Of a stretch of 64,000 nt of DNA, positions 1 through 64,000 are shown piece by piece. Position 1 is the first letter of the stretch. Every line of letters starts with the position of its first letter. The position numbers and the translations under genes are program-made. Source of the stretch: an uncultured Gammaproteobacteria bacterium. GTDB lineage: Bacteria; Pseudomonadota; Gammaproteobacteria; Arenicellales; JAANXG01. Location of the stretch: NCBI GenBank assembly GCA_947258975.1, contig CAMYKK010000047.1, forward strand, positions 1-64,000. The letters run 5' to 3'. The notes beneath the pieces were generated by a model. The model searched no databases. It was not told where the DNA came from and saw nothing but the letters and a program-made list of their open reading frames with translations.

Positions 1-44
1 TCATGATCTGCCCTCTCAATTATGGCTCTGTGTCTGAGATCCCT

Positions 45-73
45 ATCTCAACATAATCCACGCATGTTGAGAT
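45..73. repeat. Perfect 10-bp inverted repeat upstream of the phosphatase gene
   Basis: ATCTCAACAT at 45-54 and ATGTTGAGAT at 64-73 are perfect inverted repeats around a 9-nt spacer. The spacing and the position about 50 bp upstream of the phosphatase start fit a dimeric-regulator operator. A small hairpin is the alternative. No T-run follows, so a terminator is unlikely. Confidence 0.4.
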
Positions 74-125
74 GGGCAGGTCAAAACATTATGTCTAGTT
101 GCGGGCATGACGAACCCTGGTATGC

Positions 126-647
126 TTGGCCGCTTTGCGTTACGCCGTCCCTATCACCGTGATCAACCTGACACGCATTCAGACCGAGCTATTCGTTGGC
201 ACCTGCCCGCGCACCCCCATCGACGTCGATCGGTTGACGTTCGGGCCACGCATCACCGCGGTGTTGAACCTGCAAACCGACGAGGATTTCATCAACCAAA
301 GACTGGATTGGGACGCCGTATATAGCAGATATCAGGCCCGGGACCTGGTACTCGCCCGCTGGCCGATCCGGGACTTTGACCCCCAGGACCTGCGCGCGCG
401 CCTGGGCGGCGCGGTGCGGCAACTCCAGGTTTTGCTTGACGTCGGTCACCGAGTGTATGTGCATTGCACCGCCGGCATCGGTCGAGCCCCCGGTGTGGCA
501 ATCGCCTATTTGAGCTGGATTCAGGGCTGGGATCTGGAACAGGCCCATCGATTCGTGACCGATCAGCGCGCCTGCGCCCCGTATATCGAGTCCATTCGGC
601 AGGCGGGGTTGGACCGTGAAACAACCGCCAACACCGCCGACACATGA
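126..647 (+). CDS. Dual-specificity phosphatase, SEX4/glucan-phosphatase-like
   Basis: This is a cysteine-dependent dual-specificity phosphatase domain with little else. The signature HCTAGIGRAP lies at residues 113-122, with nucleophile Cys114 and Arg120. A probable general-acid aspartate lies in IRDFDPQDL (residues 81-89). From memory, CTAGxGRAP and an RDFDxxDLR segment are hallmarks of plant SEX4 starch phosphatases, so a phosphoglucan substrate is possible. No CBM48 or other glucan-binding module is present, and tyrosine or phospholipid substrates cannot be excluded. The start is uncertain: TTG 126 gives 173 residues, while GTG 159 would still keep the whole fold. The stop overlaps the next start (ATGA), so it is probably co-translated with the ABC exporter. 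The link to transport is unexplained. Confidence 0.85.
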   Translation: MAALRYAVPITVINLTRIQTELFVGTCPRTPIDVDRLTFGPRITAVLNLQTDEDFINQRLDWDAVYSRYQARDLVLARWPIRDFDPQDLRARLGGAVRQLQVLLDVGHRVYVHCTAGIGRAPGVAIAYLSWIQGWDLEQAHRFVTDQRACAPYIESIRQAGLDRETTANTADT

Positions 648-1573
648 CCGACACCAAGGCAACGACAGCCATCATCGAAGCCGTTGGCGTGACCAAGCGA
701 TTCGGTGAACAAGAGGTGGTGCGGCGCATCAGCTTCACGGTGCCCCGGGGACAGTGCTTCGGCCTGCTCGGTCCCAACGGGGCGGGTAAGACCACGACCA
801 TCAAGATGATACTCGGACAATCCCATCTCACCGCGGGCGTGTTGACCGTTTTCGGCAAGGCACTGCCGGATCACGCCAGCGCGGTGCGCGCCCGAACCGG
901 TGTGGTGCCCCAGGAGGACGATCTCGATCCGGACTTCACTATCGCCGAGAACCTGCGGGTCTACGCCGGCTATTTCGGACTAGAAGGCGGTGACCTGAGC
1001 ACGCGTATTGCGGAATTGCTGCACTTCGTCAGCCTCACCGATCGCGCCGACGCGCGTGTCGACCAACTCTCCGGGGGCATGAAGCGCCGCCTGACCATCG
1101 CCCGGGCGCTCATCAACGACCCGGATCTCGTGGTGCTCGACGAACCCACCACCGGTCTCGATCCCCAGGCGCGTCACATGATCTGGGCACGACTGCGGGA
1201 TCTGAAACAATCTGGCAAGACCCTGCTGTTAACCACGCACTACATGGAAGAGGCGGAACGTTTGTGCGATGACCTGCTCATTATCGATCACGGCGCAATC
1301 ATTGCCCAGGGGTCGCCCAAGGCGCTGATCCGCGCTCACGTTGAACCCGAAGTGGTGGAATTGCGCGGTGCCGGCAGTGGCATCGAAACCTTGCTGGGCG
1401 GGGACGCGGACTGTCGGATCGAGTCCGTAGGCGACACGGTCTATTGCTATACCCACGATTCCCGACCGTTGACCGAGCGGCTGCAGGCCATGCCGGAGTT
1501 GAGCTTCCTGCATCGGCCGGCGAACCTGGAGGACGTATTTCTCAACATCACCGGTCGCGACCTTCGCGAGTAA
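644..1573 (+). CDS. ABC exporter ATP-binding protein, NodI/DrrA type
   Basis: This 309-residue nucleotide-binding subunit would power an ABC-2 type exporter at the inner membrane. Walker A GPNGAGKTT is near residues 43-51. An LSGGMKRRL signature follows near residue 145, then Walker B with LDEPTTGLDP and an H-loop in TTHYMEEAE. The order and the C-terminal extension match the NodI/DrrA/CcmA class rather than importer ATPases. The next gene encodes its permease and starts at the TAATG junction, so the pair should form one transporter. NodI/NodJ themselves export lipo-oligosaccharides, but family members also export drugs or polysaccharides and the substrate cannot be read from sequence. Confidence 0.9.
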   Translation: MTDTKATTAIIEAVGVTKRFGEQEVVRRISFTVPRGQCFGLLGPNGAGKTTTIKMILGQSHLTAGVLTVFGKALPDHASAVRARTGVVPQEDDLDPDFTIAENLRVYAGYFGLEGGDLSTRIAELLHFVSLTDRADARVDQLSGGMKRRLTIARALINDPDLVVLDEPTTGLDPQARHMIWARLRDLKQSGKTLLLTTHYMEEAERLCDDLLIIDHGAIIAQGSPKALIRAHVEPEVVELRGAGSGIETLLGGDADCRIESVGDTVYCYTHDSRPLTERLQAMPELSFLHRPANLEDVFLNITGRDLRE

Positions 1574-2352
1574 TGATGGACCTTCGCGTACCCCGCGTTC
1601 GGCCGCAGGCGCTAAAGGTATGGCACCGCAACGTCCTGGTCTGGCGTAAACTCATCACCCCGAGCCTGTTGATCAACTTCGGTGAACCGTTCCTATATCT
1701 GCTCGGCTTGGGATTTGGTCTTGGCGCGTTCATCGGCGAAATGGCCGGCCTGCCGTATCTCACCTTCCTGGCCTCCGGCATCGTGGCATCTTCAGCCATG
1801 AACACTGCAAGCTTCGAGGGCATGTACTCGGTGTATACACGCATGGTGCCGCAGCGCACCTACGGGTCAATGTTGGCAACACCTTTGGATGTGGACGACA
1901 TCATCGCCGGCGAAATGCTGTGGTGCGCCACCAAGAGCACCATCAGCGCCACCGCGATCCTGCTGGTGGCGTCACTACTCGGCGCGGTGCTGAGCTTCGC
2001 GGCGGTGTTGGTGGTGCCGATTGTGTTCATCATCGGTTTGTGTTTCGCCGGTCCCGCCATCGTCATGAGCGCGTTCTCGAAGAGTTACGATTTTTTTAAT
2101 TATTATTTCACCCTCGTTGTCACCCCGATGTTCATCCTTTGCGGCGTGTTTTATCCCACCGACAACCTACCGGCGACCCTGCAGTCCTTCGTGCAAGTAT
2201 TACCCTTGACCCATGCCATAGCCCTGGTGCGGCCGCTGGTGGCGGATCAGACGTTGACCAACGCCGGTCTGCATATTGGCGTGTTGTTGTTGTACGCGGC
2301 CAGCGGTTACTACCTGGCGGTTATCCTCGTGCGTCGCAGGTTGATTGTGTGA
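1573..2352 (+). CDS. ABC-2 type permease, NodJ-like
   Basis: This hydrophobic protein of about 259 residues has roughly six membrane segments and the ABC-2 permease pattern: an early LLINFGEPFLYLLG segment, then FEGMYSVYTRM, and a late segment before a short basic C-terminus. The chosen ATG overlaps the stop of the ATPase gene (TAATG), which is typical translational coupling. The longer frame upstream lies inside the ATPase gene and is ignored. It should form the transmembrane half of the exporter. It resembles NodJ in size and layout. Confidence 0.88.
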   Translation: MMDLRVPRVRPQALKVWHRNVLVWRKLITPSLLINFGEPFLYLLGLGFGLGAFIGEMAGLPYLTFLASGIVASSAMNTASFEGMYSVYTRMVPQRTYGSMLATPLDVDDIIAGEMLWCATKSTISATAILLVASLLGAVLSFAAVLVVPIVFIIGLCFAGPAIVMSAFSKSYDFFNYYFTLVVTPMFILCGVFYPTDNLPATLQSFVQVLPLTHAIALVRPLVADQTLTNAGLHIGVLLLYAASGYYLAVILVRRRLIV

Positions 2353-2358
2353 GGCACT

Positions 2359-3078
2359 GTGAGCCTCATGCATCTTCCGCCCCTTCACAACGGTCGAATT
2401 CTCAAGCGCTACAAACGCTTTCTCGCCGACATTGATCTCGACGACGGACGCCGCATCATCGCTCATTGCCCCAACACCGGCGCCATGACGACATGCTGGA
2501 CACCCGGGGCCAGGGTGCAGGTCAGCTACAGCAACAATCCCAAGCGGAAGCTGGCCTGGACCCTGGAACGGGTGGACATGGGTCAGGGCTGGATCGGCGT
2601 ACACACCGGCCGGGTCAACCACGTTATTGCCGAAGCGATCGGCAGCGGACGGATCGCGTCACTCGCCGGCTACCGGCGCATTAGCGCTGAACCGCGATTC
2701 GTTGTCGACGGCTTTCCCCGATCGCGCTTGGACCTGCATCTGACGGACGGCCGGCAGCGTGACACCTATGTCGAGGTCAAGAACGCCACCCTGTTGGACG
2801 GCGATTGCATTCGATTTCCCGACGCGGTCACCGAACGCGGCCGCAAACATCTCGAGTTGTTACGCGAAGCAGTCAAGCGTGGCTTGCGCGGAGTAATCGT
2901 CTTTGCCGTCAATCGATCCGAAGGCCGGGCCTTCGAACCCGCCTGGGACATCGATCCGGACTATAGCCACACCCTGGAGACGGTCGCGCAACAGGGTGTA
3001 GAGGTGTTGGCGGCGCGTTTGCGTCACACCCCTCAGGGCATTGAGGTCGCCGGGTGTGCCGTACTTGGCAACAAATAA
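2359..3078 (+). CDS. sfsA: SfsA family DNA/RNA nuclease
   Basis: This 239-residue protein matches SfsA over its full length. The N-terminus has an OB-like part (LHNGRILKRYKRFLADIDL, then the conserved HCPNTGAM segment). The C-terminal PD-(D/E)XK nuclease core includes RLDLHL, YVEVKNATL, FPDAVTERGRKHL and VIVFAVNR. Known SfsA proteins were first described as stimulators of sugar fermentation in E. coli and were later reported to have nuclease activity. The GTG start lies 6 nt after the permease stop, so it may be co-transcribed with the exporter. The roughly 380 bp from here to the next start contain no convincing gene. Confidence 0.93.
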   Translation: MSLMHLPPLHNGRILKRYKRFLADIDLDDGRRIIAHCPNTGAMTTCWTPGARVQVSYSNNPKRKLAWTLERVDMGQGWIGVHTGRVNHVIAEAIGSGRIASLAGYRRISAEPRFVVDGFPRSRLDLHLTDGRQRDTYVEVKNATLLDGDCIRFPDAVTERGRKHLELLREAVKRGLRGVIVFAVNRSEGRAFEPAWDIDPDYSHTLETVAQQGVEVLAARLRHTPQGIEVAGCAVLGNK

Positions 3079-3460
3079 CGTGTCGTCCGCTGGTGCGATC
3101 TCCTCGTTCACGAGCCGGAAACCGGTGCCGCGGGCGCACAGCCACGCACCCGGCTGCCGATAGCGCGCCGCCACCTGGAAAGCGGAGATCTGCCGCCGGC
3201 CGCAGCAATCCCCCCTCCCGCCGAGCAAAACGCCGTTGTTATTGCACTAAAACATATAGTTAGCGTGGCTTTTTACTGGACAAGTTGAGAAATAGCGTCT
3301 AACTTAAGTAAATAACACGACCATAAACGATGTCCACTATCGGAGGCTGGGGTAAACAGGCGTGGCGACACAGTTACAAAGACGATTCATGGATGCAACC
3401 GACCAGAACGGATGTCACAAGCAGAATTGTCCGGACACCCTTAACTTAGTGGAGTTGACG

Positions 3461-3853
3461 ATGACGATATTAGGCGACAAAGAGAATTTCAGTGGCGCGA
3501 TCAGACAGGTGGACGCCACGCACCGCAAACCGGGTGAGATGATGCAGCGGCTGGGCAACAGCGAGGCGTCCCTGGTCAAGCTGCTTGGCAACCTTTACAC
3601 CAGTTATACCAAGCACTTCGCCTACGAGGAAGCGATCATGCGGGCGTGCTGCCATGACGGATACGACGAGCATCAAGCGGATCATCAGCGCCTGCTGGAC
3701 GAGATCACAACCGCGATGTTTCATTGTCGCAGCAGGGGACAGCACGACAATGCGCAAGTAGCGAGGCAACTTGCTGATTCCTTCCGCGCCCATCTCCAGA
3801 ATTACGATCAACATCTTAAGCGTCAGACTGACAGGGTCAGCAAAGCAGTGTGA
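3461..3853 (+). CDS. Bacteriohemerythrin-like protein, divergent copy
   Basis: This protein of about 130 residues belongs to the hemerythrin family, with a four-helix bundle carrying a non-haem di-iron site that binds O2. The ligand pattern is visible: His in VDATHR, His and Glu in KHFAYEE, two His in DEHQADH, and a C-terminal His followed five residues later by Asp (HLQNYD). I chose ATG 3461, preceded by GGAG, because it aligns with the start of the paralogue at 38453. GTG 3362 would add 33 residues unlike the family. Helix A looks shortened relative to the paralogue and the usual N-terminal tryptophan motif is missing. It may serve in O2 or NO sensing or storage. Confidence 0.82.
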   Translation: MTILGDKENFSGAIRQVDATHRKPGEMMQRLGNSEASLVKLLGNLYTSYTKHFAYEEAIMRACCHDGYDEHQADHQRLLDEITTAMFHCRSRGQHDNAQVARQLADSFRAHLQNYDQHLKRQTDRVSKAV

Positions 3854-3947
3854 GTAAAAAATCCGCCGCCATCGCGTCACTCGTGCAAACTCCGAGCCAG
3901 CGGCGAATACCAGCATATTACCGCTGCTCTGCATCAGGCGTTTTTGA

Positions 3948-4823
3948 TTACCGCATGCCGGTCACTTTGTAACGAACGATACGGTTGTTGTAGGTGTCCG
4001 AAATCCACATATCGGCGCCATGAATTTCCACTCCTTCCGGCCGATCAAAGACACGCTCCCCCTTTCCCGACCCGGGACCACCGAGCATCTGAAGCAACTC
4101 ACCGCGGGGTGCAATGACTTTTATTCGATGGGTATATTTATCTGCGACGTACATGCGCCCGGCGGGATCAAAATCTAGATACCGCGGCCCGCTGAAACCG
4201 TAAGCAGGGCCAGACAAAATCGCTGTCACCCGCAGCGCATCGTCCAAGCGCACCAGCCGATCATTGGCAGCATCGGCAACCCACACGCCGCCGGTTGCAT
4301 CAATTGCCACATCATGGGGAGAAGAAAATCCGCCCACTTCATCAACAACCTTGCCGTCGCGGTACACCACGAGATTGCCCGACGCGGCGCCCGTGGCAAA
4401 CACTCGGCCGTCGGGGTGCACGGCGACACCCTCTGGGCGCCGTATACGCCCTTCGATGGTCCCGACTAACCGTCCGCCGACCCCGTCGACCGCGTATATG
4501 GCAATGCGGCTGTTGCCGGTATCTGCGACCAGCAAGCGTCCCTGGGCGTCAAAAGCCACATCATGGGGCTCAGCGACTTCGTTTTGCGCGAATCTGCCGA
4601 GTTCTCTCAAGCTCCTGGGTTCCAACACAACGATGCGGTCGTTGGCGTTATCAGCGACGTAAAGCAACTCACGACCGGGCGACAGCACGATGTCGTGCGG
4701 CAAGCCATAGGTCTCTGCGCTGGCGGCGGCAAATTCAAATTTGAGCGCATCGGCTTGCACTGACGCAGACACACTCGCAAGCACCAGCCAACCGATTATC
4801 CAACGCGGTGTGAGATGACGCAT
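3948..4823 (-). CDS. Secreted NHL-repeat beta-propeller protein
   Basis: This 291-residue protein has a clear signal peptide (MRHLTPRWIIGWLVLASVSASVQA) followed by about six NHL-type repeats. Each repeat carries a motif such as LYVADNANDRIVV, LLVADTGNSRIAIY, VWVADAANDRLVRL, MYVADKYTHRIKVI or MWISDTYNNRIVRY. These repeats form a beta-propeller that usually mediates binding, though some NHL proteins are lyases or lactonases. The start at 4823 was chosen because it begins the signal peptide and has a GGAAG ribosome site. The longer frame to 4940 would bury that peptide. The periplasmic or extracellular role is unknown. Confidence 0.85.
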   Translation of the reverse strand: MRHLTPRWIIGWLVLASVSASVQADALKFEFAAASAETYGLPHDIVLSPGRELLYVADNANDRIVVLEPRSLRELGRFAQNEVAEPHDVAFDAQGRLLVADTGNSRIAIYAVDGVGGRLVGTIEGRIRRPEGVAVHPDGRVFATGAASGNLVVYRDGKVVDEVGGFSSPHDVAIDATGGVWVADAANDRLVRLDDALRVTAILSGPAYGFSGPRYLDFDPAGRMYVADKYTHRIKVIAPRGELLQMLGGPGSGKGERVFDRPEGVEIHGADMWISDTYNNRIVRYKVTGMR

Positions 4824-4979
4824 GGTATACACTTCCAAGAATGCAGATTGGACTATGTTCGCTCGTAGCCGAATATTAACGGAATTTTTCCTCCGGCCCC
4901 ATTGCTCGCTGTTGCGATTTTTTAAACGGTGGCAATTCACCGATAATTAGCGCTCGACCATCAAAAGCAGCGGTATTTA

Positions 4980-5621
4980 ATGATCCAACTTCTCAATCAA
5001 GGCCAATACGCCTTGTTCGCGCTGATACTGATCGCCCTCGTGATCTCCCTGTCGTTTCACGAATTTGGGCACGCCTACGTCGCCAAACTATTCGGTGACG
5101 ATACCGCGGAACGGGCGGGACGCCTGACAATTAATCCGATTGCGCACATCGATCCCATGGGTTTGTTGATGGTCATGCTGATCGGTTTTGGTTACGCGAA
5201 ACCGGTGCCAACCAACCCCCGGAAGTTTACATCGCGCTGGGCGGATTTGCTGGTATCTGCGGCGGGACCGGCGATGAACCTTGTCGTCGCCGCAGTCACG
5301 ATCAATGTCTACGTGCTGGGTTTACAGATGGGATACGGCGGCCTTGAAGACGCGGCACCACGGTTCTTTTTTATCTTTCTCGCCCAGATCAATCTGTTGT
5401 TGATGCTGTTCAACCTGATTCCCCTGGGCGCTCTGGACGGGCATTACATCCTGCCTTATTTCCTGCCCCGCCGGATGGCGCAACGGTACCGCTACTACAA
5501 TGAGCGCTACGGTAACCTCGCGCTCATGGCGCTGGTGGTGTTGAGCATTATGGGCCTGCCGATATTCCATAACATCTTCGCCATCAGCCGTATGCTGCTG
5601 CCCTATATCACGTTCGTGTAG
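4980..5621 (+). CDS. Site-2 protease family (M50) membrane metallopeptidase
   Basis: This 213-residue polytopic membrane protein carries the zinc motif HEFGH at residues 27-31 in an early membrane helix. The second-site motif NLIPLGALDGHYI is near residue 141, where the Asp completes zinc binding. The size and absence of PDZ or CBS domains match the compact YwhC/Rip-like M50 group rather than RseP. Such enzymes cut substrates inside the membrane. The natural substrate is unknown and no partner is adjacent. It is divergent from the NHL gene. Confidence 0.9.
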   Translation: MIQLLNQGQYALFALILIALVISLSFHEFGHAYVAKLFGDDTAERAGRLTINPIAHIDPMGLLMVMLIGFGYAKPVPTNPRKFTSRWADLLVSAAGPAMNLVVAAVTINVYVLGLQMGYGGLEDAAPRFFFIFLAQINLLLMLFNLIPLGALDGHYILPYFLPRRMAQRYRYYNERYGNLALMALVVLSIMGLPIFHNIFAISRMLLPYITFV

Positions 5622-5634
5622 CCACAGTCGAACC

Positions 5635-5674
5635 GGGGTCAGACCCCGCACACTGCACTGCGGGGTCTGACCCC
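5635..5674. repeat. Perfect 16-bp inverted repeat built on GGGGTCAGACCCC
   Basis: GGGGTCAGACCCCGCA and its exact complement TGCGGGGTCTGACCCC are separated by 8 nt, starting 14 nt after the M50 stop. It could fold as a strong hairpin at the transcript end, but no T-run follows. The same GGGTCTGACCCC tail lies just outside several R1 copies (31203, 50723 and imperfectly 5921), suggesting a link with that repeat family. Confidence 0.55.
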
Positions 5675-5750
5675 ATCTCCGCCCCATAACTTTTTACGGA
5701 TGCCCGGGCTGAGCATGCTGCCCGGCTCGTGAAAACCAGGGCCTTGACCA

Positions 5751-5921
5751 AATGGCACTTACTTAAGCCTTACAGAGGCTAAAAAGTGCTGAATTGAGGG
5801 AGAATTTCCGGGACCGTCGCCAGCAAGGATGCTGGCGCCGAGCCTACATGGAGGTGTTGACGGCGTGTCCCGGGAATTGTCACTCGCTCAGCGTGTCATG
5901 ATCCCTTAAGTCAGTGCCATT
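5751..5921. repeat. R1 MITE-like element, copy a
   Basis: This is a full-length copy, about 171 bp, bounded by AATGGCACTTACTTAAG on the left and an imperfect inverted copy (CTTAAGTCAGTGCCATT) on the right. The core contains AGTGCTGAATTGAGGGAG, the palindrome-rich GCCAGCAAGGATGCTGGCG and TCCCGGGAATTGTCACTCG. It has no coding capacity. Six other copies lie in this window. Confidence 0.85.
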
Positions 5922-5954
5922 CGGGTCTTGACCCGCATATTGAACCAATGCGTA

Positions 5955-6170
5955 TCAGGCCACTCGCACCCGTGCCGGACTAATGCGATTTCGCTTGTGC
6001 ATCCAGTCCACGGCATCACGCAAATGACCGGCGCCATATAACAATATTATGGCCACCGCCAAACTGAGCATGATTACCCACGGGGCCATACCCAGATCGT
6101 TCAAAACGGCCCGCATGCCAAACATTACGAGCCCGATTACAACGTAGATACGAATCAGATTATCGAACAT
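5955..6170 (-). CDS. Small two-helix membrane protein, hypothetical
   Basis: This 71-residue protein has two hydrophobic stretches, roughly residues 5-20 and 30-47, joined by a short loop, and a basic cytoplasmic-type tail ending RISPARVRVA. An AGGAGAG ribosome site sits just upstream of the ATG, which supports expression. No named family is recognised. It lies alone between an R1 copy and a 245-bp stretch without genes. Confidence 0.65.
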   Translation of the reverse strand: MFDNLIRIYVVIGLVMFGMRAVLNDLGMAPWVIMLSLAVAIILLYGAGHLRDAVDWMHKRNRISPARVRVA

Positions 6171-6415
6171 TTTGCTCTCCTATTTTGTTTTGTCGTCTGC
6201 ATGCCGGCGGGTCGAGTGGCGGGAAACGATCGTCGCACGCAATCCGCTGGGCGATTAAAACTCTGCCCGATTGCGCGCCGGATGGCAGTGAATCGCGCGG
6301 CGCCTAGAACGTGAAATACTTACGGAACTTTTTGCGCTGCGAATCCTGTCGGCATGCATACGCGCATGCGCGGCGGTGATTCACTGATGACGGGCGCGGC
6401 TCGCGCTCGCTGTCG

Positions 6416-7390
6416 TCACGTCCTGGCGGACGCTACCGCCTGTGCAAGCAATTCAACATTACGCAGGCCTTCACGACCGTCGACCTCGGGTTTTCGATGA
6501 TTCTCGATCGCCGCCACGAAATCTCGGATCTCCCCGGCATAGGGATCGGCCACGTCGAATTCCAAGCTGCCCTGGTGGGTGTCGATCGACCCCGCAGCGC
6601 GGCGCGTGAGCGTGTCTTCGCAGCGGATGTAACCGTCGCTGCCGTACACCTCGGCGCGGCTGGGCGCCGCGAACAACACCGACGAGCAGAATTCCGCGGT
6701 AGCACCGGACGCGAAGCGCAGCGCAACTACCGCGGTCTCGTCGTTGGGACCGTGCCAAACTTCACGGCTGATGGTGGACGCGAGCGAGACAACCTCGCCG
6801 CACGCGGGCACCATCACCCAGCGGATAAGATCCAAGCAATGGGTGCCGACGCCGGACAAGCTCCACCAACTTGCGGTGTCGCGCTGCGCGCGCCAGTTAC
6901 GGGCATCGGAAACTTGAAAGGTCCACTGCACACGCATGTGATGAAGGTCACCCACACCGCCGGCGCGTATCAGCCTCAGCATCTTGCGATGCCCGGCATG
7001 CCAGCGAAGATGGTAACCGACCGCCAGCATGACCTCGGCGTCGTCGCAGGCCCGCACCATGGCCTCGCCTTCCGCAATACCGGTCGCCATCGGTTTTTCA
7101 GTGAATACGTGCTTGCCCGCGCGGGCGGCGGCAATGGCGTGTGGAGCATGCAGGTAGTCCGGGGCGGCAATGATCACCGCGTGGAGATCGGAATCGGCCA
7201 GCAGTGTGTCGAGCACATCATGCACGGGCGCCGGGGCCAACGCTCCATGACGCTGAGCGAACGCCCGCGCGCGGTCGCGGTCGCGGCTCAGCACACTCCA
7301 CAAACGGGCCCCCGCGACCCGCTGCAACGCGGGCGCGAGGACATCGTCGGCAATACTGCCGGTACCCAACATCGCGATATTGACGGTCAT
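6416..7390 (-). CDS. Gfo/Idh/MocA family NAD(P)-dependent oxidoreductase
   Basis: This 324-residue protein has an N-terminal Rossmann fold (IAMLGTGSIADDVLAPAL) and the family lysine motif EKPMATG. A C-terminal alpha/beta domain follows, with GVGTHCLDLIRW giving the typical Asp and His of the active site. These enzymes oxidise or reduce sugars, inositols or pigments with NAD(P). The ATG at 7390 with a GGAG upstream begins exactly at the Rossmann strand. The longer frame to 7897 reads through the R2 repeat and is not credible. It is a single gene, so the substrate is unknown. Confidence 0.9.
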   Translation of the reverse strand: MTVNIAMLGTGSIADDVLAPALQRVAGARLWSVLSRDRDRARAFAQRHGALAPAPVHDVLDTLLADSDLHAVIIAAPDYLHAPHAIAAARAGKHVFTEKPMATGIAEGEAMVRACDDAEVMLAVGYHLRWHAGHRKMLRLIRAGGVGDLHHMRVQWTFQVSDARNWRAQRDTASWWSLSGVGTHCLDLIRWVMVPACGEVVSLASTISREVWHGPNDETAVVALRFASGATAEFCSSVLFAAPSRAEVYGSDGYIRCEDTLTRRAAGSIDTHQGSLEFDVADPYAGEIRDFVAAIENHRKPEVDGREGLRNVELLAQAVASART

Positions 7391-7476
7391 TGACGGCTCC
7401 TCGACCGGAAATGGTGAGTGGCTCAGACTCCATGGCGCGCGGTTAATGGACTTGGTTAATCGCCCCGCATGAGCAA

Positions 7477-7749
7477 GCCCGTATATTGCACTAAGGATCC
7501 CGAATGACGGCGACGGGACCGGCACGGCGCATAGTCGCACGCTCGGGCGGATGAATGCCGCACCGGAGGGACATGCATAGCCGTAGTTATGGATTTGAGC
7601 GACGCGCAAGTTCAGGCGTTCGTGTCCGAGCCAGGGCCGAGATAGGCACATGGTCGGGCAAAAAGTGTCCCCCCTGATACTGATCGAATTCCTCACTCCA
7701 AACAACAATGTCAGCTCTCGTTTTCGCGGCCTTGGTGCAATATACGGGC
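7477..7749. mobile_element. R2 MITE-like element, copy 1
   Basis: A 273-bp element is bounded by GCCCGTATATTGCACTAAGG (7477-7496) and its near-perfect inverted complement ending at 7749. The interior has no gene. Its right end overlaps the stop codon of the pirin gene. The same ends bound 43095-43361. The ends remind me of IS1380-like insertion sequences, but that link is from memory and not verified. Confidence 0.75.
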
Positions 7750-8654
7750 TAATCCTCCGGTAATGGAATGAATTCGGCGTCACCCGCCACGAGTTTGAAT
7801 CGACCGGACTTCCAATCGTCCTTGGCCTGCTCGATGCGCTGTTTGGAACTGGAGACAAAATTCCACCAAATGTGCCGCTCACCGACCGGATCACCACCGA
7901 TGACCATGACGTGACTGTCCTTTAGCGCCTGAATCGATATGCATTTATTCGGACAGGCCACAGGCATGACGCCATTCTCGAACGTCTGATCATCGATCTG
8001 CACCGCACCGGAAACCACATAGGCAGCGCGTTCCCAGTACGTATCCGGCAAGGTCAGTTGTGCGCCCTGGGGAAGGCGCAACTCCAGATACAACATCGGG
8101 GAATACGAGGTGACCGGGGAGGTATGGCCGTAAGCCGCACCGATGATTACGCGAATCGCGACACCGCCAATATCGAGTTCCGGCAACTCGGCAGCGGGAT
8201 AATGGACGAATGCCGGTTCCCGCTCTTCCTGCTTCGCTGGCAGCGCCATCCATGATTGAATGCCATGCAGTCGCGAGGTCGTGCTAAGGTCGTCTCCCGC
8301 GCGCTCGGAATGCACAATGCCGCGACCCGCAGTCATGAGGTTCACCGCGCCACGCTGGATCGACTGCTCAAACCCCAAACTGTCGCGGTGCATGATCTCT
8401 CCTGCGAATAGATACGTCACCGTGGCAAGGCCGATGTGCGGATGCGGGCGAACTTGAATTCCCTTGCCGGGAGGAAATTCGGCCGGGCCCATGTGGTCGA
8501 AAAAGCTAAACGGTCCGATCATGCGACGCGCCTTCGATGGCAGCACGCGGCGCACGCTGAAACCGCCGAGATCGGTTTCCTTGGGCTCGATGATAAGTTC
8601 AATGGCCCCGTTGTTATCCATGCACCGGGGTTGCGTTGCCGTCAGATAGCTCAT
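7749..8654 (-). CDS. Pirin family protein
   Basis: This 301-residue bicupin matches pirin. The N-terminal domain holds the metal-binding pattern RPHPHIG...GEIMHRDS (two His, then Glu-related positions and His), followed by GAVNLMTAGRGIVHSE. Some pirins are quercetin 2,3-dioxygenases, others act as redox-sensing co-regulators; the substrate here is unknown. ATG 8654 (MSYLTATQ) was chosen because residues before it would come from an R2-end fragment. The TAG stop at 7749-7751 overlaps the end of R2 copy 1, so the extreme C-terminus may have been altered by the insertion. Confidence 0.9.
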   Translation of the reverse strand: MSYLTATQPRCMDNNGAIELIIEPKETDLGGFSVRRVLPSKARRMIGPFSFFDHMGPAEFPPGKGIQVRPHPHIGLATVTYLFAGEIMHRDSLGFEQSIQRGAVNLMTAGRGIVHSERAGDDLSTTSRLHGIQSWMALPAKQEEREPAFVHYPAAELPELDIGGVAIRVIIGAAYGHTSPVTSYSPMLYLELRLPQGAQLTLPDTYWERAAYVVSGAVQIDDQTFENGVMPVACPNKCISIQALKDSHVMVIGGDPVGERHIWWNFVSSSKQRIEQAKDDWKSGRFKLVAGDAEFIPLPED

Positions 8655-8670
8655 TATTGAATCTCTGGAC

Positions 8671-8697
8671 TCTCGCCCGCAGATTGCACCAAGGCGG
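8671..8697. repeat. Isolated R2 end fragment
   Basis: CTCGCCCGCAGATTGCACCAAGG matches the R2 terminal repeat with one or two mismatches, but no matching right end is found nearby. It appears to be a solo end or the scar of a decayed copy just upstream of the pirin gene. Confidence 0.5.
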
Positions 8698-8775
8698 TAA
8701 CATGAAGATCTAACATTCTGATCGGCAGAAGGAATTCGATCAATACCCAAGAATAAAGGGGACCGTACTCATCTG

Positions 8776-9069
8776 TTAATAGTACACGCCCGCTTCGCGG
8801 GCATATTCGTCTCGCCATGTAATCCTTGTAAAATCCGGATGCGTTACGGTGCCGGTGGCGGCGACACCGGCTATGACCGCGTCGCGCGCGTCCCCGCCGG
8901 GATCATCGGCAATCATGTTCGCGGCCTCATCCGACACTCCGAGAAGATTCGCTGTGCCGAGATCTGCATGGATAGTCTTCCGCTTGCGCCAACGGCGCAT
9001 TCCCATAGCTTTGTGAGACGCGTACAGCCCGAGGCGTTTTAGCAAAGAAGCGGGGCAGGTTTCCCACAA
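8776..9069 (-). pseudogene. Possible DUF429-like C-terminal remnant
   Basis: An open frame of up to 97 codons has no ATG, only TTG at 9069, and no good ribosome site. Its last 50 residues (MIADDPGGDARDAVIAGVAATG, then WRDEYAREAGVYY) look like the end of a DUF429 or similar RNase H-fold protein, where a D..DA helix precedes a terminal aromatic strand. I read it as a possible truncated remnant. It may equally be a short unrelated gene or noise. Confidence 0.3.
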
Positions 9070-9210
9070 TCACGGCTTGCCGCGGACCGGCTGTCGCATG
9101 CAGTGTCCAATTTCCCATAAGTCGTCTGGCGCACGATTTCGAAACACGGTACCCTCTCCCGGCTCGAACAATACTGCCTGGAACCTGCCGGCACACAGGA
9201 GGAGATTCCT

Positions 9211-10206
9211 ATGAAATCACTGTCAACCGCCGCCGTCGCGCTATCGATTTTCGCTCTGCTGGTGACCCCGGCCGAAGCCGCTGACACCACCTTGCGTATT
9301 TCTCTGCAGCTACCGCTAAAGAGTCATCTCGGTCAGAACCTGCTGCTGTTCAAGAACGAGGTGGAGAAGACCTCTAACGGCGAGATCGAGGTGCAGATCT
9401 ACGACTCGGCACAACTCTACAAAGACAAGCAGGTTCCACAAGCGGTCGGTTCCGGCGCTATCGAAATGGGCGTCGCCTCGCTGACGCGCTATGTGGGTGA
9501 CGTGCCAGCTGTAGACATCTTCTACCAGCCGTTCATGTTCAACTCGGAAAACTTGATTCGTAAAGCAACCGCCAAGGACAGCCCAATCCGCGGTCCCATA
9601 GACGCGGCGATCCTCGGCACTGGCGGTCGGATACTGTGGTGGCAGGCATACGGCTCGGCGATCATGCTTTCCAAAGACAGTCCCATCGTGTCGCCGGCAT
9701 CCGTCAAGAACAAGAAGGTTCGGGTTTTCGGTAAGACCCTGGGAGAGTTCGTCAAGGCCTGCGGCGGAGCGCCGACCCTGATTTCAGGTTCCGAACAGTA
9801 TCTTGCCTACCAGCGTGGCACCGTGGACGTTGGTATGACGGGCGTCTCAGGGGTCAAGTCCCGCAAGCTTTGGGATGTGATGGACACCATCACCAAGACC
9901 CAACACGCGGACATTGAGTTTGTGGTAGTGATCAACGACAAGTTCTGGCAGGGCTTGCCGGAGAAGCACCAGCAGGTCATCCTCGCCGCCGCGGCCAAAG
10001 CCGACGCAGACGTGCGCGACCGCATCGCGCAAATTGAGGGCGATGCCTATGCCGAGGCCACACAGAATGGCATGAAAATCGTGGAACCATCGGCAGCCGA
10101 TATCTCGCAGTGGCGCGCGTGCGCAAAACCGGTCTACGATCAGTACATTCAGGCCTCCGGCGATCTCGGCAAGCAGCTGCTGCAAGCTGCACAAAATCTG
10201 CAGTAA
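9211..10206 (+). CDS. dctP: TRAP transporter solute-binding protein, DctP family
   Basis: This 331-residue periplasmic binding protein would capture an organic acid and deliver it to the DctQM permease. A signal peptide ends near AEA at residues 22-24, and the mature part has the DctP fold features: LRISLQLPLKSH, GAIEMGVASLTRYVGDVPA, and a central KVRVFGKTLGEFVKACGG where a conserved Arg salt-bridges the carboxylate. AGGAGG sits directly upstream of the ATG. It is followed by dctQ, dctM and a PEP-mutase family enzyme in one direction, which suggests a di- or oxo-carboxylate substrate, not further defined. Confidence 0.93.
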   Translation: MKSLSTAAVALSIFALLVTPAEAADTTLRISLQLPLKSHLGQNLLLFKNEVEKTSNGEIEVQIYDSAQLYKDKQVPQAVGSGAIEMGVASLTRYVGDVPAVDIFYQPFMFNSENLIRKATAKDSPIRGPIDAAILGTGGRILWWQAYGSAIMLSKDSPIVSPASVKNKKVRVFGKTLGEFVKACGGAPTLISGSEQYLAYQRGTVDVGMTGVSGVKSRKLWDVMDTITKTQHADIEFVVVINDKFWQGLPEKHQQVILAAAAKADADVRDRIAQIEGDAYAEATQNGMKIVEPSAADISQWRACAKPVYDQYIQASGDLGKQLLQAAQNLQ

Positions 10207-10290
10207 ACGAAGCGGGCCCGGTACGCGCGGCGAACTGTGCCGCACCGCCCGAGATGCGGCGCACGGGCTTGGCGGCAGGACTACAAACGC

Positions 10291-10794
10291 GTGGGCTTGA
10301 TCGATCGCCTCAGTGACCGGCTAGGTTGGGCTGCGGCCTGGCTGTTTTTTATCACCGGTGTATTCCTCACCTATGAGGTGACGGCGCGGTATTTGTTCAA
10401 CGCTCCGACTACGTGGGCGGCTGAACTCTCGCAACTACTCTTGATCTGGGGCGTGTTCCTGGCGCTCGCCCGCATCTTACACCGGCGCGAAAACATCGCC
10501 ATCGATTTTCTCTACGATCGGCTGCCGAGCGTGTGGCGCCGGGCGCTGGACGCCTTCACCCTCATCGTGGTGGCCGCGTTCTCGGCCGTGGTCGCTTGGT
10601 ACGGCGGCGATATCGCCCTCGACAGTTATGTGCGTGGTCGCTCTACCGGTACCATGCTGAACATCCCCAACTGGTGGTCCGAGGCGTCGGTGCCGGTGGG
10701 ATTCGCGGTGTTGCTGGTGCAGAGCCTGGTCGAGCTGTGGCGGATCGCGCGCGGGGCGTATGAGACCGATTCTACGCGGCGTCACCGCGAATGA
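10291..10794 (+). CDS. dctQ: TRAP transporter small permease, DctQ family
   Basis: This protein of about 167 residues has four membrane helices and the DctQ pattern (VTARYLFNAPTTWAAELSQLLLIWGVFLA, then RRENIAIDFLYDRLP). GTG 10291 is preferred: AGGA lies about 10 nt upstream and the protein then begins directly before helix 1. The upstream ATG at 10237 would add a polar, unlikely N-terminus. The 3' end overlaps dctM by 4 nt (ATGA), so the two subunits are translationally coupled. Confidence 0.9.
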   Translation: MGLIDRLSDRLGWAAAWLFFITGVFLTYEVTARYLFNAPTTWAAELSQLLLIWGVFLALARILHRRENIAIDFLYDRLPSVWRRALDAFTLIVVAAFSAVVAWYGGDIALDSYVRGRSTGTMLNIPNWWSEASVPVGFAVLLVQSLVELWRIARGAYETDSTRRHRE

Positions 10795-12065
10795 CGTCTT
10801 TGATCATCATCCTATCGTTGTTCGCGTTGCTGCTGGTGCGCGTGCCGGTGGCGTTCACCCTCGGGGGGCTCGGATTCCTGCTGTTGCTGCTCGGCGGTTT
10901 CTCACCGCTCATGGTGCCGCAGGCGCTGTGGGGCACCATCGACAGCTTTATCCTGTTGGCGGTACCGCTGTTCTTGCTGATGTCCAACGTGCTGCTCAAA
11001 GGCGGCGTTGGGCGTGATCTGTTCGCCGCCGTCCAGGCGTGGGTGGGACACTGGCCAGGGGGCCTTGCCGTTGCGACCGTGCTCTCCTGCGGGATCTTCG
11101 CGGCGATCTCCGGATCCTCGGTGGCGACTGCTGCGACCATCGGAACGGTAGCCATACCGGAAATGAGCGCGCGCGGTTATCCACGCACCTTCGTGCTCGG
11201 ACTGCTGGCCGCGGGCGGGACGCTGGGTATCCTGATCCCACCCTCGATCCCGATGATCGTCTATGGGTTCATCACCGAGGAATCGGTGATCAAGCTGTTC
11301 CTCGCCGGTGTCGGCCCGGGACTGGCACTGGTCGCGTTGTTCATCCTGTTCGCGATGCTCTACGCGCGCTATTCCGGTAAGTGCGCGGCCGTCGCCCGCG
11401 CCGGCTGGACCGAACGATGGCAAACTGGCGTGCGGGCGTTGCCCGCGCTGCTGCTGGCGGTGGTCATCATCGGCGGGATCTACGCCGGGCTGTTCACGCC
11501 GACCGAGGCCGCCGCGGTGGGCTTTGCCATGGCGCTGCTGATCACCGGACCGCTGTTGCGCACGCTCACCTGGCGCGCGCTGAAACAGGCTACCGTCGAA
11601 GCGATGACCACCACGGTGACGATTCTCATGATCGTTGCCGGCGCCAAGGTATTCGGCAAGGCAATCTCGCTGTACCGGATCCCGCAAGACATCTCGTCGT
11701 TCATCTCCACCAACTTCGACGAGGCCGGTATGTTCGTGCTGGTAGTCGCCATCACGCTGGTGCTGATGGGCTTCTTTCTGGAAGCACTGTCGATGATGTT
11801 GATCCTGGTGCCGGTGCTCGCGCCGAGCCTGGTACCGCTTGGCATCGACCCGATCTGGTTTGGTATATTCTTCGTGATCATGATCGAGTGTGCGCTCATC
11901 ACTCCACCGGTGGGTTTGAATCTCTACGTGATACAGGCTGTCGGGCGGGCCGGCATGGGCGAGGTCGCCGCCGGAGTATGGCCTTTTTTGTTGCTGATGT
12001 TGCTCACCGTAGCCCTCGTCTACCTAATCCCGGATTTGGTACTGTACATTCCGTTCAAACTTTGA
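10791..12065 (+). CDS. dctM: TRAP transporter large permease, DctM family
   Basis: This 424-residue, highly hydrophobic protein with about 12 membrane segments is the Na+-coupled transport channel of the TRAP system. Family landmarks are visible: FAAISGSSVATAATIG, LAAGGTLGILIPPSIPMIVYG, FTPTEAAAVGFAMAL and ITPPVGLNLYVIQAVG. It is full length for DctM. It overlaps dctQ at its start and is followed 13 nt later by the PEP-mutase family gene, consistent with one operon for uptake plus first catabolic step. Confidence 0.94.
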   Translation: MTSLIIILSLFALLLVRVPVAFTLGGLGFLLLLLGGFSPLMVPQALWGTIDSFILLAVPLFLLMSNVLLKGGVGRDLFAAVQAWVGHWPGGLAVATVLSCGIFAAISGSSVATAATIGTVAIPEMSARGYPRTFVLGLLAAGGTLGILIPPSIPMIVYGFITEESVIKLFLAGVGPGLALVALFILFAMLYARYSGKCAAVARAGWTERWQTGVRALPALLLAVVIIGGIYAGLFTPTEAAAVGFAMALLITGPLLRTLTWRALKQATVEAMTTTVTILMIVAGAKVFGKAISLYRIPQDISSFISTNFDEAGMFVLVVAITLVLMGFFLEALSMMLILVPVLAPSLVPLGIDPIWFGIFFVIMIECALITPPVGLNLYVIQAVGRAGMGEVAAGVWPFLLLMLLTVALVYLIPDLVLYIPFKL

Positions 12066-12078
12066 GTGATAATACCCC

Positions 12079-12948
12079 ATGAGTGCACCAACTGAACGAC
12101 TGCGCGCGTTGTTAGACAAGGATACCCTGCAAGTCATGCCCTGCTGCTGGGATGCGCTCTCGGCCCGGATGATCGAGCAGGCCGGTTTTCCGCTGACCTT
12201 CATGTCCGGCTTTGCGGTGTCGGCGACGCGTCTCGGGATGCCGGACACCGGGCTGATCTCTTTCGGCGAGGTGCTCGATCAGGGGCGCAACATCTGCTCG
12301 GCGGTATCGATCCCGGTACTCGGTGATGGCGATACCGGCTACGGCAATGCGCTCAACGTCAAGCGCACCGTAACGCAATTCGCGCGTGCCGGATTCGCGG
12401 CAGTGATGATCGAGGATCAGCTTGCGCCAAAACGTTGCGGGCATACGCGGGGTAAGTCGGTGGTCGACCGCACCGAGGCCACGGATCGCATCCAAGCTGC
12501 GCGTGACGCGCGCGATGAAGGCGCAGATATTCTGATCCTTGCACGCACCGATGCGCGCGCCGTTCACGGGCTGGACGAAGCATTGTGGCGGGCAGCGGCA
12601 TTCCAGGAGCTCGGCGCCGACATACTGTTCGTCGAGGCGCCGAAGAACGAGTCTGAGATGCGCACGATTACCGCCGATGTGCCCGGCGTACACATGGCCA
12701 ATCTCGTGGAAGGTGGCAGTACACCGCTGCTGCCACCCGCGCTGCTGCAGGAAATCGGCTTTCGCATAGCGGCCTATCCGCTGACGCTGTTATCGGCCGC
12801 CATGCGTGCGGTAAAAGAGTCGCTCGAGACCATGGCATCGGGATCGCATCCGTCCTCGCGTCTCCTCGACTTCGAAGCGTTGCGCCGCATCGTGGGTTTC
12901 GACGATTACTACAAGGAAGAGTCTCGTTACGCAGACCCGCGTACGTAA
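12079..12948 (+). CDS. Isocitrate lyase/PEP mutase superfamily enzyme
   Basis: This 289-residue TIM-barrel enzyme cleaves or rearranges C-C or P-C bonds of 2-hydroxy or oxo acids using Mg2+. It shows DGDTGYGNALNVKRTV (metal-binding Asp), the active-site loop PKRCGHTRGKSVV with the catalytic Cys, and ILARTDARAVHGLDEAL. The size fits methylisocitrate lyase, dimethylmalate lyase, oxaloacetate decarboxylase or carboxyphosphonoenolpyruvate mutase-like members. No prpC or phosphonate gene is nearby, so a specific reaction is not assigned. Position behind dctPQM suggests that it acts on the imported acid. Confidence 0.88.
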   Translation: MSAPTERLRALLDKDTLQVMPCCWDALSARMIEQAGFPLTFMSGFAVSATRLGMPDTGLISFGEVLDQGRNICSAVSIPVLGDGDTGYGNALNVKRTVTQFARAGFAAVMIEDQLAPKRCGHTRGKSVVDRTEATDRIQAARDARDEGADILILARTDARAVHGLDEALWRAAAFQELGADILFVEAPKNESEMRTITADVPGVHMANLVEGGSTPLLPPALLQEIGFRIAAYPLTLLSAAMRAVKESLETMASGSHPSSRLLDFEALRRIVGFDDYYKEESRYADPRT

Positions 12949-13089
12949 AAGATGACTCGCCGTAGTCGAATATTAATCCGGCCTCCCATCGAAACCTTGA
13001 GCGGCTACATTCTGGACTTTGGTGTTCTTCTTGTGGTTAATCTCCGGCATGCCGCGCGATCCGGACAATCTGTGAGCTTGGGGGGCATA

Positions 13090-13869
13090 ATGTCGACGTG
13101 CGCTTACGCAGCGTCGGCACGTTGGCCACGCCCAGCTTATCCCACGCGAGTCATGACCGTCATGGTCTCGATCGCCCTGTTTGTCGTACTGCACGCATAC
13201 CCCGGCTATGCTATGGCTGATGAGGCGCCATTGCGAATCATGCCGCTTGGCGACTCAATCACCCAAGGTTATCGTGACAGTTACCGCCGGCCCCTATGGT
13301 GGGAGCTGAAACGGGCCGGTATCGAGGCCGATTTCGTCGGCAGCATGACACAGGGCTATGCCACGGATTCCCAAGCCGGAGATTTCGATCACGATCACGA
13401 AGGTCACTGGGGCTGGCGCGCAGATCATGTGCTCACCCATGTCGATGCGTGGGCGGCACGCGCGCTCCCCGATGTCGTGCTGCTGCACTTGGGAACCAAC
13501 GACATCGGTGTCGGCCAGGACGGCGACGGCACCGCACAGGAGATCGCGCGCATCATCCAACGTCTGCGTCACCACAATCCCGGCGTCCACCTCTTGCTGG
13601 CAGCCATTATTCCCGTGGATCACAATCGCATCACGCAACGCATCGAGCTATTCAATCAAGCACTTGAAAATATAGCGGCGCGCATGGACACGCCGGCATC
13701 ACGGGTGGTGATCGTCGATCAATTTGCCGGTTTCGACGCCGAGCAAGATACGTATGATGGCACGCACCCGAACGATGCTGGTAATATCAAGATCGCCGAC
13801 AAATGGCTCGCCGCCATTCAAGCGCTACTGGAAGAACGGCAAAAACCTTCCACTGCCGGGAAGAAGTAG
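13090..13869 (+). CDS. Secreted SGNH/GDSL-family hydrolase
   Basis: This protein of about 259 residues is an SGNH esterase or acetylhydrolase exported by a signal peptide (core VMTVMVSIALFVVLHAYPGYAMA). Block I is MPLGDSITQG with the nucleophile Ser. Block III is LGTNDIGVG with the oxyanion Asn. Block V is YDGTHPND with catalytic Asp and His. The start is uncertain: ATG 13090 follows a G-rich site, while ATG 13153 would give a shorter standard signal peptide. The frame opens upstream to 12952 but that part looks non-coding. Substrates of such enzymes are often acylated sugars or lipids. Confidence 0.82.
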   Translation: MSTCAYAASARWPRPAYPTRVMTVMVSIALFVVLHAYPGYAMADEAPLRIMPLGDSITQGYRDSYRRPLWWELKRAGIEADFVGSMTQGYATDSQAGDFDHDHEGHWGWRADHVLTHVDAWAARALPDVVLLHLGTNDIGVGQDGDGTAQEIARIIQRLRHHNPGVHLLLAAIIPVDHNRITQRIELFNQALENIAARMDTPASRVVIVDQFAGFDAEQDTYDGTHPNDAGNIKIADKWLAAIQALLEERQKPSTAGKK

Positions 13870-13901
13870 AATATCCACCGTACATCCCGGAAAACATTTC
13901 A

Positions 13902-14338
13902 ATGAGCCCACCGCAGAGCCTGATTGCCGGCACACTGATGCTCATAGCCAGCGCCGGTCTGGCCTCGGATCTGGCAAAAGAAAAACGCTGGGCGGACCAG
14001 ATCGTCGATGAACTCATAGACGCAGACACGTTGTGTCTGGTAGCGACGCTTCAATCAAGGGCCTGGTCGGCGTAGGCATGGTCGTCAACAAAAAAGTGCC
14101 GCAGATCAGCAGCCTCGATGCACTCGAGAAGGTCCGCCTGCCGGTGCTCGAGCTATACGGAGAGAACGACCTGAAGACGGTCGTCGACACGGCGGGCCAA
14201 CGCGCCGTGGCGGCGAAGGCCGGTGGCAACCGCGACTACGCGCAGATGACGATACCCGGCGCCGATCATTTCTTCGACGGTTTCGAGGGACCCCTGGTAC
14301 GGGCGGTGGCCGACTGGCTCTCGCAAAGAACCGAGTAA
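13902..14338 (+). pseudogene. Internally deleted alpha/beta hydrolase-like gene
   Basis: The first about 45 codons encode a signal-like N-terminus, then LAKEKRWADQIVDELIDADT. After 14030 the similarity jumps frame to a C-terminal half: KGLVGVGMVVNKKVPQ, LPVLELYGENDLKTVVDTAG and IPGADHFFDGFEGPLVRAVADWL. Those parts look like the start and end of one alpha/beta-hydrolase-type exported protein of about 270 residues, joined after loss of the middle, including the nucleophile elbow. The end keeps the Asp (ENDL) and His (ADHFF) of the triad. A new small gene from 14033 cannot be excluded. Confidence 0.6.
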
Positions 14339-14413
14339 AACAAAACATGCGGCGGGACATACTGCTTCCTTGCGGATAGAATGCCACGCTTGTCACTCAG
14401 GAGATTAGGACTC

Positions 14414-15163
14414 ATGCGTCGTTGGATCTTAGCTATCATCACCGCCATCGCGGTGCAACCACTGACCATCCTCGCCGCCGCAACCGGCACCACCGTCACC
14501 TACGAGGTTGATGGGCAGGCCTACGAAGGTTATTACGTGTCCCCCGCCAAGAACGCGCCTTTGGTGCTGTTGATCCATGATTGGGACGGACTCACCGACT
14601 ACGAGGTGAAGCGCGCCGACATGCTGGCGGGCATGGGTTACGCGGTATTCGCCGCGGACCTGTTCGGGGCCGGCGTGCGGCCCACAAAGGTCACCGACAA
14701 ACGCCAACATACCGGCGAGTTGTATAAAGACCGCGCGAAGATGCGCGCGCTGATGATGGGAGCCCTGGACACCGCCGCCGTCAAGGGCGCCGATACCGGC
14801 AGCGCGGTCGCCATGGGTTATTGTTTCGGCGGCGCCGCTGTACTGGAACTGGCCCGCTCCGGCGCCAACCTCAAAGGTTTCGCTACTTTCCACGGCGGGC
14901 TCAAGACACCCCAGGGGCAGGACTACGCCAACACCAAGGGGGAGGTCCTGGTAATGCACGGCAGCGCGGATTCCGCCATCACCATGGACCAGTTTGCGGC
15001 CCTGACCAATGAGTTGGAAAAAGCGGGCGTCAAGCATCAGATGGTGACCTACAGCGGTGCGCCGCATGCATTCACTGTATTCGACAGCGCGCGCTACCGG
15101 GAAGACGCCGATCGCAAGTCCTGGGCGCTGTTCAGCGATTTTCTAAAACAAACACTGCGCTAA
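14414..15163 (+). CDS. Exported dienelactone hydrolase family protein
   Basis: This 249-residue alpha/beta hydrolase has a signal peptide (MRRWILAIITAIAVQPLTILAAA). The catalytic set of the dienelactone hydrolase family is present: nucleophile Cys in GYCFGG, Asp in HGSADSAIT and His in APHAFT. ATG 14414 is preferred because AGGAGATTAGGA lies just upstream; an in-frame ATG at 14381 has no such site. Exported members of this family probably hydrolyse esters or lactones in the periplasm, and the substrate is unknown. It follows the decayed hydrolase in the same direction. Confidence 0.88.
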   Translation: MRRWILAIITAIAVQPLTILAAATGTTVTYEVDGQAYEGYYVSPAKNAPLVLLIHDWDGLTDYEVKRADMLAGMGYAVFAADLFGAGVRPTKVTDKRQHTGELYKDRAKMRALMMGALDTAAVKGADTGSAVAMGYCFGGAAVLELARSGANLKGFATFHGGLKTPQGQDYANTKGEVLVMHGSADSAITMDQFAALTNELEKAGVKHQMVTYSGAPHAFTVFDSARYREDADRKSWALFSDFLKQTLR

Positions 15164-15234
15164 AGGATCGGGGGACAGTATACTTGCAGGTTACAACAAG
15201 CAACCTGTTCACGTTTTGATGTGAAATGTAAACG

Positions 15235-15402
15235 ATGGCCAAAGAAAAACACTACGTCAGCTGGAACAGCCGCACTAAGCTTTGTTATCTGCAAGTGGGG
15301 GGCGTGTGTCGACCTGGCTTCACCCTGAAAGGTCCGTTCGAGACCGTGAAAGAGGCCAAAGAATGGATCGCCAAGAACTGCAGGAATCAGAAATGCGGAT
15401 GA
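15235..15402 (+). CDS. Small basic cysteine-containing protein, hypothetical
   Basis: This 55-codon frame encodes a compact basic protein: MAKEKHYVSW at the start, then VCRPGFTLKGPFETVKEAKEW and a cysteine-rich end (KNCRNQKCG). The aromatic and charged composition and an FETVKEAKEWI helix look protein-like. No strong ribosome site is visible. Four cysteines could bind a metal. No family is recognised. Confidence 0.45.
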   Translation: MAKEKHYVSWNSRTKLCYLQVGGVCRPGFTLKGPFETVKEAKEWIAKNCRNQKCG

Positions 15403-15588
15403 GCGAAGGAGCAGTCACACGAGACCACGCCTGGCCCTGAGCAGGGCGGGTGTCGGGAACAACGGAATGGGCGTTTACCTTTGCGCGATCAAGTTGAGAG
15501 AGCAGTTATCGTGGCCCGGCCCCAAAAGGAGTCGGGGACGATTAAACTATCGGTACGAAACCAAAAATCGCCGCGGACGCTTTCTCCA

Positions 15589-16014
15589 CTAAGCCGGCGG
15601 CAACGCTTTTTCGAATACGTCGACATGATCCGGGTAACGCATGTCGCCGCGTGCAGAGCGCGTCCATATGTGGGCTTGAATCACAAACCAATCCGGATTG
15701 TCATACGTGCCGCCCGCGATGGCACGCAGGCCGGGCCTCAGCTCCAGTGTCCAAGTCACCGTCGTCCCGCAGCTTGCACAAAACTCGCTTCTTATCCATC
15801 GCCCGCTTTCATCCGAGCGAACCTCATAGGTCTGCATCGGGTCTCCGGTGATCACCACGTCGTTCTCGGCAAAATACACACCGACCCCATAGGCCGCCCC
15901 GGTCCGGCGTTTGCAACCGGTGCAGTGACAGGCGAGGACGCGTTTAGGTCGTTCGCTCGTCCGATAGCGCACGGCGCCGCATTGGCAGCCTCCTTCTTGT
16001 GCTTCCGAGTTCAT
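15589..16014 (-). CDS. GFA/CENP-V family zinc protein
   Basis: This 141-residue protein matches the GFA (glutathione-dependent formaldehyde-activating) family. The zinc cysteines are all visible: CQCGAVRY near residue 10, ACHCTGCKRRTG near 33 and FCASCGTTVTW near 82. Gfa in Paracoccus was described as accelerating formaldehyde-glutathione adduct formation, but most homologues have no proven activity. It is a stand-alone gene with no formaldehyde dehydrogenase nearby, so only the fold is assigned. Confidence 0.9.
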   Translation of the reverse strand: MNSEAQEGGCQCGAVRYRTSERPKRVLACHCTGCKRRTGAAYGVGVYFAENDVVITGDPMQTYEVRSDESGRWIRSEFCASCGTTVTWTLELRPGLRAIAGGTYDNPDWFVIQAHIWTRSARGDMRYPDHVDVFEKALPPA

Positions 16015-16254
16015 GATTGAATGCTCCTAAATGGCGGGTTCATTGACGTCTCCTAAAGGCCGGCATGCTGCACCGCACGGGGACCCGGTCCCGCGCTGCC
16101 TTCTGTGCCGCGGCCTGATTCGCGAGAGCCGCAACGGGGACGAACGGGCGTATCTTAAACAAGGCCAATATCCCGAATCGGCTCCTAACCATCGTATTAT
16201 CACGGCTCACCAGTAAAGTTCCATTGCATTTTGTTAAATAACGACCGATACCCG

Positions 16255-16408
16255 AATGGCTCTTGCTTAAGCCTTACAGAGGCAAAAAAGTGTTGAATTG
16301 AGGGAGAATTTCCGGGACTGGCGCCGAGCCTACAGGGAGGGATTGACGGCGCGTCCCGGGAATTGTCGCTCGGTTCAGCGTGTCGTGATCCCTTAAGTAA
16401 GTGCCATT
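16255..16408. repeat. R1 MITE-like element, copy b
   Basis: This copy of about 154 bp keeps both inverted ends (AATGGCTCTTGCTTAAG left, CTTAAGTAAGTGCCATT right). It lacks the central 18-bp GTCGCCAGCAAGGATGCTG segment found in copy a. Same orientation as copies a, e and g. Confidence 0.8.
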
Positions 16409-16553
16409 CACCGATACCCCCTTGATTCGCGAAGTGCTTCAGGCGCATCATATCCACGTGCAATAGACCGTGCCATTGTGCCGACAACAATCCGGACGCT
16501 GCAATGGTATGCTGTTGGCACACCACACATCGAGCCACTAATAGAGAAAGACG

Positions 16554-16841
16554 ATGACAAATCTCAACTTGGTCATCACCGTTGCCGCTTTGGCGAGCAT
16601 CTCTTTTCTAAGTAGCGCGCTCGCCGACACGCGCTGCCGTACGACCCCCTCCGGTCTCTCATACTGCTTAGACAACGCCGAGATGCTAACTGGTTATAAA
16701 CGATGGCGGGACAATGGTCCGATAATCAAAAGAAAAAGAGAGCAAGGCGATTCATTGGGCTATCGGCGATGGCGGGGCGAAAAGGGCATCGTAATCAAAG
16801 AACGACCAGATACGCTCAGGTATTACAGATACAGGGACTGA
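16554..16841 (+). CDS. Small secreted basic protein, hypothetical
   Basis: This 95-residue protein has a clear signal peptide (MTNLNLVITVAALASISFLSSALA). The mature part is short and rich in Arg, Lys and Tyr, with a possible disulfide pair (RCRTTPSGLSYC). Two similar segments occur in the mature part: GYKRWRDNGPIIKRK and GYRRWRGEKGIVIKE, an internal repeat of about 30 residues. No family is recognised. It lies downstream of R1 copy b and is not in an operon. Confidence 0.6.
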   Translation: MTNLNLVITVAALASISFLSSALADTRCRTTPSGLSYCLDNAEMLTGYKRWRDNGPIIKRKREQGDSLGYRRWRGEKGIVIKERPDTLRYYRYRD

Positions 16842-17000
16842 TCCTGAACGGCCGGCGAGATCGCTGAACAAGCCATCCATGCGGCTTGGTATTGGCGTGC
16901 CGCGCGAGGGGTCCCGGATATGCACCACCGGTGTGTCTATCCCTTCTACCGCACCAATGATTGCGGACCAACTATGAAGAGCCCTGATCCCGCCGACATG

Positions 17001-17238
17001 AGCGGTACCTTGCATTCCTCCACAGGCAGCCGGCGATGGCGTTACCGCCATCTATGACCCCGTCGGCGGGAGCGGTTTCGCGACCGTGCAATTCACCGGA
17101 TTCAGCGACGTCACAGTAAGGGGCGGTGCGGGCCCTGATACCATTGATCTCAGGGCGATCGATCATGACGGCGTGCTCACCGACATCATCCTCGATGGTG
17201 ACAGATCTATTTTTGTGAGAATACAATCATTTCCTTAG
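17001..17238 (+). pseudogene. C-terminal remnant of a beta-repeat surface protein
   Basis: A frame without a start codon, open from a stop just before 17001, encodes GFATVQFTGFSDVTVRGGAGPDTIDLRAIDH and then VLTDIILDGDRSIFVRI before TAG. The GGAGPDTIDL pattern resembles parallel-beta or calcium-binding repeat proteins of bacterial surfaces. With no start or upstream domain, I read it as a 5'-truncated leftover. The rest of 16842-17287 holds no recognisable gene. Confidence 0.4.
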
Positions 17239-17287
17239 GTGTCTCCCTGTTATGTGTCTACCTACGTCCTTTTCGACACCTGTCCCT

Positions 17288-18370
17288 TCAAAACTCAAAC
17301 TCCATTTTCTGAAACACGCGCCCGGCATTGCGCTTGGCCAAGAACTCGAACGTCGGCAAATGCGCATATGCCGATTGATCGACCTCGTAGGCCTCGTTCA
17401 GCGAGCCGCCGTTGTCGATCACCTCAGCCACTTTCCGGCGCAGCTCAACCAGGTAGTCTTTGGTGTAGCGCGTGACCGTCGCCATGTCGGTTGGGTCCCC
17501 ATGGCCGGGAATAACGATCTTTGCATCCAGCGCAGCGAACGTCTCCCAGGTCTGGATCCAGGCGGCGGTGTCGGTGTGTTCAAAGATCGGCAGCAGACGC
17601 TGATGAAAGGCCATGTCGCCGGAAATCACCAGCCGTTTTTGCGGCAGCCAGACCATGATGTCCCCAGGACTGTGCGCCGGTCCGAGATTTAGCAGCTCGA
17701 TTCGTTCGCCTCCCAGTTCAATCACCAGCTTGTCTTTGAAGGTCTTGTCCGGCATCACCACCGCCGTGCCTTCGGCCTTCTCCTTCGCTTGCTGTTTCAT
17801 GGCGTCCAAAATGGCGTACGCGTTTTCTTCGATCTCGTGCGCGGCGTGTTCGTGCGCAATCACCGGCACTCCCTGCTCCTTCCAATAACCCGAACCGAGC
17901 ATGGCATGGCCCTGGCCATTTTCCAGCACCACATACTTGACCGGCTGATCGGTGATCTTCTTGATCTCGTCATGCAGCGCCTTGGCCAAAAGATAGCTGT
18001 CCCCGGCGTTGACCACCAACACGCCGCCCGCGGTGATCACGAAAGACAGGTTGTTGTTATGACCTGAATTCGCATAGGTGCGCGGCGCCGTCGCGCCGAT
18101 CGCCGACCACACGCCGTCGATCACCTTTCGCGGTTTGTCGTACAGCATCGAATCCGGCGCCTTGTCTCTGTTATACAACGCTTCCCCCGACAACGTCTGG
18201 GAGTCCTCGCCCGCGGCGGGCGCACCCAATTGTTGTTTCGCCGTCAATAGCAACATAGTTGGATCTGGCTGCTTGTAAATATCCACGGTTTGCGACAGCG
18301 GTGCCGCCCCAACAGCCAGCGCCAGCGACGCTGGAACCAACGCCGTCGTTATGATTGACGCTTTGCGCAT
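17288..18370 (-). CDS. Exported MBL-fold protein with altered metal motif
   Basis: This 360-residue protein has a signal peptide (MRKASIITTALVPASLALAVGA) and a metallo-beta-lactamase fold. The later metal motifs are normal: GPAHSPGDIMVW, SGDMAFH and IPGHGD. The first motif, usually HxHxDH, reads NGQGHAM (in VVLENGQGHAMLG), so most first-site ligands are replaced. Single-metal or altered chemistry is therefore likely, or activity is lost. ATG 18370 follows GGGAGGAG at good distance. It lies just downstream of a perfect 13-bp inverted repeat that may regulate it. The substrate is unknown. Confidence 0.85.
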   Translation of the reverse strand: MRKASIITTALVPASLALAVGAAPLSQTVDIYKQPDPTMLLLTAKQQLGAPAAGEDSQTLSGEALYNRDKAPDSMLYDKPRKVIDGVWSAIGATAPRTYANSGHNNNLSFVITAGGVLVVNAGDSYLLAKALHDEIKKITDQPVKYVVLENGQGHAMLGSGYWKEQGVPVIAHEHAAHEIEENAYAILDAMKQQAKEKAEGTAVVMPDKTFKDKLVIELGGERIELLNLGPAHSPGDIMVWLPQKRLVISGDMAFHQRLLPIFEHTDTAAWIQTWETFAALDAKIVIPGHGDPTDMATVTRYTKDYLVELRRKVAEVIDNGGSLNEAYEVDQSAYAHLPTFEFLAKRNAGRVFQKMEFEF

Positions 18371-18427
18371 GGTGACCACTCCTCCCAATGGGGTCTGCCT
18401 TCACAGCAGTTAGTTTACAGTAAGGCG

Positions 18428-18457
18428 ACAGATCAATTTTTATGAAAATTGATCTGT
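18428..18457. promoter_or_regulatory. Perfect 13-bp inverted repeat upstream of the MBL gene
   Basis: ACAGATCAATTTT and AAAATTGATCTGT are exact inverted complements around TATG. The element lies 58 bp upstream of the MBL start and 104 bp beyond the nuclease-like gene's stop, both on the minus strand. No T-run follows, so an operator is more likely than a terminator, although a transcript-end hairpin is possible. Confidence 0.45.
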
Positions 18458-18560
18458 AAATAAATCTGCGACACCGCATACGGCGAGAACCTACAGAGCT
18501 TGGCGAGTTAGCGCCTTCACGCCCCTGCTCCCGGACCGGTTCCATCTGCTAAGACCAAGG

Positions 18561-19040
18561 TTATGGCTCCCCGAGTGAAAACCCCCAAACACCGAACCCT
18601 CGCGACCGTGCGATTCTTTCCATGGCCAGGTATTCAAACGGCGCGTCGGGGGCCGCCACCGCCCAACCCCGTTCCAGGAGATAAGCGCTCAAGTCCAGTT
18701 CTTTCAAGTAACACTGCGCCACCAGGCTTCGGTCGGGATTCGTGGCTTTGCGCTCACAACGCACGAAACTCGACCCGATTTTGAATTCGAGCGCATGTGC
18801 CGCCCGCGATGTGCAGCGCACCGGCCGCACGTTTGTCCGGCAGGTGCGTCCCGTATCTGGCACGTATACCCCATACAGGTGAACGACTTTACCTTTGATC
18901 TTTAGCGTTCCATCGTCCTGCACCATGGTGTAGCTGAAAAGATCTGCAGCGGGCGGGGCGGACACAAGAAAAGCCATGCACCCGACAAATCCCCACCGCA
19001 ATAGGGTTCTGGGTAATCGATGTTTCCTGAGCCTATTCAC
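18561..19040 (-). CDS. Exported thermonuclease (SNase)-like protein
   Basis: This 159-residue protein has an N-terminal membrane or signal segment (LLRWGFVGCMAFLVSAPPAA) followed by an SNase-like OB-fold: VVHLYGVYVPDTG, ALEFKIGSSFVRCE, RSLVAQCYLKELDLSAYLLERGWA and IARSRGFGVWG. The staphylococcal nuclease catalytic Arg/Glu positions are only partly recognisable; Asp in PDTG fits a metal ligand. Several cysteines suggest an oxidised periplasmic fold. It may be a nuclease or an inactive nucleic-acid-binding relative. The 300 bp between its start and R1 copy c hold no recognisable gene. Confidence 0.75.
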   Translation of the reverse strand: MNRLRKHRLPRTLLRWGFVGCMAFLVSAPPAADLFSYTMVQDDGTLKIKGKVVHLYGVYVPDTGRTCRTNVRPVRCTSRAAHALEFKIGSSFVRCERKATNPDRSLVAQCYLKELDLSAYLLERGWAVAAPDAPFEYLAMERIARSRGFGVWGFSLGEP

Positions 19041-19342
19041 TGGAGCACAATGTATGACATAAGTGATCTGTGTTGAATACCGGTTGGGAACGATAAATCC
19101 CTGCTATCCGATCGACACACTTGAACGCCACAGTTTACGTCATAGATCGGGCATAAATAGGGAACGCCGGTTTGACCGCGTATGTGCGGCGCACGAGATA
19201 TTGCGCGGTGATACCGTTCATGAAGCTGGCCGCGGGATCTCCCTGCTCGTGAATCAGGGCTGCCATCGGCATGATCGATCCTCCTTCCAAGTTATTGGCG
19301 GGCGATGGGGGCTAAAGTATAGGAAGAATTGGGGTATGCCCG

Positions 19343-19495
19343 AATGGCACTTACTTAAGGGATCACGACACGCTGAACCGAGTGACAATTCCCGGGACAC
19401 GCCGTCAATACCTCCATGTAGGCTCGGCGCCAGCATCCTTGCTGGCGACGGTCCCGGAAATTCTCCCTCAATTCAGCACTTTTTAGGCTTTAAGT
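19343..19495. repeat. R1 MITE-like element, copy c (reverse orientation)
   Basis: The left end AATGGCACTTACTTAAG is intact, but the right end stops at CTTTAAG and lacks the outer GTAAGTGCCATT. The lost end coincides with the 3' end of the small lipoprotein gene, whose final codons and TAA lie inside the repeat. Confidence 0.8.
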
Positions 19496-19812
19496 TGTTG
19501 AATTACATATTCCGCTGCTTTATCAAAATTGTCCAAAGGATTCTGCCGGCAGTGTTGGAGTGCGGTATCAATCAGCGCCTGGTCGTCAAATCCGCTACCA
19601 AGTTTTCTATCGTGTTCGTAGTTGTAGCGGGTCAAATAACCGGATAACCATGCATTATAGACATGGCGATACTGGTTGCTCTCGCTTATTTTGCGCACCA
19701 CGGTCGAGCATGTCGTGCCCCCTGCACCCCGAATCAGATAGGTGCTCGTACACGCAGCCATCCCGGCAGCAACGAGAACAGCCACAACGGTGAGTAACAT
19801 CTTGATCTTCAT
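19483..19812 (-). CDS. Small putative lipoprotein, truncated by R1
   Basis: This 109-residue protein has a lipoprotein-type N-terminus (hydrophobic core, then VAAGMAAC with the lipidation Cys near residue 21). The mature part has a helical pattern with Cys residues: CSTVVRKISESN, YNAWLSGYLTRYNYEH and LIDTALQHCRQNPLDNF. That resembles HdeA- or Rap1a-like small helical proteins, but I am not sure. The last three residues (LKA) and the stop codon come from R1 copy c, so the native C-terminus is probably altered by a few residues. AGGAG precedes the ATG. Confidence 0.65.
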   Translation of the reverse strand: MKIKMLLTVVAVLVAAGMAACTSTYLIRGAGGTTCSTVVRKISESNQYRHVYNAWLSGYLTRYNYEHDRKLGSGFDDQALIDTALQHCRQNPLDNFDKAAEYVIQQLKA

Positions 19813-19961
19813 TTTTTCTCCTGTGTCATTGGCCCGAACTGAATAAAGGCGAAAGTGTATCAGACGGAAACACCTCTAAGGGAGTCGGCCCGATTAGCTG
19901 AGGGGTGTATCCCCGCGGATCCACTGTTCCTGAATCCTGTCACCTCGGCTAAACTGCGGTC

Positions 19962-21722
19962 ATGTCCGAGAGCACCGTGCGCAAATTAACGGCCATCGTA
20001 TCCGCCGATGTGGTGGGTTATTCCCGCCTGATGGGTGTGGATGAGGCCGGTACGCACAACGCCCTGCGCACCCACCGCAGCGAATTGATCGATCCACTAA
20101 TTGCCGAACGCGGCGGGCGCATCGTCAAGACGATGGGTGACGGCCTGCTGCTGGAGTTTCCCAGCGTCGTGGAGGCGGTTGAATGCGCCATTGCCGTGCA
20201 AAGGGGCATGGCGGAATACAACGCCGAGGTTGAGGATGATGTCGCGATCCGTTTCCGTATGGGCATTCACTTGGGCGATGTGATTGTCGAAGGTGGCGAC
20301 ATCTTCGGTGATGGCGTCAATATCGCGGCACGGCTGCAGGAAATCGGCGACGCAGGCGGCATCACCATTTCTGACGTCGCACACGAGAATATCGTCGGGC
20401 GCATTGACGCGTCATTCGTTGACGCCGGTGACCGGGATTTGAAAAACATCGCCCGCCCAATGCGGGTGTGGCAATGGTTGAATACCGGTGAGATGTTGCT
20501 GACCGCATCCGCCGGAAAGCCATTGACACTGCCGGATAGGCCGTCCATTGCAGTGTTGCCGTTTGACAATATGTCCGGCGACACGGAGCAGGAGTATTTC
20601 TCCGATGGCATCACGGAAGACATCATTACCAATCTTTCTAGAATACATTGGCTGTTTGTCATCGCTCGGAATTCTTCGTTTGTATACCGGGGCAGAGCCG
20701 TGGACGTTCGCCAGATCTCGAAGGAACTTGGCGTGCGTTACGTGCTCGAGGGGAGCGTGCGAAAAGCGGCGAATAAGGTGCGGATCACGGCTCAGTTGAT
20801 CGACGCGCAGACTTCCGCACATTTATGGGCGGAGCGATATGACCGCGATCTAACAGACATATTTGCCGTGCAGGACGAGATAACCGAAGACGTCGCCGGC
20901 GCAATCGAACCGGCTATCCTCGCAGCAGAGGGCTTACGTGCCCGCAACCGATCCGGACACGACTTGGATGCGTGGGATGTGGTGATGCAAGCGGTTTCTG
21001 CTTTCTGGCACATGACCAAGGATAAGAACGCAGAGGCCATTTCGTTGCTCGAGGCGGACACGCAAAGATATCCGAATTACGGCCCGGCACATAGCATGTT
21101 GGCTTTTGCACTGCTGTTTGCGAGCCATATGGGCTGGACGGACTTCACGGCCGTCCGCGAGAGGGCGGGGAAGTTGGCGCAAAAGGCCTATGATCTCGAC
21201 GACCAAGACGCATGGGCGCATATCGCTCTTGGCTATATGCACGCAATGAACCGCAATACCGATGAAGCGATATTGGAATATACGAAAGCGATAGACCTGA
21301 GCCCGAACTTTGCTGCAGCGTATGGATGGCGTGCGTTTGCGAAGGCACATGCCGGACTTTCCGAGGAGGCGATTGCGGACGCCAGTTTAGCGCTTCGACT
21401 GAGCCCTAAAGACCCGCACAATGTCATATTTATTGCCGCAATCGGACTCGCGCACTATTTGGCTGACCGTTATACCGAAGCCGCGCGTTGCGCGGTCGAA
21501 TGTACGAGGCTACGACCCGGATTCATCTCCGCTTACCGGCTGCACTGTGCAGCGCTGGCCCGCGCTGGCCAAATGTCCAAGGCGCAGGCGGCACTGGGAA
21601 GACTCAGGGAACTTCAGCCCGCTATATGCGGATCTATTCTAAGACGTACCCTGCCCTATTCGTCACCAGAAATCCTTGAAAAGTTTGTCGGTGGTCTAGG
21701 ATTAGCGGGCCTGCCGGACTGA
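19962..21722 (+). CDS. Class III cyclase - TolB/FlgO-like - TPR protein
   Basis: This 586-residue protein has three parts. A class III nucleotidyl cyclase domain (about 8-170) shows the metal Asp in ADVVGYSRL and KTMGDGLLLEF. A FlgO/TolB-like domain (about 190-325) begins SIAVLPFDNMSGD and includes SDGITEDIITNLS and LGVRYVLEGSV. TPR repeats (about 390-560) include AHIALGYMHAMNRNTDEAI. It would make cAMP or cGMP in response to protein or ligand binding by the C-terminal part. No membrane helix separates the domains, unlike its convergent paralogue at 22311. A strong hairpin with a T-run follows 108 bp after the stop. Confidence 0.9.
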   Translation: MSESTVRKLTAIVSADVVGYSRLMGVDEAGTHNALRTHRSELIDPLIAERGGRIVKTMGDGLLLEFPSVVEAVECAIAVQRGMAEYNAEVEDDVAIRFRMGIHLGDVIVEGGDIFGDGVNIAARLQEIGDAGGITISDVAHENIVGRIDASFVDAGDRDLKNIARPMRVWQWLNTGEMLLTASAGKPLTLPDRPSIAVLPFDNMSGDTEQEYFSDGITEDIITNLSRIHWLFVIARNSSFVYRGRAVDVRQISKELGVRYVLEGSVRKAANKVRITAQLIDAQTSAHLWAERYDRDLTDIFAVQDEITEDVAGAIEPAILAAEGLRARNRSGHDLDAWDVVMQAVSAFWHMTKDKNAEAISLLEADTQRYPNYGPAHSMLAFALLFASHMGWTDFTAVRERAGKLAQKAYDLDDQDAWAHIALGYMHAMNRNTDEAILEYTKAIDLSPNFAAAYGWRAFAKAHAGLSEEAIADASLALRLSPKDPHNVIFIAAIGLAHYLADRYTEAARCAVECTRLRPGFISAYRLHCAALARAGQMSKAQAALGRLRELQPAICGSILRRTLPYSSPEILEKFVGGLGLAGLPD

Positions 21723-21829
21723 CTTCGATGGATCATGCGGGTTAGAGTATATTCGTGCCAACTGCCGTTGCGGCGTAAGCGGGCACCGCTAGCTGGCACC
21801 ACCCACGGTAGCGAGGCGGCAGGAACGAT

Positions 21830-21877
21830 CCAAAAATAGGGGGTCGGAGTCCGTGACTCCGGCCCCTATTTTTTTGG
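21830..21877. terminator. Strong inverted repeat with T-run after the cyclase gene
   Basis: Arms AAAAATAGGGG-TCGGAGTC and GACTCCG-GCCCCTATTTTTTT pair around a 3-nt loop. The 3' run of seven T makes a good intrinsic terminator for the plus-strand cyclase gene. It is nearly symmetrical, so it may work on both strands. It also marks the point where the cNMP-binding remnant begins, so it could be the end of an inserted palindromic element. Confidence 0.7.
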
Positions 21878-22133
21878 TGAGATGAGCATCATCGAGCGCC
21901 GTCCGCCGAATGCGTCAGCGTGCGCAAACGGCGCAGTTAGCGCCGAGCGGCTCGAACGCTGGGAGTTTGTGCAACTCATCAGCGAACAGCCGACCGCGGC
22001 ACACCGATTGATCGAGCGGTTGAGCGAGCGTCTTCGCCTGGCAAACGAGCGGGTGGTGCGGCTGACTGCGGCGGAAGCGGACGAACGACGCTCAGCGAGT
22101 GAACCCGCATCAAATAGAAACGAATACCTGTGA
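21867..22133 (+). pseudogene. 5'-truncated cyclic-nucleotide-binding (Crp-type) domain
   Basis: The frame reads YFFGEMSIIERRPPNASA, then RWEFVQLISEQPTAAHRLIERLSERLRLANERVVRLTA. This is the second half of a cNMP-binding domain: the GEMSIIERRP phosphate-cassette region and the following C-helix. The N-terminal beta-roll is absent, and the frame merges upstream into the palindrome at 21830, so the gene was truncated there. No HTH follows. An ATG at 21882 could be used but would give only a fragment. Confidence 0.6.
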
Positions 22134-22310
22134 ACGCGTTCGAACAGCGAATAATCAGCATGCGGACAAGGGGGGTAGTTTCGTAACCGCACGTCTGGTT
22201 GCGCCACCAAGATACAGCCTTCCCGCTAAACTGTCCGCAACGCTTCTCAGCGGCCGACTTAAATCAGACACGCCGGGTCGCCCTTTATGATCGCGCCAAG
22301 GCCTGGAACC

Positions 22311-24200
22311 CTACTCGAGCCCCGCTTTACGCAGCCCCTCGGCGATGCTGCGGCGATCCGCAGTCGCGCGGAACGCGGTTCCGAATGAGTCAACCTCGAA
22401 AAAGGGGTCGAAGCGACGAACTTTGTTAGCGGCACGTTCGGCATCTACGGCGTGGCCGGCTTGCGCATGCGCGGCGGCCAGTATTACGTGGTGAGCCGGG
22501 AGATTTGGCGTGCGTTCCAGGCTTTGTTGCATCGTTGCAATGGCATCGTCGTAGCGTCCTACCAAGTAGTATGCGAGAGCCAGATGTATGAATACGTCTG
22601 GGCGCGGGTTGGGATCGAAGCGAAGCGCAGTCTCCAGCGCCTCGGTCGCGGCCCGCGACTGACCGGAGTAGAGCCGTGCGGCACCAATCGCATCATAACT
22701 GTCAGCATCATTCGGATTCAGTTCCAGCGCCCGCGTCAGATTTTTTATGGCAAGATCGTATTGCATCCATTTGATATACACCACCCCGAGCACACGGTGC
22801 GCACCATAGTCGGATGCCTCGAGGCTCAATGCCTTCTGGGCAAGATCGTGCGCCTGTTCCAACGCCTGGCTGGGAGATTGCGACCAACCGAACGTTACGG
22901 TATTGAAGTAGCACCAAGCGAGGTCAACATAGGCGGAACCATAGCGCGGATCGAGTTCGATCGCCTTCCTGAATAAATTTTGCGCCTCGGCGTTTGCGGC
23001 ACGGGTATTGCGCGAACGATATTCCCGTCCACGCAACACATAGTCGTAGGCTTCCAGGCTCTTGGTGCCTTTGCGCATGATACGCTCGCGCTCCACGGCA
23101 TCGACTTTTGTCGCCATGGTTGCGACGATCGTTCTCACGATCTCGTCCTGGAGTGCAAACAAATCGTCGGAGCCGCGGACTAGGCGCTCGGCCCAAAGAT
23201 GGTGTCCGCTAGCACCATCGATGAGCTGAACGTTGACGCGTATTTTCTCCCCCGCCTTTTGTATGCTGCCCTCCAATACGTAGCGTACCCCCAACTCGCG
23301 GCTGACCTGCTGAACATTCACCGGTTTGCCCTTATAAGTGAACACGGTATTGCTGGCGATGACGAACAAATTACGAAATTTCGAAAGGTCGGTAATTATG
23401 TCCTCGGTAACGCCGTCGGCAAAATAGTCCTCCCCCGGATCAGCGCTCAAGTTCTTGAACGGCAACACCGCGATGGAGGGCCGTGCCGGCAGTTGCGGCA
23501 CTGCAAGACCTCGCGTTACGGGTTCGACCCCGGCAGGCGGTGAAAGCAGATAATAATTCCAGATCAGCATCGCGGCCGATGCGACGATCGCAACACCGGT
23601 GATGGCTGCTGCTACCGGGCGCCAACGCGAGCGTTTGGTTTTCGTCTTTCCGGTCGACGTGCCGGCGGACGCCGGCTCCAGAAGTACACGGTAAGCGGCC
23701 ACCGGCTCAACAATATTCTTGACTTGTTGTTCCCCCATGGAGACGTAGTCAAGCTCCAGCTTTCCTTTCACTTGTTCGTATACGGCACGCGCGACGCAGA
23801 TGCCGCCCGGTTCCGCGATACTCTGCAACCGCGCCGCCACATTGACGCCCTCGCCATAGATGTCGTCCTGATCGACGATAACGTCACCCAAATTGAGCCC
23901 GATACGCATCTCGAACTTGCGTTCTTCGGGGCGGTCCTCATTACGTGATTTAAGGTCGCGCTGGATATCGACCGCACAGGCCAAGGCCTCTACCACACTG
24001 GGAAAGCCCGCCAAGATCGCATCGCCGGCAAGGTTCATCACCTTGCCCCCATGGTTCTCGATCAGGTCGGTGATGGTATGTAGCGACTCACTGAGGACGC
24101 GGTGTGTTTCCACCTCGTCCTGCTCCATAAGCCGACTGTATCCCACCACGTCGGCATGGAGAATCGCGGTAAGTTTTCGCTCAACCTTGGTCTCATTCAT
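22311..24200 (-). CDS. Class III adenylate/guanylate cyclase - TolB-like - TPR protein
   Basis: This 629-residue paralogue of the preceding cyclase points towards it. The cyclase domain (about 8-175) has LTAILHADVVGYSRL and NLAGDAILAGFPSV with both metal-binding Asp. A membrane helix (about 197-217, PVAAAITGVAIVASAAML) follows. Then come a TolB/FlgO-like domain (SIAVLPFKNLSADPGEDYF, VQQVSRELGVRYVLEGSI) and TPR repeats (LGVVYIKWMQYDLAIKNL, LALAYYLVGRYDDAIATM). The cyclase would therefore be cytoplasmic and the TolB-TPR part probably periplasmic. It should produce a cyclic nucleotide in response to an external signal. Confidence 0.9.
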   Translation of the reverse strand: MNETKVERKLTAILHADVVGYSRLMEQDEVETHRVLSESLHTITDLIENHGGKVMNLAGDAILAGFPSVVEALACAVDIQRDLKSRNEDRPEERKFEMRIGLNLGDVIVDQDDIYGEGVNVAARLQSIAEPGGICVARAVYEQVKGKLELDYVSMGEQQVKNIVEPVAAYRVLLEPASAGTSTGKTKTKRSRWRPVAAAITGVAIVASAAMLIWNYYLLSPPAGVEPVTRGLAVPQLPARPSIAVLPFKNLSADPGEDYFADGVTEDIITDLSKFRNLFVIASNTVFTYKGKPVNVQQVSRELGVRYVLEGSIQKAGEKIRVNVQLIDGASGHHLWAERLVRGSDDLFALQDEIVRTIVATMATKVDAVERERIMRKGTKSLEAYDYVLRGREYRSRNTRAANAEAQNLFRKAIELDPRYGSAYVDLAWCYFNTVTFGWSQSPSQALEQAHDLAQKALSLEASDYGAHRVLGVVYIKWMQYDLAIKNLTRALELNPNDADSYDAIGAARLYSGQSRAATEALETALRFDPNPRPDVFIHLALAYYLVGRYDDAIATMQQSLERTPNLPAHHVILAAAHAQAGHAVDAERAANKVRRFDPFFEVDSFGTAFRATADRRSIAEGLRKAGLE

Positions 24201-24749
24201 TAAATGTCTTCGCCTTGAGCAAACGGACCGTCACTTTTCCTTACTCGCCTGACGGACCATGTGCGGGCGTATGTGTCTCCGATAGTCGAAGCCGTGCCAC
24301 ACCGCGCGGCTAGTTTAGACCTTTTCCAACATCGGTAACACGGTGAGTCATCACCATGAATTACTTCCCGGTGCTTCGCCCACCGGGCGATCAGAACGAC
24401 ACCCACCCGTACGTAACCCATATCCGCGACGTCGTGCTTAGCACTCTGTCGTACCGAGGATAAATCTACTGCGGCGACGGGAAAGTCGGTTCACGGTAAC
24501 GATATCTCGTTACATAGCCCGCATATTGCATCAAGATACCCTTTGCAGCGGATTGTATGACCAAGTTGATATTGCATATCTCAAGCGGGCAGTGAAAACG
24601 TGACCGGTCTATGGGTCTTGTCGTGCGCCGGCCAATTTGTTGGCGGGAATGGGAATAAAATTGCAAATTTGGGGTCTATACACAAAATAGCCTTCGATGA
24701 ACCGTAAAACGCTGAACTGGCGCTTTCATGTGCCGTTTGGGAGGAGAAA
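24201..24749. other. Gene-free stretch with an isolated R2 end
   Basis: No credible gene is visible in these 549 bp. TAGCCCGCATATTGCATCAAG at about 24515-24535 matches the R2 terminal repeat with one mismatch, without a matching right end. The last 12 bp carry GGGAGGAG, the ribosome site of the YHS gene. Confidence 0.5.
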
Positions 24750-25235
24750 ATGATGCGGTATTACGATGCGTTGACAACGACTTCCCGATGGACAGCGTTG
24801 GCGTTATGCACGACGTTTATTCTGGTGTCGCCGGCGAAAGCGGGCGGTGGCGAATCCTTAATCAACAAGGGCGAGAATAACGTTGCAATCGAAGGCTACG
24901 ACACCGTGGCGTATTTCACCGAGGACCGCGCCGTGAAAGGTAGCAGGGACTATGAGTTTAAGTGGCAGGAGACCCGATGGCATTTCTCTAACATCAAACA
25001 TCGCGACCTGTTCGCGGCCAATCCCGAGCGGTACGTTCCGCAATTCGGAGGTCTTTGCGCCGGGGCCATGACGCGTGGAGTCGTTGTCAAAGCCGATCCC
25101 GAGGCCTGGACGATTGTCGATGGCAAGCTCTACATGAAAGTAAATAAATCGTTTCGTGACGAATGGCGCCAGGACCCGGCCGGAAACATCGAGCAGGCGA
25201 ATGCGGCCTGGGCCGAGAAGACCGCAAAAAAGTAA
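24750..25235 (+). CDS. Exported YHS-domain protein
   Basis: This 161-residue protein has a signal peptide (cleavage likely after SPAKA) and one YHS-type domain (residues about 45-125): VAIEGYDTVAYFTEDRAVKGS, FSNIKHRDLFAANPERYVPQFGGLCA. This layout is common in small periplasmic YHS proteins of Proteobacteria, and one cysteine remains of the metal-binding set. Some YHS domains bind copper or haem-related metals, but no activity is known for this group. GGGAGGAG precedes ATG 24750. It is a single gene. Confidence 0.88.
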   Translation: MMRYYDALTTTSRWTALALCTTFILVSPAKAGGGESLINKGENNVAIEGYDTVAYFTEDRAVKGSRDYEFKWQETRWHFSNIKHRDLFAANPERYVPQFGGLCAGAMTRGVVVKADPEAWTIVDGKLYMKVNKSFRDEWRQDPAGNIEQANAAWAEKTAKK

Positions 25236-25451
25236 GTGCGGGAGGGTTCCACGCCGTGGCGCAGACGCGCATGGGTCTGACCCGTTCGTTAACAGGCGGA
25301 TTCCGGCCAAACCCACGTATCAACTTTTTTCAATTTCATACGAATTTCAGGGCTACTCGACATCCCGTTCACGCGTCGTGTTGATAATGGGCGCCGTTCT
25401 GTATTTACGTCAGCAATCGGGCCCGATTGCCAGCTGTAGAAGCAGATGCAA

Positions 25452-25727
25452 CTATCCTCCGATTACGACGTTCCACGGACGGATGGTCCAACTGGTCACC
25501 AGACCGTGTCTTACGTAGGGATCATTTTCCACGAAACGTTCAATTACGGAGATGTCGTCCACCTCGAATATCAGCGCCGCGCTGTAAGGAGGTTCGGTGA
25601 ATGCCCCGGCCAGCTTCAAACCGCCACTTTGCAGCGCTTGGTTGGCCCCCGCAAGATGCGCCTCTCTATAAGCGTCGCGGCGTTCGAGGTAATCGTCTAC
25701 GTAGTCATATAACAGCATATAGTACAT
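25452..25727 (-). CDS. YCII-domain protein
   Basis: This 91-residue protein has the YCII fold, a ferredoxin-like dimer related to muconolactone isomerase. It begins MYYMLLYDYVDDYLERRDAYREAHL with the conserved His, followed by ALQSGGLKLAGAF and VDDISVIERFVENDPYV with the conserved Asp. A His-Asp pair is the presumed active site in the family. GGAGG lies upstream. Function is unknown here and no pathway gene is adjacent. Confidence 0.88.
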   Translation of the reverse strand: MYYMLLYDYVDDYLERRDAYREAHLAGANQALQSGGLKLAGAFTEPPYSAALIFEVDDISVIERFVENDPYVRHGLVTSWTIRPWNVVIGG

Positions 25728-25852
25728 ACATGCCTCCTCCAGCGAGCGCTTTGCACCTTGCCCGCACGTGTAACACCCGGCTTCCCGCTAACAGCAGCGC
25801 ACGACAAGATACTCGCCTCGTCAGACGGCTTTTTCCGTATCGCGCAGACTGC

Positions 25853-26365
25853 CTATGGCCCTATCGCAACATGGCCGGCGAGTCCTGAAGCCCCAACGTC
25901 GTGGTTCGCTACGGAAGCCCGGATCATATTGGCCGGCATCGAGTCCGCGCCGTTGTTTAGAACGCGCTGCGCCTCTTCCACGAATCGACTCACCAGCCGG
26001 CGCTTGAACCACAGCTGCCCATTGAGCACCTCATGGGTGGCCTTTTTCAACTGTCGAGAATTCATGTCCACATTACCGTATCCCCGGAATCCGATCCACA
26101 ACAAACCGAGGCCCTCTGGATCATCGGTTTCTTTAGAGAATCCAAAAAAGTACAGAGACGTGTATTGCTTTAATAGAAAGGCGGAACCCGTTAAGCGATC
26201 GAGTTCGGGAAGATCCAGATCCAGGAAAACTAAATCCGGTTTGACCCCATTGAGGCCGCGTACGAGTGCGTGATAGTTATCGAACTCGTATGCCTTGGCA
26301 AAATCGACCAAACCTCTCTTCCAGCACTCACGAATACGACGATCTTCGCTGCAAAGAAATAACAT
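25853..26365 (-). CDS. Response-regulator receiver-like protein without HTH
   Basis: This 170-residue protein resembles a NarL/LuxR-type regulator receiver: MLFLCSEDRRIRECW, then PDLVFLDLDLPELD with the likely phosphoacceptor Asp, and the linker RQLKKATHEVLNGQLWFKRRLVSRF typical of that class. After about residue 138 the expected LuxR helix-turn-helix is missing and is replaced by an unrelated tail (MIRASVANHDVGASGLAGH). The acidic pocket at the N-terminus is also weak. It may be a protein-interaction regulator, or a gene whose 3' end was lost. No histidine kinase is nearby. Confidence 0.6.
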   Translation of the reverse strand: MLFLCSEDRRIRECWKRGLVDFAKAYEFDNYHALVRGLNGVKPDLVFLDLDLPELDRLTGSAFLLKQYTSLYFFGFSKETDDPEGLGLLWIGFRGYGNVDMNSRQLKKATHEVLNGQLWFKRRLVSRFVEEAQRVLNNGADSMPANMIRASVANHDVGASGLAGHVAIGP

Positions 26366-26741
26366 ATTGTATTTACCGTATCCGAGTAACGATTGCTCAA
26401 CGTCGACATGCCCGGAAAACGACTACGTCGCAATCCTTCACGGATGTTGAGAAAACGGATCTCGGAATTTCGGCCCCCACCGAAAAGAAGCATTGATTGT
26501 AATGAATAAATGCGCGATTAGGCAAGTGCCAATCCAGCCTTCGGCCGCGTCGCGGGACTCACACAATGTAATGCTATGTAAATCAGACAATTAGCCGCAC
26601 TTTAACCGAATTCCGGGGGGCACATGCTCAAATCTGTGCGTGGCACCCGGACCGGTGCGCACGAAAAACCCGGCCCCGGTGCAAACCGAATTGGTTACAC
26701 TGTCAACTGAATTCAGGCTAACCAGCAACGGGGGGACGAAG
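26366..26741. other. Gene-free stretch with R3 REP-like pair
   Basis: No gene is visible in 376 bp. ACCGAATTCCGGGGGGCACA (26605-26624) and ACCGAATTGGTTACACTGTC (from 26685), ending in GAATTCAG, resemble the two-part R3 motif seen at 61434-61510. The final bases GGGGGACGAAG form the crotonase ribosome site. Confidence 0.4.
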
Positions 26742-27554
26742 ATGACCGTCGAAGTAGAGAAAAACGGGGCCGTCTGGACGGTGATCCATAGCCGTCCTGA
26801 GGCCCGCAACGCCATGGACCCCGATAGCGCCGACGCGCTTACCCAGGCCTTTCTGGACTTCGACGCGGATAGTGACGCGCGCGTCGCGGTTTTCTACGGT
26901 GAAGGCGGAGCGTTTTGCGCGGGCTGGGATCTCAAGTACGTCAGCACACTCAATGAACAGTATCCACTTGGCGAACTCGATATTCCGCCGGCGGGTCCGA
27001 GCGGCAACGGCGGTGAGATTCCGCGTGGTCCGTTGGGGCCGTCCAGGCTCGAACTAGATAAACCGGTGATCGGCGCAATTGCCGGGCCCGCCGTGGCGGG
27101 CGGCATGGAGCTGGCGCTGTGGTGTGATTTCCGGGTGATGCAGGAAGACGCCTATCTGGGGGTGTATTGCCGCCGCTGGGGCGTGCCTTTGATTGACGGT
27201 GGAACTGTTCGGTTGCCCCGTATCGTCGGCCAAGGACGGGCACTCGAGATCATTCTCACCGGGCGCAAAGTCCCTGCCGAAGAATGCTTGCGGATCGGCT
27301 TGTGCGAGTATCTCGTGCCCAACGGTGAAGTGCGCAGCAAAGCAGAAGACCTCGCCCGAGACATTGCGCGATTTCCGCCAACCTGTGTCCGCGCCGATCG
27401 TCGCTCTACCATTAAAAGCCAGGGCCTTCCGATCCGCGACGCACTCACTCAAGAATGGTACAACGGCCGAGAGGCATTGATTAAGGACGGGGTTGCTGGG
27501 GCCGCGCGATTCAAGGATGGCCTCGGCCGCCACGGTGATTTCGATAAGATCTAA
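26742..27554 (+). CDS. Enoyl-CoA hydratase/isomerase (crotonase) family protein
   Basis: This 270-residue crotonase-fold protein binds an acyl-CoA and stabilises an enolate through its oxyanion hole: GGAFCAGWDLKYV and then AGPAVAGGMELALWCDFRV. The usual second Glu region reads RRWGVPLIDGGTVRLPRIVG. The catalytic Glu pattern is not typical of enoyl-CoA hydratase, so isomerase, hydrolase or another member is possible. ATG 26742 is preceded by GGGGGACG; the frame to 26640 runs into an R3 repeat. It is not in an obvious beta-oxidation operon. Confidence 0.88.
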   Translation: MTVEVEKNGAVWTVIHSRPEARNAMDPDSADALTQAFLDFDADSDARVAVFYGEGGAFCAGWDLKYVSTLNEQYPLGELDIPPAGPSGNGGEIPRGPLGPSRLELDKPVIGAIAGPAVAGGMELALWCDFRVMQEDAYLGVYCRRWGVPLIDGGTVRLPRIVGQGRALEIILTGRKVPAEECLRIGLCEYLVPNGEVRSKAEDLARDIARFPPTCVRADRRSTIKSQGLPIRDALTQEWYNGREALIKDGVAGAARFKDGLGRHGDFDKI

Positions 27555-27641
27555 TCGTACAATGGCGTCACGCCGCGTAGCCTCGCCGACACCAGCTGTG
27601 AAACTACACAAAGATCTACCAGCATCAACGGGGGACTAACG

Positions 27642-28301
27642 GTGCCGCCGAACCTGACCGCCAACGAAGCCCGCATTGTCGGCTGCTTGATGGAGAAATC
27701 CATTGTCACGCCGGATCAGTATCCGCTGACACCCAATGCTTTGACCAATGCCTGCAACCAGAAGTCCGGGCGTGATCCGGTGATATCGCTGGATCAGGGC
27801 ATGGTGCAGCGCATCACCCGCGAACTGGGGGCCAAACATCTCGTGCAGGTTGAGGAAAATTTTAAGAGCGGGGTGGAAAAATACAAACAACGGTTATGCA
27901 ACACGACCTTCAGCGATTATCAGTTCGACCCAGCTCAGTTCGCAATTGTCTGTTTGCTTTTGCTGCGCGGTCCGCAGACACCCGGGGAGCTGCGGGCGCG
28001 CAGCGGGCGCCTGCATGTTTTCGCCGATAACGCGGCGGTCGTAGAAGCGCTCGCCGGTTTAATCAAGCGGGAGGGAGAACCACTGGTGGTGAAACTGCCG
28101 CGCACGCCGGGGCGCAAAGACGCAGAGTACATGCACCTGTTCTCGGGCCCCGTTGACCTTGAGGCGCATGCCATCCAAGCGCAGACTGCTCAGGCCGCCG
28201 TCAGTTCAGAGCGCGCCAGCGTATCTGAGTTGGCGAAAAGGGTCGATACGTTGGAGGCGGAAGTCGCCGAACTCAAGGAACAATTGAAGTTGTTACGATG
28301 A
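27642..28301 (+). CDS. YceH family (DUF480) protein
   Basis: This 219-residue protein matches YceH/DUF480 with two winged-helix-like domains. Conserved parts are LTANEARIVGCLMEKSIVTPDQYPLTPNAL, NQKSGRDPVI, LLLRGPQTPGELRARSGR and a VVKLPRTPGRKDAEYMHLF stretch. The C-terminal 40 residues form a coiled coil (ELAKRVDTLEAEVAELKEQL). The start is GTG at 27642. Its cellular role is not well established; the fold suggests nucleic-acid binding or regulation. Confidence 0.92.
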   Translation: MPPNLTANEARIVGCLMEKSIVTPDQYPLTPNALTNACNQKSGRDPVISLDQGMVQRITRELGAKHLVQVEENFKSGVEKYKQRLCNTTFSDYQFDPAQFAIVCLLLLRGPQTPGELRARSGRLHVFADNAAVVEALAGLIKREGEPLVVKLPRTPGRKDAEYMHLFSGPVDLEAHAIQAQTAQAAVSSERASVSELAKRVDTLEAEVAELKEQLKLLR

Positions 28302-28393
28302 TCCGACCGAGCACAATCTTGGTGGTGTACGCACATCGGGATGGTCGGGTTGAAACGGTATCGACGCACACCCGGTGGGACGGGGTCATGGAT

Positions 28394-28585
28394 TTAGTCG
28401 TCGTTCGCTTGCGCCTTGGTCACCGCTGAGGCGTCCGGCGAGGCATCGTCGGTGGTCTCATCGTCCGGCGCGGGTGCGTTCTCCGCTTTCGCAGCGAGCT
28501 TAGCCTGACGCTTAGCTTCGCGCTTAGCGGCCTTGGCCTTGGCGCGCTGATTGCGCTCAAATGAATAGTTGGGTTTGCGTGCCAT
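28394..28585 (-). CDS. Small conserved basic/acidic protein, hypothetical
   Basis: This 63-residue protein has a highly basic, Ala/Lys-rich N-terminal helix (MARKPNYSFERNQRAKAKAAKREAKR) and an acidic Asp-rich tail. The opening MARKPNYSFER is familiar from small proteins next to RNA-related genes in Proteobacteria, though I cannot name the family. It lies 64 bp downstream of the RhlE-type helicase on the same strand, so the two may be co-expressed. Confidence 0.75.
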   Translation of the reverse strand: MARKPNYSFERNQRAKAKAAKREAKRQAKLAAKAENAPAPDDETTDDASPDASAVTKAQANDD

Positions 28586-28649
28586 GATTTACTCTACGCG
28601 CAGTATGTCACCATTGCGCTCCGTGCGCCAGATCGCAATGATGTGTTCG

Positions 28650-29993
28650 TCAACCGAGTGTCGGCAGCGCATTCGAGTTGGCGTCTTGCCTGCGTACCGA
28701 CGCACGTCCGCGTGGGTTCCCCTTTTTTAGTGGACTACCCTTCCGATTCCTGCGGCCCGACGTGGCCTTGCCGACATTATTCGCGCGAAAATGCGAACCA
28801 GGATTGGTTCCTGGCTTTGATCCGCGAGTTGACCTCGTTTCATTTCGAGATGGGCGGGAGTTGGGCTCCAGGCCCACGACAATACTACGCTCCAATCTGC
28901 GGCCGGTGAGACGTTCGATCTGATTCAGCTTTGATCGATCATCTGGCGCCACCAGCGAGATAGCGGTGCCCGACGCCTGTGCACGACCGGTGCGTCCAAT
29001 TCGATGGATATAATCCTCAGCAACTGTCGGCAGATCAAAGTTGATCACGTGGCTGATGCTGCAGATATCCAGTCCGCGAGCGGCCACATCCGTGGCGACC
29101 AGCACCCGGATCTTGCCGCGGCGCATGCGCTCGACGGTGCGTTTACGCGCCGATTGGCTCATGTCGCCGTGCAGCGCGGCGGTTGCGTGGCCTTGCTCGT
29201 CCAACACCTTGGCCATGCGCCGTGCCCCGCGTTTAGTGGCGGTAAAGACCAGCGCCTGGGTCAGTTCATCTTGCACCAGGTGGTGGGCAAGCAACTTGCG
29301 TTTGTGGGCCGCGTCGTCCGCCTGGTAGATGTGCTGGGCAATGCTGGCATGCCGGTCCCGGTTGGCCGCGAGTTGCACGCGCTCCGGATTCTTCATCAGT
29401 GCCTTTGCGATTTTCAACACCTGACCTTCGAGGGTAGCCGAAAACAAGAGCGTTTGGCGAGCAGCAGGGACCGCGGCCGCGATCGTCTTTACCGGCTGGA
29501 TAAAACCCATATCCAACATGCGGTCTGCCTCGTCCAGAATCAGGACTTCCAAACGCGAGAAATTCACGCGTCCCTGGCTCATGTGGTCGAGCAACCGCCC
29601 CGGGGTTGCCACCAACAGATCCAGTGGTTTTCCAAGCATGCGATTTTGCGCTGGGTAGGGCATGCCGCCCACCAGGTTGCCGGTTGTGAGTCTACAAAAT
29701 TGTCCAAACTGAGCGACCGCGTCGCTGATCTGCAGCGCAAGCTCCCGGGTCGGCGTCAATACCAGGGCTCGGGGACCCACAGATCGTTTCGTTGCCGGTT
29801 GCAGCAACCTTTGCAGCGTAGGCAATACGAACGCCGCGGTCTTGCCCGTGCCGGTCTGCGCGGAAGCCATCAGGTCTTTGCCGGCGAGGGCCAACGGGAT
29901 GGCCTGGCGTTGAATATCAGTGGGTTGTTGAAAGCCGCTGCCTTTGACGGCTTTGAGTAATCTGGGATCAAGTGCTAATTGTTCAAATGACAT
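28650..29993 (-). CDS. rhlE: DEAD-box RNA helicase, RhlE type
   Basis: This ATP-dependent RNA helicase of 447 residues has all core motifs in order: the Q motif (GFQQPTDIQRQAIP), ASAQTGTGKTAAF (I), PTRELALQ (Ia), LDEADRMLDMGF (II), SATLEGQV (III), VATDVAARGLDI (V) and HRIGRTGRA (VI). The C-terminal tail is basic and disordered, as in RhlE. It would remodel rRNA or mRNA in ribosome assembly or decay. The start MSFEQLAL at 29993 is the standard family start. The frame to 30047 adds unlikely residues. Confidence 0.93.
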   Translation of the reverse strand: MSFEQLALDPRLLKAVKGSGFQQPTDIQRQAIPLALAGKDLMASAQTGTGKTAAFVLPTLQRLLQPATKRSVGPRALVLTPTRELALQISDAVAQFGQFCRLTTGNLVGGMPYPAQNRMLGKPLDLLVATPGRLLDHMSQGRVNFSRLEVLILDEADRMLDMGFIQPVKTIAAAVPAARQTLLFSATLEGQVLKIAKALMKNPERVQLAANRDRHASIAQHIYQADDAAHKRKLLAHHLVQDELTQALVFTATKRGARRMAKVLDEQGHATAALHGDMSQSARKRTVERMRRGKIRVLVATDVAARGLDICSISHVINFDLPTVAEDYIHRIGRTGRAQASGTAISLVAPDDRSKLNQIERLTGRRLERSIVVGLEPNSRPSRNETRSTRGSKPGTNPGSHFRANNVGKATSGRRNRKGSPLKKGNPRGRASVRRQDANSNALPTLG

Positions 29994-30662
29994 AAAAATG
30001 TATACCGTCCGCCTAACTACAGGCAGACCGTTAAAATAGGGAAACAAACCAACGTGGATGGAATTACGCCGAAGCTAAATACATCGTCTGGTTCAATCGT
30101 TGGCGGCGTTGGCTGTAAAGCTCGAGTGCCGCCGTACGTTGCCAACCAGGGAGGGTAATCAAACCGTTCGGAAGGGTTAGAAACGCAAGGTCCCATTCAG
30201 GGAGGCGTGCACTATACGGTTTCCATATCCGAAAAGCCAGTAATCATGGCGGATATTTATAATCGTTGACTACCGCGGGCTCGCCTTGTATTGCACCCCG
30301 GTTCCCGGATGATGGCGGCAGGAGCGCACACGCGTTGCATTCCAAATTGTCGACATTGCTATGGTGCGATCGGCAACCGCAACGAGCGATGAAACCAACG
30401 TGTTTTCGACAGCAGGGGGGTCAACCGCACCTGTTCTGCCCCAGTTTCCCGGATACTGGCGCAGTATGCGGGCTAAGCGTTTGTGTTATTGCGGCGCAAT
30501 GCGTTTTCACATCCAATACCGGTGCTTGCATCGGTCCGTCTAAGTTAGACACGGTGTTCTCGTCCAGTCCTCTAAAAAATTTCAGTCGACGCACTCGATG
30601 GCGTAAAGTGCCGGGGAGCACGCGGTAATAAGATTCTATGCAGCACGGCGAGGAGGTATTCA
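29994..30662. other. Gene-free stretch with a divergent R2 copy
   Basis: No credible gene is visible in 669 bp. CGCCTTGTATTGCACCCCGG at about 30282-30301, followed by a CCGGATGATGGCGGC stretch as in the other R2 copies, and GGCGCAGTATGCGGGCT near 30457-30473 look like the two ends of a degraded R2 element of about 190 bp. Confidence 0.45.
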
Positions 30663-30980
30663 ATGTATGCAATGATCAGACGTTATGAAGGCGTGTCAGA
30701 TGCGAGCGAAGCGGCGCGACTGGTAAGGAAGAACTTCGTGCCTTTGATCAGCAAAGTGCCGGGGCTCGTGGCCTACTACGTTATCGATGCGGGAGCGGGG
30801 GAATTCATTTCGGTGAGCATCTTCAACAACAAGCTTACAGCCGAGGAGTCTAATCGGAGGGCTTCAGGTTGGGTCCAGGACAATGTCGCGGCGCTGCTCC
30901 CCAATCCGCCGCAGATAACGGCCGGTGAAGTGGTAGCCACCAAGCGCGGCGCGTTGACGATCGCGGCGGGCGCTCCCTGA
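30663..30980 (+). CDS. Dimeric alpha-beta-barrel-like conserved protein
   Basis: This 105-residue protein has the pattern of a small ferredoxin-like (ABM/Dabb) domain: MYAMIRRYEGVSDASEA, FVPLISKVPGLVAYYVIDAGAG, FISVSIFNNKLTAEESNRRA and GWVQDNVAALLP. It is a recognisable conserved hypothetical type that often has one domain. AGGAGG (30650-30655) precedes the ATG. R1 copy d begins 30 bp after the stop. No function is assigned. Confidence 0.78.
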   Translation: MYAMIRRYEGVSDASEAARLVRKNFVPLISKVPGLVAYYVIDAGAGEFISVSIFNNKLTAEESNRRASGWVQDNVAALLPNPPQITAGEVVATKRGALTIAAGAP

Positions 30981-31009
30981 GCGCACATTTGCAGGAGGGG
31001 GCAGACTCG

Positions 31010-31202
31010 AATGGCACTTACTTAAGGGATCACGACACGCTGAACCGAGTGACCATTCCCGGGACACGCCGTCAATACCTCCCTGTAGGCTCGGCGCCAG
31101 CATCCTTGCTGGCGACGGCAGCATCCTTGCTGGCGACGGTCCCAGAAATTCTCCCTCAATTCAGCACTTGTTAGCCTCAGCAAGGTTTATGTAAGTGCCA
31201 TT
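31010..31202. repeat. R1 MITE-like element, copy d (reverse orientation)
   Basis: This is the longest copy, 193 bp, with both ends (AATGGCACTTACTTAAG and GTAAGTGCCATT). The inner segment GCATCCTTGCTGGCGACG is tandemly duplicated, which accounts for the extra length. GGGTCTGACCCCC follows directly outside the right end. Confidence 0.85.
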
Positions 31203-31226
31203 CGGGTCTGACCCCCTTCACTAGTA

Positions 31227-31661
31227 TTACCCAATATCAGCCCATCCCCGTTCGACAAAACGCTCGATCAGTTCTTCCGGGATCTGTTCCGTTTTTGCCA
31301 GGCGCTGGGGCCGCTGAAACCGGGTCATCGAGTGGATGATCTTCGCGTCCGTTTCACGCTTAAACGTGAGCAGTTTTTTATCCCACTCGTCATATATGAG
31401 CCACTCGAGCGAGGAACCGATGTACTGTTGCGGATTGATCCGCCAACAGAAGAGCCGCTTTCCGATCCTCTCGAAGTAAACGCCTTGCAGAGTGACCTGG
31501 CTCCTGGTTGTCCGGGTTGTTGTAGCGACACACCGGCGATCGGGCCGGCGACGGCGATCAGCCGCAACCCACAAGCCACTTGAGTCGACAAATGGTGTCT
31601 GCGGAATCGGATTCCAGGACCGTCGATCTATTCCACTGCGCTGCTTTTGTGCTGTGTTCAT
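31227..31661 (-). CDS. Conserved hypothetical protein with DRR-rich N-terminus
   Basis: This 144-residue protein has a basic N-terminus with spaced Asp-Arg-Arg motifs (SGIDRRSW, AADRRRRPDRRC). A compact domain follows with aromatic strands (GVYFERIGKRLFCWRINPQQYIGSSLEWLIYDEWD). No named family is recognised. DRR-rich leaders occur before PilZ or GGDEF proteins, but none of those domains follows here. Confidence 0.55.
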   Translation of the reverse strand: MNTAQKQRSGIDRRSWNPIPQTPFVDSSGLWVAADRRRRPDRRCVATTTRTTRSQVTLQGVYFERIGKRLFCWRINPQQYIGSSLEWLIYDEWDKKLLTFKRETDAKIIHSMTRFQRPQRLAKTEQIPEELIERFVERGWADIG

Positions 31662-31993
31662 GATTTTCTCGTCCGGTTGATGGCGCGCACCTCGATCATC
31701 ACACCACCCACAATCCAGTTTTGACAGGCTGAACTATTGACGACGGGGCTTAGGTCAGAAGAAATTCTACTCCGGCAATTTGTTGATTGCTACTAGCCAC
31801 GAACATACTGCAGTAGCGCGGTCGGTTATTGCGCTGTAGATTCGCGGCGCTTGTCCCCGCATCGCAGGGGAGCAAGCCGCGCCCACAGCAAGCGGTTCCT
31901 GCAGCAATCCACTTCCACAGCGAAGACTCCGCCCAGGCATGGAGCGCGGCGTGGTATCAACAGAGGGGAGGACAATTTTCATGCCCATGCCGT
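31662..31993. other. Gene-free stretch
   Basis: I see no gene, repeat or clear terminator in these 332 bp between the hypothetical gene and the 3' end of tctA. Confidence 0.5.
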
Positions 31994-33532
31994 CTAATCA
32001 CCGTCCGCGACGCCCTCCTGACGCGCCTGAGCACGTTGGCGCGCGAACGCGCGGCGTCGGCGCCACACCGGCAGAAAGATCAGGGTCAGCCCGACGATCA
32101 GCAGAATCAGGGTGCCGGGCCGCTGCCACATGAATGATACGCCGTCGGTGATGTTCACCGCACGGGCGAAGTTATCCTCCATCATGCCCCCGAGTATGAA
32201 GCCGATGAGCAAGGGGGCGAGCGGGTAATCGGCGAAGCGCATGATGGTCGCGCACACCCCGAGTCCGACCAGAATCAACAACTCGGTGGCGTTGTTCTGG
32301 CCGATATAAGAACCCATCAATGTGAAGAACAAAATGAACGGGATGAGATAGTTGCGCGGCACCGCGAGCACCTTGGCGATATAGGGAATCAGCGGCAGGT
32401 TCAATATCAACAGGACCAGGTTGCCGAGGTACATGGAAACGATCACCGCCCAGAAGATATCCGGACGATCGATCATCAGTCGCGGTCCCGGGTCCACATT
32501 CAGTGCGATCAGCGCGCCCAGCAGAATTGCCGTGGTGCCGGAGCCGGGAATACCCAGGGTCAGCAACGGCACGAAGGAACCCGTGCAGGCGGCATTATTG
32601 GCGGCTTCCGGTGCGGCCAATCCCTTGATTGATCCTTTGCCGAATTCTTCCTGCTCTTCGCCCTTGGCGATATTGCGCTCGACCGCATAACCCAGAAACG
32701 ATGCGATCGTGGCCCCCGCTCCCGGCATCACGCCGATCATGAAACCCTGCAGGGACTGACGGGCGATCACCGGTGCGATGGTCCGCGCTTCTTTTCGCGT
32801 GATCATCAGATCCTTGATCTCGCCGCCGTTGTCCTGACCGCTGGCGCTGCGATTGGGGTCCAACACCATGTGAAAGGCTTCGGGCAGGGCGAACATCGCC
32901 ATCGCCAGGGTGATGAAGCTGAGTCCGGATTGTAGGTCCTGGATCCCCATGGTGAAGCGCGGGGCATTAAACAACGCCGACTCGCCGACGGTCGCCATCA
33001 TCAGACCGACGATGGTCATCAACAAGGCCTTGGCGACCTTGCCGGTACCCGCAAAGGCGGCAATGGCCGACAGGCCCACCACCATCAGCGCGAAGTACTC
33101 GGCGGAGTGGAACAGCAGTGCGACGGTCGCCAGCATCGGGGCAAATCCGAACAGCAGGATGGCGCCGATCGTACCGCCGCAGAATGAGGAGATCGCGGCG
33201 ATCGCCAGTGCCTTGCCCGCCAAGCCTTTGCGCGCCATCGGGTAGCCGTCGAACGAGGTTGCCACCGTGCCGGCAACGCCCGGAGCGTTGATGAGAATGG
33301 ACGAAGTCGAACCACCGAAAATGGCCCCGTAGTAAACGCCGGCCAGCATGATCAGGGCCGCTGCGGGGTCGCCGATGCTGATCGCCACCGGGATCATGAT
33401 GGCGATAATGGACATTGGCCCGAGACCGGGCAGCATGCCGATGAAGGTGCCGATCAGGCACCCCGCGACCACCATGATGAGGTTCTGGAAAGAGAGGGCG
33501 GTAGTAACACCCGCAACAATGCCTTCGAACAT
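31994..33532 (-). CDS. tctA: Tripartite tricarboxylate transporter large permease TctA
   Basis: This 512-residue, strongly hydrophobic protein with about 11-12 membrane segments is the channel subunit of a TTT transporter. Family landmarks are GVYYGAIFGGSTSSILINAPGVAGT, GYPMARKGLAGKALAI, AAPEAANNAACTGSFVPLLTLGIPGSGTTAILLGAL and PLLIGFILGGMMEDNF. It is last in a minus-strand operon after caiB-like, citryl-CoA lyase-like, tctC and tctB genes. The predicted substrate is a citrate-like carboxylate. Confidence 0.95.
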   Translation of the reverse strand: MFEGIVAGVTTALSFQNLIMVVAGCLIGTFIGMLPGLGPMSIIAIMIPVAISIGDPAAALIMLAGVYYGAIFGGSTSSILINAPGVAGTVATSFDGYPMARKGLAGKALAIAAISSFCGGTIGAILLFGFAPMLATVALLFHSAEYFALMVVGLSAIAAFAGTGKVAKALLMTIVGLMMATVGESALFNAPRFTMGIQDLQSGLSFITLAMAMFALPEAFHMVLDPNRSASGQDNGGEIKDLMITRKEARTIAPVIARQSLQGFMIGVMPGAGATIASFLGYAVERNIAKGEEQEEFGKGSIKGLAAPEAANNAACTGSFVPLLTLGIPGSGTTAILLGALIALNVDPGPRLMIDRPDIFWAVIVSMYLGNLVLLILNLPLIPYIAKVLAVPRNYLIPFILFFTLMGSYIGQNNATELLILVGLGVCATIMRFADYPLAPLLIGFILGGMMEDNFARAVNITDGVSFMWQRPGTLILLIVGLTLIFLPVWRRRRAFARQRAQARQEGVADGD

Positions 33533-33552
33533 CGCTGGCCCGTCCCCGACCG

Positions 33553-34032
33553 TCAGTTGTCAACAAACCACGGCCAGGGACGCAGAAAGATGCCCAGCGT
33601 CTCCTGCACCAGATACCAGATGATCGCCGCTGTTACCACCGCAATCGGGATCAGTACGTGGAACTTACGCTCTCCGAGCACGATGCCGCAACCGGCGATG
33701 AATGTTGTGGTCGCGGCGAGAAATCCGATTGGACGCAGCAGCACCGCATACAGAACCATCGCCGCCACCAGCCCCAGGGTCTGGCCAATCTTGAATTGGC
33801 GCACCTGGGCAAGATCGATACCGTCCTTACCATCGTCATCGCTGCGGGCTTTGGGCGAGAAGATAATGATCAGCGCCACGACCACGCCGAGAACACTGAG
33901 CGCCATCGGCTGCGTATTGGGAAGAAACGCCATGCCGCGCTCGAACGGCAATAGCGGGTAGTTGAAGGCCGCGTAGCCGTAGAGCAGGGAGATGACCAGG
34001 AAGATTAAGGCGATCCACCGGTCCAGCGCCAT
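33553..34032 (-). CDS. tctB: TTT small permease TctB
   Basis: This 159-residue protein has four membrane helices in the TctB arrangement: MALDRWIALIFLVISLLYGYAAFNYP, then SVLGVVVALIIIF, an acidic loop, and two more helices ending in LGIFLRPWPWF. ATG 34032 was chosen; the frame to 34086 adds a polar leader. TctB is the small membrane subunit required with TctA. It lies 20 bp upstream of tctA. Confidence 0.9.
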   Translation of the reverse strand: MALDRWIALIFLVISLLYGYAAFNYPLLPFERGMAFLPNTQPMALSVLGVVVALIIIFSPKARSDDDGKDGIDLAQVRQFKIGQTLGLVAAMVLYAVLLRPIGFLAATTTFIAGCGIVLGERKFHVLIPIAVVTAAIIWYLVQETLGIFLRPWPWFVDN

Positions 34033-34103
34033 ATCGACTCTCCGTGATTTCAGGGGTTGAACAGAACGGGGCGCGGCCTCCGCCACGCCCCGCTGTCATA
34101 CGT

Positions 34104-35090
34104 TCAGAGAAAGCCGAGTTTCTTCATCAGCGTGGCAATCACGTTCTCCTGTTTCTCCAGGAACGCGGTGAATTCGTCGCCCGGATTGAATATGTTGACC
34201 CAACCGTTGCGTGCCCGCACCGCTTCCCATTCCTTGGTGGTATACATCTTTTCCAATACGGCGATATAGGCCTTGCGCTGCTCGTTTGGCAGGCCGGGGG
34301 CGGCAAAGAAGCCGCGCCAGTTGACGAACTCGGCGTCGTAACCCTGCTCTTTCAGCGTCGGCGCATCGGCGAATGCGTCCACCCGCTTGGGTGCGGTAAC
34401 GCCGATAATCCTCGCCTCGCCCGCCGTCGCCATGCCTACCGCCTCGGAGAAGCCGGTCGAGAGCGCCTTGATCTCGCCGGACAGCAGCCCCGCCATCGCT
34501 TTGCCCCCCGCGTCATAGGGGATGTACTTCACCTTCACCGGATCGGCGCCGGCCGCTTCCATGGCCAGGGCCGCAACCAGGTGATCCATGCCGCCCGGCA
34601 CGGAGCCGCCGCCGATGGCGACGCTGCGTGGATCTTTCTCGAAGGCAGCCACGAGGTCCTTGAACGATTTGAGTGGACTGTCCTTGCTGACAACGAAGGC
34701 CGCGTAATCGCCGATGGTGCCGGCAACCATCGTCAGGTCCCGAAAGCTCTGTGGAAAACGCTTGGTCAGCGAACGGATGACGATGGGGGTAGAGTTGACC
34801 ATCAAGGTGCCGTGGTTGGATGCGGCATTTTCAATCAAATAGCCGATGGCCTTACCGCCGCCGCCGCCGGACATGTTCTCGTACGTGGCCTTGCCAACGA
34901 TGCCGGCGTTAGTGAGGGCTTCACCCGTGCCGCGGGCCGTTCCATCCCAACCGCCGCCGGCGCCCCCGGGGATCAGGAAATGGACCGCTTCGAGGTCGGC
35001 CGCCGCCGCCGGACCGCTGCCGACCGCGGTGATCGTCAATGCAAGCGGAATCGCAAGCGCGGCGCGTTTGGTGATAGATGTAAACGACAT
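34104..35090 (-). CDS. tctC: TTT solute-binding protein TctC
   Basis: This 328-residue periplasmic binding protein has a signal peptide ending AAA near residue 30. The mature part includes VHFLIPGGAGGGWDGTARGTGEAL, ENMSGGGGGKAIGYL, GGGSVPGGMDHLVAALA and VKYIPYDAGGKAMAGLL, all TctC landmarks. ATG 35090 is preceded by AGGAGGAATTCGA. TctC proteins bind carboxylic acids with high affinity; the neighbouring CoA enzymes favour a citrate- or citramalate-like ligand. Confidence 0.93.
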   Translation of the reverse strand: MSFTSITKRAALAIPLALTITAVGSGPAAAADLEAVHFLIPGGAGGGWDGTARGTGEALTNAGIVGKATYENMSGGGGGKAIGYLIENAASNHGTLMVNSTPIVIRSLTKRFPQSFRDLTMVAGTIGDYAAFVVSKDSPLKSFKDLVAAFEKDPRSVAIGGGSVPGGMDHLVAALAMEAAGADPVKVKYIPYDAGGKAMAGLLSGEIKALSTGFSEAVGMATAGEARIIGVTAPKRVDAFADAPTLKEQGYDAEFVNWRGFFAAPGLPNEQRKAYIAVLEKMYTTKEWEAVRARNGWVNIFNPGDEFTAFLEKQENVIATLMKKLGFL

Positions 35091-35124
35091 TCGAATTCCT
35101 CCTTCGTGCTTTGGTGTTAAGAAT

Positions 35125-35218
35125 AATAAGGGACAGACCACGATGTTCACTAATCAGCCCACGCAGAACGCGTTCGTGAATCCAAGGAATTGCCAGTAAT
35201 CGTGGTCCGTCCCCTATT
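35125..35218. repeat. Long imperfect inverted repeat upstream of tctC
   Basis: AATAAGGGACAGACCACGAT (35125-35144) pairs with ATCGTGGTCCGTCCCCTATT (35199-35218), 18 of 20 positions, around a 54-nt loop. It lies between the lyase gene and tctC. It could be a short palindromic mobile element or a processing hairpin that separates expression of the enzyme and transporter genes. Confidence 0.5.
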
Positions 35219-35306
35219 TCCGCAAGCGCTTTGACACGCGTAGTGTGTATTTGTTAGCAGCGGTTGTCGAGAGCATCGAACTGTTATACCGCCAAACGTA
35301 CATGAA

Positions 35307-36143
35307 TCAGGACACCGGCTCGACCGGCCTTTGGTCCGGACCGGTGTAACGCCAGATCATGTGGCGGGGAAGCGGACCCTTGTTGCGGCCGCCCTGTTGG
35401 ATCTGCTCCCAGGCGTGCGCCAGGATCCCGACTGATCGCGACAGACAGAACAACCCGCGGGCGAGCGGGGCCGGAAACCCCAGCTCGGCATAAATGACCG
35501 CGGTCGCCCCGTCGATGTTCATGGGGATGCTTTTGCCTTTGCGCGCCGCGATCTGCTTCTCTACCTCGCGTGCGATTTGCGCATAGCGGCCCGAGACCGT
35601 ACCTTGGGCCGCGTACTGATCGACGAGTTCCAGGAGCCGCGGCGCACGCGGGTCGATCGGATTGTGGAAACGATGGCCAAACCCGGGCACGAAATTTTGA
35701 CCGCCCGCCAGGAAGGCTTCGTAGCTCTGGCGTACCGCGTCTTGCAACGATATATCGTCGTCCATTCGCTGCGCGGCCGACATAAAAAACTCCACCGCCT
35801 GCTCGCCGGCGCCGCCATGCACATCACCGAGCACATTCACTGCCGACGCGATGGCGTTGTTCAGGCCCACGCCACAGGTCGCGGCCATCCTGGCAACCGC
35901 GATGCTGGGGGCCTGCGGACCATGGTCGACAGCGGACATCAACGCGATGTCGAGCAGTTCTCCCTGGCCCCTGTCCGGCAACTCCCCGCGCGTCAGCAAC
36001 CAGATCATCTGCGCAAAAGTCACGTTGCCGATCAACTCTTCGATGGGATAGCCCCGGTAGCGTATCACCCCGGGTCGCATATAGATGATGTCGGTGGACC
36101 ACCAATCCATGACCTCGTTTTCAAGCATGTCCCGATCGTTCAT
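35307..36143 (-). CDS. Citryl-CoA lyase / citrate-synthase-fold enzyme
   Basis: This 278-residue short form of the citrate synthase fold keeps the three catalytic positions: His in DVHGGAGEQAVEFF, His in FGHRFHNPIDPRAPR and Asp in NIDGATAVIYAELGFP. Standard citrate synthases are about 430 residues, so this belongs to the compact group usually called citryl-CoA lyase. It would cleave citryl-CoA-like thioesters to acetyl-CoA (or pyruvate/propionyl-type partners) and an oxo acid, or run in reverse. Its start overlaps the stop of the CoA transferase gene (ATGA), which links the two reactions. Confidence 0.85.
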   Translation of the reverse strand: MNDRDMLENEVMDWWSTDIIYMRPGVIRYRGYPIEELIGNVTFAQMIWLLTRGELPDRGQGELLDIALMSAVDHGPQAPSIAVARMAATCGVGLNNAIASAVNVLGDVHGGAGEQAVEFFMSAAQRMDDDISLQDAVRQSYEAFLAGGQNFVPGFGHRFHNPIDPRAPRLLELVDQYAAQGTVSGRYAQIAREVEKQIAARKGKSIPMNIDGATAVIYAELGFPAPLARGLFCLSRSVGILAHAWEQIQQGGRNKGPLPRHMIWRYTGPDQRPVEPVS

Positions 36144-37345
36144 ATCACGCCCTCGTGCTGCAACTCATCGATCTCGCGATCCGCGATACCCAATTCCTTG
36201 AGTATCTCAACGGTATGCTGGCCAAGTTCCGGCGGTGGGCTGACGACCGCAAGGGCGCCCCCGTTGAGCTTTATTCCCGTGCGGACCAGCCTGATGTCGC
36301 GCCCCACTCCGCGAACATCCTTAAACTCACCGATCATTCCGCGGTCGCGAATCTGCGGCTGCCTGAGCGACTGTGCGACGGACAGTACGCACCCTGCGGG
36401 GACGCCCGCCGCGTTGAGCAGGGTCTGCCATTCGCGCGCCGACTTGCCCGCCAGGGCCGCTTCCAGTTCCTGCGTAAGCTCGGAACGATGTTCCAGGCGT
36501 GCCTGGCGCTCGGCGAAGCGGGGATCGGTCTTCAGTTCCGGTCGTTCGAGGACGTCGCATACGGCCTCGAATTGCTGCTGTTTGTTGGCGGCAATATTGA
36601 GCAGGCCATCCCCGGTTACGAAGGTTCCGGATGGACTCGCGGTGACGTTCTGATTCCCAATCGGACTGGGCTCCCGCCCGGCGACGAGGTAGTTGGAGAC
36701 CGCCCAACCCATGGTGGCAAGGACGGCTTCGAGCATGGAAACGTCAATGAAGCAGCCCGCGTGCGCCTGACCGCGCCGGCCCGCCAACGCCGCGGCGACT
36801 GCGAAAGCCGCGGTGATGCCGCCGATGGTGTCGGCCACCGGGTAACCAACGCGCAGCGGCGCGCTGTCCTGGTCACCGGTGATGCTCATTACCCCGGACA
36901 TGCCTTGCACGATCTGGTCGTAGGCCGGCAACTCCCGCAGCGGGCCGTCCTGGCCGAAACCCGATACGGCACAGTAGACCAGACCCGGATTGTGTTGCCT
37001 CAGGTCGTCGAAGCCCACCTCCAGGCGATCCATCACTCCCGGCCGGAAGTTTTCGACCAACACATCGGCGCGGCGTACGAGCCGCCGCAGCAGGTCTTTG
37101 CCCCGCGGATTCTTTAAATTCAGGGTGATGGATTTTTTGCCGGCATTTTGCGCCAGGAAAGACACGCCCATATATTTGCGGTTTAACGCGGCGTCGGCCC
37201 CGAGCTGCCGGGCGAGGTCCCCCGCACCCGGCACTTCAACCTTGGTGACCTCAGCGCCCATATGCGCCAGCTGGTGACAGCAAAAAGGGCCTGCCAGGAC
37301 GTTGGTCAAATCGAGTACGCGGTACCCCTGCAGAGGCCTATCCAT
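36140..37345 (-). CDS. CaiB/BaiF family CoA transferase
   Basis: This 401-residue class III CoA transferase moves CoA from a donor such as succinyl-CoA to a carboxylic acid. Visible features are the start GYRVLDLTNVLAGPFC, the region LNLKNPRGKDLLRRLVRRADVLVENFRPGVMDRLEVG, and the catalytic Asp in DVSMLEAVLATMGW. In this operon the acceptor is probably the acid imported by TctABC, and the product would feed the lyase. It is the first gene of the minus-strand operon and is divergent from the IclR-type regulator. Confidence 0.92.
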   Translation of the reverse strand: MDRPLQGYRVLDLTNVLAGPFCCHQLAHMGAEVTKVEVPGAGDLARQLGADAALNRKYMGVSFLAQNAGKKSITLNLKNPRGKDLLRRLVRRADVLVENFRPGVMDRLEVGFDDLRQHNPGLVYCAVSGFGQDGPLRELPAYDQIVQGMSGVMSITGDQDSAPLRVGYPVADTIGGITAAFAVAAALAGRRGQAHAGCFIDVSMLEAVLATMGWAVSNYLVAGREPSPIGNQNVTASPSGTFVTGDGLLNIAANKQQQFEAVCDVLERPELKTDPRFAERQARLEHRSELTQELEAALAGKSAREWQTLLNAAGVPAGCVLSVAQSLRQPQIRDRGMIGEFKDVRGVGRDIRLVRTGIKLNGGALAVVSPPPELGQHTVEILKELGIADREIDELQHEGVI

Positions 37346-37390
37346 GCTGCCGGTCCGCGATCTTTCCCCTCAGGGTTTGCATCTTGGTTA

Positions 37391-37425
37391 TTCTGCTGTA
37401 TAGAATATAATTCTATTCAACAGAA
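37391..37425. promoter_or_regulatory. Palindromic operator between CoA transferase and IclR genes
   Basis: A near-perfect 35-bp palindrome is centred on TAGAATATAATTCTA (37401-37415) and extends outward to TTCTG and CAGAA. It lies in the 90-140 bp divergent promoter region. IclR-family proteins bind such AT-rich palindromes, so it is probably the operator for the adjacent regulator, controlling its own gene and the catabolic operon. Confidence 0.7.
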
Positions 37426-37487
37426 CATCGGCGAGGATGTCAAGCAATGAAGAACGATTCCTCTCAGCGCCTACAAGGACTGGGTTG

Positions 37488-38177
37488 GTGACCACAAAAC
37501 ATCGCGTCGAGGCCGTTGATCGGGCACTCAGCATTCTCGATGTGTTCAGCGCGGGGGAGAATGCCTTGACATTGAAAGACATCGCGAATGCGACCGGACT
37601 CTACAAGAGCACAATTCTGCGCCTGTGCGGTTCCCTGGAGGCGTCCGGCTACATGCGCCGGACTGACGACGGTTTGTACCGCCTGGGACCCAAGCTCTGG
37701 CAACTTGGCAATCAGTATCAGCGCGGATTCGACATGGAGGTCTACGTGCGGCCGGTGCTGCGTGCGATGGTTGACGAAACCGAGGAAACGGCATCGTTCT
37801 ATATCCGCGACAAAATGGATCGCGTCTGCTTGTATCGGGAAAATTCGCGCCAACAGATACGCCATGCGATCGAGGAGGGCCTGCGTTTACCGCTGGACCG
37901 GGGTGCGGCGGGTAAGGTGTTGATGGCCTACAATGGCACCGCCACAACCTCGGACGAGGCGCAACACATCCACCGGCATGGCAGCTACTTCTCTACCGGC
38001 GAACGTGATCCTTATGCCGCCGCGGTGGCGGCGCCGGTCTTCGGCCGCGACGGTGCCTGCCTGGGCGCGCTAGCCATCTCCGGGCTACGTGAGCGGTTCG
38101 CCCCTGAGGTCGCGGACAAATTCCGCGCAATCGTCGTCCGGCGCGCCCGCGAACTGAGCCGGGCGCTGGGCGGCTAA
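37488..38177 (+). CDS. IclR family transcriptional regulator
   Basis: This protein of about 229 residues has an N-terminal winged helix-turn-helix (VEAVDRALSILDVFSAGENALTLKDIANATGLYKSTILRLCGSL). The C-terminal IclR effector domain includes MVDETEETASFYIRDKMDRVC, LPLDRGAAGKVLMAY and AAAVAAPVFGRDGACLGALAISG. GTG 37488 with AAGGA upstream matches the usual family start; ATG 37437 would add 17 residues. It is divergent from the CaiB-lyase-TctCBA operon and probably senses its substrate or a CoA intermediate. Confidence 0.88.
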   Translation: MTTKHRVEAVDRALSILDVFSAGENALTLKDIANATGLYKSTILRLCGSLEASGYMRRTDDGLYRLGPKLWQLGNQYQRGFDMEVYVRPVLRAMVDETEETASFYIRDKMDRVCLYRENSRQQIRHAIEEGLRLPLDRGAAGKVLMAYNGTATTSDEAQHIHRHGSYFSTGERDPYAAAVAAPVFGRDGACLGALAISGLRERFAPEVADKFRAIVVRRARELSRALGG

Positions 38178-38452
38178 CCCCGTAATTCCGGGAACGGTTC
38201 ACGGGATTCGTGCGTAGCGGCCTGGTCCCCAACGCAACCCATGAGAGTATATCGATTTTTGTATCCTGTCCCCTGAATTGAACCGTTCGTCTGGTCAGAC
38301 TGGCCGTTCGCACAAATTAACCTACGTTAATAGTAGGAATTATGCTTCGCGCCGTTTTTCGTGGATGGCACCGGTCGAGAGAATTATGATTCGGCCAGGG
38401 CCTGCCGTCGCAAAAGTTCACACGACCTATCCTACTCGGGGAGGAGTATATT

Positions 38453-38866
38453 ATGACGATCATTGCATGGAAACCCGAGTTCTCGGTTGGCGAACCGATC
38501 TTAGACGCCGATCACCGCCACCTCATCGAACTCTTGAATGGTTTTTCCAACCACCTTGGACCGATGCGCTCCAAGGCCTCTATCGTCGGGCATCTCGTGC
38601 AGTTGTACAGCAGCACCAGCAAGCACTTCGCGCGCGAGGAGGTGATTATGCAGGCGCATGGCTATAGCAGCGACTATGTAGATCATTACGCGGATCATCA
38701 ACGGCTGCTCAACGAGATCACCGTCATGATGTACAAACATCAATACGGGGTGACGAACGACAGCGCGGCGAGCACCGAGTGGATCCAAAACTGGTTTCAT
38801 GATCACCACGCAATCCATGACGCACGCCTCCAACTGTCGATTCGGGACGCAGATAGCGCGCGCTAA
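38453..38866 (+). CDS. Bacteriohemerythrin
   Basis: This 137-residue hemerythrin has a standard start (MTIIAWKPEFSVG) and the full ligand set: His in DADHRHL, His and Glu in KHFAREE, two His in VDHYADHQRLL, and His followed by Asp in HHAIHD. It would bind O2 reversibly at a di-iron centre, for storage, delivery or sensing. GGGGAGGAG precedes the ATG. It is the better preserved paralogue of the gene at 3461. No transcription partner is adjacent. Confidence 0.9.
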   Translation: MTIIAWKPEFSVGEPILDADHRHLIELLNGFSNHLGPMRSKASIVGHLVQLYSSTSKHFAREEVIMQAHGYSSDYVDHYADHQRLLNEITVMMYKHQYGVTNDSAASTEWIQNWFHDHHAIHDARLQLSIRDADSAR

Positions 38867-39105
38867 CCGATTCATGACGGCACGCCGCTAATTCCGGGGA
38901 CCGCTGATTCCGGGGACACGCTGATGCGTAAGACTCGGTGGCGGTCCGCGACTCTCGCGCCATACAAATCCGCAGACTGTCTCCAGAATGCACGCGTTGC
39001 ATGCATCACCCGGCAGTGAACTCTGCGTCACTTTACCGGCCGCAGCAGGACACATCCCCCCCGACGCTGCCAAATTCCGACATCAACCGCGCGCATCCAA
39101 AGTTG
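38867..39105. other. Short gene-free stretch with R3-like motifs
   Basis: Two direct copies of a TTCCGGGGAC motif at about 38892-38919 match the R3 core. A related CCCCTGAATTGAACC stands upstream at 38270. No gene is visible. Confidence 0.35.
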
Positions 39106-40245
39106 TCAGGTCAACGCGTCGCGTTGCCGCTGCGGCGGTGAGTCGAAGCGGTCGATTCGAAAAGGTCCAATAGGATGCGCGGTTGCACCGGTCGTCACCA
39201 GGTCGGCAATAATACTCCCGACTATCGGACCCAATTGAAATCCATGAGCCGAAAATCCAAATGCGTGGAAGACGCCTTCCTGGCGACCGGGTCCGATCAC
39301 CGGGATGCCGTCCGGCATATAGCCCTCGATTCCCGCCCAGCAACGAACGATCCTCGCGCCGCGCATAGTTGGCAGGATTTGCGCCGCCGTGCGCGCGTTG
39401 ACCGACAAGCCCCCAAATTCGAGGCTTGCGGTGTTCGTCGTTCGCACTGCGTTCCCCCTGACGCCGCCACCAATCAATACCGTTCCGTTGGCGAACTGCT
39501 TGAGTGACAGTGTGCGTCCCTGCGCACCGACCACCGGTTTCACAAAAAACGGCATGCGCGCGGTGATCATCAGCATCGGCGCGTAGGCCTGCATCGGCAC
39601 CGGCTCGCCGAGCATGACCGCGACGCTGTCACCCCACGCGCCGGCGCAATTGATCAGCACCGGCACGTCCAAGGGATCGGTCGATGTGTCCACCCGCCAA
39701 GTGCCTTGACGCTTTGCAATGCGCAGAACCCGCACCTGCTCCAGTACGCGCACGCCGAGAGATTCCGCCTTTCGCTTGAAGGCCATGGTGGTCCGGTACG
39801 GGTTGGCGTGGCCGTCGTCCACCACCACCATCCCGCCCACGCAGTGCGGGGAGACGGCCGGTAACAGGTCGCGCAGTTCCTCTCGTCCAATGACGACCTC
39901 GTGGTTGAATCCCGCGTCGCGAAGCAGGCTCGCCCGTTCTTCGAGCCCGCGCGCCTCCTCGCCATTTTCAGCGACCCGCACTTGGCCGCTCGGCACGAAC
40001 TGGCAGTCATCGTCTACCAGTTCTGCGATATTGTGCCAGAGCCCCATGGCCGCCACCGATAACGGGATCTCGGGTAAAGCACGCCCCAATCTGCGCACGC
40101 CGCCCGCATTGACTCCCGACGCATGACGGCCCACATGGTCTTTCTCTACGACGACAACGCTGATTCCGCGACGGGCCAAGTGCAGGGCGCACGAGCAACC
40201 ATGAATGCCGCCACCAATGACCACGGCATCAGCGGTGCGCACCAT
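39106..40245 (-). CDS. FAD-dependent amine/amino-acid oxidoreductase (OoxB/HcnC-like)
   Basis: This 379-residue DAO-family flavoprotein has an N-terminal FAD-binding motif (AVVIGGGIHGCSCALHLARRG), a central YAPMLMITARM segment, and a C-terminal IVRCWAGIEGYMPDGIPVIGP plus FHAFGFSAHGFQLGP. This pattern fits beta subunits of opine oxidases or HcnC rather than a free D-amino acid oxidase. It is the last gene of the operon. A second, related subunit is encoded at 41982. The substrate is probably a secondary amine or N-substituted amino acid. Confidence 0.88.
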   Translation of the reverse strand: MVRTADAVVIGGGIHGCSCALHLARRGISVVVVEKDHVGRHASGVNAGGVRRLGRALPEIPLSVAAMGLWHNIAELVDDDCQFVPSGQVRVAENGEEARGLEERASLLRDAGFNHEVVIGREELRDLLPAVSPHCVGGMVVVDDGHANPYRTTMAFKRKAESLGVRVLEQVRVLRIAKRQGTWRVDTSTDPLDVPVLINCAGAWGDSVAVMLGEPVPMQAYAPMLMITARMPFFVKPVVGAQGRTLSLKQFANGTVLIGGGVRGNAVRTTNTASLEFGGLSVNARTAAQILPTMRGARIVRCWAGIEGYMPDGIPVIGPGRQEGVFHAFGFSAHGFQLGPIVGSIIADLVTTGATAHPIGPFRIDRFDSPPQRQRDALT

Positions 40246-40271
40246 GCCGATCTCCGGTCAAGATCACTCGT

Positions 40272-41669
40272 TCATCGGTCCGATGCGGCGGGCGTTTGGA
40301 GTTCAGCCAATTCCGCCAACAACAAGGGTTTAATGGGGGGTCGCAAACGGTAATAGCCGATCTCTGACACCGGCAGGTCGGTAAAATCCGCAATGAGTTC
40401 CGACACGGTCAACCCGCACAAGCGGCCCTGGCAAGGTCCCATGCCGCAACGGCTGAAACTTTTCAGCTGATTGGGACCCACGCATCCCACCGCAACCGCT
40501 TTGCGGATCGCAGCCACATCGACCTCCTCACATCGGCATACGACTGTCTGGTCATCGGGTGGTACCCGGAAATACTTAGGCGGGCGGTACAGTGTCTCGA
40601 GAAAGGGCCGGATGCGCCGTTCGGCAGCGAGAGCGGCGCGCGCCGGGGCGGCGCGTCGCGCCCGCTCGTCCGCGTCGATGGTGCCGAGCCGATACAGGGC
40701 ACCGAGGGCCGCAATGCGTCCCTGGTATTCCGCAGCCAGGGCGCCGTTGATACCGGCTCCGTCCCCGGCGATGGCGACGCCCTCTACCGTGCTCTCACCC
40801 CACGAGTCGGTGGTCGCCTGCCAGCAGAGTTGGGCCTCGTTCCATGTGTGCCGGCAGCCGATCGAGTAAGAGAGGTTGACATTGGGCACCACACCTTGAT
40901 GCAAAAAAACCTGATCGGCCTCGATGCGCTGCCAGTCGTGCCCGCGCCGGTACTCGACCGCGGACACCGCGTCATCGCCCCGCATGCGCAGATCCCTCAC
41001 CCCGCGGATCAACGGGACACCCGCCTTTTTTATACCGCGCAGCAATCGGATGCCCTTCATCAGGTATTGCGGCGCCCGCAGGGCGCCGGCCAGATGGCGG
41101 GTGGCGCGGAAATAGTTGGAAATCGGTGTGGTGTCGAGCACCGCCTTGACCGCGACACCGGCCTGCACATATTGCCACGCCACGAGATACAGCAACGGTC
41201 CGGTACCGGCGAACACCGCGCCGTCGGCCGCCAGCGCGGCGGACTTGAGCAACACCTGCGCGCTGCCGGCGGTCATCACCGACGGCAGGGTCCAGCCGGG
41301 AACCGGGAACGGGCGTTCGAGCGCACCGGTGGCCACAATTACTTGATCTGCGGTGATCAACATGGCGGTCCCATCGACGGTGACGCCGATCTCGCGCGTC
41401 GGCGAAACCTGCCACACGGTTGCGCCCGGGACATAATCCACGCCGCAGTCCCGTAAGGTCTTCGCCAGTTCCGCCCCTCGCCAGTAGTCCACCCCCAAAA
41501 TAGCGCGATCCACCGCAGCCGGTGTCTCCACTGCCCGGTAGATCTGCCCTCCCGGCGCCGGCTGCTCATCGAACACGACGCTCGTTGCGCCACACTCGGC
41601 GGCTGCGGCCGCCGCCGCCATCCCCGCCGGACCGGCACCGACGATCGCCAGCTGGTAATGACTTTTCAT
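40272..41669 (-). CDS. NAD(P)/FAD oxidoreductase with [2Fe-2S] BFD domain (OoxA/HcnB-like)
   Basis: This 465-residue protein has two Rossmann motifs (AIVGAGPAGMAAAAAAAECG near residue 8 and the GALERPFPVPGWTLP region). Near the C-terminus, CRCEEVDVAAIRKAV...CGMGPCQGRLCG is a bacterioferritin-associated-ferredoxin-like [2Fe-2S] cysteine set. This combination defines opine oxidase subunit A and HcnB. It would transfer electrons from the amine-oxidising flavoprotein. It overlaps the small ferredoxin gene by 4 nt. Confidence 0.9.
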   Translation of the reverse strand: MKSHYQLAIVGAGPAGMAAAAAAAECGATSVVFDEQPAPGGQIYRAVETPAAVDRAILGVDYWRGAELAKTLRDCGVDYVPGATVWQVSPTREIGVTVDGTAMLITADQVIVATGALERPFPVPGWTLPSVMTAGSAQVLLKSAALAADGAVFAGTGPLLYLVAWQYVQAGVAVKAVLDTTPISNYFRATRHLAGALRAPQYLMKGIRLLRGIKKAGVPLIRGVRDLRMRGDDAVSAVEYRRGHDWQRIEADQVFLHQGVVPNVNLSYSIGCRHTWNEAQLCWQATTDSWGESTVEGVAIAGDGAGINGALAAEYQGRIAALGALYRLGTIDADERARRAAPARAALAAERRIRPFLETLYRPPKYFRVPPDDQTVVCRCEEVDVAAIRKAVAVGCVGPNQLKSFSRCGMGPCQGRLCGLTVSELIADFTDLPVSEIGYYRLRPPIKPLLLAELAELQTPAASDR

Positions 41670-41992
41670 TCCGCCGGGTCCTGTGCCGCATTCGCATCCG
41701 GACCGATCTGGGCGACCCCGTGCTGGCGTTCGATCGACATGCCTTCACGGACATGCCTCATGCACGCTTGCTGATTGGGCTCGCCATCGATCACCACCAG
41801 GCACTCGAAGCATATGCCCATCATGCAATAGGGACCTCGAGGCGCCCCGGATACCGGCGTCTCCCGGCAACTCCTGATGCCCTCAGCGAGCAGCACCGCC
41901 GCCACGGTGTGACCCTGCGGCACCATGATTTCCTGGTCCTCGAAGATCACCCTAACGAAATCGCGGTCACGAATGCCGATGTTAGTGAACAT
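41666..41992 (-). CDS. HcnA-like [2Fe-2S] ferredoxin subunit
   Basis: This 108-residue ferredoxin-fold protein has the HcnA/opine-oxidase gamma cysteine pattern: SCRETP, then GPYCMMGICFECLVVIDG and QQACMRHV. ATG 41992 was chosen, preceded by GAGGAGG; the frame to 42118 has a non-homologous leader. Its start lies within the last codons of the upstream flavoprotein gene and its stop overlaps the next gene (ATGA), so all three subunits should be made together. It would carry electrons to the respiratory chain. Confidence 0.9.
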   Translation of the reverse strand: MFTNIGIRDRDFVRVIFEDQEIMVPQGHTVAAVLLAEGIRSCRETPVSGAPRGPYCMMGICFECLVVIDGEPNQQACMRHVREGMSIERQHGVAQIGPDANAAQDPAE

Positions 41993-43085
41993 CAAACCTC
42001 CTCGCACTGAACGCACCGAGTTCCGGCGGCAGCTCACCCGCGACGATCCACCGCGGAAAGTCGAAGGCGTGGGTTGCGGCAAGTGTGATGCCGCTGTGCG
42101 CGGAAGCGCAAAAGGCACCGGGACAGGATGCGGATTGATCGTATATCGGTATGCCGTCAGGCGTCATTACCCGCAGCGCGCCCCAGGCCCGCACGATCCG
42201 GGCACTACGCAGAAACGGAAAGGCGCGCGTGGCACGGCGGGCAATCTCCACCATGATATCCGGCCGTGTACCATCGTCGAACCCGACATCTTCATGCGAA
42301 TCGCCCATGAGCACGCTGCCCTCACTCGTCTGACGCACGTGCAGGGTCGGGATGCGCAGAAAAGATCGTACCTTCTCCGACACCAGGATCTGTCCACGCA
42401 GTGGATGAACCGGCACGCGCAGTCCAACCTCGGGCGCGAGCTTCGCGTTTGCGAGGCCCGCCGCCAGCACCAGCTTTTGCGCACGAACAGTTTCGTTTCC
42501 GGCTTCGACATCAAACACCCCGCCATGGGGGCGAATCCTGTGTACCGGCGCGTTGATGAGGGCGCGCCCGGCGCGCTCGCGAAACCCCGCGTGGAGTCCG
42601 CGCAACAGAAACAGCGGATTCGCATGACCATCCAACGATGAATAGGAGCCGCCGACGACATCCTGGCCCAGCCCCGGGAGCAATTCCGAGAGCGTCCGGT
42701 GATCCAGCATTTCGAATTGGAAATGCCCTTCGGTCTCTGCCTTGAGCTGCTTCATGAGCGCAGAACGTTCCTTGAATTCCTGCTCTCCCAGACACAGGTG
42801 AACGCCGCCCTGTCGGCCATAAGCGAGATCAACGCCAGTGACCTCTTTGACCTGCGCGGCCAATCTGGGCCAGTTGTCCGCAGACCGCCGCGTCAGGCTT
42901 GAGTAGGGTGGACAACCGATGCCCTTGCTCTGGACCCACACCAGCCCGAAGTTTCCACGCGCCGCGCGAAACGCCACATCTCCTTCGTCAATGAGAATCG
43001 TATCGAGCTTCAGTTCGGCTAGGCCATAGGCAATCGCCGCGCCGACCACACCCCCACCGACGACCGCCGCGTCGCAATTCAGCAT
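41982..43085 (-). CDS. Second FAD-dependent oxidoreductase of the opine-type complex
   Basis: This 367-residue DAO-family protein has a FAD motif (AAVVGGGVVGAAIAYGLAELKL), GNFGLVWVQSKG, the substrate-domain HPLRGQILVSEK and the C-terminal RAWGALRVMTPDGIPIYDQS. Having two such flavoproteins in one operon with one A subunit and one ferredoxin is notable. They may oxidise two related substrates or successive steps. A GTG/ATG context is clear at 43085. R2 copy 2 lies immediately upstream, between this gene and potC. Confidence 0.88.
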   Translation of the reverse strand: MLNCDAAVVGGGVVGAAIAYGLAELKLDTILIDEGDVAFRAARGNFGLVWVQSKGIGCPPYSSLTRRSADNWPRLAAQVKEVTGVDLAYGRQGGVHLCLGEQEFKERSALMKQLKAETEGHFQFEMLDHRTLSELLPGLGQDVVGGSYSSLDGHANPLFLLRGLHAGFRERAGRALINAPVHRIRPHGGVFDVEAGNETVRAQKLVLAAGLANAKLAPEVGLRVPVHPLRGQILVSEKVRSFLRIPTLHVRQTSEGSVLMGDSHEDVGFDDGTRPDIMVEIARRATRAFPFLRSARIVRAWGALRVMTPDGIPIYDQSASCPGAFCASAHSGITLAATHAFDFPRWIVAGELPPELGAFSARRFDVH

Positions 43086-43094
43086 AGTGGGTTG

Positions 43095-43361
43095 CCCGCA
43101 TATTGCACCAAGGATCCCGGATGATGGCGACGGAATCGGAAGTCTGGACGCCGCGCTGGAACGAAACGCAGAGCCGTGGCTATGCGTTGAGTGCAGCGCA
43201 AATCCGGGCGTTCGAGACCGAGCCAGCGCCGGGATAGCTCCGCGACTATGCTCCCTAAATAACCTGGAGACTCGTATGTTGCCATTTCATCTAAGTGACA
43301 CTGCGAAGCTCTTAGCCGGACACCATGGATGGTCGCGGGGCGCCTTGGTGCAATATGCGGG
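43095..43361. mobile_element. R2 MITE-like element, copy 2, inside an operon
   Basis: A 267-bp element is bounded by the perfect 19-bp inverted repeats CCCGCATATTGCACCAAGG (43095-43113) and its complement (43343-43361). It has no gene. It separates the importer half from the oxidase half of one minus-strand operon, and the TGA of the upstream permease starts right at its border. Confidence 0.85.
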
Positions 43362-44159
43362 TCAACGCCCCTGGCCGACCAGTATCTTATCCAGACCATA
43401 GAGGCGGTCGAGCAACAGCATAAAAATTACAGTGATAAAGATAATCACCGCCGACAGAGAGGAGATGAGGGGATCAATCGTCTCGGTAATGTGCTGAAAC
43501 ATACGCACCGGCAGGGTCGTCGTGCTGGGTGAGGCAACAAAGATTGTCATCGTCAGTTCATCGAAGCTGGTGATAAAAGCGAGCACCCAGCCACCAGCAA
43601 TGCCGGGAAGGATCAGCGGCAGCGTGATGCGCCGGAACGTCACCCACGATGAGGCACCCAGGGAGATGGCGGCCGTTTCCGCCGACCGGTCCATCCCGGT
43701 TACCGAAGCCAACACCAGACGAAGACTATAGGGCATGATGATGATGACGTGGCACAGAACGAGCCCGATGAAGGTACCGTTCCAGCCGATCGCGGTAAGA
43801 AAGCGGAGAAACGACACACCGAGCACGATATGGGGCACCATCAACGGCGACAGGAAAAATGCGGTCAGCCCTCCACGCCCCGGGAAACGGTATCTGGCCA
43901 CTGCCAGGGAAGCCGGAACCGAGAGACCGAGCGCAATCGTCGCCGACGCCAGCCCAATGTAGATGCTGAGCCAAAAGGCGTCGATGAAATCGGGATTATC
44001 CAAAATGGCACGGAACCACCGCAATGAAAAGCCATCGGTGGGCAGCGACAGATACCCTTTAGACGTAAACGCGACCAGACACACAACCACCAGCGGCGCC
44101 AATATAAAGATGATGAACAGCGTGTGAAAAGCGAGTGCGATCGGCCCGTTCTTAGTCAT
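43362..44159 (-). CDS. Polyamine/opine-type ABC transporter permease (PotC-like)
   Basis: This 265-residue inner-membrane permease has six helices and the EAA-type loop SAETAAISLGASSWVTFRRITLPLILPGIAGG, which contacts the ATPase. Layout and size match PotC of spermidine/putrescine importers. Its stop codon lies at the end of the R2 element. It pairs with the PotB-like gene upstream, overlapping by 4 nt. The substrate class is inferred only from family and neighbours. Confidence 0.9.
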   Translation of the reverse strand: MTKNGPIALAFHTLFIIFILAPLVVVCLVAFTSKGYLSLPTDGFSLRWFRAILDNPDFIDAFWLSIYIGLASATIALGLSVPASLAVARYRFPGRGGLTAFFLSPLMVPHIVLGVSFLRFLTAIGWNGTFIGLVLCHVIIIMPYSLRLVLASVTGMDRSAETAAISLGASSWVTFRRITLPLILPGIAGGWVLAFITSFDELTMTIFVASPSTTTLPVRMFQHITETIDPLISSLSAVIIFITVIFMLLLDRLYGLDKILVGQGR

Positions 44160-45028
44160 TGGAATGCCTGCGCGTATTTCTTTTCAATCACTTTGTTGTA
44201 GGTGGCGATAATGATCACATTCGCAATCAGCAACAGCACCGCAATGGCTGCACCGAGCGGCCAGTTCAATGTATTGAGGTACTCATCGTAGGCGGTGGTC
44301 GCGACCACCTTGATGCGCCGGCCACCCAGAATGGCGGGGGTTGCGAACGCGCTTGCCGTCAGGGCAAAAACAATCAAGCACCCCGACAAGATACCCGGCA
44401 TGACCTGGGGCACCACGATGCGTCGTAACACCGTGAACTGGGATGCACCCAACGACAGACCGGCCTGCTCTACGGCCGGATCCAGCTTCTGTAATGACGC
44501 CCACACCGACAGTACCATGAACGGGATCAGCACATGCACCAGCGCGATAATGACGCCGGTGGTGGTAAATATCAGATGAATCGGCTCGTCGATGAGCCCG
44601 GCGCCCAGCAAGGCCTCGTTCAACACCCCGCTGTCTCCGATCAAAAGCGCCCAACCCAGGGTGCGCACGACCACCGAGATCAACAACGGTCCGAGGATCG
44701 CCAGCATGAACAGGGACTTCCACGGGTTGCGCATGCGGTGCAGGATATAGGCCTCCGGCGTCCCGAGTAGCGCACAAAGCAGGGTCACGGCGAGGGAGAT
44801 ACCGAACGTCCGCAGGAAGACTTCGTGGAAGTACTCGTCGGTAACGACCTCCAGATAATTGCCGAAACCAAACCCCGGCAGGATCCCTTTGTAGAAGTCG
44901 AAGCTGTTAAAGCTCAGCATCAGCGTCATCACCAGCGGCGCCATGAACAACCCCAGGTACAGCAGTAACGCTGGGGCGCTGAGTAGATACGGAGGAAGGA
45001 TACGGCTGCGGGCAGTATCCTCAGCCAT
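44156..45028 (-). CDS. Polyamine/opine-type ABC transporter permease (PotB-like)
   Basis: This protein of about 290 residues has six membrane helices and the permease loop AVEQAGLSLGASQFTVLRRIVVPQVMPGILSG. ATG 45028 (MAEDTARSRILPP) was chosen since it lies inside the last codons of the ATPase gene with GGAGAG upstream. The frame to 45091 is entirely within that gene. It overlaps the PotC-like gene at its end, giving coupled synthesis of both channel halves. Confidence 0.9.
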   Translation of the reverse strand: MAEDTARSRILPPYLLSAPALLLYLGLFMAPLVMTLMLSFNSFDFYKGILPGFGFGNYLEVVTDEYFHEVFLRTFGISLAVTLLCALLGTPEAYILHRMRNPWKSLFMLAILGPLLISVVVRTLGWALLIGDSGVLNEALLGAGLIDEPIHLIFTTTGVIIALVHVLIPFMVLSVWASLQKLDPAVEQAGLSLGASQFTVLRRIVVPQVMPGILSGCLIVFALTASAFATPAILGGRRIKVVATTAYDEYLNTLNWPLGAAIAVLLLIANVIIIATYNKVIEKKYAQAFQ

Positions 45029-46088
45029 CGCTCGACTCTCCTGCCAGCACCCTGATTCCGTCCATCGACCAGGATACACCGACCTCCTCACCCTCCCTTG
45101 CGCTTTCCTGCCCGGTGTTTTGCTGCGTCACCAGTAACTGCCCGATTGGGCTCTGGACCTGATACACCCAGTGGTTACCAAGGAAAATTCTTGTTTCCAC
45201 TTGACCTTTCAGCTTACCGTCTTTCGGGGCGGTCAGATGCAGTTTTTCAGGTCTAACCGATACGTTTACGATTTCGTCGAGCGCGACATTTCCATCTAGC
45301 GCTTCCAGTTCCACTTCTCCAACTCGCACTTTAATACCATCTCCATCGCGGGCCGTGACCTTGCCTTCAAGCAGATTACTCTTGCCGAGAAAATTGGAGA
45401 CAAAGAGATCTTCTGGATACTCGTACGCGTCGTACGGGGCTCCGACTTGCGCCAAACGCCCCTCGTTCATGACCGCCACACGGTCGCTCATAGACATCGC
45501 TTCCGACTGGTCGTGGGTCACCAGGATCGTGGTCGTCCCCACCTTCTGCTGGATGGACCGCAATTCGATCTGCATGTCCTCGCGAATCTTGGCGTCCAGC
45601 GCGGACAACGGCTCATCGAGCAGCAGCACCTCGGGCTGAATGACCAGGGCGCGGGCCAGCGCAACGCGTTGCCGCTGCCCGCCCGAGAGTTCGCGCGGAA
45701 AACGATGTGCAAAATCCTGCAGGTGGACCAACTCCAATGTCTCCGTGACCCGCCGCTTGCGCTCCTCCTTGGATACCTTGCGCATCTCCAACCCGAAACT
45801 CACGTTGCCGGCCACCGGCATGTGCGGGAACAACGCGTAACTTTGAAATACGATGCCGATGCCCCGCTGACTCGCCTTGACGGCTGTCATGTCCTTGCCG
45901 TCGATGACCACCCGGCCCTGCGTCGGCTCTTCGAAGCCGGCGATCATCTGCAAGGTGGTCGTCTTGCCGCACCCGGAAGGGCCGAGTAACGACACAAATT
46001 CTCCCTTCTCTACACTCAGCTCGACATTATCGACGGCGGTAAAATCTCCGTAACGCTTTACCAGGCCTTCGAGACGTAGGAATGACAT
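45021..46088 (-). CDS. Polyamine-type ABC transporter ATPase (PotA-like)
   Basis: This 355-residue ATPase carries LLGPSGCGKTTTLQMIAGFEEP (Walker A), LSGGQRQRVALARAL (signature), LLLDEPLSALDAK (Walker B) and TILVTHDQSEAMSMSD. The C-terminal TOBE domain (SVRPEKLHLTAPKDGK) is typical of PotA/CysA-type importers. AGGAGG lies just upstream of the start. It powers the importer made of the two permeases and the binding protein encoded directly before it. Confidence 0.93.
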   Translation of the reverse strand: MSFLRLEGLVKRYGDFTAVDNVELSVEKGEFVSLLGPSGCGKTTTLQMIAGFEEPTQGRVVIDGKDMTAVKASQRGIGIVFQSYALFPHMPVAGNVSFGLEMRKVSKEERKRRVTETLELVHLQDFAHRFPRELSGGQRQRVALARALVIQPEVLLLDEPLSALDAKIREDMQIELRSIQQKVGTTTILVTHDQSEAMSMSDRVAVMNEGRLAQVGAPYDAYEYPEDLFVSNFLGKSNLLEGKVTARDGDGIKVRVGEVELEALDGNVALDEIVNVSVRPEKLHLTAPKDGKLKGQVETRIFLGNHWVYQVQSPIGQLLVTQQNTGQESAREGEEVGVSWSMDGIRVLAGESSDG

Positions 46089-46155
46089 GGTTGACCTCCT
46101 GAAACCGGAGCAACCAAGCGGGGCGCGACGATTTCACGCCCCGCCTGATGCGCGC

Positions 46156-47193
46156 TTATCGTTCGACCTTGCGGGTCCAACGCTTGGTCCAGTCGGACCG
46201 GCTTGGGTTGATGGCGTTCCAGTCTACGGCGATGAGGTTGTTGATTTTCTGTGGCCCGTACGGAAGTTTCTCACCCAGTTCCTTGCCGAGAACGACCTTC
46301 TTGTTGGTGGGTCCCCAGCCCTTTACCTCAGCGATTTGTGTCTGCACGTCTGCTGACAACATATACTGGATGAGTTTTTGCGCCAGATCCGGCACATCGC
46401 TGCCAACCACCGGACACGTCCCGATCATCAGGGCGATGCCGCCTTCTTTTGGATAGACGAACTCAACCGGGAAACCGGTGTCGGCCAGTGACTTCACGCG
46501 TCCACTACCCCATACGGAGAGCGCAATTTCGTTGCTCTGAAACAGCTCGGACATCTTACCGGAGGACGGTTCATAGGTAAGCACGTTCGGGCCGACCTCT
46601 TCGACAAATGATTTGATGCCCGGGTCGATCGCCTTTTCCCCTCCGCCGCGAAGTCGGGCCATCATAATCAGCGCGTGCAAGCCGTAGGTGTTGGTAATGG
46701 GCGGCACCACGACCTTGCCCTTCAACTTGGAATTGGTAAGTTCTTCCCAGGAGGTTGGCGTGGCCCATCCCTTCTTGGAAAACATGTCCTTGTTGTAGGC
46801 GAGACCAGTGACGACGAACCCGACGCCGACCGCCTTGGTGGTCCCCATCTTCGCGATATCGTAGATGTCAGTGAAGATAGCGGCGTCTTTTATGTCGTCA
46901 CAGAACCCCAACGCCACCGCCTGGTACATCGGACCATCATCCAGAAACACGACATCCAGTTCTTGATTTCCTTTCTGCGCTTGCAGCTTTGCCAGTGTCG
47001 TCGTGGAATTCCCCGGCACGTACACGACCGTGACATTGTTTGCTTTTTCAAACGGCGGAAGGATCTTCTCCTTCATCAGTTTCTCTGTGGAACCGCCGTA
47101 AGCACCGAAATAAAGTGTCTGCTGAGCCGTCGAGGCAGCGGACAGGCTAAGACCAATTACAAGGCAGCCGCCAAGCAGCGCGGTCTTTTTCAT
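46156..47193 (-). CDS. ABC transporter periplasmic binding protein (PotD-like)
   Basis: This 345-residue extracellular solute-binding protein of the spermidine/putrescine-type class has a signal peptide (MKKTALLGGCLVIGLSLSAASTA). The mature part begins TLYFGAYGGSTEKLMKEKILPPFEKANNV and has FVVTGLAYNKDMF and LTNSKLKGKVVVPP. It is the first gene of the eight-gene operon and decides substrate choice. AAAGGAG precedes the ATG. Polyamine, opine or amino-acid derivatives are plausible ligands. Confidence 0.9.
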   Translation of the reverse strand: MKKTALLGGCLVIGLSLSAASTAQQTLYFGAYGGSTEKLMKEKILPPFEKANNVTVVYVPGNSTTTLAKLQAQKGNQELDVVFLDDGPMYQAVALGFCDDIKDAAIFTDIYDIAKMGTTKAVGVGFVVTGLAYNKDMFSKKGWATPTSWEELTNSKLKGKVVVPPITNTYGLHALIMMARLRGGGEKAIDPGIKSFVEEVGPNVLTYEPSSGKMSELFQSNEIALSVWGSGRVKSLADTGFPVEFVYPKEGGIALMIGTCPVVGSDVPDLAQKLIQYMLSADVQTQIAEVKGWGPTNKKVVLGKELGEKLPYGPQKINNLIAVDWNAINPSRSDWTKRWTRKVER

Positions 47194-47574
47194 CAGAATC
47201 TCCTTTGGTTGTTGGATGCGGGTCGCTTTGTTGCTACGACTTTTGTCGAACTTCGGGACGCTAGCATATCAACAATGCGACTTCTAATACTTTTTTGATA
47301 CGCCACGCACGAAAACAATGGAAAATCGGGGTAGTGGGGAAACGCCTCATTTGACGAAACCCAGGTCTTCAAATTCCGAATGCAACCGGGACAATTGTCT
47401 CTATGTGCGGGCGAGCGAACCGAAGCGGTATTCACCATGGACCATGCAGCAACGATTGGCATTGATCTGGCGACGGGATTACGTCCGTTATGTGGTATCG
47501 ATAGTGCACACAAATCTGTTTAATGGGGAGGTAAAACGCGGTCGGATGGGGATCCCTCAATGGGGCGTGCCCCG
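47194..47574. other. Gene-free stretch upstream of the opine-type operon
   Basis: These 381 bp should carry the promoter of the minus-strand operon. I see no convincing regulatory palindrome and no gene. R1 copy e begins at 47575. Confidence 0.45.
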
Positions 47575-47735
47575 AATGGCATTTACTTAAGCCTTACAGA
47601 GGCAAAAAGGTGCTGAATTGAGGGAGAATTTCCGGAACCGTCGCCAGCAAGGATGCTGGCGCCGAGCCTACAGGGAGGTATTGACGGCGTGTCCCGGGAA
47701 TGGTCACTCGGTTCAGCGTGTCGTGATCCCTTAAG
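47575..47735. repeat. R1 MITE-like element, copy e
   Basis: The left end AATGGCATTTACTTAAG is intact. The right side stops at GATCCCTTAAG and lacks the outer GTAAGTGCCATT. The element sits in the 3' end of the fusion gene on the minus strand and is translated in frame as its last about 50 residues. Confidence 0.85.
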
Positions 47736-50438
47736 GTCTCGAGCCAGACGAAAGCCAACGTTGAAGTTCCGATAGTCGGGCGCGCCCCGGCCGCGGTTCG
47801 CCACGCGCACGTAATTTGGATAATCGTCCCAGGAGCCCCCGCGGCGCATGCGCCGGCTGCAGTTACCGCTGCCGACCCGCAACCACCCTGAAGTTTCAGC
47901 CCGCACACGTTTGTAGTTCGGGCGCCAACAATCCGCCACCCATTCCCAGACATTGCCAATGGTGTCATGCAGGCCAAAACGGTTCGGTTCAAACGAACCG
48001 ACTGGCGCGGTCTGCTTGCCGTCCCATTGGCTGCTACAACCAATACAGTTCGCCCGATTCCTTTCAATGTCGTTTCCCCAGGCGTACTTGTAGTCGCTGC
48101 CGGCGCGCGCCGCGTATTCCCATTCCGCTTCGGTAGGCAGTCGGTAACGCTGGCCGGTCTGCTTCGACAACCAGCCCAGGTAGGCGATCGCATCTCGCCA
48201 AGAAACATTGATCACCGGATTCCGACCCCGACCCCAGCCATTGTCGCCCGGCCGTTTACGCCCCGACGCCTGCGCAAATCGATCATACTCATCGAAGGTG
48301 ACCTCGTAGCGGCCCATCGCAAATGGTTTAGCAAACTTGACCGCGTGCACGGGCTTTTCGTCCTCGTCGCCTCCTCCCTGGAGGCTTCCCATACGGAATG
48401 AGCCGGCGGGAACGATGACCATTTCCGGCCCGTCGCTCCCATCCCCGAGCCGATCCTGGAAGGTGCTGCCTGGTTTTTTCGCGTCCAGCGCCGCGGCACG
48501 CTTCGCCTCTGCAACCGCCCTAAGTGCCGCATCCAGCTCCGCTAGCCGCTTCGTCTCTGCAGTGGCCCTAAGATTCGTGTCCAGATCCGCTTGCGGTTGC
48601 GCTCCCGCAGTGATCCTAAGCTCACCGTTAAGATCCGCTTGGCGTTGGGACTCTGCAGCGACCCTAAGTTCACCATTCAGATCCGCTTGACGTTGCGCCT
48701 GTTGCGCGGCCTCGAGTTCAGCTTCCCGCTTCGCTCGACGCTTTGCCGCTACCGCCGCCTTGAGTTCGGCTTCCACCTCCATACGTCTTGCCTCTGCTTC
48801 AACCACGAGCCGAGCTTGCTCGACTTTGAGTTCAGCGAGGGCCGATCGCTTTGCTTCTGCGTCAGCGAGGAGCCGGGCTTCCTCAGTTTTCTCCGCCGCA
48901 ATCTGGCGCGACTCCTGCAGCTGCTTTGCCATGTGTTCCAACTGGCTGTGTTGATACGCGATGAAACCGCCGCCCAACAGGACGGCCGCAAGTGCCGCTG
49001 CCATACCAATGAATCGCGAAGTCTTGGTAGATGTGGCGGCGGGGACCGTGGGTATCTTGGAGCGGACAGGCACCGGCTTCCTGGCTGGGGCTTGAGGGGC
49101 CAGTTCGGCCTGAACGTTGACTATTATCTCTTCGATTTCTGCTATCTCTGGTGGTCCACGCGGTTCCACTTTGTCGGCAACCGTCCTGAATTCCGCACCG
49201 TCTACATGGCTCGTCAACGGACCCAGAATATGCTCCAACACGATCGGATATTGCCCCGCCCGCAATCCTTTGACGACGCTCAGGGATGTACCGTCACTGG
49301 TGTGCTTTTGCGTAGCAAGATTAACCAGCGGGTAGTCCTGGTAGGGCTTTTTGTGGGCGTCCAGAATCAGCGCGACACGCGGGCGCAGTCTTACGGCCGT
49401 ATTCTGCGCAATCACCACGGCAATTTCCCCGGAACTCAACTCCACCAGCGACCCCGTGGGATGAAGTCCGATCGTGTGGATGAAACGATCAACCAGCGAC
49501 GACTTGAAATGGCGGCCGCGTTGCCTGAACAATGTTTCGATGGCGTCATCCGGGGTCATCGCGACGGCATAGGATTTGGGCTCGGTGGAAGCCTGGTAAG
49601 TGTCCACGATTCCCGCCAGCTGTCCGAACAGCGGAATATTGTCACCCGACAGCCCGGCCAGATAACCACTGCCGTCGTAGCGCTCGTGATGGGTGGCGAC
49701 CATCCACAGCATCTTTTCGTCGGCATCCGATAGTTGCTTGATCAACTGCATTCCCTGCCGAACGTGTGTTTTCATTTTCTCCCATTCATCGTCCGTCAGC
49801 CGCGTCTTTTTATTAAGTAATCCTTCGGGGAGTTTGATATTACCTATGTCAAGGCAGAGTCCGCCGATCGCGAGCAAGTGCAGGTCTTCGTGGCCAAGTC
49901 CCAGCTGTCTGCCAAAGACGGTCAACAATCCGGAAACATTGACGGCATGCCGATAGGTTAATGATGCATAATCTTTGACGCAGCAAAGCCAGATATAGGC
50001 GTCCTGATTGCGCTCGATGCTGTCCACCATCATGCGCACGCGAGGGCTCAGGTCAGCCATGTTCAACGCCTGCCCGCTGTTCACAGCATCCCAAATCTCC
50101 GCAGTCATGTCTGCCATGGCCGCGTGCGCCTTTTCAGCACTCGGTAACTCGTCTTTGAAGGAGGTCCGCGGCTGGTGTGATTTGAGATCGGCCGCACTAA
50201 TAAGATCGTTGATCGAAGACAGCGATATCGGCTTGTTGTGGCGGCTCTGCAGCGTGTATTCCTCGTCCGGAATCATCACATAGGCAAAGCGAGAGCTTTC
50301 TCTGAGCTTCGTTATCTCATCGATGTTCTTGACATAGAACCCCTGGGACAGAAACGGCGTCTCGCGCCAGGGCCTATCCAGCCGCGAGACATACATGCCG
50401 ATCCTAATGTCGGCGGTCGGTATTTTTTTTGCCGTCAT
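47583..50438 (-). CDS. DUF3391 - degenerate HD-GYP - TM - coiled-coil - FGE-sulfatase fusion
   Basis: This protein of about 951 residues begins with a DUF3391-type segment (TADIRIGMYVSRLDRPW). An HD-GYP domain follows at about 140-340, with YRHAVNVSGL and THHERYDGSGYL. Its HD motif reads LCLDIGN, so the metal-binding His is replaced, and catalysis may be lost. Then come a hydrophobic helix (IGMAAALAAVLLGGGFIAY), a long coiled coil with 16-residue repeats, and an FGE-sulfatase (SUMF1-like) domain (MVIVPAGSFRMGS...LPTEAEWEYAARAG...GNVWEWVAD...GFRLARD). The FGE domain is probably periplasmic or outside the c-di-GMP-sensing cytosol. The last about 50 residues derive from R1 copy e. ATG 50438 is preferred over TTG 50447. 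Confidence 0.87.
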   Translation of the reverse strand: MTAKKIPTADIRIGMYVSRLDRPWRETPFLSQGFYVKNIDEITKLRESSRFAYVMIPDEEYTLQSRHNKPISLSSINDLISAADLKSHQPRTSFKDELPSAEKAHAAMADMTAEIWDAVNSGQALNMADLSPRVRMMVDSIERNQDAYIWLCCVKDYASLTYRHAVNVSGLLTVFGRQLGLGHEDLHLLAIGGLCLDIGNIKLPEGLLNKKTRLTDDEWEKMKTHVRQGMQLIKQLSDADEKMLWMVATHHERYDGSGYLAGLSGDNIPLFGQLAGIVDTYQASTEPKSYAVAMTPDDAIETLFRQRGRHFKSSLVDRFIHTIGLHPTGSLVELSSGEIAVVIAQNTAVRLRPRVALILDAHKKPYQDYPLVNLATQKHTSDGTSLSVVKGLRAGQYPIVLEHILGPLTSHVDGAEFRTVADKVEPRGPPEIAEIEEIIVNVQAELAPQAPARKPVPVRSKIPTVPAATSTKTSRFIGMAAALAAVLLGGGFIAYQHSQLEHMAKQLQESRQIAAEKTEEARLLADAEAKRSALAELKVEQARLVVEAEARRMEVEAELKAAVAAKRRAKREAELEAAQQAQRQADLNGELRVAAESQRQADLNGELRITAGAQPQADLDTNLRATAETKRLAELDAALRAVAEAKRAAALDAKKPGSTFQDRLGDGSDGPEMVIVPAGSFRMGSLQGGGDEDEKPVHAVKFAKPFAMGRYEVTFDEYDRFAQASGRKRPGDNGWGRGRNPVINVSWRDAIAYLGWLSKQTGQRYRLPTEAEWEYAARAGSDYKYAWGNDIERNRANCIGCSSQWDGKQTAPVGSFEPNRFGLHDTIGNVWEWVADCWRPNYKRVRAETSGWLRVGSGNCSRRMRRGGSWDDYPNYVRVANRGRGAPDYRNFNVGFRLARDLKGSRHAEPSDHSRDTPSIPPCRLGASILAGDGSGNSPSIQHLFASVRLK
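48485..48715. repeat. 48-bp tandem repeat in the coiled-coil region
   Basis: About five 48-bp units begin at roughly 48487, 48535, 48583, 48631 and 48679, each with an AGATCCGCTT-like core. They encode 16-residue helical repeats of the type QRQADLNGELRVAAES. The middle units are most alike, so the array has probably expanded recently. Confidence 0.7.
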
Positions 50439-50550
50439 GCCGTCCAAATATGCTATTCCCCATAATATACATAGACTTAATCAGCTGAAGTTTCCAATCG
50501 GATATATCGTCAAATTGACATAAATAGGCAGTAATCAGGGGACAGCCCCG

Positions 50551-50722
50551 AATGGCACACTCTTCAGGGGTCACGACACGCTGAACCGCGTGACAATGCC
50601 CGGGACACGCCGTCAATACCTCCCTTGAGGCTCGGCGCCCGCATCCTTGCTGGCGACGGTTCCGGAAATTCTCCCTCAATTCAGCACTTTTTAGCCTCTG
50701 TAAGGCTCAAGTAAGTGCCATT
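50551..50722. repeat. R1 MITE-like element, copy f (reverse orientation)
   Basis: A full-length copy of 172 bp, with a degraded left end (AATGGCACACTCTTCAG) and an intact right end (CTCAAGTAAGTGCCATT). GGGTCTGACCCCC follows outside the right end, as in copy d. Confidence 0.83.
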
Positions 50723-50837
50723 CGGGTCTGACCCCCGTTAGTTGCAGCCTCCCCTGATGTGCGGGGACAAGGTCACCATCATCGCGGCATGATGCCGCGC
50801 CCACAGGTGCTGCAGATGCGGTTACGCTAGACCGGCG

Positions 50838-51173
50838 CTACATGTTGCTCAGATACGATGTCGCCTCTTCACCGGGATTGGGGAGCCCGGCCACCCGCCA
50901 GGCGTTCAGGCAATAACCAAACAGTTCATTCACCAATTTCCGTTTGATCCCCGCGTCTTGGCAGACTCTGTGCATCGCCGGGGGGGCGTCAAAGCGCGCA
51001 TAGTGCTCTCGCAAGGTATGAATGATTCGCCAGTGCGTGTCAGTCAAAGTGCCAATCCCGATATCACTGGCAATCACTTGTGCAAGTTGCTCGGACCAGG
51101 TCTGTGCGTCTTTGAGTAATCCGTACTCATCGAACTGAGTCGTGTCGATAGTCTCTGATACTGCCAGGTTCAT
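50838..51173 (-). CDS. DsrC/TusE family protein lacking the C-terminal cysteine
   Basis: This 111-residue protein matches the DsrC/TusE/RspA fold: FDEYGLLKDAQTWSEQLAQ, LTDTHWRIIHTLREHYARFDAPPAMHRVC and an end LNAWRVAGLPNPGEEATSYLSNM. DsrC and TusE carry a conserved cysteine at the penultimate position that moves sulfur. Here the tail has none, so sulfur transfer by the usual route is unlikely and a regulatory, RspA-like role is possible. ATG 51173 with GGAGG at 51179-51184 was chosen over ATG 51185. It is divergent from the Lrp-type regulator. Confidence 0.85.
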   Translation of the reverse strand: MNLAVSETIDTTQFDEYGLLKDAQTWSEQLAQVIASDIGIGTLTDTHWRIIHTLREHYARFDAPPAMHRVCQDAGIKRKLVNELFGYCLNAWRVAGLPNPGEEATSYLSNM

Positions 51174-51264
51174 TGTCGCCTCCAATCACGTAGTAGATGC
51201 TATCGAGCAGGATATCAAAGTTTTTCTTTAAATCCAGCATCTATGGAATAATAATTCTTTTTTC

Positions 51265-51293
51265 TTGAATTTATGCCGTATATAAGATAAAAA
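51265..51293 (+). promoter_or_regulatory. Possible promoter upstream of the Lrp-type gene
   Basis: TTGAAT (51265-51270) and TAAAAA (51288-51293) are spaced by 17 bp, 37 bp upstream of the start. The surrounding 90 bp are much more AT-rich than the window. AT-rich divergent regions are typical Lrp targets, so self-regulation and control of the DsrC-like gene are possible. Confidence 0.35.
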
Positions 51294-51330
51294 TATATCG
51301 CTCATTCGACCATAAGCGATACGAGATTCT

Positions 51331-51825
51331 ATGGATGCCGTCGACAAAGAAATTTTGCGCCTGTTACAGCGTGACGGGACCCTCACCGTCAAACAGATTG
51401 CGACACACGTACACCTTTCCACGGCCCCGTGCTGGAAGCGCATCCGCCGGCTCGAGGAATCCGGTGTCATTCAGGGCCGGGTCGCGATTCTCGATGCCAA
51501 GAAGGTCAACGCCGATGTCACGGTGTTCGTGAACATCAAGATCGATAAACACAGTAAGACGTGGATCGATCAATTCGCGCCCGCCGTCAGCGAGCTACCC
51601 GAAGTACTGGAAATCTATCGTATGAGCGGTGAAGTCGACTACCTGCTGAAGGTCGCGGTCAGCAGCATCGACGCCTACGACCAGTTTTACAAAAAACTGA
51701 TCAGCCGCGTTGAATTGTCCAACGTGTCTTCCAGTTTCGCCATGGAGCGAATCAAATGCACCACGGCCTTACCGATTAATATCGACGATCACGGCAAGGG
51801 TCGAACACGATTCGCCGAAAGTTAG
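51331..51825 (+). CDS. Lrp/AsnC family transcriptional regulator
   Basis: This 164-residue regulator has an N-terminal helix-turn-helix (MDAVDKEILRLLQRDGTLTVKQIATHVHLSTAPCWKRIRRLEESGVI). The C-terminal ligand-binding RAM domain includes VFVNIKIDKHSKTWIDQF, ELPEVLEIYRMSGEVDYLLKVAV and the FYKKLISRVELSNVSSSFAME end. Such proteins sense amino acids. It is divergent from the DsrC-like gene over a 157-bp AT-rich spacer, so the two may be linked. Confidence 0.92.
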   Translation: MDAVDKEILRLLQRDGTLTVKQIATHVHLSTAPCWKRIRRLEESGVIQGRVAILDAKKVNADVTVFVNIKIDKHSKTWIDQFAPAVSELPEVLEIYRMSGEVDYLLKVAVSSIDAYDQFYKKLISRVELSNVSSSFAMERIKCTTALPINIDDHGKGRTRFAES

Positions 51826-52005
51826 CGTGTGTGTCTTCTGACCCACATTGACGGTTGCCAATTAGTTCCTCGTGAAATTCCTAGGACACTGCTAAGTTTT
51901 TGTTGGGCTTGACGACACGCGCCCGCGGCGGGTCGAGCATTGACAAAGTGCTCTCGCAAGTGGTTCATTATAACCCCACTTCAATAACATCCCGGAGGTG
52001 AGGTC

Positions 52006-52437
52006 ATGGGAATCTTGGGTAACATTTTCGGTAGTCGCGAGGACCATCCACCGCTTTCCGCCGACAGCTACGCCAATGCGCGCCTGCAGGAGGTGGCCGA
52101 TCAGATCAAGGGACTCATCGCAGAAACATCAGAGCGCTTGGAAATCGTTCCGTCCGAACACGCTGCCTACGTGTTCGTCGGCAAACCCCCAAAAAAGTTC
52201 GGCCTCGCCTGGATCCACGATGGCCGCACCAGCAACTTCAAGACGCTGGTTGAAGATCACGGAGTCAATCCCATTCGTCTGGAGCGTATCACGGACCACT
52301 TACGCGAGGCCTATCAGCGCAGTGCGTCGGCACAACGGTACACCACCCATGTCGCCGAGCAGAAAGTCATCGTCACCCCCTCCGAGACACTGGAAAAAGA
52401 GGTCCACGGAATTATTGACGAGGTGTTGAAAAAATAG
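52006..52437 (+). CDS. Conserved hypothetical protein
   Basis: This 143-residue soluble protein begins MGILGNIFGSREDHPP. Its middle has EHAAYVFVGKPPKKFGLAWIHDG, followed by a region with VNPIRLERITDHLREAYQR and an amphipathic C-terminal helix (LEKEVHGIIDEVLKK). CCCGGAGGTGAGG precedes the ATG, so it is a real gene. No family is recognised and no neighbour explains it. Confidence 0.7.
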   Translation: MGILGNIFGSREDHPPLSADSYANARLQEVADQIKGLIAETSERLEIVPSEHAAYVFVGKPPKKFGLAWIHDGRTSNFKTLVEDHGVNPIRLERITDHLREAYQRSASAQRYTTHVAEQKVIVTPSETLEKEVHGIIDEVLKK

Positions 52438-52462
52438 ATAACGGGCACAGGTCTGGCATCCA

Positions 52463-52591
52463 TTGAGGGAGAATTTCCGGGACCGTTCGCCAGCAAGGAT
52501 GCTGGCGCCGAGCCTACATGGAGGGTTTGACGGCGTGTCCCGGGAATGGTCACTCGGTTCAGCGTGTCGTGATCCCTGAAGTAAGTGCCAC
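52463..52591. repeat. R1 MITE-like element, copy g (left-truncated)
   Basis: This copy of 129 bp starts inside the element at TTGAGGGAGAATTTCCGG and keeps the right end GAAGTAAGTGCCA. The left inverted end is missing. It lies 25 bp after the stop of the hypothetical gene. Confidence 0.8.
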
Positions 52592-52681
52592 TCATACCTG
52601 AACACCTTCTTTGCCGTGATCCATCACATGCCAATGCGACGCGACGTTGGCAGACCCCGCGGATTGCGATCCCTCTTTGCG

Positions 52682-53278
52682 ATGATAAAAACTAACCAAG
52701 GCGCCCGGTGTCTCATCCTTGCCGTACAGTTCCTTTTCATTCCGTTTCCAAGGGCCATGGCTGAAGACAGTATGCTTACCATCGATGACCGCAGCAGCGG
52801 TGACTATGTGGCAACATCCGGCAACGCATGGCGCCTGATTACCGACGGCGTAATGGGTGGCGTCTCGGACGGCCGGCTAGCGCTGGACGTGGTCGAAAAT
52901 CAAGCCTGCCTGCGATTGAAGGGTGACGTCAAACTCGACAACAACGGCGGCTTCGTCCAGGCGGCGCTGGACCTGTCAAAGGATATTCTGCAAAACATAC
53001 AAAACTATAGCGGCCTGGTGCTGGCGGTACACGGCAATAACGAGCAGTACAATGTCCATCTGCGCACCAAAGACAACTGGCTGCCGTGGCAGTCCTATCG
53101 CGCCACCTTCACCGCAGCGCCGGAGTGGGAAACGCTCCGTATTCCATTCGCGGAATTCGCGCCTTATCGCACTAGTAAGGCGCTTGCGGTAAGCCGATTA
53201 AGGAGAATCGGTCTCGTCGCCATTGGCCGCGAGTTCAGCGCCGACCTTTGTATCGGAAAACTCGGGCTCTATCGGTAG
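52682..53278 (+). CDS. Exported CIA30 family protein
   Basis: This protein of about 198 residues matches the CIA30/NADH:ubiquinone oxidoreductase intermediate-associated domain: WRLITDGVMGGVSDGRL, LRLKGDVKLDNNGGFVQAALDL, YSGLVLAVHGNNEQYNVHLRT and WETLRIPFAEFAPY. The N-terminus forms a signal peptide (LILAVQFLFIPFPRAMA), so it acts outside the cytoplasm, unlike mitochondrial CIA30. Start choice is uncertain among ATG 52628, ATG 52682 and GTG 52616; no strong ribosome site is seen. The function of bacterial members is unknown. Confidence 0.83.
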   Translation: MIKTNQGARCLILAVQFLFIPFPRAMAEDSMLTIDDRSSGDYVATSGNAWRLITDGVMGGVSDGRLALDVVENQACLRLKGDVKLDNNGGFVQAALDLSKDILQNIQNYSGLVLAVHGNNEQYNVHLRTKDNWLPWQSYRATFTAAPEWETLRIPFAEFAPYRTSKALAVSRLRRIGLVAIGREFSADLCIGKLGLYR

Positions 53279-53334
53279 TTTGGGATCTGGCACCCTAAAC
53301 ATCGGCGTGTGTGTTCGCTGATCCGCATATCCCG

Positions 53335-54057
53335 TCAGCTATCCTTACTCCACTGGTCGAATTCAATGGGAAGCAGGCTGAGTATGTCGGCGCCGGACAT
53401 GCCGTAGATGTCGTAGTTCACATCGAGTTGCTGCAACACGCGGACGAAGCGCCGGATCGAACCGCCGCTGGCCGTCGAGACTTGTGAACCGGGTTTCGGC
53501 GCTAGTCTGTCGCGGGCTAGGTAAAGCATCGCAGCCGCCTCGACAACGCCCCGGTTCGCAATCAAGTCCTGCCGTCCCGCAATTTCGTGGTAGACCCTGC
53601 TTGCTATGTGCGCGGGCCCCAATAAGAGCAGGATCGCTTCGTTGCCGTGCCGCCGATACACTTGATAGGGGCCGTATAACAAATGTCGGTGCCAATTCCG
53701 ATAACCGAAGTCGGGAATGTGGCGATGGTCTTGTCCCGGGCGTCGCGCTCCGTCGGGTCCCGCCGGGCACACCTGATTGAACAGGAACAGCGATAACCAC
53801 GCCCACAACCCTTTGTTTCGATCCGTTTCCTCTGCGCGCAGCGGCGCGAGGATCTCGCACAGGTATTCTCCCAGCGCCAATCGATGCGAAAAATCCCGCC
53901 GTTCAATCAGCACATCGACCGGCAACTCAGCGGTGTGACCAGGATCTGCCAGAAGCTCCGTGGGGGGCTCGCTTCGCGTCTTGTCCCGCAGCCCGGCCAG
54001 ATAGTCCCGGAATCGCTCGATCCCCGTATTATTGAACGCGCGCACCAATTCCGCCAT
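53335..54057 (-). CDS. DUF6339-like protein, third gene of the GHKL cassette
   Basis: This 240-residue protein begins MAELVRAFNNTGIERFRDYL. It has a conserved core: LWAWLSLFLFNQVCP, YRNWHRHLLYGPYQVYRRHG and RRFVRVLQQLDVNYDIYGMSGADILSLLPIEFDQW. This looks like DUF6339, but that name is recalled, not checked. No catalytic motif is obvious. The start at 54057 overlaps the stop of the preceding gene (ATGA). Frames upstream of it are inside that gene. It is presumed to work with the GHKL ATPase and the middle protein. Confidence 0.75.
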   Translation of the reverse strand: MAELVRAFNNTGIERFRDYLAGLRDKTRSEPPTELLADPGHTAELPVDVLIERRDFSHRLALGEYLCEILAPLRAEETDRNKGLWAWLSLFLFNQVCPAGPDGARRPGQDHRHIPDFGYRNWHRHLLYGPYQVYRRHGNEAILLLLGPAHIASRVYHEIAGRQDLIANRGVVEAAAMLYLARDRLAPKPGSQVSTASGGSIRRFVRVLQQLDVNYDIYGMSGADILSLLPIEFDQWSKDS

Positions 54058-54833
54058 CAACTTGCCTCCCTGCGCAGCGCCGTTGCAAACCGCTGCCGCG
54101 CGCGCCGCGAACGACAAAAAGCCTGCACTGTCTCGTCTATCCATTCGCGGCGCCGCGCCTGGGCCGCGTCGCCCACACCACCCGGGGGCTCGGGCACGCC
54201 AGGCAGCGCGCACACGAACCGCAGCCACAGGCTGGTCCATTCGCTGTCATCCAATCCCGGGTCGGTCTCACCGAGAACGATCACAATCTCGTGCAGAATG
54301 CGGCGCAGTATCTCGGGATAGACCAAGGCCAGAAACGAATCACCCGTACGGGCGGCCTCGCCGACGGCACCGAGGCGATTGTTCAGCTCCAGTACCGGCC
54401 AGTCGCTCACGTCCAGGCGCCAGACACGATCACTCAGATCGCAGAAATCGACCGGCAACAGCGACTGCTTATTGGCCAGGTCCTCGTGTGGCCGCAGCGG
54501 TATGAGCTTGTCCGCCACGCCGAGCAACAGGCCATGGCGCTTGGATTGATCGACGACTTTTAAGCGGAATTTCGGTAGCGGACGCGAGGTGACCTCCGTC
54601 AAGCGCAGGTCCTGCGGATCGCGCCGATTGCCGATGGTGCCGAACGCGAATCGCATGTAGGACGCGGAATTGTAGGCCTCAATAAAAATGCTGGCATCCC
54701 TCGGGAAGCGCAGCGGCGCGAGATTAAAGTCGGCTTCGAATGCGTAACCCACATCATCTGCGGGCAGCAGCCTGATCGTCACCGCGGATCGCGGAATCTT
54801 CTTACGGCCGGTATAGTTGAGGCGCCGGATCAT
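54057..54833 (-). CDS. Unknown protein, middle gene of the GHKL cassette
   Basis: This 258-residue protein is not recognised. The N-terminal half looks like a beta-rich domain (YTGRKKIPRSAVTIRLLP, PRDASIFIEAYNSASYMRFAFG, PKFRLKVVDQSKRHGLLLGVADKLIP). The C-terminal half is helical (EILRRILHEIVIVL, SLWLRFVCALPG, RREWIDETVQAFC). Both of its boundaries are ATGA overlaps with the flanking genes, so it belongs to one operon with them. Conserved enzyme motifs are absent, which suggests an adaptor or binding subunit. Confidence 0.75.
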   Translation of the reverse strand: MIRRLNYTGRKKIPRSAVTIRLLPADDVGYAFEADFNLAPLRFPRDASIFIEAYNSASYMRFAFGTIGNRRDPQDLRLTEVTSRPLPKFRLKVVDQSKRHGLLLGVADKLIPLRPHEDLANKQSLLPVDFCDLSDRVWRLDVSDWPVLELNNRLGAVGEAARTGDSFLALVYPEILRRILHEIVIVLGETDPGLDDSEWTSLWLRFVCALPGVPEPPGGVGDAAQARRREWIDETVQAFCRSRRARQRFATALRREAS

Positions 54834-56737
54834 GTCGCAGAGGCCTCGATCCGCACACGTATATCCCGGCGGACATCGAAGCCCTTAACCGTCACCCGAA
54901 AGTGCGGGTCCTGAATCTCGAGCACCAAAAGATTGCGCCCGCGCCTGGCGATTTCTGCGTGTTCGATGTGCATAACGATGGGCGGTTTGTCCAACTCAAA
55001 GTCCGGCGGCTGATATTGGCTGAAGGGGTTGCCGCGCCGCACTTCGTAAGCCACCCACACCGCCGCTGTGCGCGGCATCGCCTTACCATCGCCGTTGCCG
55101 GTGAGGCGAAAACCGCCATGCAGTTTTTGCAGCTGAAAAAAGCGATCCCTGCCCACCGTGTCCACGCCCCCCGTCCCGCCGGTTTCCTCCGTTCCCGGCT
55201 TATCCTCCCGGCCTTTTCTCGGGTCCTTCACCTTATCCTCGGTAGGAATGTCCAAGGCGAAAACGTGTCGCAACAAATCAAAGTCCCGATCCCCTGTCGG
55301 CCGTATCATGGCGCGCACGATCTCGCGCGGCGCGTTCTTAACGTAGCGCAAGGTGAAAGGCCCGTGGCGATAGCGATCCTTGAATTTGGGGGAACGTTCC
55401 TGCCACTCGGTGTGCGCTGGATTCTCCGAGTCTCCCAATAACTCCGACAGCGGCTGATCGCGGACCAAAACCAGCACCCGAACGCCTTTTTGCATGGCGG
55501 CCCTGACGCCGGCTATGGTGATGCCGTCGCGGACGAAATGCTCCTCCGCGCTGCCGAGGGTATCGTCGCGCTCCAGGTACACATCGAACTGCGAAGGAAC
55601 GGGGTCTCCCGCGGCCGGTTTCACCCACACCGGTACGTTGACGGCGATGGGCTGACCGGCATTGAAACGGCCGCGCAGCGACACTAAATTGTCATCACCG
55701 ATATACTCGTCGTTCCATCGCGGCGCCTTGGTTGCCGGTGGCGCCTGCAGACGCGCGTATTCCTCACGCGGCAGGTGCACCCCCCACCGCGCCAGTTCCA
55801 ATAACCGACCCAATCGGGGCGCGTCATCCCAGGCACCTTGGGAGAGGTATCTATCCAGCGTTTGCGCATCCAACAGCTGTGATTTGCCATCGTGGACCAC
55901 TTCCGCCGCAATATCGCCGGAAATAATGGGAATGAAGTAGTGCCGGATGATGGAGTCCACGACCGCCTGAGGCGTGAGCTCGGCGACTGGAAACGGCACG
56001 ATGACCGACAGGCCGGGCTCGTCCCGCCGCGAGATCACAAAATCGCGCCCAAAACCATCCACCGGCGCGGCATCCTCGACGGGCAGTGCAAACCCGTTGG
56101 TGAAGCGCGCGAAATATCCATAGGGATAAAAACGTTGGTCTTGGACCTTGTGGATCTTCAGCACCGCCTGACCCATCAGCACCCTGCGCCGGTCATCCGC
56201 CCGGATCGACAACCCGAAAAAAGCATTGATCCGAGACGCCGCCGGAAACACGGTTTTCCCGAGGCCCCAGCGACCCAGTTCGGCCGCGTGTTTGCGGGAG
56301 CGACCGATATTGCGCCAGAAATAATAAAAGTCGTTTCTCGCCGCGGCGGCGTCGAGTTCCACGTCTTCGCTTTGAGACGGATCACCCTGCAGTCCACGCG
56401 TGCCAAAGTCCTCGATGACGACGTAGTTCAACGGCTCGTTTGCAGACGGCAAATTGGCGAGCCCGCTGCGGTTCGCGTACAGATGTGCCAACAGCCCTAA
56501 TAGGTAGGGTCTCTTGCGCTCGCCTTTCAGAACCTTATCCGGTTGCGGAAACGAGACGCGGATCTTGAGCTGTTCACCGGGAAGCCGGGCGTCGAGGGAG
56601 TTTTGAATCGCCTCGCGCACCAGTGCGTCAGCCAGGCTGCCAAGTGCCTCGGTGGAGAAGAACTCGGCCTCGATCGGATCGATGTTCATCTCTCCGGGCT
56701 GCATCTGCCGAAATTTCCAGGTGGGAGAATCAGTCAT
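54830..56737 (-). CDS. GHKL-type ATPase, first gene of an uncharacterised three-gene cassette
   Basis: This 635-residue protein carries the GHKL (Hsp90/MutL/gyrase-B) ATP-binding fold in its N-terminal quarter: N-box REAIQNSLDA (residues 41-50), YVVIEDFGTRGLQG with the Asp at 110 (motif II), and GRWGLGKTVFPAAS (about 155-168, motif III). The rest has IRHYFIPIISGDIAAEVV and a beta-rich C-terminal part, consistent with a DNA-machinery-type or defence ATPase. ATG 56737 was chosen over 56890. The frame beyond it enters an R3 repeat. It is the first of three genes linked by ATGA overlaps. Confidence 0.85.
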   Translation of the reverse strand: MTDSPTWKFRQMQPGEMNIDPIEAEFFSTEALGSLADALVREAIQNSLDARLPGEQLKIRVSFPQPDKVLKGERKRPYLLGLLAHLYANRSGLANLPSANEPLNYVVIEDFGTRGLQGDPSQSEDVELDAAAARNDFYYFWRNIGRSRKHAAELGRWGLGKTVFPAASRINAFFGLSIRADDRRRVLMGQAVLKIHKVQDQRFYPYGYFARFTNGFALPVEDAAPVDGFGRDFVISRRDEPGLSVIVPFPVAELTPQAVVDSIIRHYFIPIISGDIAAEVVHDGKSQLLDAQTLDRYLSQGAWDDAPRLGRLLELARWGVHLPREEYARLQAPPATKAPRWNDEYIGDDNLVSLRGRFNAGQPIAVNVPVWVKPAAGDPVPSQFDVYLERDDTLGSAEEHFVRDGITIAGVRAAMQKGVRVLVLVRDQPLSELLGDSENPAHTEWQERSPKFKDRYRHGPFTLRYVKNAPREIVRAMIRPTGDRDFDLLRHVFALDIPTEDKVKDPRKGREDKPGTEETGGTGGVDTVGRDRFFQLQKLHGGFRLTGNGDGKAMPRTAAVWVAYEVRRGNPFSQYQPPDFELDKPPIVMHIEHAEIARRGRNLLVLEIQDPHFRVTVKGFDVRRDIRVRIEASAT

Positions 56738-57148
56738 CGTGAATTCCGAATGCCGGGGACGTATTATGAATGCCTGCGGTGACGTCAAGTAGCGCAGATA
56801 TACGAAAAGAGCAGGTAATGCCGGGGACATTATACTGACTTTGTGGGAACTGGCCGGGACCCGCACCAACGCGACACCGAAGCGAGGCACATATCGAATT
56901 CAGCACCATGTCGTCTTAATCCGTCTTGCGGCAAATTCGTCATCGTTGTCGCCCCTATCCCGGCCTTCGACGTCGATGCGCAAACTCCCGTAGCCAGCTC
57001 GTTTCCCGCGCAATTTTCCAACCGCTTACAAGCCCGACGTTCGCGGCAGCGTGCGGGAACGTCGGCTATTGATGCCATCAAATATGTCCTGGGTCGCCTT
57101 GTCCATGATGTTCCGTATCATCGCAATGCTATATCATGTATCGATACT
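56738..57148. other. Divergent spacer with R3 repeats
   Basis: This spacer between the GHKL cassette and the RND operon has two direct R3-like units (ATGCCGGGGACGTATTATG at 56750 and ATGCCGGGGACATTATACTG at 56819) and a further AATTCAGCACCAT-type piece near 56898. A perfect GTATCGATAC palindrome (57139-57148) abuts the start of the RND adaptor gene. No gene is visible. Confidence 0.5.
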
Positions 57149-58273
57149 ATGAAGTTACTCGCCCATGTAAAACCCTCGGTGATACTCGCCTTCGGTGTGA
57201 TCGTGGTGGCAGCCGTTTGGATGATTTCCGGTCAGTTCAAGCCCGCCCCCACGCAGGCCGGCAGCGACACCCAGTCGCGACAGCGGGACATACTCACCAA
57301 AGTCCGGGTTCGGTCCCCGACCCCTCGCCAGATTCGCCAGGAGATTGTCATCAACGGCCGAACCGAACCGGCTCGAGCCGTCACGCTGCGTGCCGAAATC
57401 GAAGGGCGCGTCACCCTTCTCGGCGCTGAAAAAGGGTCGGAGATCGAAGAAGGAGACGTCATCGCGCGCCTGGACATGCGGGATCTGCAGGCGCAACTCG
57501 AGGAAGCAGAAGCGATATTGGTTCAACGCCAGCTCGAGTACAAAGCGGCTACGGATTTGAAACGCAAGGACCTCCAGTCCGAGATCCAACTGGAACGCGC
57601 AAAAGCAACGCTCGCATCCGCACGGGCAGCGGTAAAACGCATCGAAGTCGGCATCAGCAATACGATCGTGCGCGCCCCGTTCAATGGCGTGTTGGACGAT
57701 CGGCCCATCGAAGTCGGCACCTATGTGCAGTCGGGCGACGTCGTGGCACGTATTCTCGAGCAGAATCCGATCCTTGCAGTGGGATCGGTCACCCAACTCG
57801 AACGAAGCCGGCTGGTTCTCGGCGATCAGGGCCTGGCGCGGTTGATTACCGGGCAGGTTGCCGATGGAAAGATCCGTTACATCGCCTCCGAAGCAGAGGA
57901 AGCGACCCGGACGTTCCGCGTGGAACTCGAACTGCCTAATCCGGACCGAATGCTGGTGGCAGGAATCACCACTGAAATCAGTATCCCGGTGCGGACCATC
58001 GCCGCATACCGCATTTCCCCAGCCCTGCTGTCCCTGAGCAGTACGGACGAACTCGGAATAAAGGGGGTGGACAACGAGGATATGGTGCAGTTTTACCCGG
58101 TGCAGATTGTCCGCGCCACCGCCGACGACCTCTGGATCTCCGGACTTCCGCAAGGCGTTCGCATTATCACGGTGGGACAGGGGTTTGTCCGACCAGGGGA
58201 GCGGGTTCAGCCGGTTGCCGAAGACGACGTGGCAAAGGCCGCCCTTGCCCAGGACGCCGGCACGGACCAATGA
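57149..58273 (+). CDS. RND efflux periplasmic adaptor subunit
   Basis: This 374-residue membrane-fusion protein has an N-terminal membrane anchor (ILAFGVIVVAAVWMI). A lipoyl/barrel-sandwich segment follows (VTLRAEIEGRVTLLGAEKGSEIEEGDVIARLD and IVRAPFNGVLDDRPIEVGTYVQSGDVVARI), around a short coiled coil. It would connect the RND pump to an outer-membrane channel. ATG 57149 was chosen because it begins the anchor; the frame is open upstream to 56843. Its stop overlaps the permease start (ATGA). Confidence 0.9.
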   Translation: MKLLAHVKPSVILAFGVIVVAAVWMISGQFKPAPTQAGSDTQSRQRDILTKVRVRSPTPRQIRQEIVINGRTEPARAVTLRAEIEGRVTLLGAEKGSEIEEGDVIARLDMRDLQAQLEEAEAILVQRQLEYKAATDLKRKDLQSEIQLERAKATLASARAAVKRIEVGISNTIVRAPFNGVLDDRPIEVGTYVQSGDVVARILEQNPILAVGSVTQLERSRLVLGDQGLARLITGQVADGKIRYIASEAEEATRTFRVELELPNPDRMLVAGITTEISIPVRTIAAYRISPALLSLSSTDELGIKGVDNEDMVQFYPVQIVRATADDLWISGLPQGVRIITVGQGFVRPGERVQPVAEDDVAKAALAQDAGTDQ

Positions 58274-61200
58274 ACGCCCTGATCGATGCGGTGCTGCACC
58301 GCACGCGGGCGGTGTTGTTGATTCTAGGCTTGCTGCTGGTCTCCGGGTCTGCGGCTTATGTGTCCATCCCGAAGGAGTAGGATCCCGACGTTGCCATACC
58401 GATCATCTACGTCTCCATTCACCATGAAGGCATCTCCCCGGAGGACGCGGAAAGACTGTTGGTGCGTCCGATGGAAAAGGAACTGCGAGCCATCGAGGGA
58501 CTCAAGGAGATCCGCTCGACGGCGGTTGAGGGCGACGCCTCGATCATCCTTGAATTCGAAGCCGGTTTCGACAGCGACGAAGCCCTCAACGATGTACGGG
58601 AGAAGGTGGATGTGGCCAAGGCCGAACTGCCGGAGGGTAGCGACGAACCGACGGTGAACGAGGTTAATGTGGCCCTGTTCCCGGTGCTGGTCGTGACCTT
58701 ATACGGCGACATATCGGAACGCGTGCTGGTTTCCAAGGCGCGGGATTTGCGTGACAAGCTCGAGGCGCTCCCGGGGGTGCTCGAAGTGGATGTCGCCGGT
58801 GACCGAGAGGATCTGATTGAGGTCATCATCGATCCGGCGCGCATCGAACATTACAACCAGTCCCAGGAGGAACTGTACCAGTTGATTTCGCGCAACAATG
58901 AACTGGTTGCGGCGGGAGCACTGGATACCGGGCGCGGTCGTTTTTCGGTCAAGGTTCCGGGCCTGTTTGAAAACGTGGAGGACGTGCTCAGGCTGCCGAT
59001 AAAGGTTAGCGGTGACACCGTGGTGACGTTTGCCGATGTGGCGACGGCAAATCGAGTGTTCAAGGATCCGCTCGGGTACGCCCGCGTCAACGGCCAACCC
59101 GCCGTTGCGCTGGAGGTGTCTAAACGCATTGGCGTCAATATCATCGATACGATTGCCGACGTACGCCGCGTGGCGGAACAGGAGCGAGCCAACTGGCCCA
59201 GCGGCCTCAACGTGACCTATTCCCAGGACAAATCCGAGGACATCCGCGACATGTTGCGTGATCTGCAGAACAATGTGATTGCGGCAGTGCTGCTGGTGAT
59301 GGTGGTCGTGCTCGGGGCCCTGGGAGTGCGTACATCCGGGCTGGTTGGCATTGCGATTCCAGGCTCATTCGTGACCGGCATACTGGTGCTGGCCATTGCA
59401 GGTCTGACCGTCAACATCGTGGTGCTGTTCTCTTTGATCATGGCGGTCGGCATGCTGGTGGACGGCGCGATCGTGGTGGTGGAACTGGCGGATCGCAAAA
59501 TGGCCGAGGGGATGAGTCCGCGGGATGCCTATGCGGCGGCCAGCAAGCGTATGGCGTGGCCCATCATCGCCGCCACGGCCACCACCCTTGCGGTATTCAT
59601 GCCGCTGCTTTTCTGGCCGGGCATCGTTGGAGAATTCATGAAGTATCTGCCGATTACGCTGATCGCGACCCTGAGCGCCTCGCTGTTCATGGCCCTCATT
59701 TTTGTGCCTGCGCTGGGTTCGCTGATCGGCCGCCGCGTCCCCGACAGCGGGCCCCGGACGGCGGCGCTGGTGGCTGCGGAAGCGGGCGATTTGGCGCAGA
59801 TCACCGGCCTGACCGGTGCTTATCTCGCGGTGTTGAAACGGGCGCTTCGCCACCCCGGAAAGGTCGGCCTGGCGGCGATCGGCGTGCTGCTCGCAGCCTA
59901 TGTGCTATACGCTCAATTCGGACGGGGCGTCGAGTTTTTTCCGGATGTCGAACCGGAAAACGCGGCGCTCAACATACGCGCCCGCGGCAACCTGTCGATA
60001 GCGGAACGCGATGCACTGGTGCGGGCGGTCGAGGTGCGCATTCTCGACATGGAAGAGTTTTCCACGATCTACGCGCGCAGCGGTACCGGCTTTCGCGCCG
60101 AAGTCGCGGAAGATGTCATCGGTATGATTCAGCTGGAGCTCATTGACTGGCAACAACGCCGGCCTGCAGCGGAAATCTTGGCCGAGGTGAAGCAGCGAAC
60201 CGAAGATCTTGCCGGCATTTTGATCGAAGCGCAAAAAGAGGAATCGGGTCCCCCGGTGGGGAAACCGATTCAGATTCAGCTGAGCTCGAGATTTCCGGAG
60301 CTGCTACCCAAGGCGGTGGCCCGTGTACGGGAAGGACTCGATGAGATCGGAGGATTTACCGACGTTACCGACAGTCGGCCGATTCCAGGGATAGAGTGGC
60401 AGATCAAGGTGGACCGCGCCGAGGCAAGCCGCTTCGGCGCCGATATCTTGACCGTCGGAAGCGTCGTGCAGTTGGTCACCAACGGTATTTTCGTCGGCTC
60501 CTACCGCCCCAACGATACCGACGACGAGGTCGATATCCGCATACGCTATCCCCGCACGGAACGCAGTATCGATCAGCTGGACCGCCTTAGAATTCCCACG
60601 CAACAAGGGGCGGTGCCAATCAGCAACTTTGTCACGCATGTGGTGTCACCGCGAGTGGGATCGATAAAACGCAGTGATGGCCGCCGTGTATTTACCGTCG
60701 AAGCCGATCTGCCGGAGGGCGTGCTCGCCGCGGACAAGGTGCGCGAGATCCACAATTGGCTGGAAAACGCAGGCCTGGATCCACGCGTGGAGCGCGAATT
60801 CAAAGGAGAGGACGAGGAGCAGCGCGAAGCCGAGGCGTTTCTCGTCCAGGCGTTTGGCGTCGCCCTGTTTGTCATGGCCATAATCTTGGTAACCCAGTTC
60901 AACAGCTTTTATCAGGCGTTGCTGATCTTGAGCGCGGTGGTGCTCTCGACCATAGGGGTGCTTCTCGGGCTGCTCATTACCGATCAACCCTTTGGTATCG
61001 TCATGAGTGGCGTAGGCGTCATTGCATTGGCCGGAATTGTTGTCAACAACAACATTGTGTTGATCGATACTTTCAATATTCAGCGCAACAAGACCCCGGA
61101 CCCGGTCGAGGCGATTCTGCGCACCGGCGCCCTGCGTTTGCGGCCGGTGCTGTTGACCACCGTCACGACCATACTTGGTTTGATGCCGATGGTGTTGGGC

Positions 61201-61443
61201 GTCAACATCGATCTAATCGGTCGCGAGATCAGCATCGGCGGCCCGTCGACGCAGTGGTGGACACAGCTGGCCACCGCGATTGCGGGTGGACTGGCCTTCG
61301 CCACGCTGTTGACCCTGGTACTGACGCCGTGCCTGCTGTTGCTGGGCGACCGTTCGCGGCGCAAAGTCAAGGGACTCACGTTTGTGCGATTCGGCCGGAA
61401 GCTCACCAGCCGGGTACACGAACCAAGGCGCACATCGAATTAA
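58270..61443 (+). pseudogene. RND efflux permease with a premature TAG
   Basis: The gene starts at ATG 58270 and encodes a full AcrB/MexB-like permease of about 1,057 residues, but codon 37 is TAG at 58378-58380, in IPKE-stop-DPDVAIPI. Family members read a sense codon here (KExDPDV). The rest is intact, with the GVRTSGLVGIAIPGSFVTG helix, the LIMAVGMLVDGAIVVVEL motif with its Asp, and a second-half GVIALAGIVVNNNIVLID. The part after the stop could restart at GTG 58459, but would lack membrane helix 1. So I call it a nonsense allele, unless it is a sequence error. Confidence 0.85.
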
Positions 61444-61510
61444 GCAAACTGTCACCGGAATTCATAATAAGCGTAAACCGAATTGCTTATACTGGTCCCC
61501 GAATTCCGGA
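61434..61510. repeat. R3 REP-like pair after the RND permease
   Basis: CGAATTAAGCAAACTGTCAC with GGAATTCAT, and CGAATTGCTTATACTGGTCC with CCGAATTCCGG, form a head-to-head pair related to the R3 units at 56750-56840 and 26605-26716. The last codons of the RND gene enter this repeat. Confidence 0.5.
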
Positions 61511-61594
61511 GTCCATGGGCAGAGACAGGCGCTCAGGGTTGCCTTGCGGCAAAACATGACCTCGATTCGAATACGTTCAAAACCAAGTTGACCG

Positions 61595-61949
61595 ATGACG
61601 CTCGATCTCACAGGCCGCAACTTTCTTACAACTACAAAAGGTGTTGATTTTCTTTATGCTGATATCTGGGCCTCCATGGGAAAGACGGATCAAACTTCTC
61701 AGGGCCTGTCAGGTGAACACGCAGGTTTTACTGCGTGCGGGTAATCCGGACGTCAAGTTCATGCATTGCCTTCCCGCGTTTCACCATCGCGAAACAACAA
61801 TCGGTGAAGAGAGTTTCCGAAAATTCGGTGTCGAAGCCATGGAGGTGTCCCAGGAGGTGTTTGCATCCGCGGCGTCGATCGTCTTCGATCAGGCCGAGAA
61901 TCGCATGCACACCATCAAAGCGGTCATGGTCGCGACGCTCGGAGCTTAG
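61595..61949 (+). pseudogene. arcB: Internally deleted, frameshifted ornithine carbamoyltransferase
   Basis: ATG 61595 opens [13 protein letters not shown], the normal N-terminus of ornithine carbamoyltransferase. It is followed directly by [14 protein letters not shown], which belongs near residue 230. A frameshift then leads to [18 protein letters not shown] and the complete C-terminus, with [10 protein letters not shown] (catalytic Cys-Leu-Pro) and [20 protein letters not shown]. About 200 residues, including the carbamoyl-phosphate site STRTR, are missing. The gene is dead as an enzyme. Its stop lies 3 nt upstream of arcC, as in normal arginine deiminase operons. Confidence 0.85.
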
Positions 61950-61952
61950 TCG

Positions 61953-62888
61953 ATGCGTGTTGTCATCGCGCTAGGGGGAAATGCACTGCTTCGCCGCGGA
62001 CAAGCGCTGACTGTCGAGAACCAACGCGACAACGTGAAAATTGCCGCCCAGGCCCTGGCGCCGATCGCTTGCGATCATAACCTCGTCATTTCGCATGGAA
62101 ACGGCCCCCAGGTCGGACTGCTTGCCCTGCAGAGTGCGGCGTATCAACCCGAAGACGCATTTCCACTGGATATACTGGACGCAGAGACCGAGGGCATGAT
62201 CGGCTACCTCATCGAGCAGGAGCTTGTTAATCGGTTGCCGGAACAACGCCGCTGTGCAACCTTGCTAACGCAGATCGAGGTGGATGCCGACGATCCGGCT
62301 TTCAAACATCCGACCAAGCCCATCGGCCCGGTTTACGATGAAGGTGAAGCACGCAAACTTGCGCGGGAGAGGGGATGGCGTATCGCTCCCGACGGCGCGT
62401 ACTATCGTCGTGTCGTACCCGCACCGAAACCAAGGCGGATCCTGGAACTGAGCGTGATCGAACTCCTGCTGAATCAGGATGTCGTCGTGATCTGTGCCGG
62501 GGGCGGCGGTATACCCATCGTTTGCCGGCAAGACGGCAGCCTGATCGGTGTTGAGGCAGTGATCGATAAGGACCTTGCCAGCTCACTACTGGCACGGGAG
62601 TTGAATGCGGAAGCCTTGCTGATGCTGACTGATGTCGACGCCGTGTATCAGTATTGGGATACCCCCAAGGCGCGTCCTATCAGGCATCTTTCCCCACAGC
62701 AGGCGGCACGATGTTCTTTTGCGCCCGGGTCCATGGGCCCGAAGGTGGAGGCCGCCGTCGAATTCGTCGCACACAGCGGTGGTACGGCCGGTATCGGCGC
62801 CCTCAGCGATGCGTATTCAATCCTGCGCGGTGAAGCAGGTACGATAGTCAGCCGGACGCGTGCGGACGAGTCATTGCGAATAAAATGA
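61953..62888 (+). CDS. arcC: Carbamate kinase
   Basis: This 311-residue protein matches carbamate kinase, which makes ATP from carbamoyl phosphate and ADP or runs in the biosynthetic direction. It begins MRVVIALGGNALLRRGQALT and has ISHGNGPQVGLLALQ, LDAETEGMIGYLIEQEL, VICAGGGGIPIV and the KVEAAVEFVAHSGG end. It is full length. Its partner gene arcB upstream is a pseudogene in this window, so a source of carbamoyl phosphate would have to be elsewhere. Confidence 0.94.
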   Translation: MRVVIALGGNALLRRGQALTVENQRDNVKIAAQALAPIACDHNLVISHGNGPQVGLLALQSAAYQPEDAFPLDILDAETEGMIGYLIEQELVNRLPEQRRCATLLTQIEVDADDPAFKHPTKPIGPVYDEGEARKLARERGWRIAPDGAYYRRVVPAPKPRRILELSVIELLLNQDVVVICAGGGGIPIVCRQDGSLIGVEAVIDKDLASSLLARELNAEALLMLTDVDAVYQYWDTPKARPIRHLSPQQAARCSFAPGSMGPKVEAAVEFVAHSGGTAGIGALSDAYSILRGEAGTIVSRTRADESLRIK

Positions 62889-62961
62889 AGCTGCGAGCAA
62901 TGACATCCGGCTATGTAAAGAAGCAGGTGTTCCGCGGCGGTGTTCGTTTGGACGCAAGCCG

Positions 62962-64000
62962 ATGCTAGATACGGCGCCGCTCACCCGAGCCTGCATTCAC
63001 CTCGACCGGCTGACACACAATCTGCGCCTGTTACGCGAAGTCGCCGGAGACCGGCCATTGTGGCCGGCGGTAAAGGCGAACGCCTACGGGCATGGCGCGC
63101 GGGTCGTCGCGCGGCATCTGGTTGCGCTCGGCTGCGACACGCTGTGCGTTGCACACGTGAGCGAGGCCGAGCTTCTGCGGGAAGCGGGAGTGGATGCCGG
63201 GTTCCTGGTGTTTTCCGCGACGCTTCCCGAACACGGCGAGGCAATAGTGCGACTCGGCTGCGAGCCGGCGGTGTGTACCCTGGAATTCGCCGAAGCCCTG
63301 GCACGTGATGCGCAACGGCTCGGGCGCGCGGTCAGTGTGCACCTCATGGTCGATACCGGTATGGGCCGCATCGGTATCCGTCCCAACGACGCCCCGGCGT
63401 TTCTGGAGCGCTGCGCAGCCCTTCCCGGGGTGCGGGTACGCGGGCTGATGACGCATTTCCCCCGTGCAGACGAAGCCGACAAGACCCAATCGCTGCGGCA
63501 GATCGATCATTTCCGCCACTGCATAGCGGCAACCAGGCGTTTCGGGATCGAAGTCCGGCACATGGCCAACAGCGCCGCGATCTTCGATCTGCCGGATTCC
63601 CATTGCGATGCGGTGCGCCCGGGAATCGCGCTCTACGGCCTGCGGCCGTCACCGGAGATCATCAATCCTAGGGTCGCGGAGCTCAAACCGGTGCTGGAAT
63701 GGAAGACACGCATCAGCTTCCTCAAGGAAGTCCCCCCAGGCACCGGCCTCAGCTACGGCCACATCTTTCATACCGCGCGGCCATCGCTGATCGCGACGGT
63801 CCCGGTTGGATACGGCGACGGACTGAGCCGGCGGCTGTCGAACAATTTTGACCTGCTGGTGGGCGGCGTACGATGCCCCCAGGTTGGCCGCGTTACCATG
63901 GACCAGAGCCTGGTCGATGTCACCGTGTTGCGCGGGGGCGTGGCGCTGGGTGACGAGGCGGTGATCATCGGCCGCCAGGGTGATGAAGAAATCACCGCAG
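62962..64000 (+). CDS. alr: Alanine racemase (partial, runs off the window)
   Basis: The first 346 residues of a PLP-dependent alanine racemase are present. The PLP lysine lies in WPAVKANAYGHG (Lys about residue 38), with VHLMVDTGMGRIGI, the PLP-binding VRPGIALYG and the second-domain VPVGYGDGLSRRLS. It interconverts L- and D-alanine for peptidoglycan. ATG 62962 was chosen, starting just before the first barrel strand. The catalytic Tyr and the C-terminus lie beyond 64000. Confidence 0.92.
   Translation, partial: MLDTAPLTRACIHLDRLTHNLRLLREVAGDRPLWPAVKANAYGHGARVVARHLVALGCDTLCVAHVSEAELLREAGVDAGFLVFSATLPEHGEAIVRLGCEPAVCTLEFAEALARDAQRLGRAVSVHLMVDTGMGRIGIRPNDAPAFLERCAALPGVRVRGLMTHFPRADEADKTQSLRQIDHFRHCIAATRRFGIEVRHMANSAAIFDLPDSHCDAVRPGIALYGLRPSPEIINPRVAELKPVLEWKTRISFLKEVPPGTGLSYGHIFHTARPSLIATVPVGYGDGLSRRLSNNFDLLVGGVRCPQVGRVTMDQSLVDVTVLRGGVALGDEAVIIGRQGDEEITA

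Follow-up and report, generated by a model that had tools for sequence, protein, structure and literature searches.

A candidate paraMORC2-type three-gene cassette from a cross-phylum clade without linked C5-methylase genes

Three tightly spaced genes encode a GHKL-type ATPase and two partner proteins

We analyzed a 64,000-nucleotide stretch of DNA from an uncultured gammaproteobacterium (hereafter, the window; contig CAMYKK010000047.1), in which the minus strand of positions 53335-56737 carries three consecutive same-strand ORFs in the order A-B-C. Gene A (54830..56737) encodes a GHKL-type ATPase of 635 amino acids, gene B (54057..54833) a protein of 258 amino acids and gene C (53335..54057) a protein of 240 amino acids. 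The three ORFs and their sizes agree with a preliminary description of this DNA, which had also proposed two 4-nt ATGA overlaps; this was correct for A and B, which overlap by 4 nt at the stop/start sequence ATGA (54830..54833), but not for B and C, which have a single nucleotide in common (54057) within the stop/start sequence TGATG (54055..54059). Among homologous loci, 30 of 66 have an A-B spacing of -4, and 42 of 62 have a B-C spacing of -4 or -1, a tightness that is conserved beyond chance. The base composition of A, B and C resembles that of the neighbouring genes, and comparison with three relatives in the genus and one betaproteobacterium gave dN/dS values of 0.10-0.21 for all of them; they are real genes under purifying selection.

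The GHKL ATP-binding motifs of A (the N-box, ED..G and GRWGLGK) sit at the N-terminus, as in paraMORC2 proteins, and are invariant over 59 homologues (R41-E42..Q45-N46..D49; E109-D110..T113.G115; G155..G158.G160-K161), so that the clear GHKL ATP site noted earlier is borne out. The homologue alignment also contains an invariant ExxxH motif (E438-N-P-A-H442), and the form ENPxH is present in several PDC-M33A proteins as well. Such an ExxxH motif is described for the paraMORC2 ATPases of restriction-modification (RM) systems (Iyer, Abhiman and Aravind, 2008; PMC2292703), and on the motifs given there A can be read as a putative paraMORC2-like ATPase. The PADLOC model PDC-M33A recognizes A (E = 8.2e-12) and all 59 of the homologues scanned. 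Searches of Pfam and NCBIfam gave no match to A, the 58 aligned relatives matched no Pfam family, including the MutL and HATPase models, and a PDB sequence search with the A profile returned chance matches only. A is not a known housekeeping family; the preliminary description had considered that it might turn out to be one, and no such family was matched.

Genes B and C appear distantly related to the PDC-M33 partner genes

Neither B nor C produced a significant match in Pfam, NCBIfam or PADLOC, with Pfam and PADLOC searched to E<=1. Within this threshold, the PDC-M33B model recognized neither the B protein of the window nor any of five diverse homologues, and C of the window was recognized neither by the PDC-M33C model (PADLOC) nor by DUF6339 (Pfam). 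PDB sequence searches with the B and C profiles returned chance matches only, and nothing in the cassette was recognized as a motif of a nuclease or another effector. The predicted structure of C (pLDDT 94.7) is compact and mostly alpha-helical, and had no PDB match by Foldseek or VIA-align. That of B (pLDDT 92.1) comprises a beta-sandwich at about residues 10-150 followed by a helical domain, and structure comparison, which was directed almost wholly at the sandwich, retrieved only generic Fn3/C2/GH2-type beta-sandwiches (Z about 8 at best, about 100 residues). This similarity is too general to name a function for B, and we rejected such an assignment.

Profile-profile comparison reached further. 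Two genomes (G064 and G022) encode strong PDC-M33A proteins followed by PDC-M33B and PDC-M33C, and the PDC-M33C protein of G064 corresponds to Pfam DUF6339 (2e-32). With PDC-M33 profiles built from 13 such loci, each hhalign pairing being a single comparison, A aligned with PDC-M33A at 4e-40, C with PDC-M33C at 5e-8 over 212 columns, its full length, and B with PDC-M33B at 2.6e-4, a weak match over about 100 columns; all mismatched pairings scored 0.03 or worse. A smaller first profile set had left the link of B and C to PDC-M33 too weak, and that of C became clear only with the 13 loci. By these alignments, C is a distant relative of PDC-M33C over its full length, and B is weakly linked to PDC-M33B. 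The earlier label of C as DUF6339-like thus holds by profile alignment, although not by Pfam search.

The cassette is conserved as a unit and changes its genomic position

A scan of species genomes identified 79 loci encoding relatives of A, 62 of which also carry B and C downstream. An independent search of 145 related genomes with profiles of the three proteins placed B and C in an identical set of eight genomes, always beside A; the triplet co-occurrence on which the preliminary description had made its reading depend is thus found. These results support A-B-C as an obligate, conserved unit. Copies of A without B and C were confined to a planctomycete branch, distant relatives and a few cut or single loci. 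The planctomycete branch (L043, L046, L047, L050, L052, L054, L055 and L056), in which the ATPase gene is divergent from an adjoining sugar-isomerase-like gene in seven of eight loci, perhaps has a different function.

The trio is present in four of the six genomes of the genus of the window. DNA similarity between the window and its genus relatives ends within ~12 bp of the trio on both sides, with different flanks beyond, and the genes that flank it in the window, an RND efflux operon and an Lrp-like regulator, are found without an adjacent cassette in three genomes (G001, G004 and G005); for these reasons, we conclude that the trio relocates as a unit. No exact direct or inverted repeats of at least 9 bases flank the cassette, that is, it has no transposon-like ends. 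Plasmids and two viral contigs also carry homologues.

The repeat clusters beside which the cassette had been said to stand are probably a dispersed repeat of ~131 bp. A copy is present at 52462-52593, but the repeat is spread over the genome in more than 30 copies (82-95% identity) and thus has no specific tie to the cassette; six further copies are found in the window (5793-5922, 16318-16410, 19342-19472, 31009-31160, 47617-47735 and 50550-50680), and the other five genomes of the genus all contain diverged copies.

Two other ORFs of the window deserve mention. A 954-residue ORF on the minus strand (47583-50447) appears, as read from its sequence, to contain an HD-GYP-like region and a C-terminal domain like that of formylglycine-generating enzyme (SUMF1); a homologue of this ORF is located directly downstream of the trio in locus L001. 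On the plus strand, a short ORF (61641-61949) that resembles a C-terminal fragment of ornithine carbamoyltransferase, possibly a gene remnant, directly precedes a carbamate-kinase-like gene (61953-62888).

Relatives of the trio adjoin different modification and restriction genes

Outside the clade of the window (described below and termed stand-alone), a C5-cytosine methylase gene is located near 21 of 30 A-B-C loci, most of which also have Vsr and some an EcoRII-C endonuclease. Among PDC-M33 loci on plasmids, which are mostly of Gram-positive origin with one cyanobacterium among them, some adjoin dcm, vsr and AlwI-, MutH/Sau3AI- or other type II endonucleases, and others N6-methylases, AIPR, AbiG or Shedu genes. 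In addition, a PAPS-reductase-like gene lies beside a PDC-M33A-like ATPase in four related loci (L101:3064-9951, L103:6961-11927, L106:1-2391 and L107:7474-12091), one of which (L101) also has a DndB-like gene; these neighbours suggest that a sulfur-modification system may act as partner of the GHKL cassette. Since relatives adjoin C5-methylase, N6-methylase or PAPS-reductase modules in turn, it is the trio that stays constant, and its modification and restriction neighbours are swapped from one relative to another.

Individual loci show further arrangements. On a Synechococcus plasmid (L164:3218-5820), there is a 4-nt overlap between the DUF6339 and C5-methylase genes, and trio and methylase thus form one operon at this locus. 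Two Bacteroidota loci (L031:4652-7986 and L037:3885-7957) have extra genes between methylase and ATPase, either a second GHKL protein (HATPase_c_3 + HATPase_c, HEF_HK-like), which adjoins the trio in L031, or a KaiC/DnaB-like ATPase with two unknown proteins.

A cross-phylum clade has no linked C5-methylase

The tree of A places the window in a 27-row clade (support 95) with no linked C5-methylase, which spans Pseudomonadota, Thermodesulfobacteriota, Myxococcota, Nitrospirota, Nitrospinota, Bdellovibrionota and Planctomycetota. A C5-methylase is linked in none of the 32 loci assigned to this stand-alone clade. When only loci with adequate flanks were counted, the figures were 0/10 for the clade vs 15/18 outside it (Fisher p=2e-5, a test that ignores shared ancestry), and the stand-alone state may go back to a single loss event. 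The absence extends beyond the locus: the genome of the window (96% complete), when searched for these two genes, was found to encode no C5-methylase and no Vsr, and 20 of the 27 clade genomes, whose completeness is unstated, encode no C5-methylase. This branch has therefore kept the trio without C5-methylase modification; in the genome of the window, a modification partner of another class, such as an N6/N4 methylase or a sulfur-modification system, may act in trans. Of the 142 neighbouring proteins in the stand-alone clade, only a few are defence matches (Cas3, type III methylases and SoFic) and most are ordinary, which counts against a ready assignment to defence; most stand-alone copies lie outside obvious defence islands.

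Proposed function and alternative explanations

We propose, with a probability of about 55%, that the cassette of the window is a stand-alone descendant of an RM-associated cassette of the paraMORC2 type and that it probably serves in DNA surveillance or defence. It would belong to a large and mobile family of A-B-C cassettes with distant kinship to PDC-M33 and to the paraMORC2 ATPases. The mechanism that we infer would start with A, whose N-terminal GHKL domains would pair when ATP is bound, so that the protein could work on DNA as a clamp or remodelling motor, with translational coupling ensuring that B and C are made in a fixed ratio. B and C most likely join A in one complex, to which they would contribute recognition and effector functions, and either of them might be the effector. 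In most relatives, the trio would supplement an RM or DNA-modification module, and the modification would mark self. In the clade of the window, where the linked modification partner is gone, the trio would find its target itself or via some other cue, such as DNA that is foreign or damaged, or the interference of a phage with the DNA of its host; after recognition, it could block or cleave the DNA or arrest the cell. We give a lower, though not small, probability to a stronger version, in which the three proteins form a GHKL-based anti-phage machine that is sufficient by itself. This machine would have lost the self-mark that DNA modification provides in RM-linked relatives and would recognize its target directly, and C, whose predicted helical fold has no PDB match, would be a new type of effector or sensor.

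The commonest neighbours outside the stand-alone clade, C5-methylase and Vsr, could also point to a MutL-like repair adjunct, which would help Vsr or other nucleases to process modification-derived mismatches or lesions (as from 5mC deamination) and would serve as a general repair module in the stand-alone clade; according to the paraMORC2 paper (PMC2292703), GHKL ATPases such as MutL do cooperate with Vsr and MutH. We consider this unlikely, since the genome of the window has neither a 5mC methylase nor Vsr, PDC-M33 relatives are also found beside N6-methylases or PAPS-reductase genes, where repair of 5mC would make no sense, and a repair gene would not be expected to be as patchily distributed (8 of 145 genomes). 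The sporadic presence within the genus (4/6) and within the taxonomic order, with differing flanks, and the homologues on plasmids and viral contigs argue likewise against a housekeeping or metabolic chaperone role unrelated to foreign DNA, which we judge rather improbable despite the unremarkable genes that surround the trio here and at most stand-alone loci and despite the planctomycete branch that has A and neither B nor C.

A further explanation is that the ATPase complex controls RM, limiting or licensing the resident restriction enzyme with no DNA attack of its own, which is favoured by the variety of neighbouring restriction enzymes (AlwI, EcoRII-C, MutH/Sau3AI) around a constant trio; that a cross-phylum clade keeps the trio, under purifying selection where measured, without a linked C5-methylase RM system makes this the least probable of the alternatives in our judgement. 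The closest described systems are candidate defence or RM-associated cassettes, and the defence role proposed in the preliminary description gains indirect support.

Comparison with known systems

The closest counterpart is PDC-M33, a computationally defined PADLOC phage defence candidate, which has the same A-B-C gene order on one strand and similar protein sizes, and whose A model recognizes A of the window. It differs in that B and C of the window family fall short of the PDC-M33B and PDC-M33C models and of DUF6339, and in that the clade of the window is a separate deep branch of the A tree with no linked C5-methylase. Cassettes of the PDC-M33/paraMORC2 kind were already known, by computation only; PDC-M33 and DUF6339 were not named in any paper that our literature search found, and the search on paraMORC found nothing experimental on the trio. 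What is new here is the methylase-free cross-phylum clade, together with two partner families that are invisible to Pfam, NCBIfam and PADLOC.

The MZA system (MutL + Z1 + DUF + AIPR), to which the cassette had been compared in the preliminary description, is alike in having a GHKL ATPase with unknown partners, but the comparison did not hold up: Z1 and AIPR partners were not found with Pfam or PADLOC, and since B and C have no match in either, they are neither Z1 nor AIPR, and an assignment to MZA was rejected. One distant relative, on an Enterococcus plasmid, adjoins an AIPR gene.

With paraMORC2 (PMC2292703), A has in common the order of N-terminal GHKL motifs followed by ExxxH, and the association with C5-methylase and Vsr is matched in relatives of the window but not in the window itself. 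The methylase, Vsr or helicase neighbourhood that goes with paraMORC2 is not seen for the window, whose own genome lacks C5-methylase and Vsr. The text on which this comparison is based describes neither a B/C partner pair nor a methylase-free clade. Similarly, the paraMORC-like HEF_HK / Response_reg_2 elements (Bellieny-Rabelo, 2021; PMC8011034) have GHKL ATPases beside C5-methylase and Vsr, as do relatives of the window, and differ in that A of the window has no Pfam HATPase match and in having other partners.

Taken as a family, these cassettes amount to a natural experiment, in which a similar trio occurs with 5mC, N6-methyl or PAPS-reductase modules, or without a modification partner. The stand-alone form could reveal whether a GHKL trio attacks DNA unaided and how it tells self from foreign, which bears on how MORC-like ATPases, used by eukaryotes on chromatin, work in bacteria.
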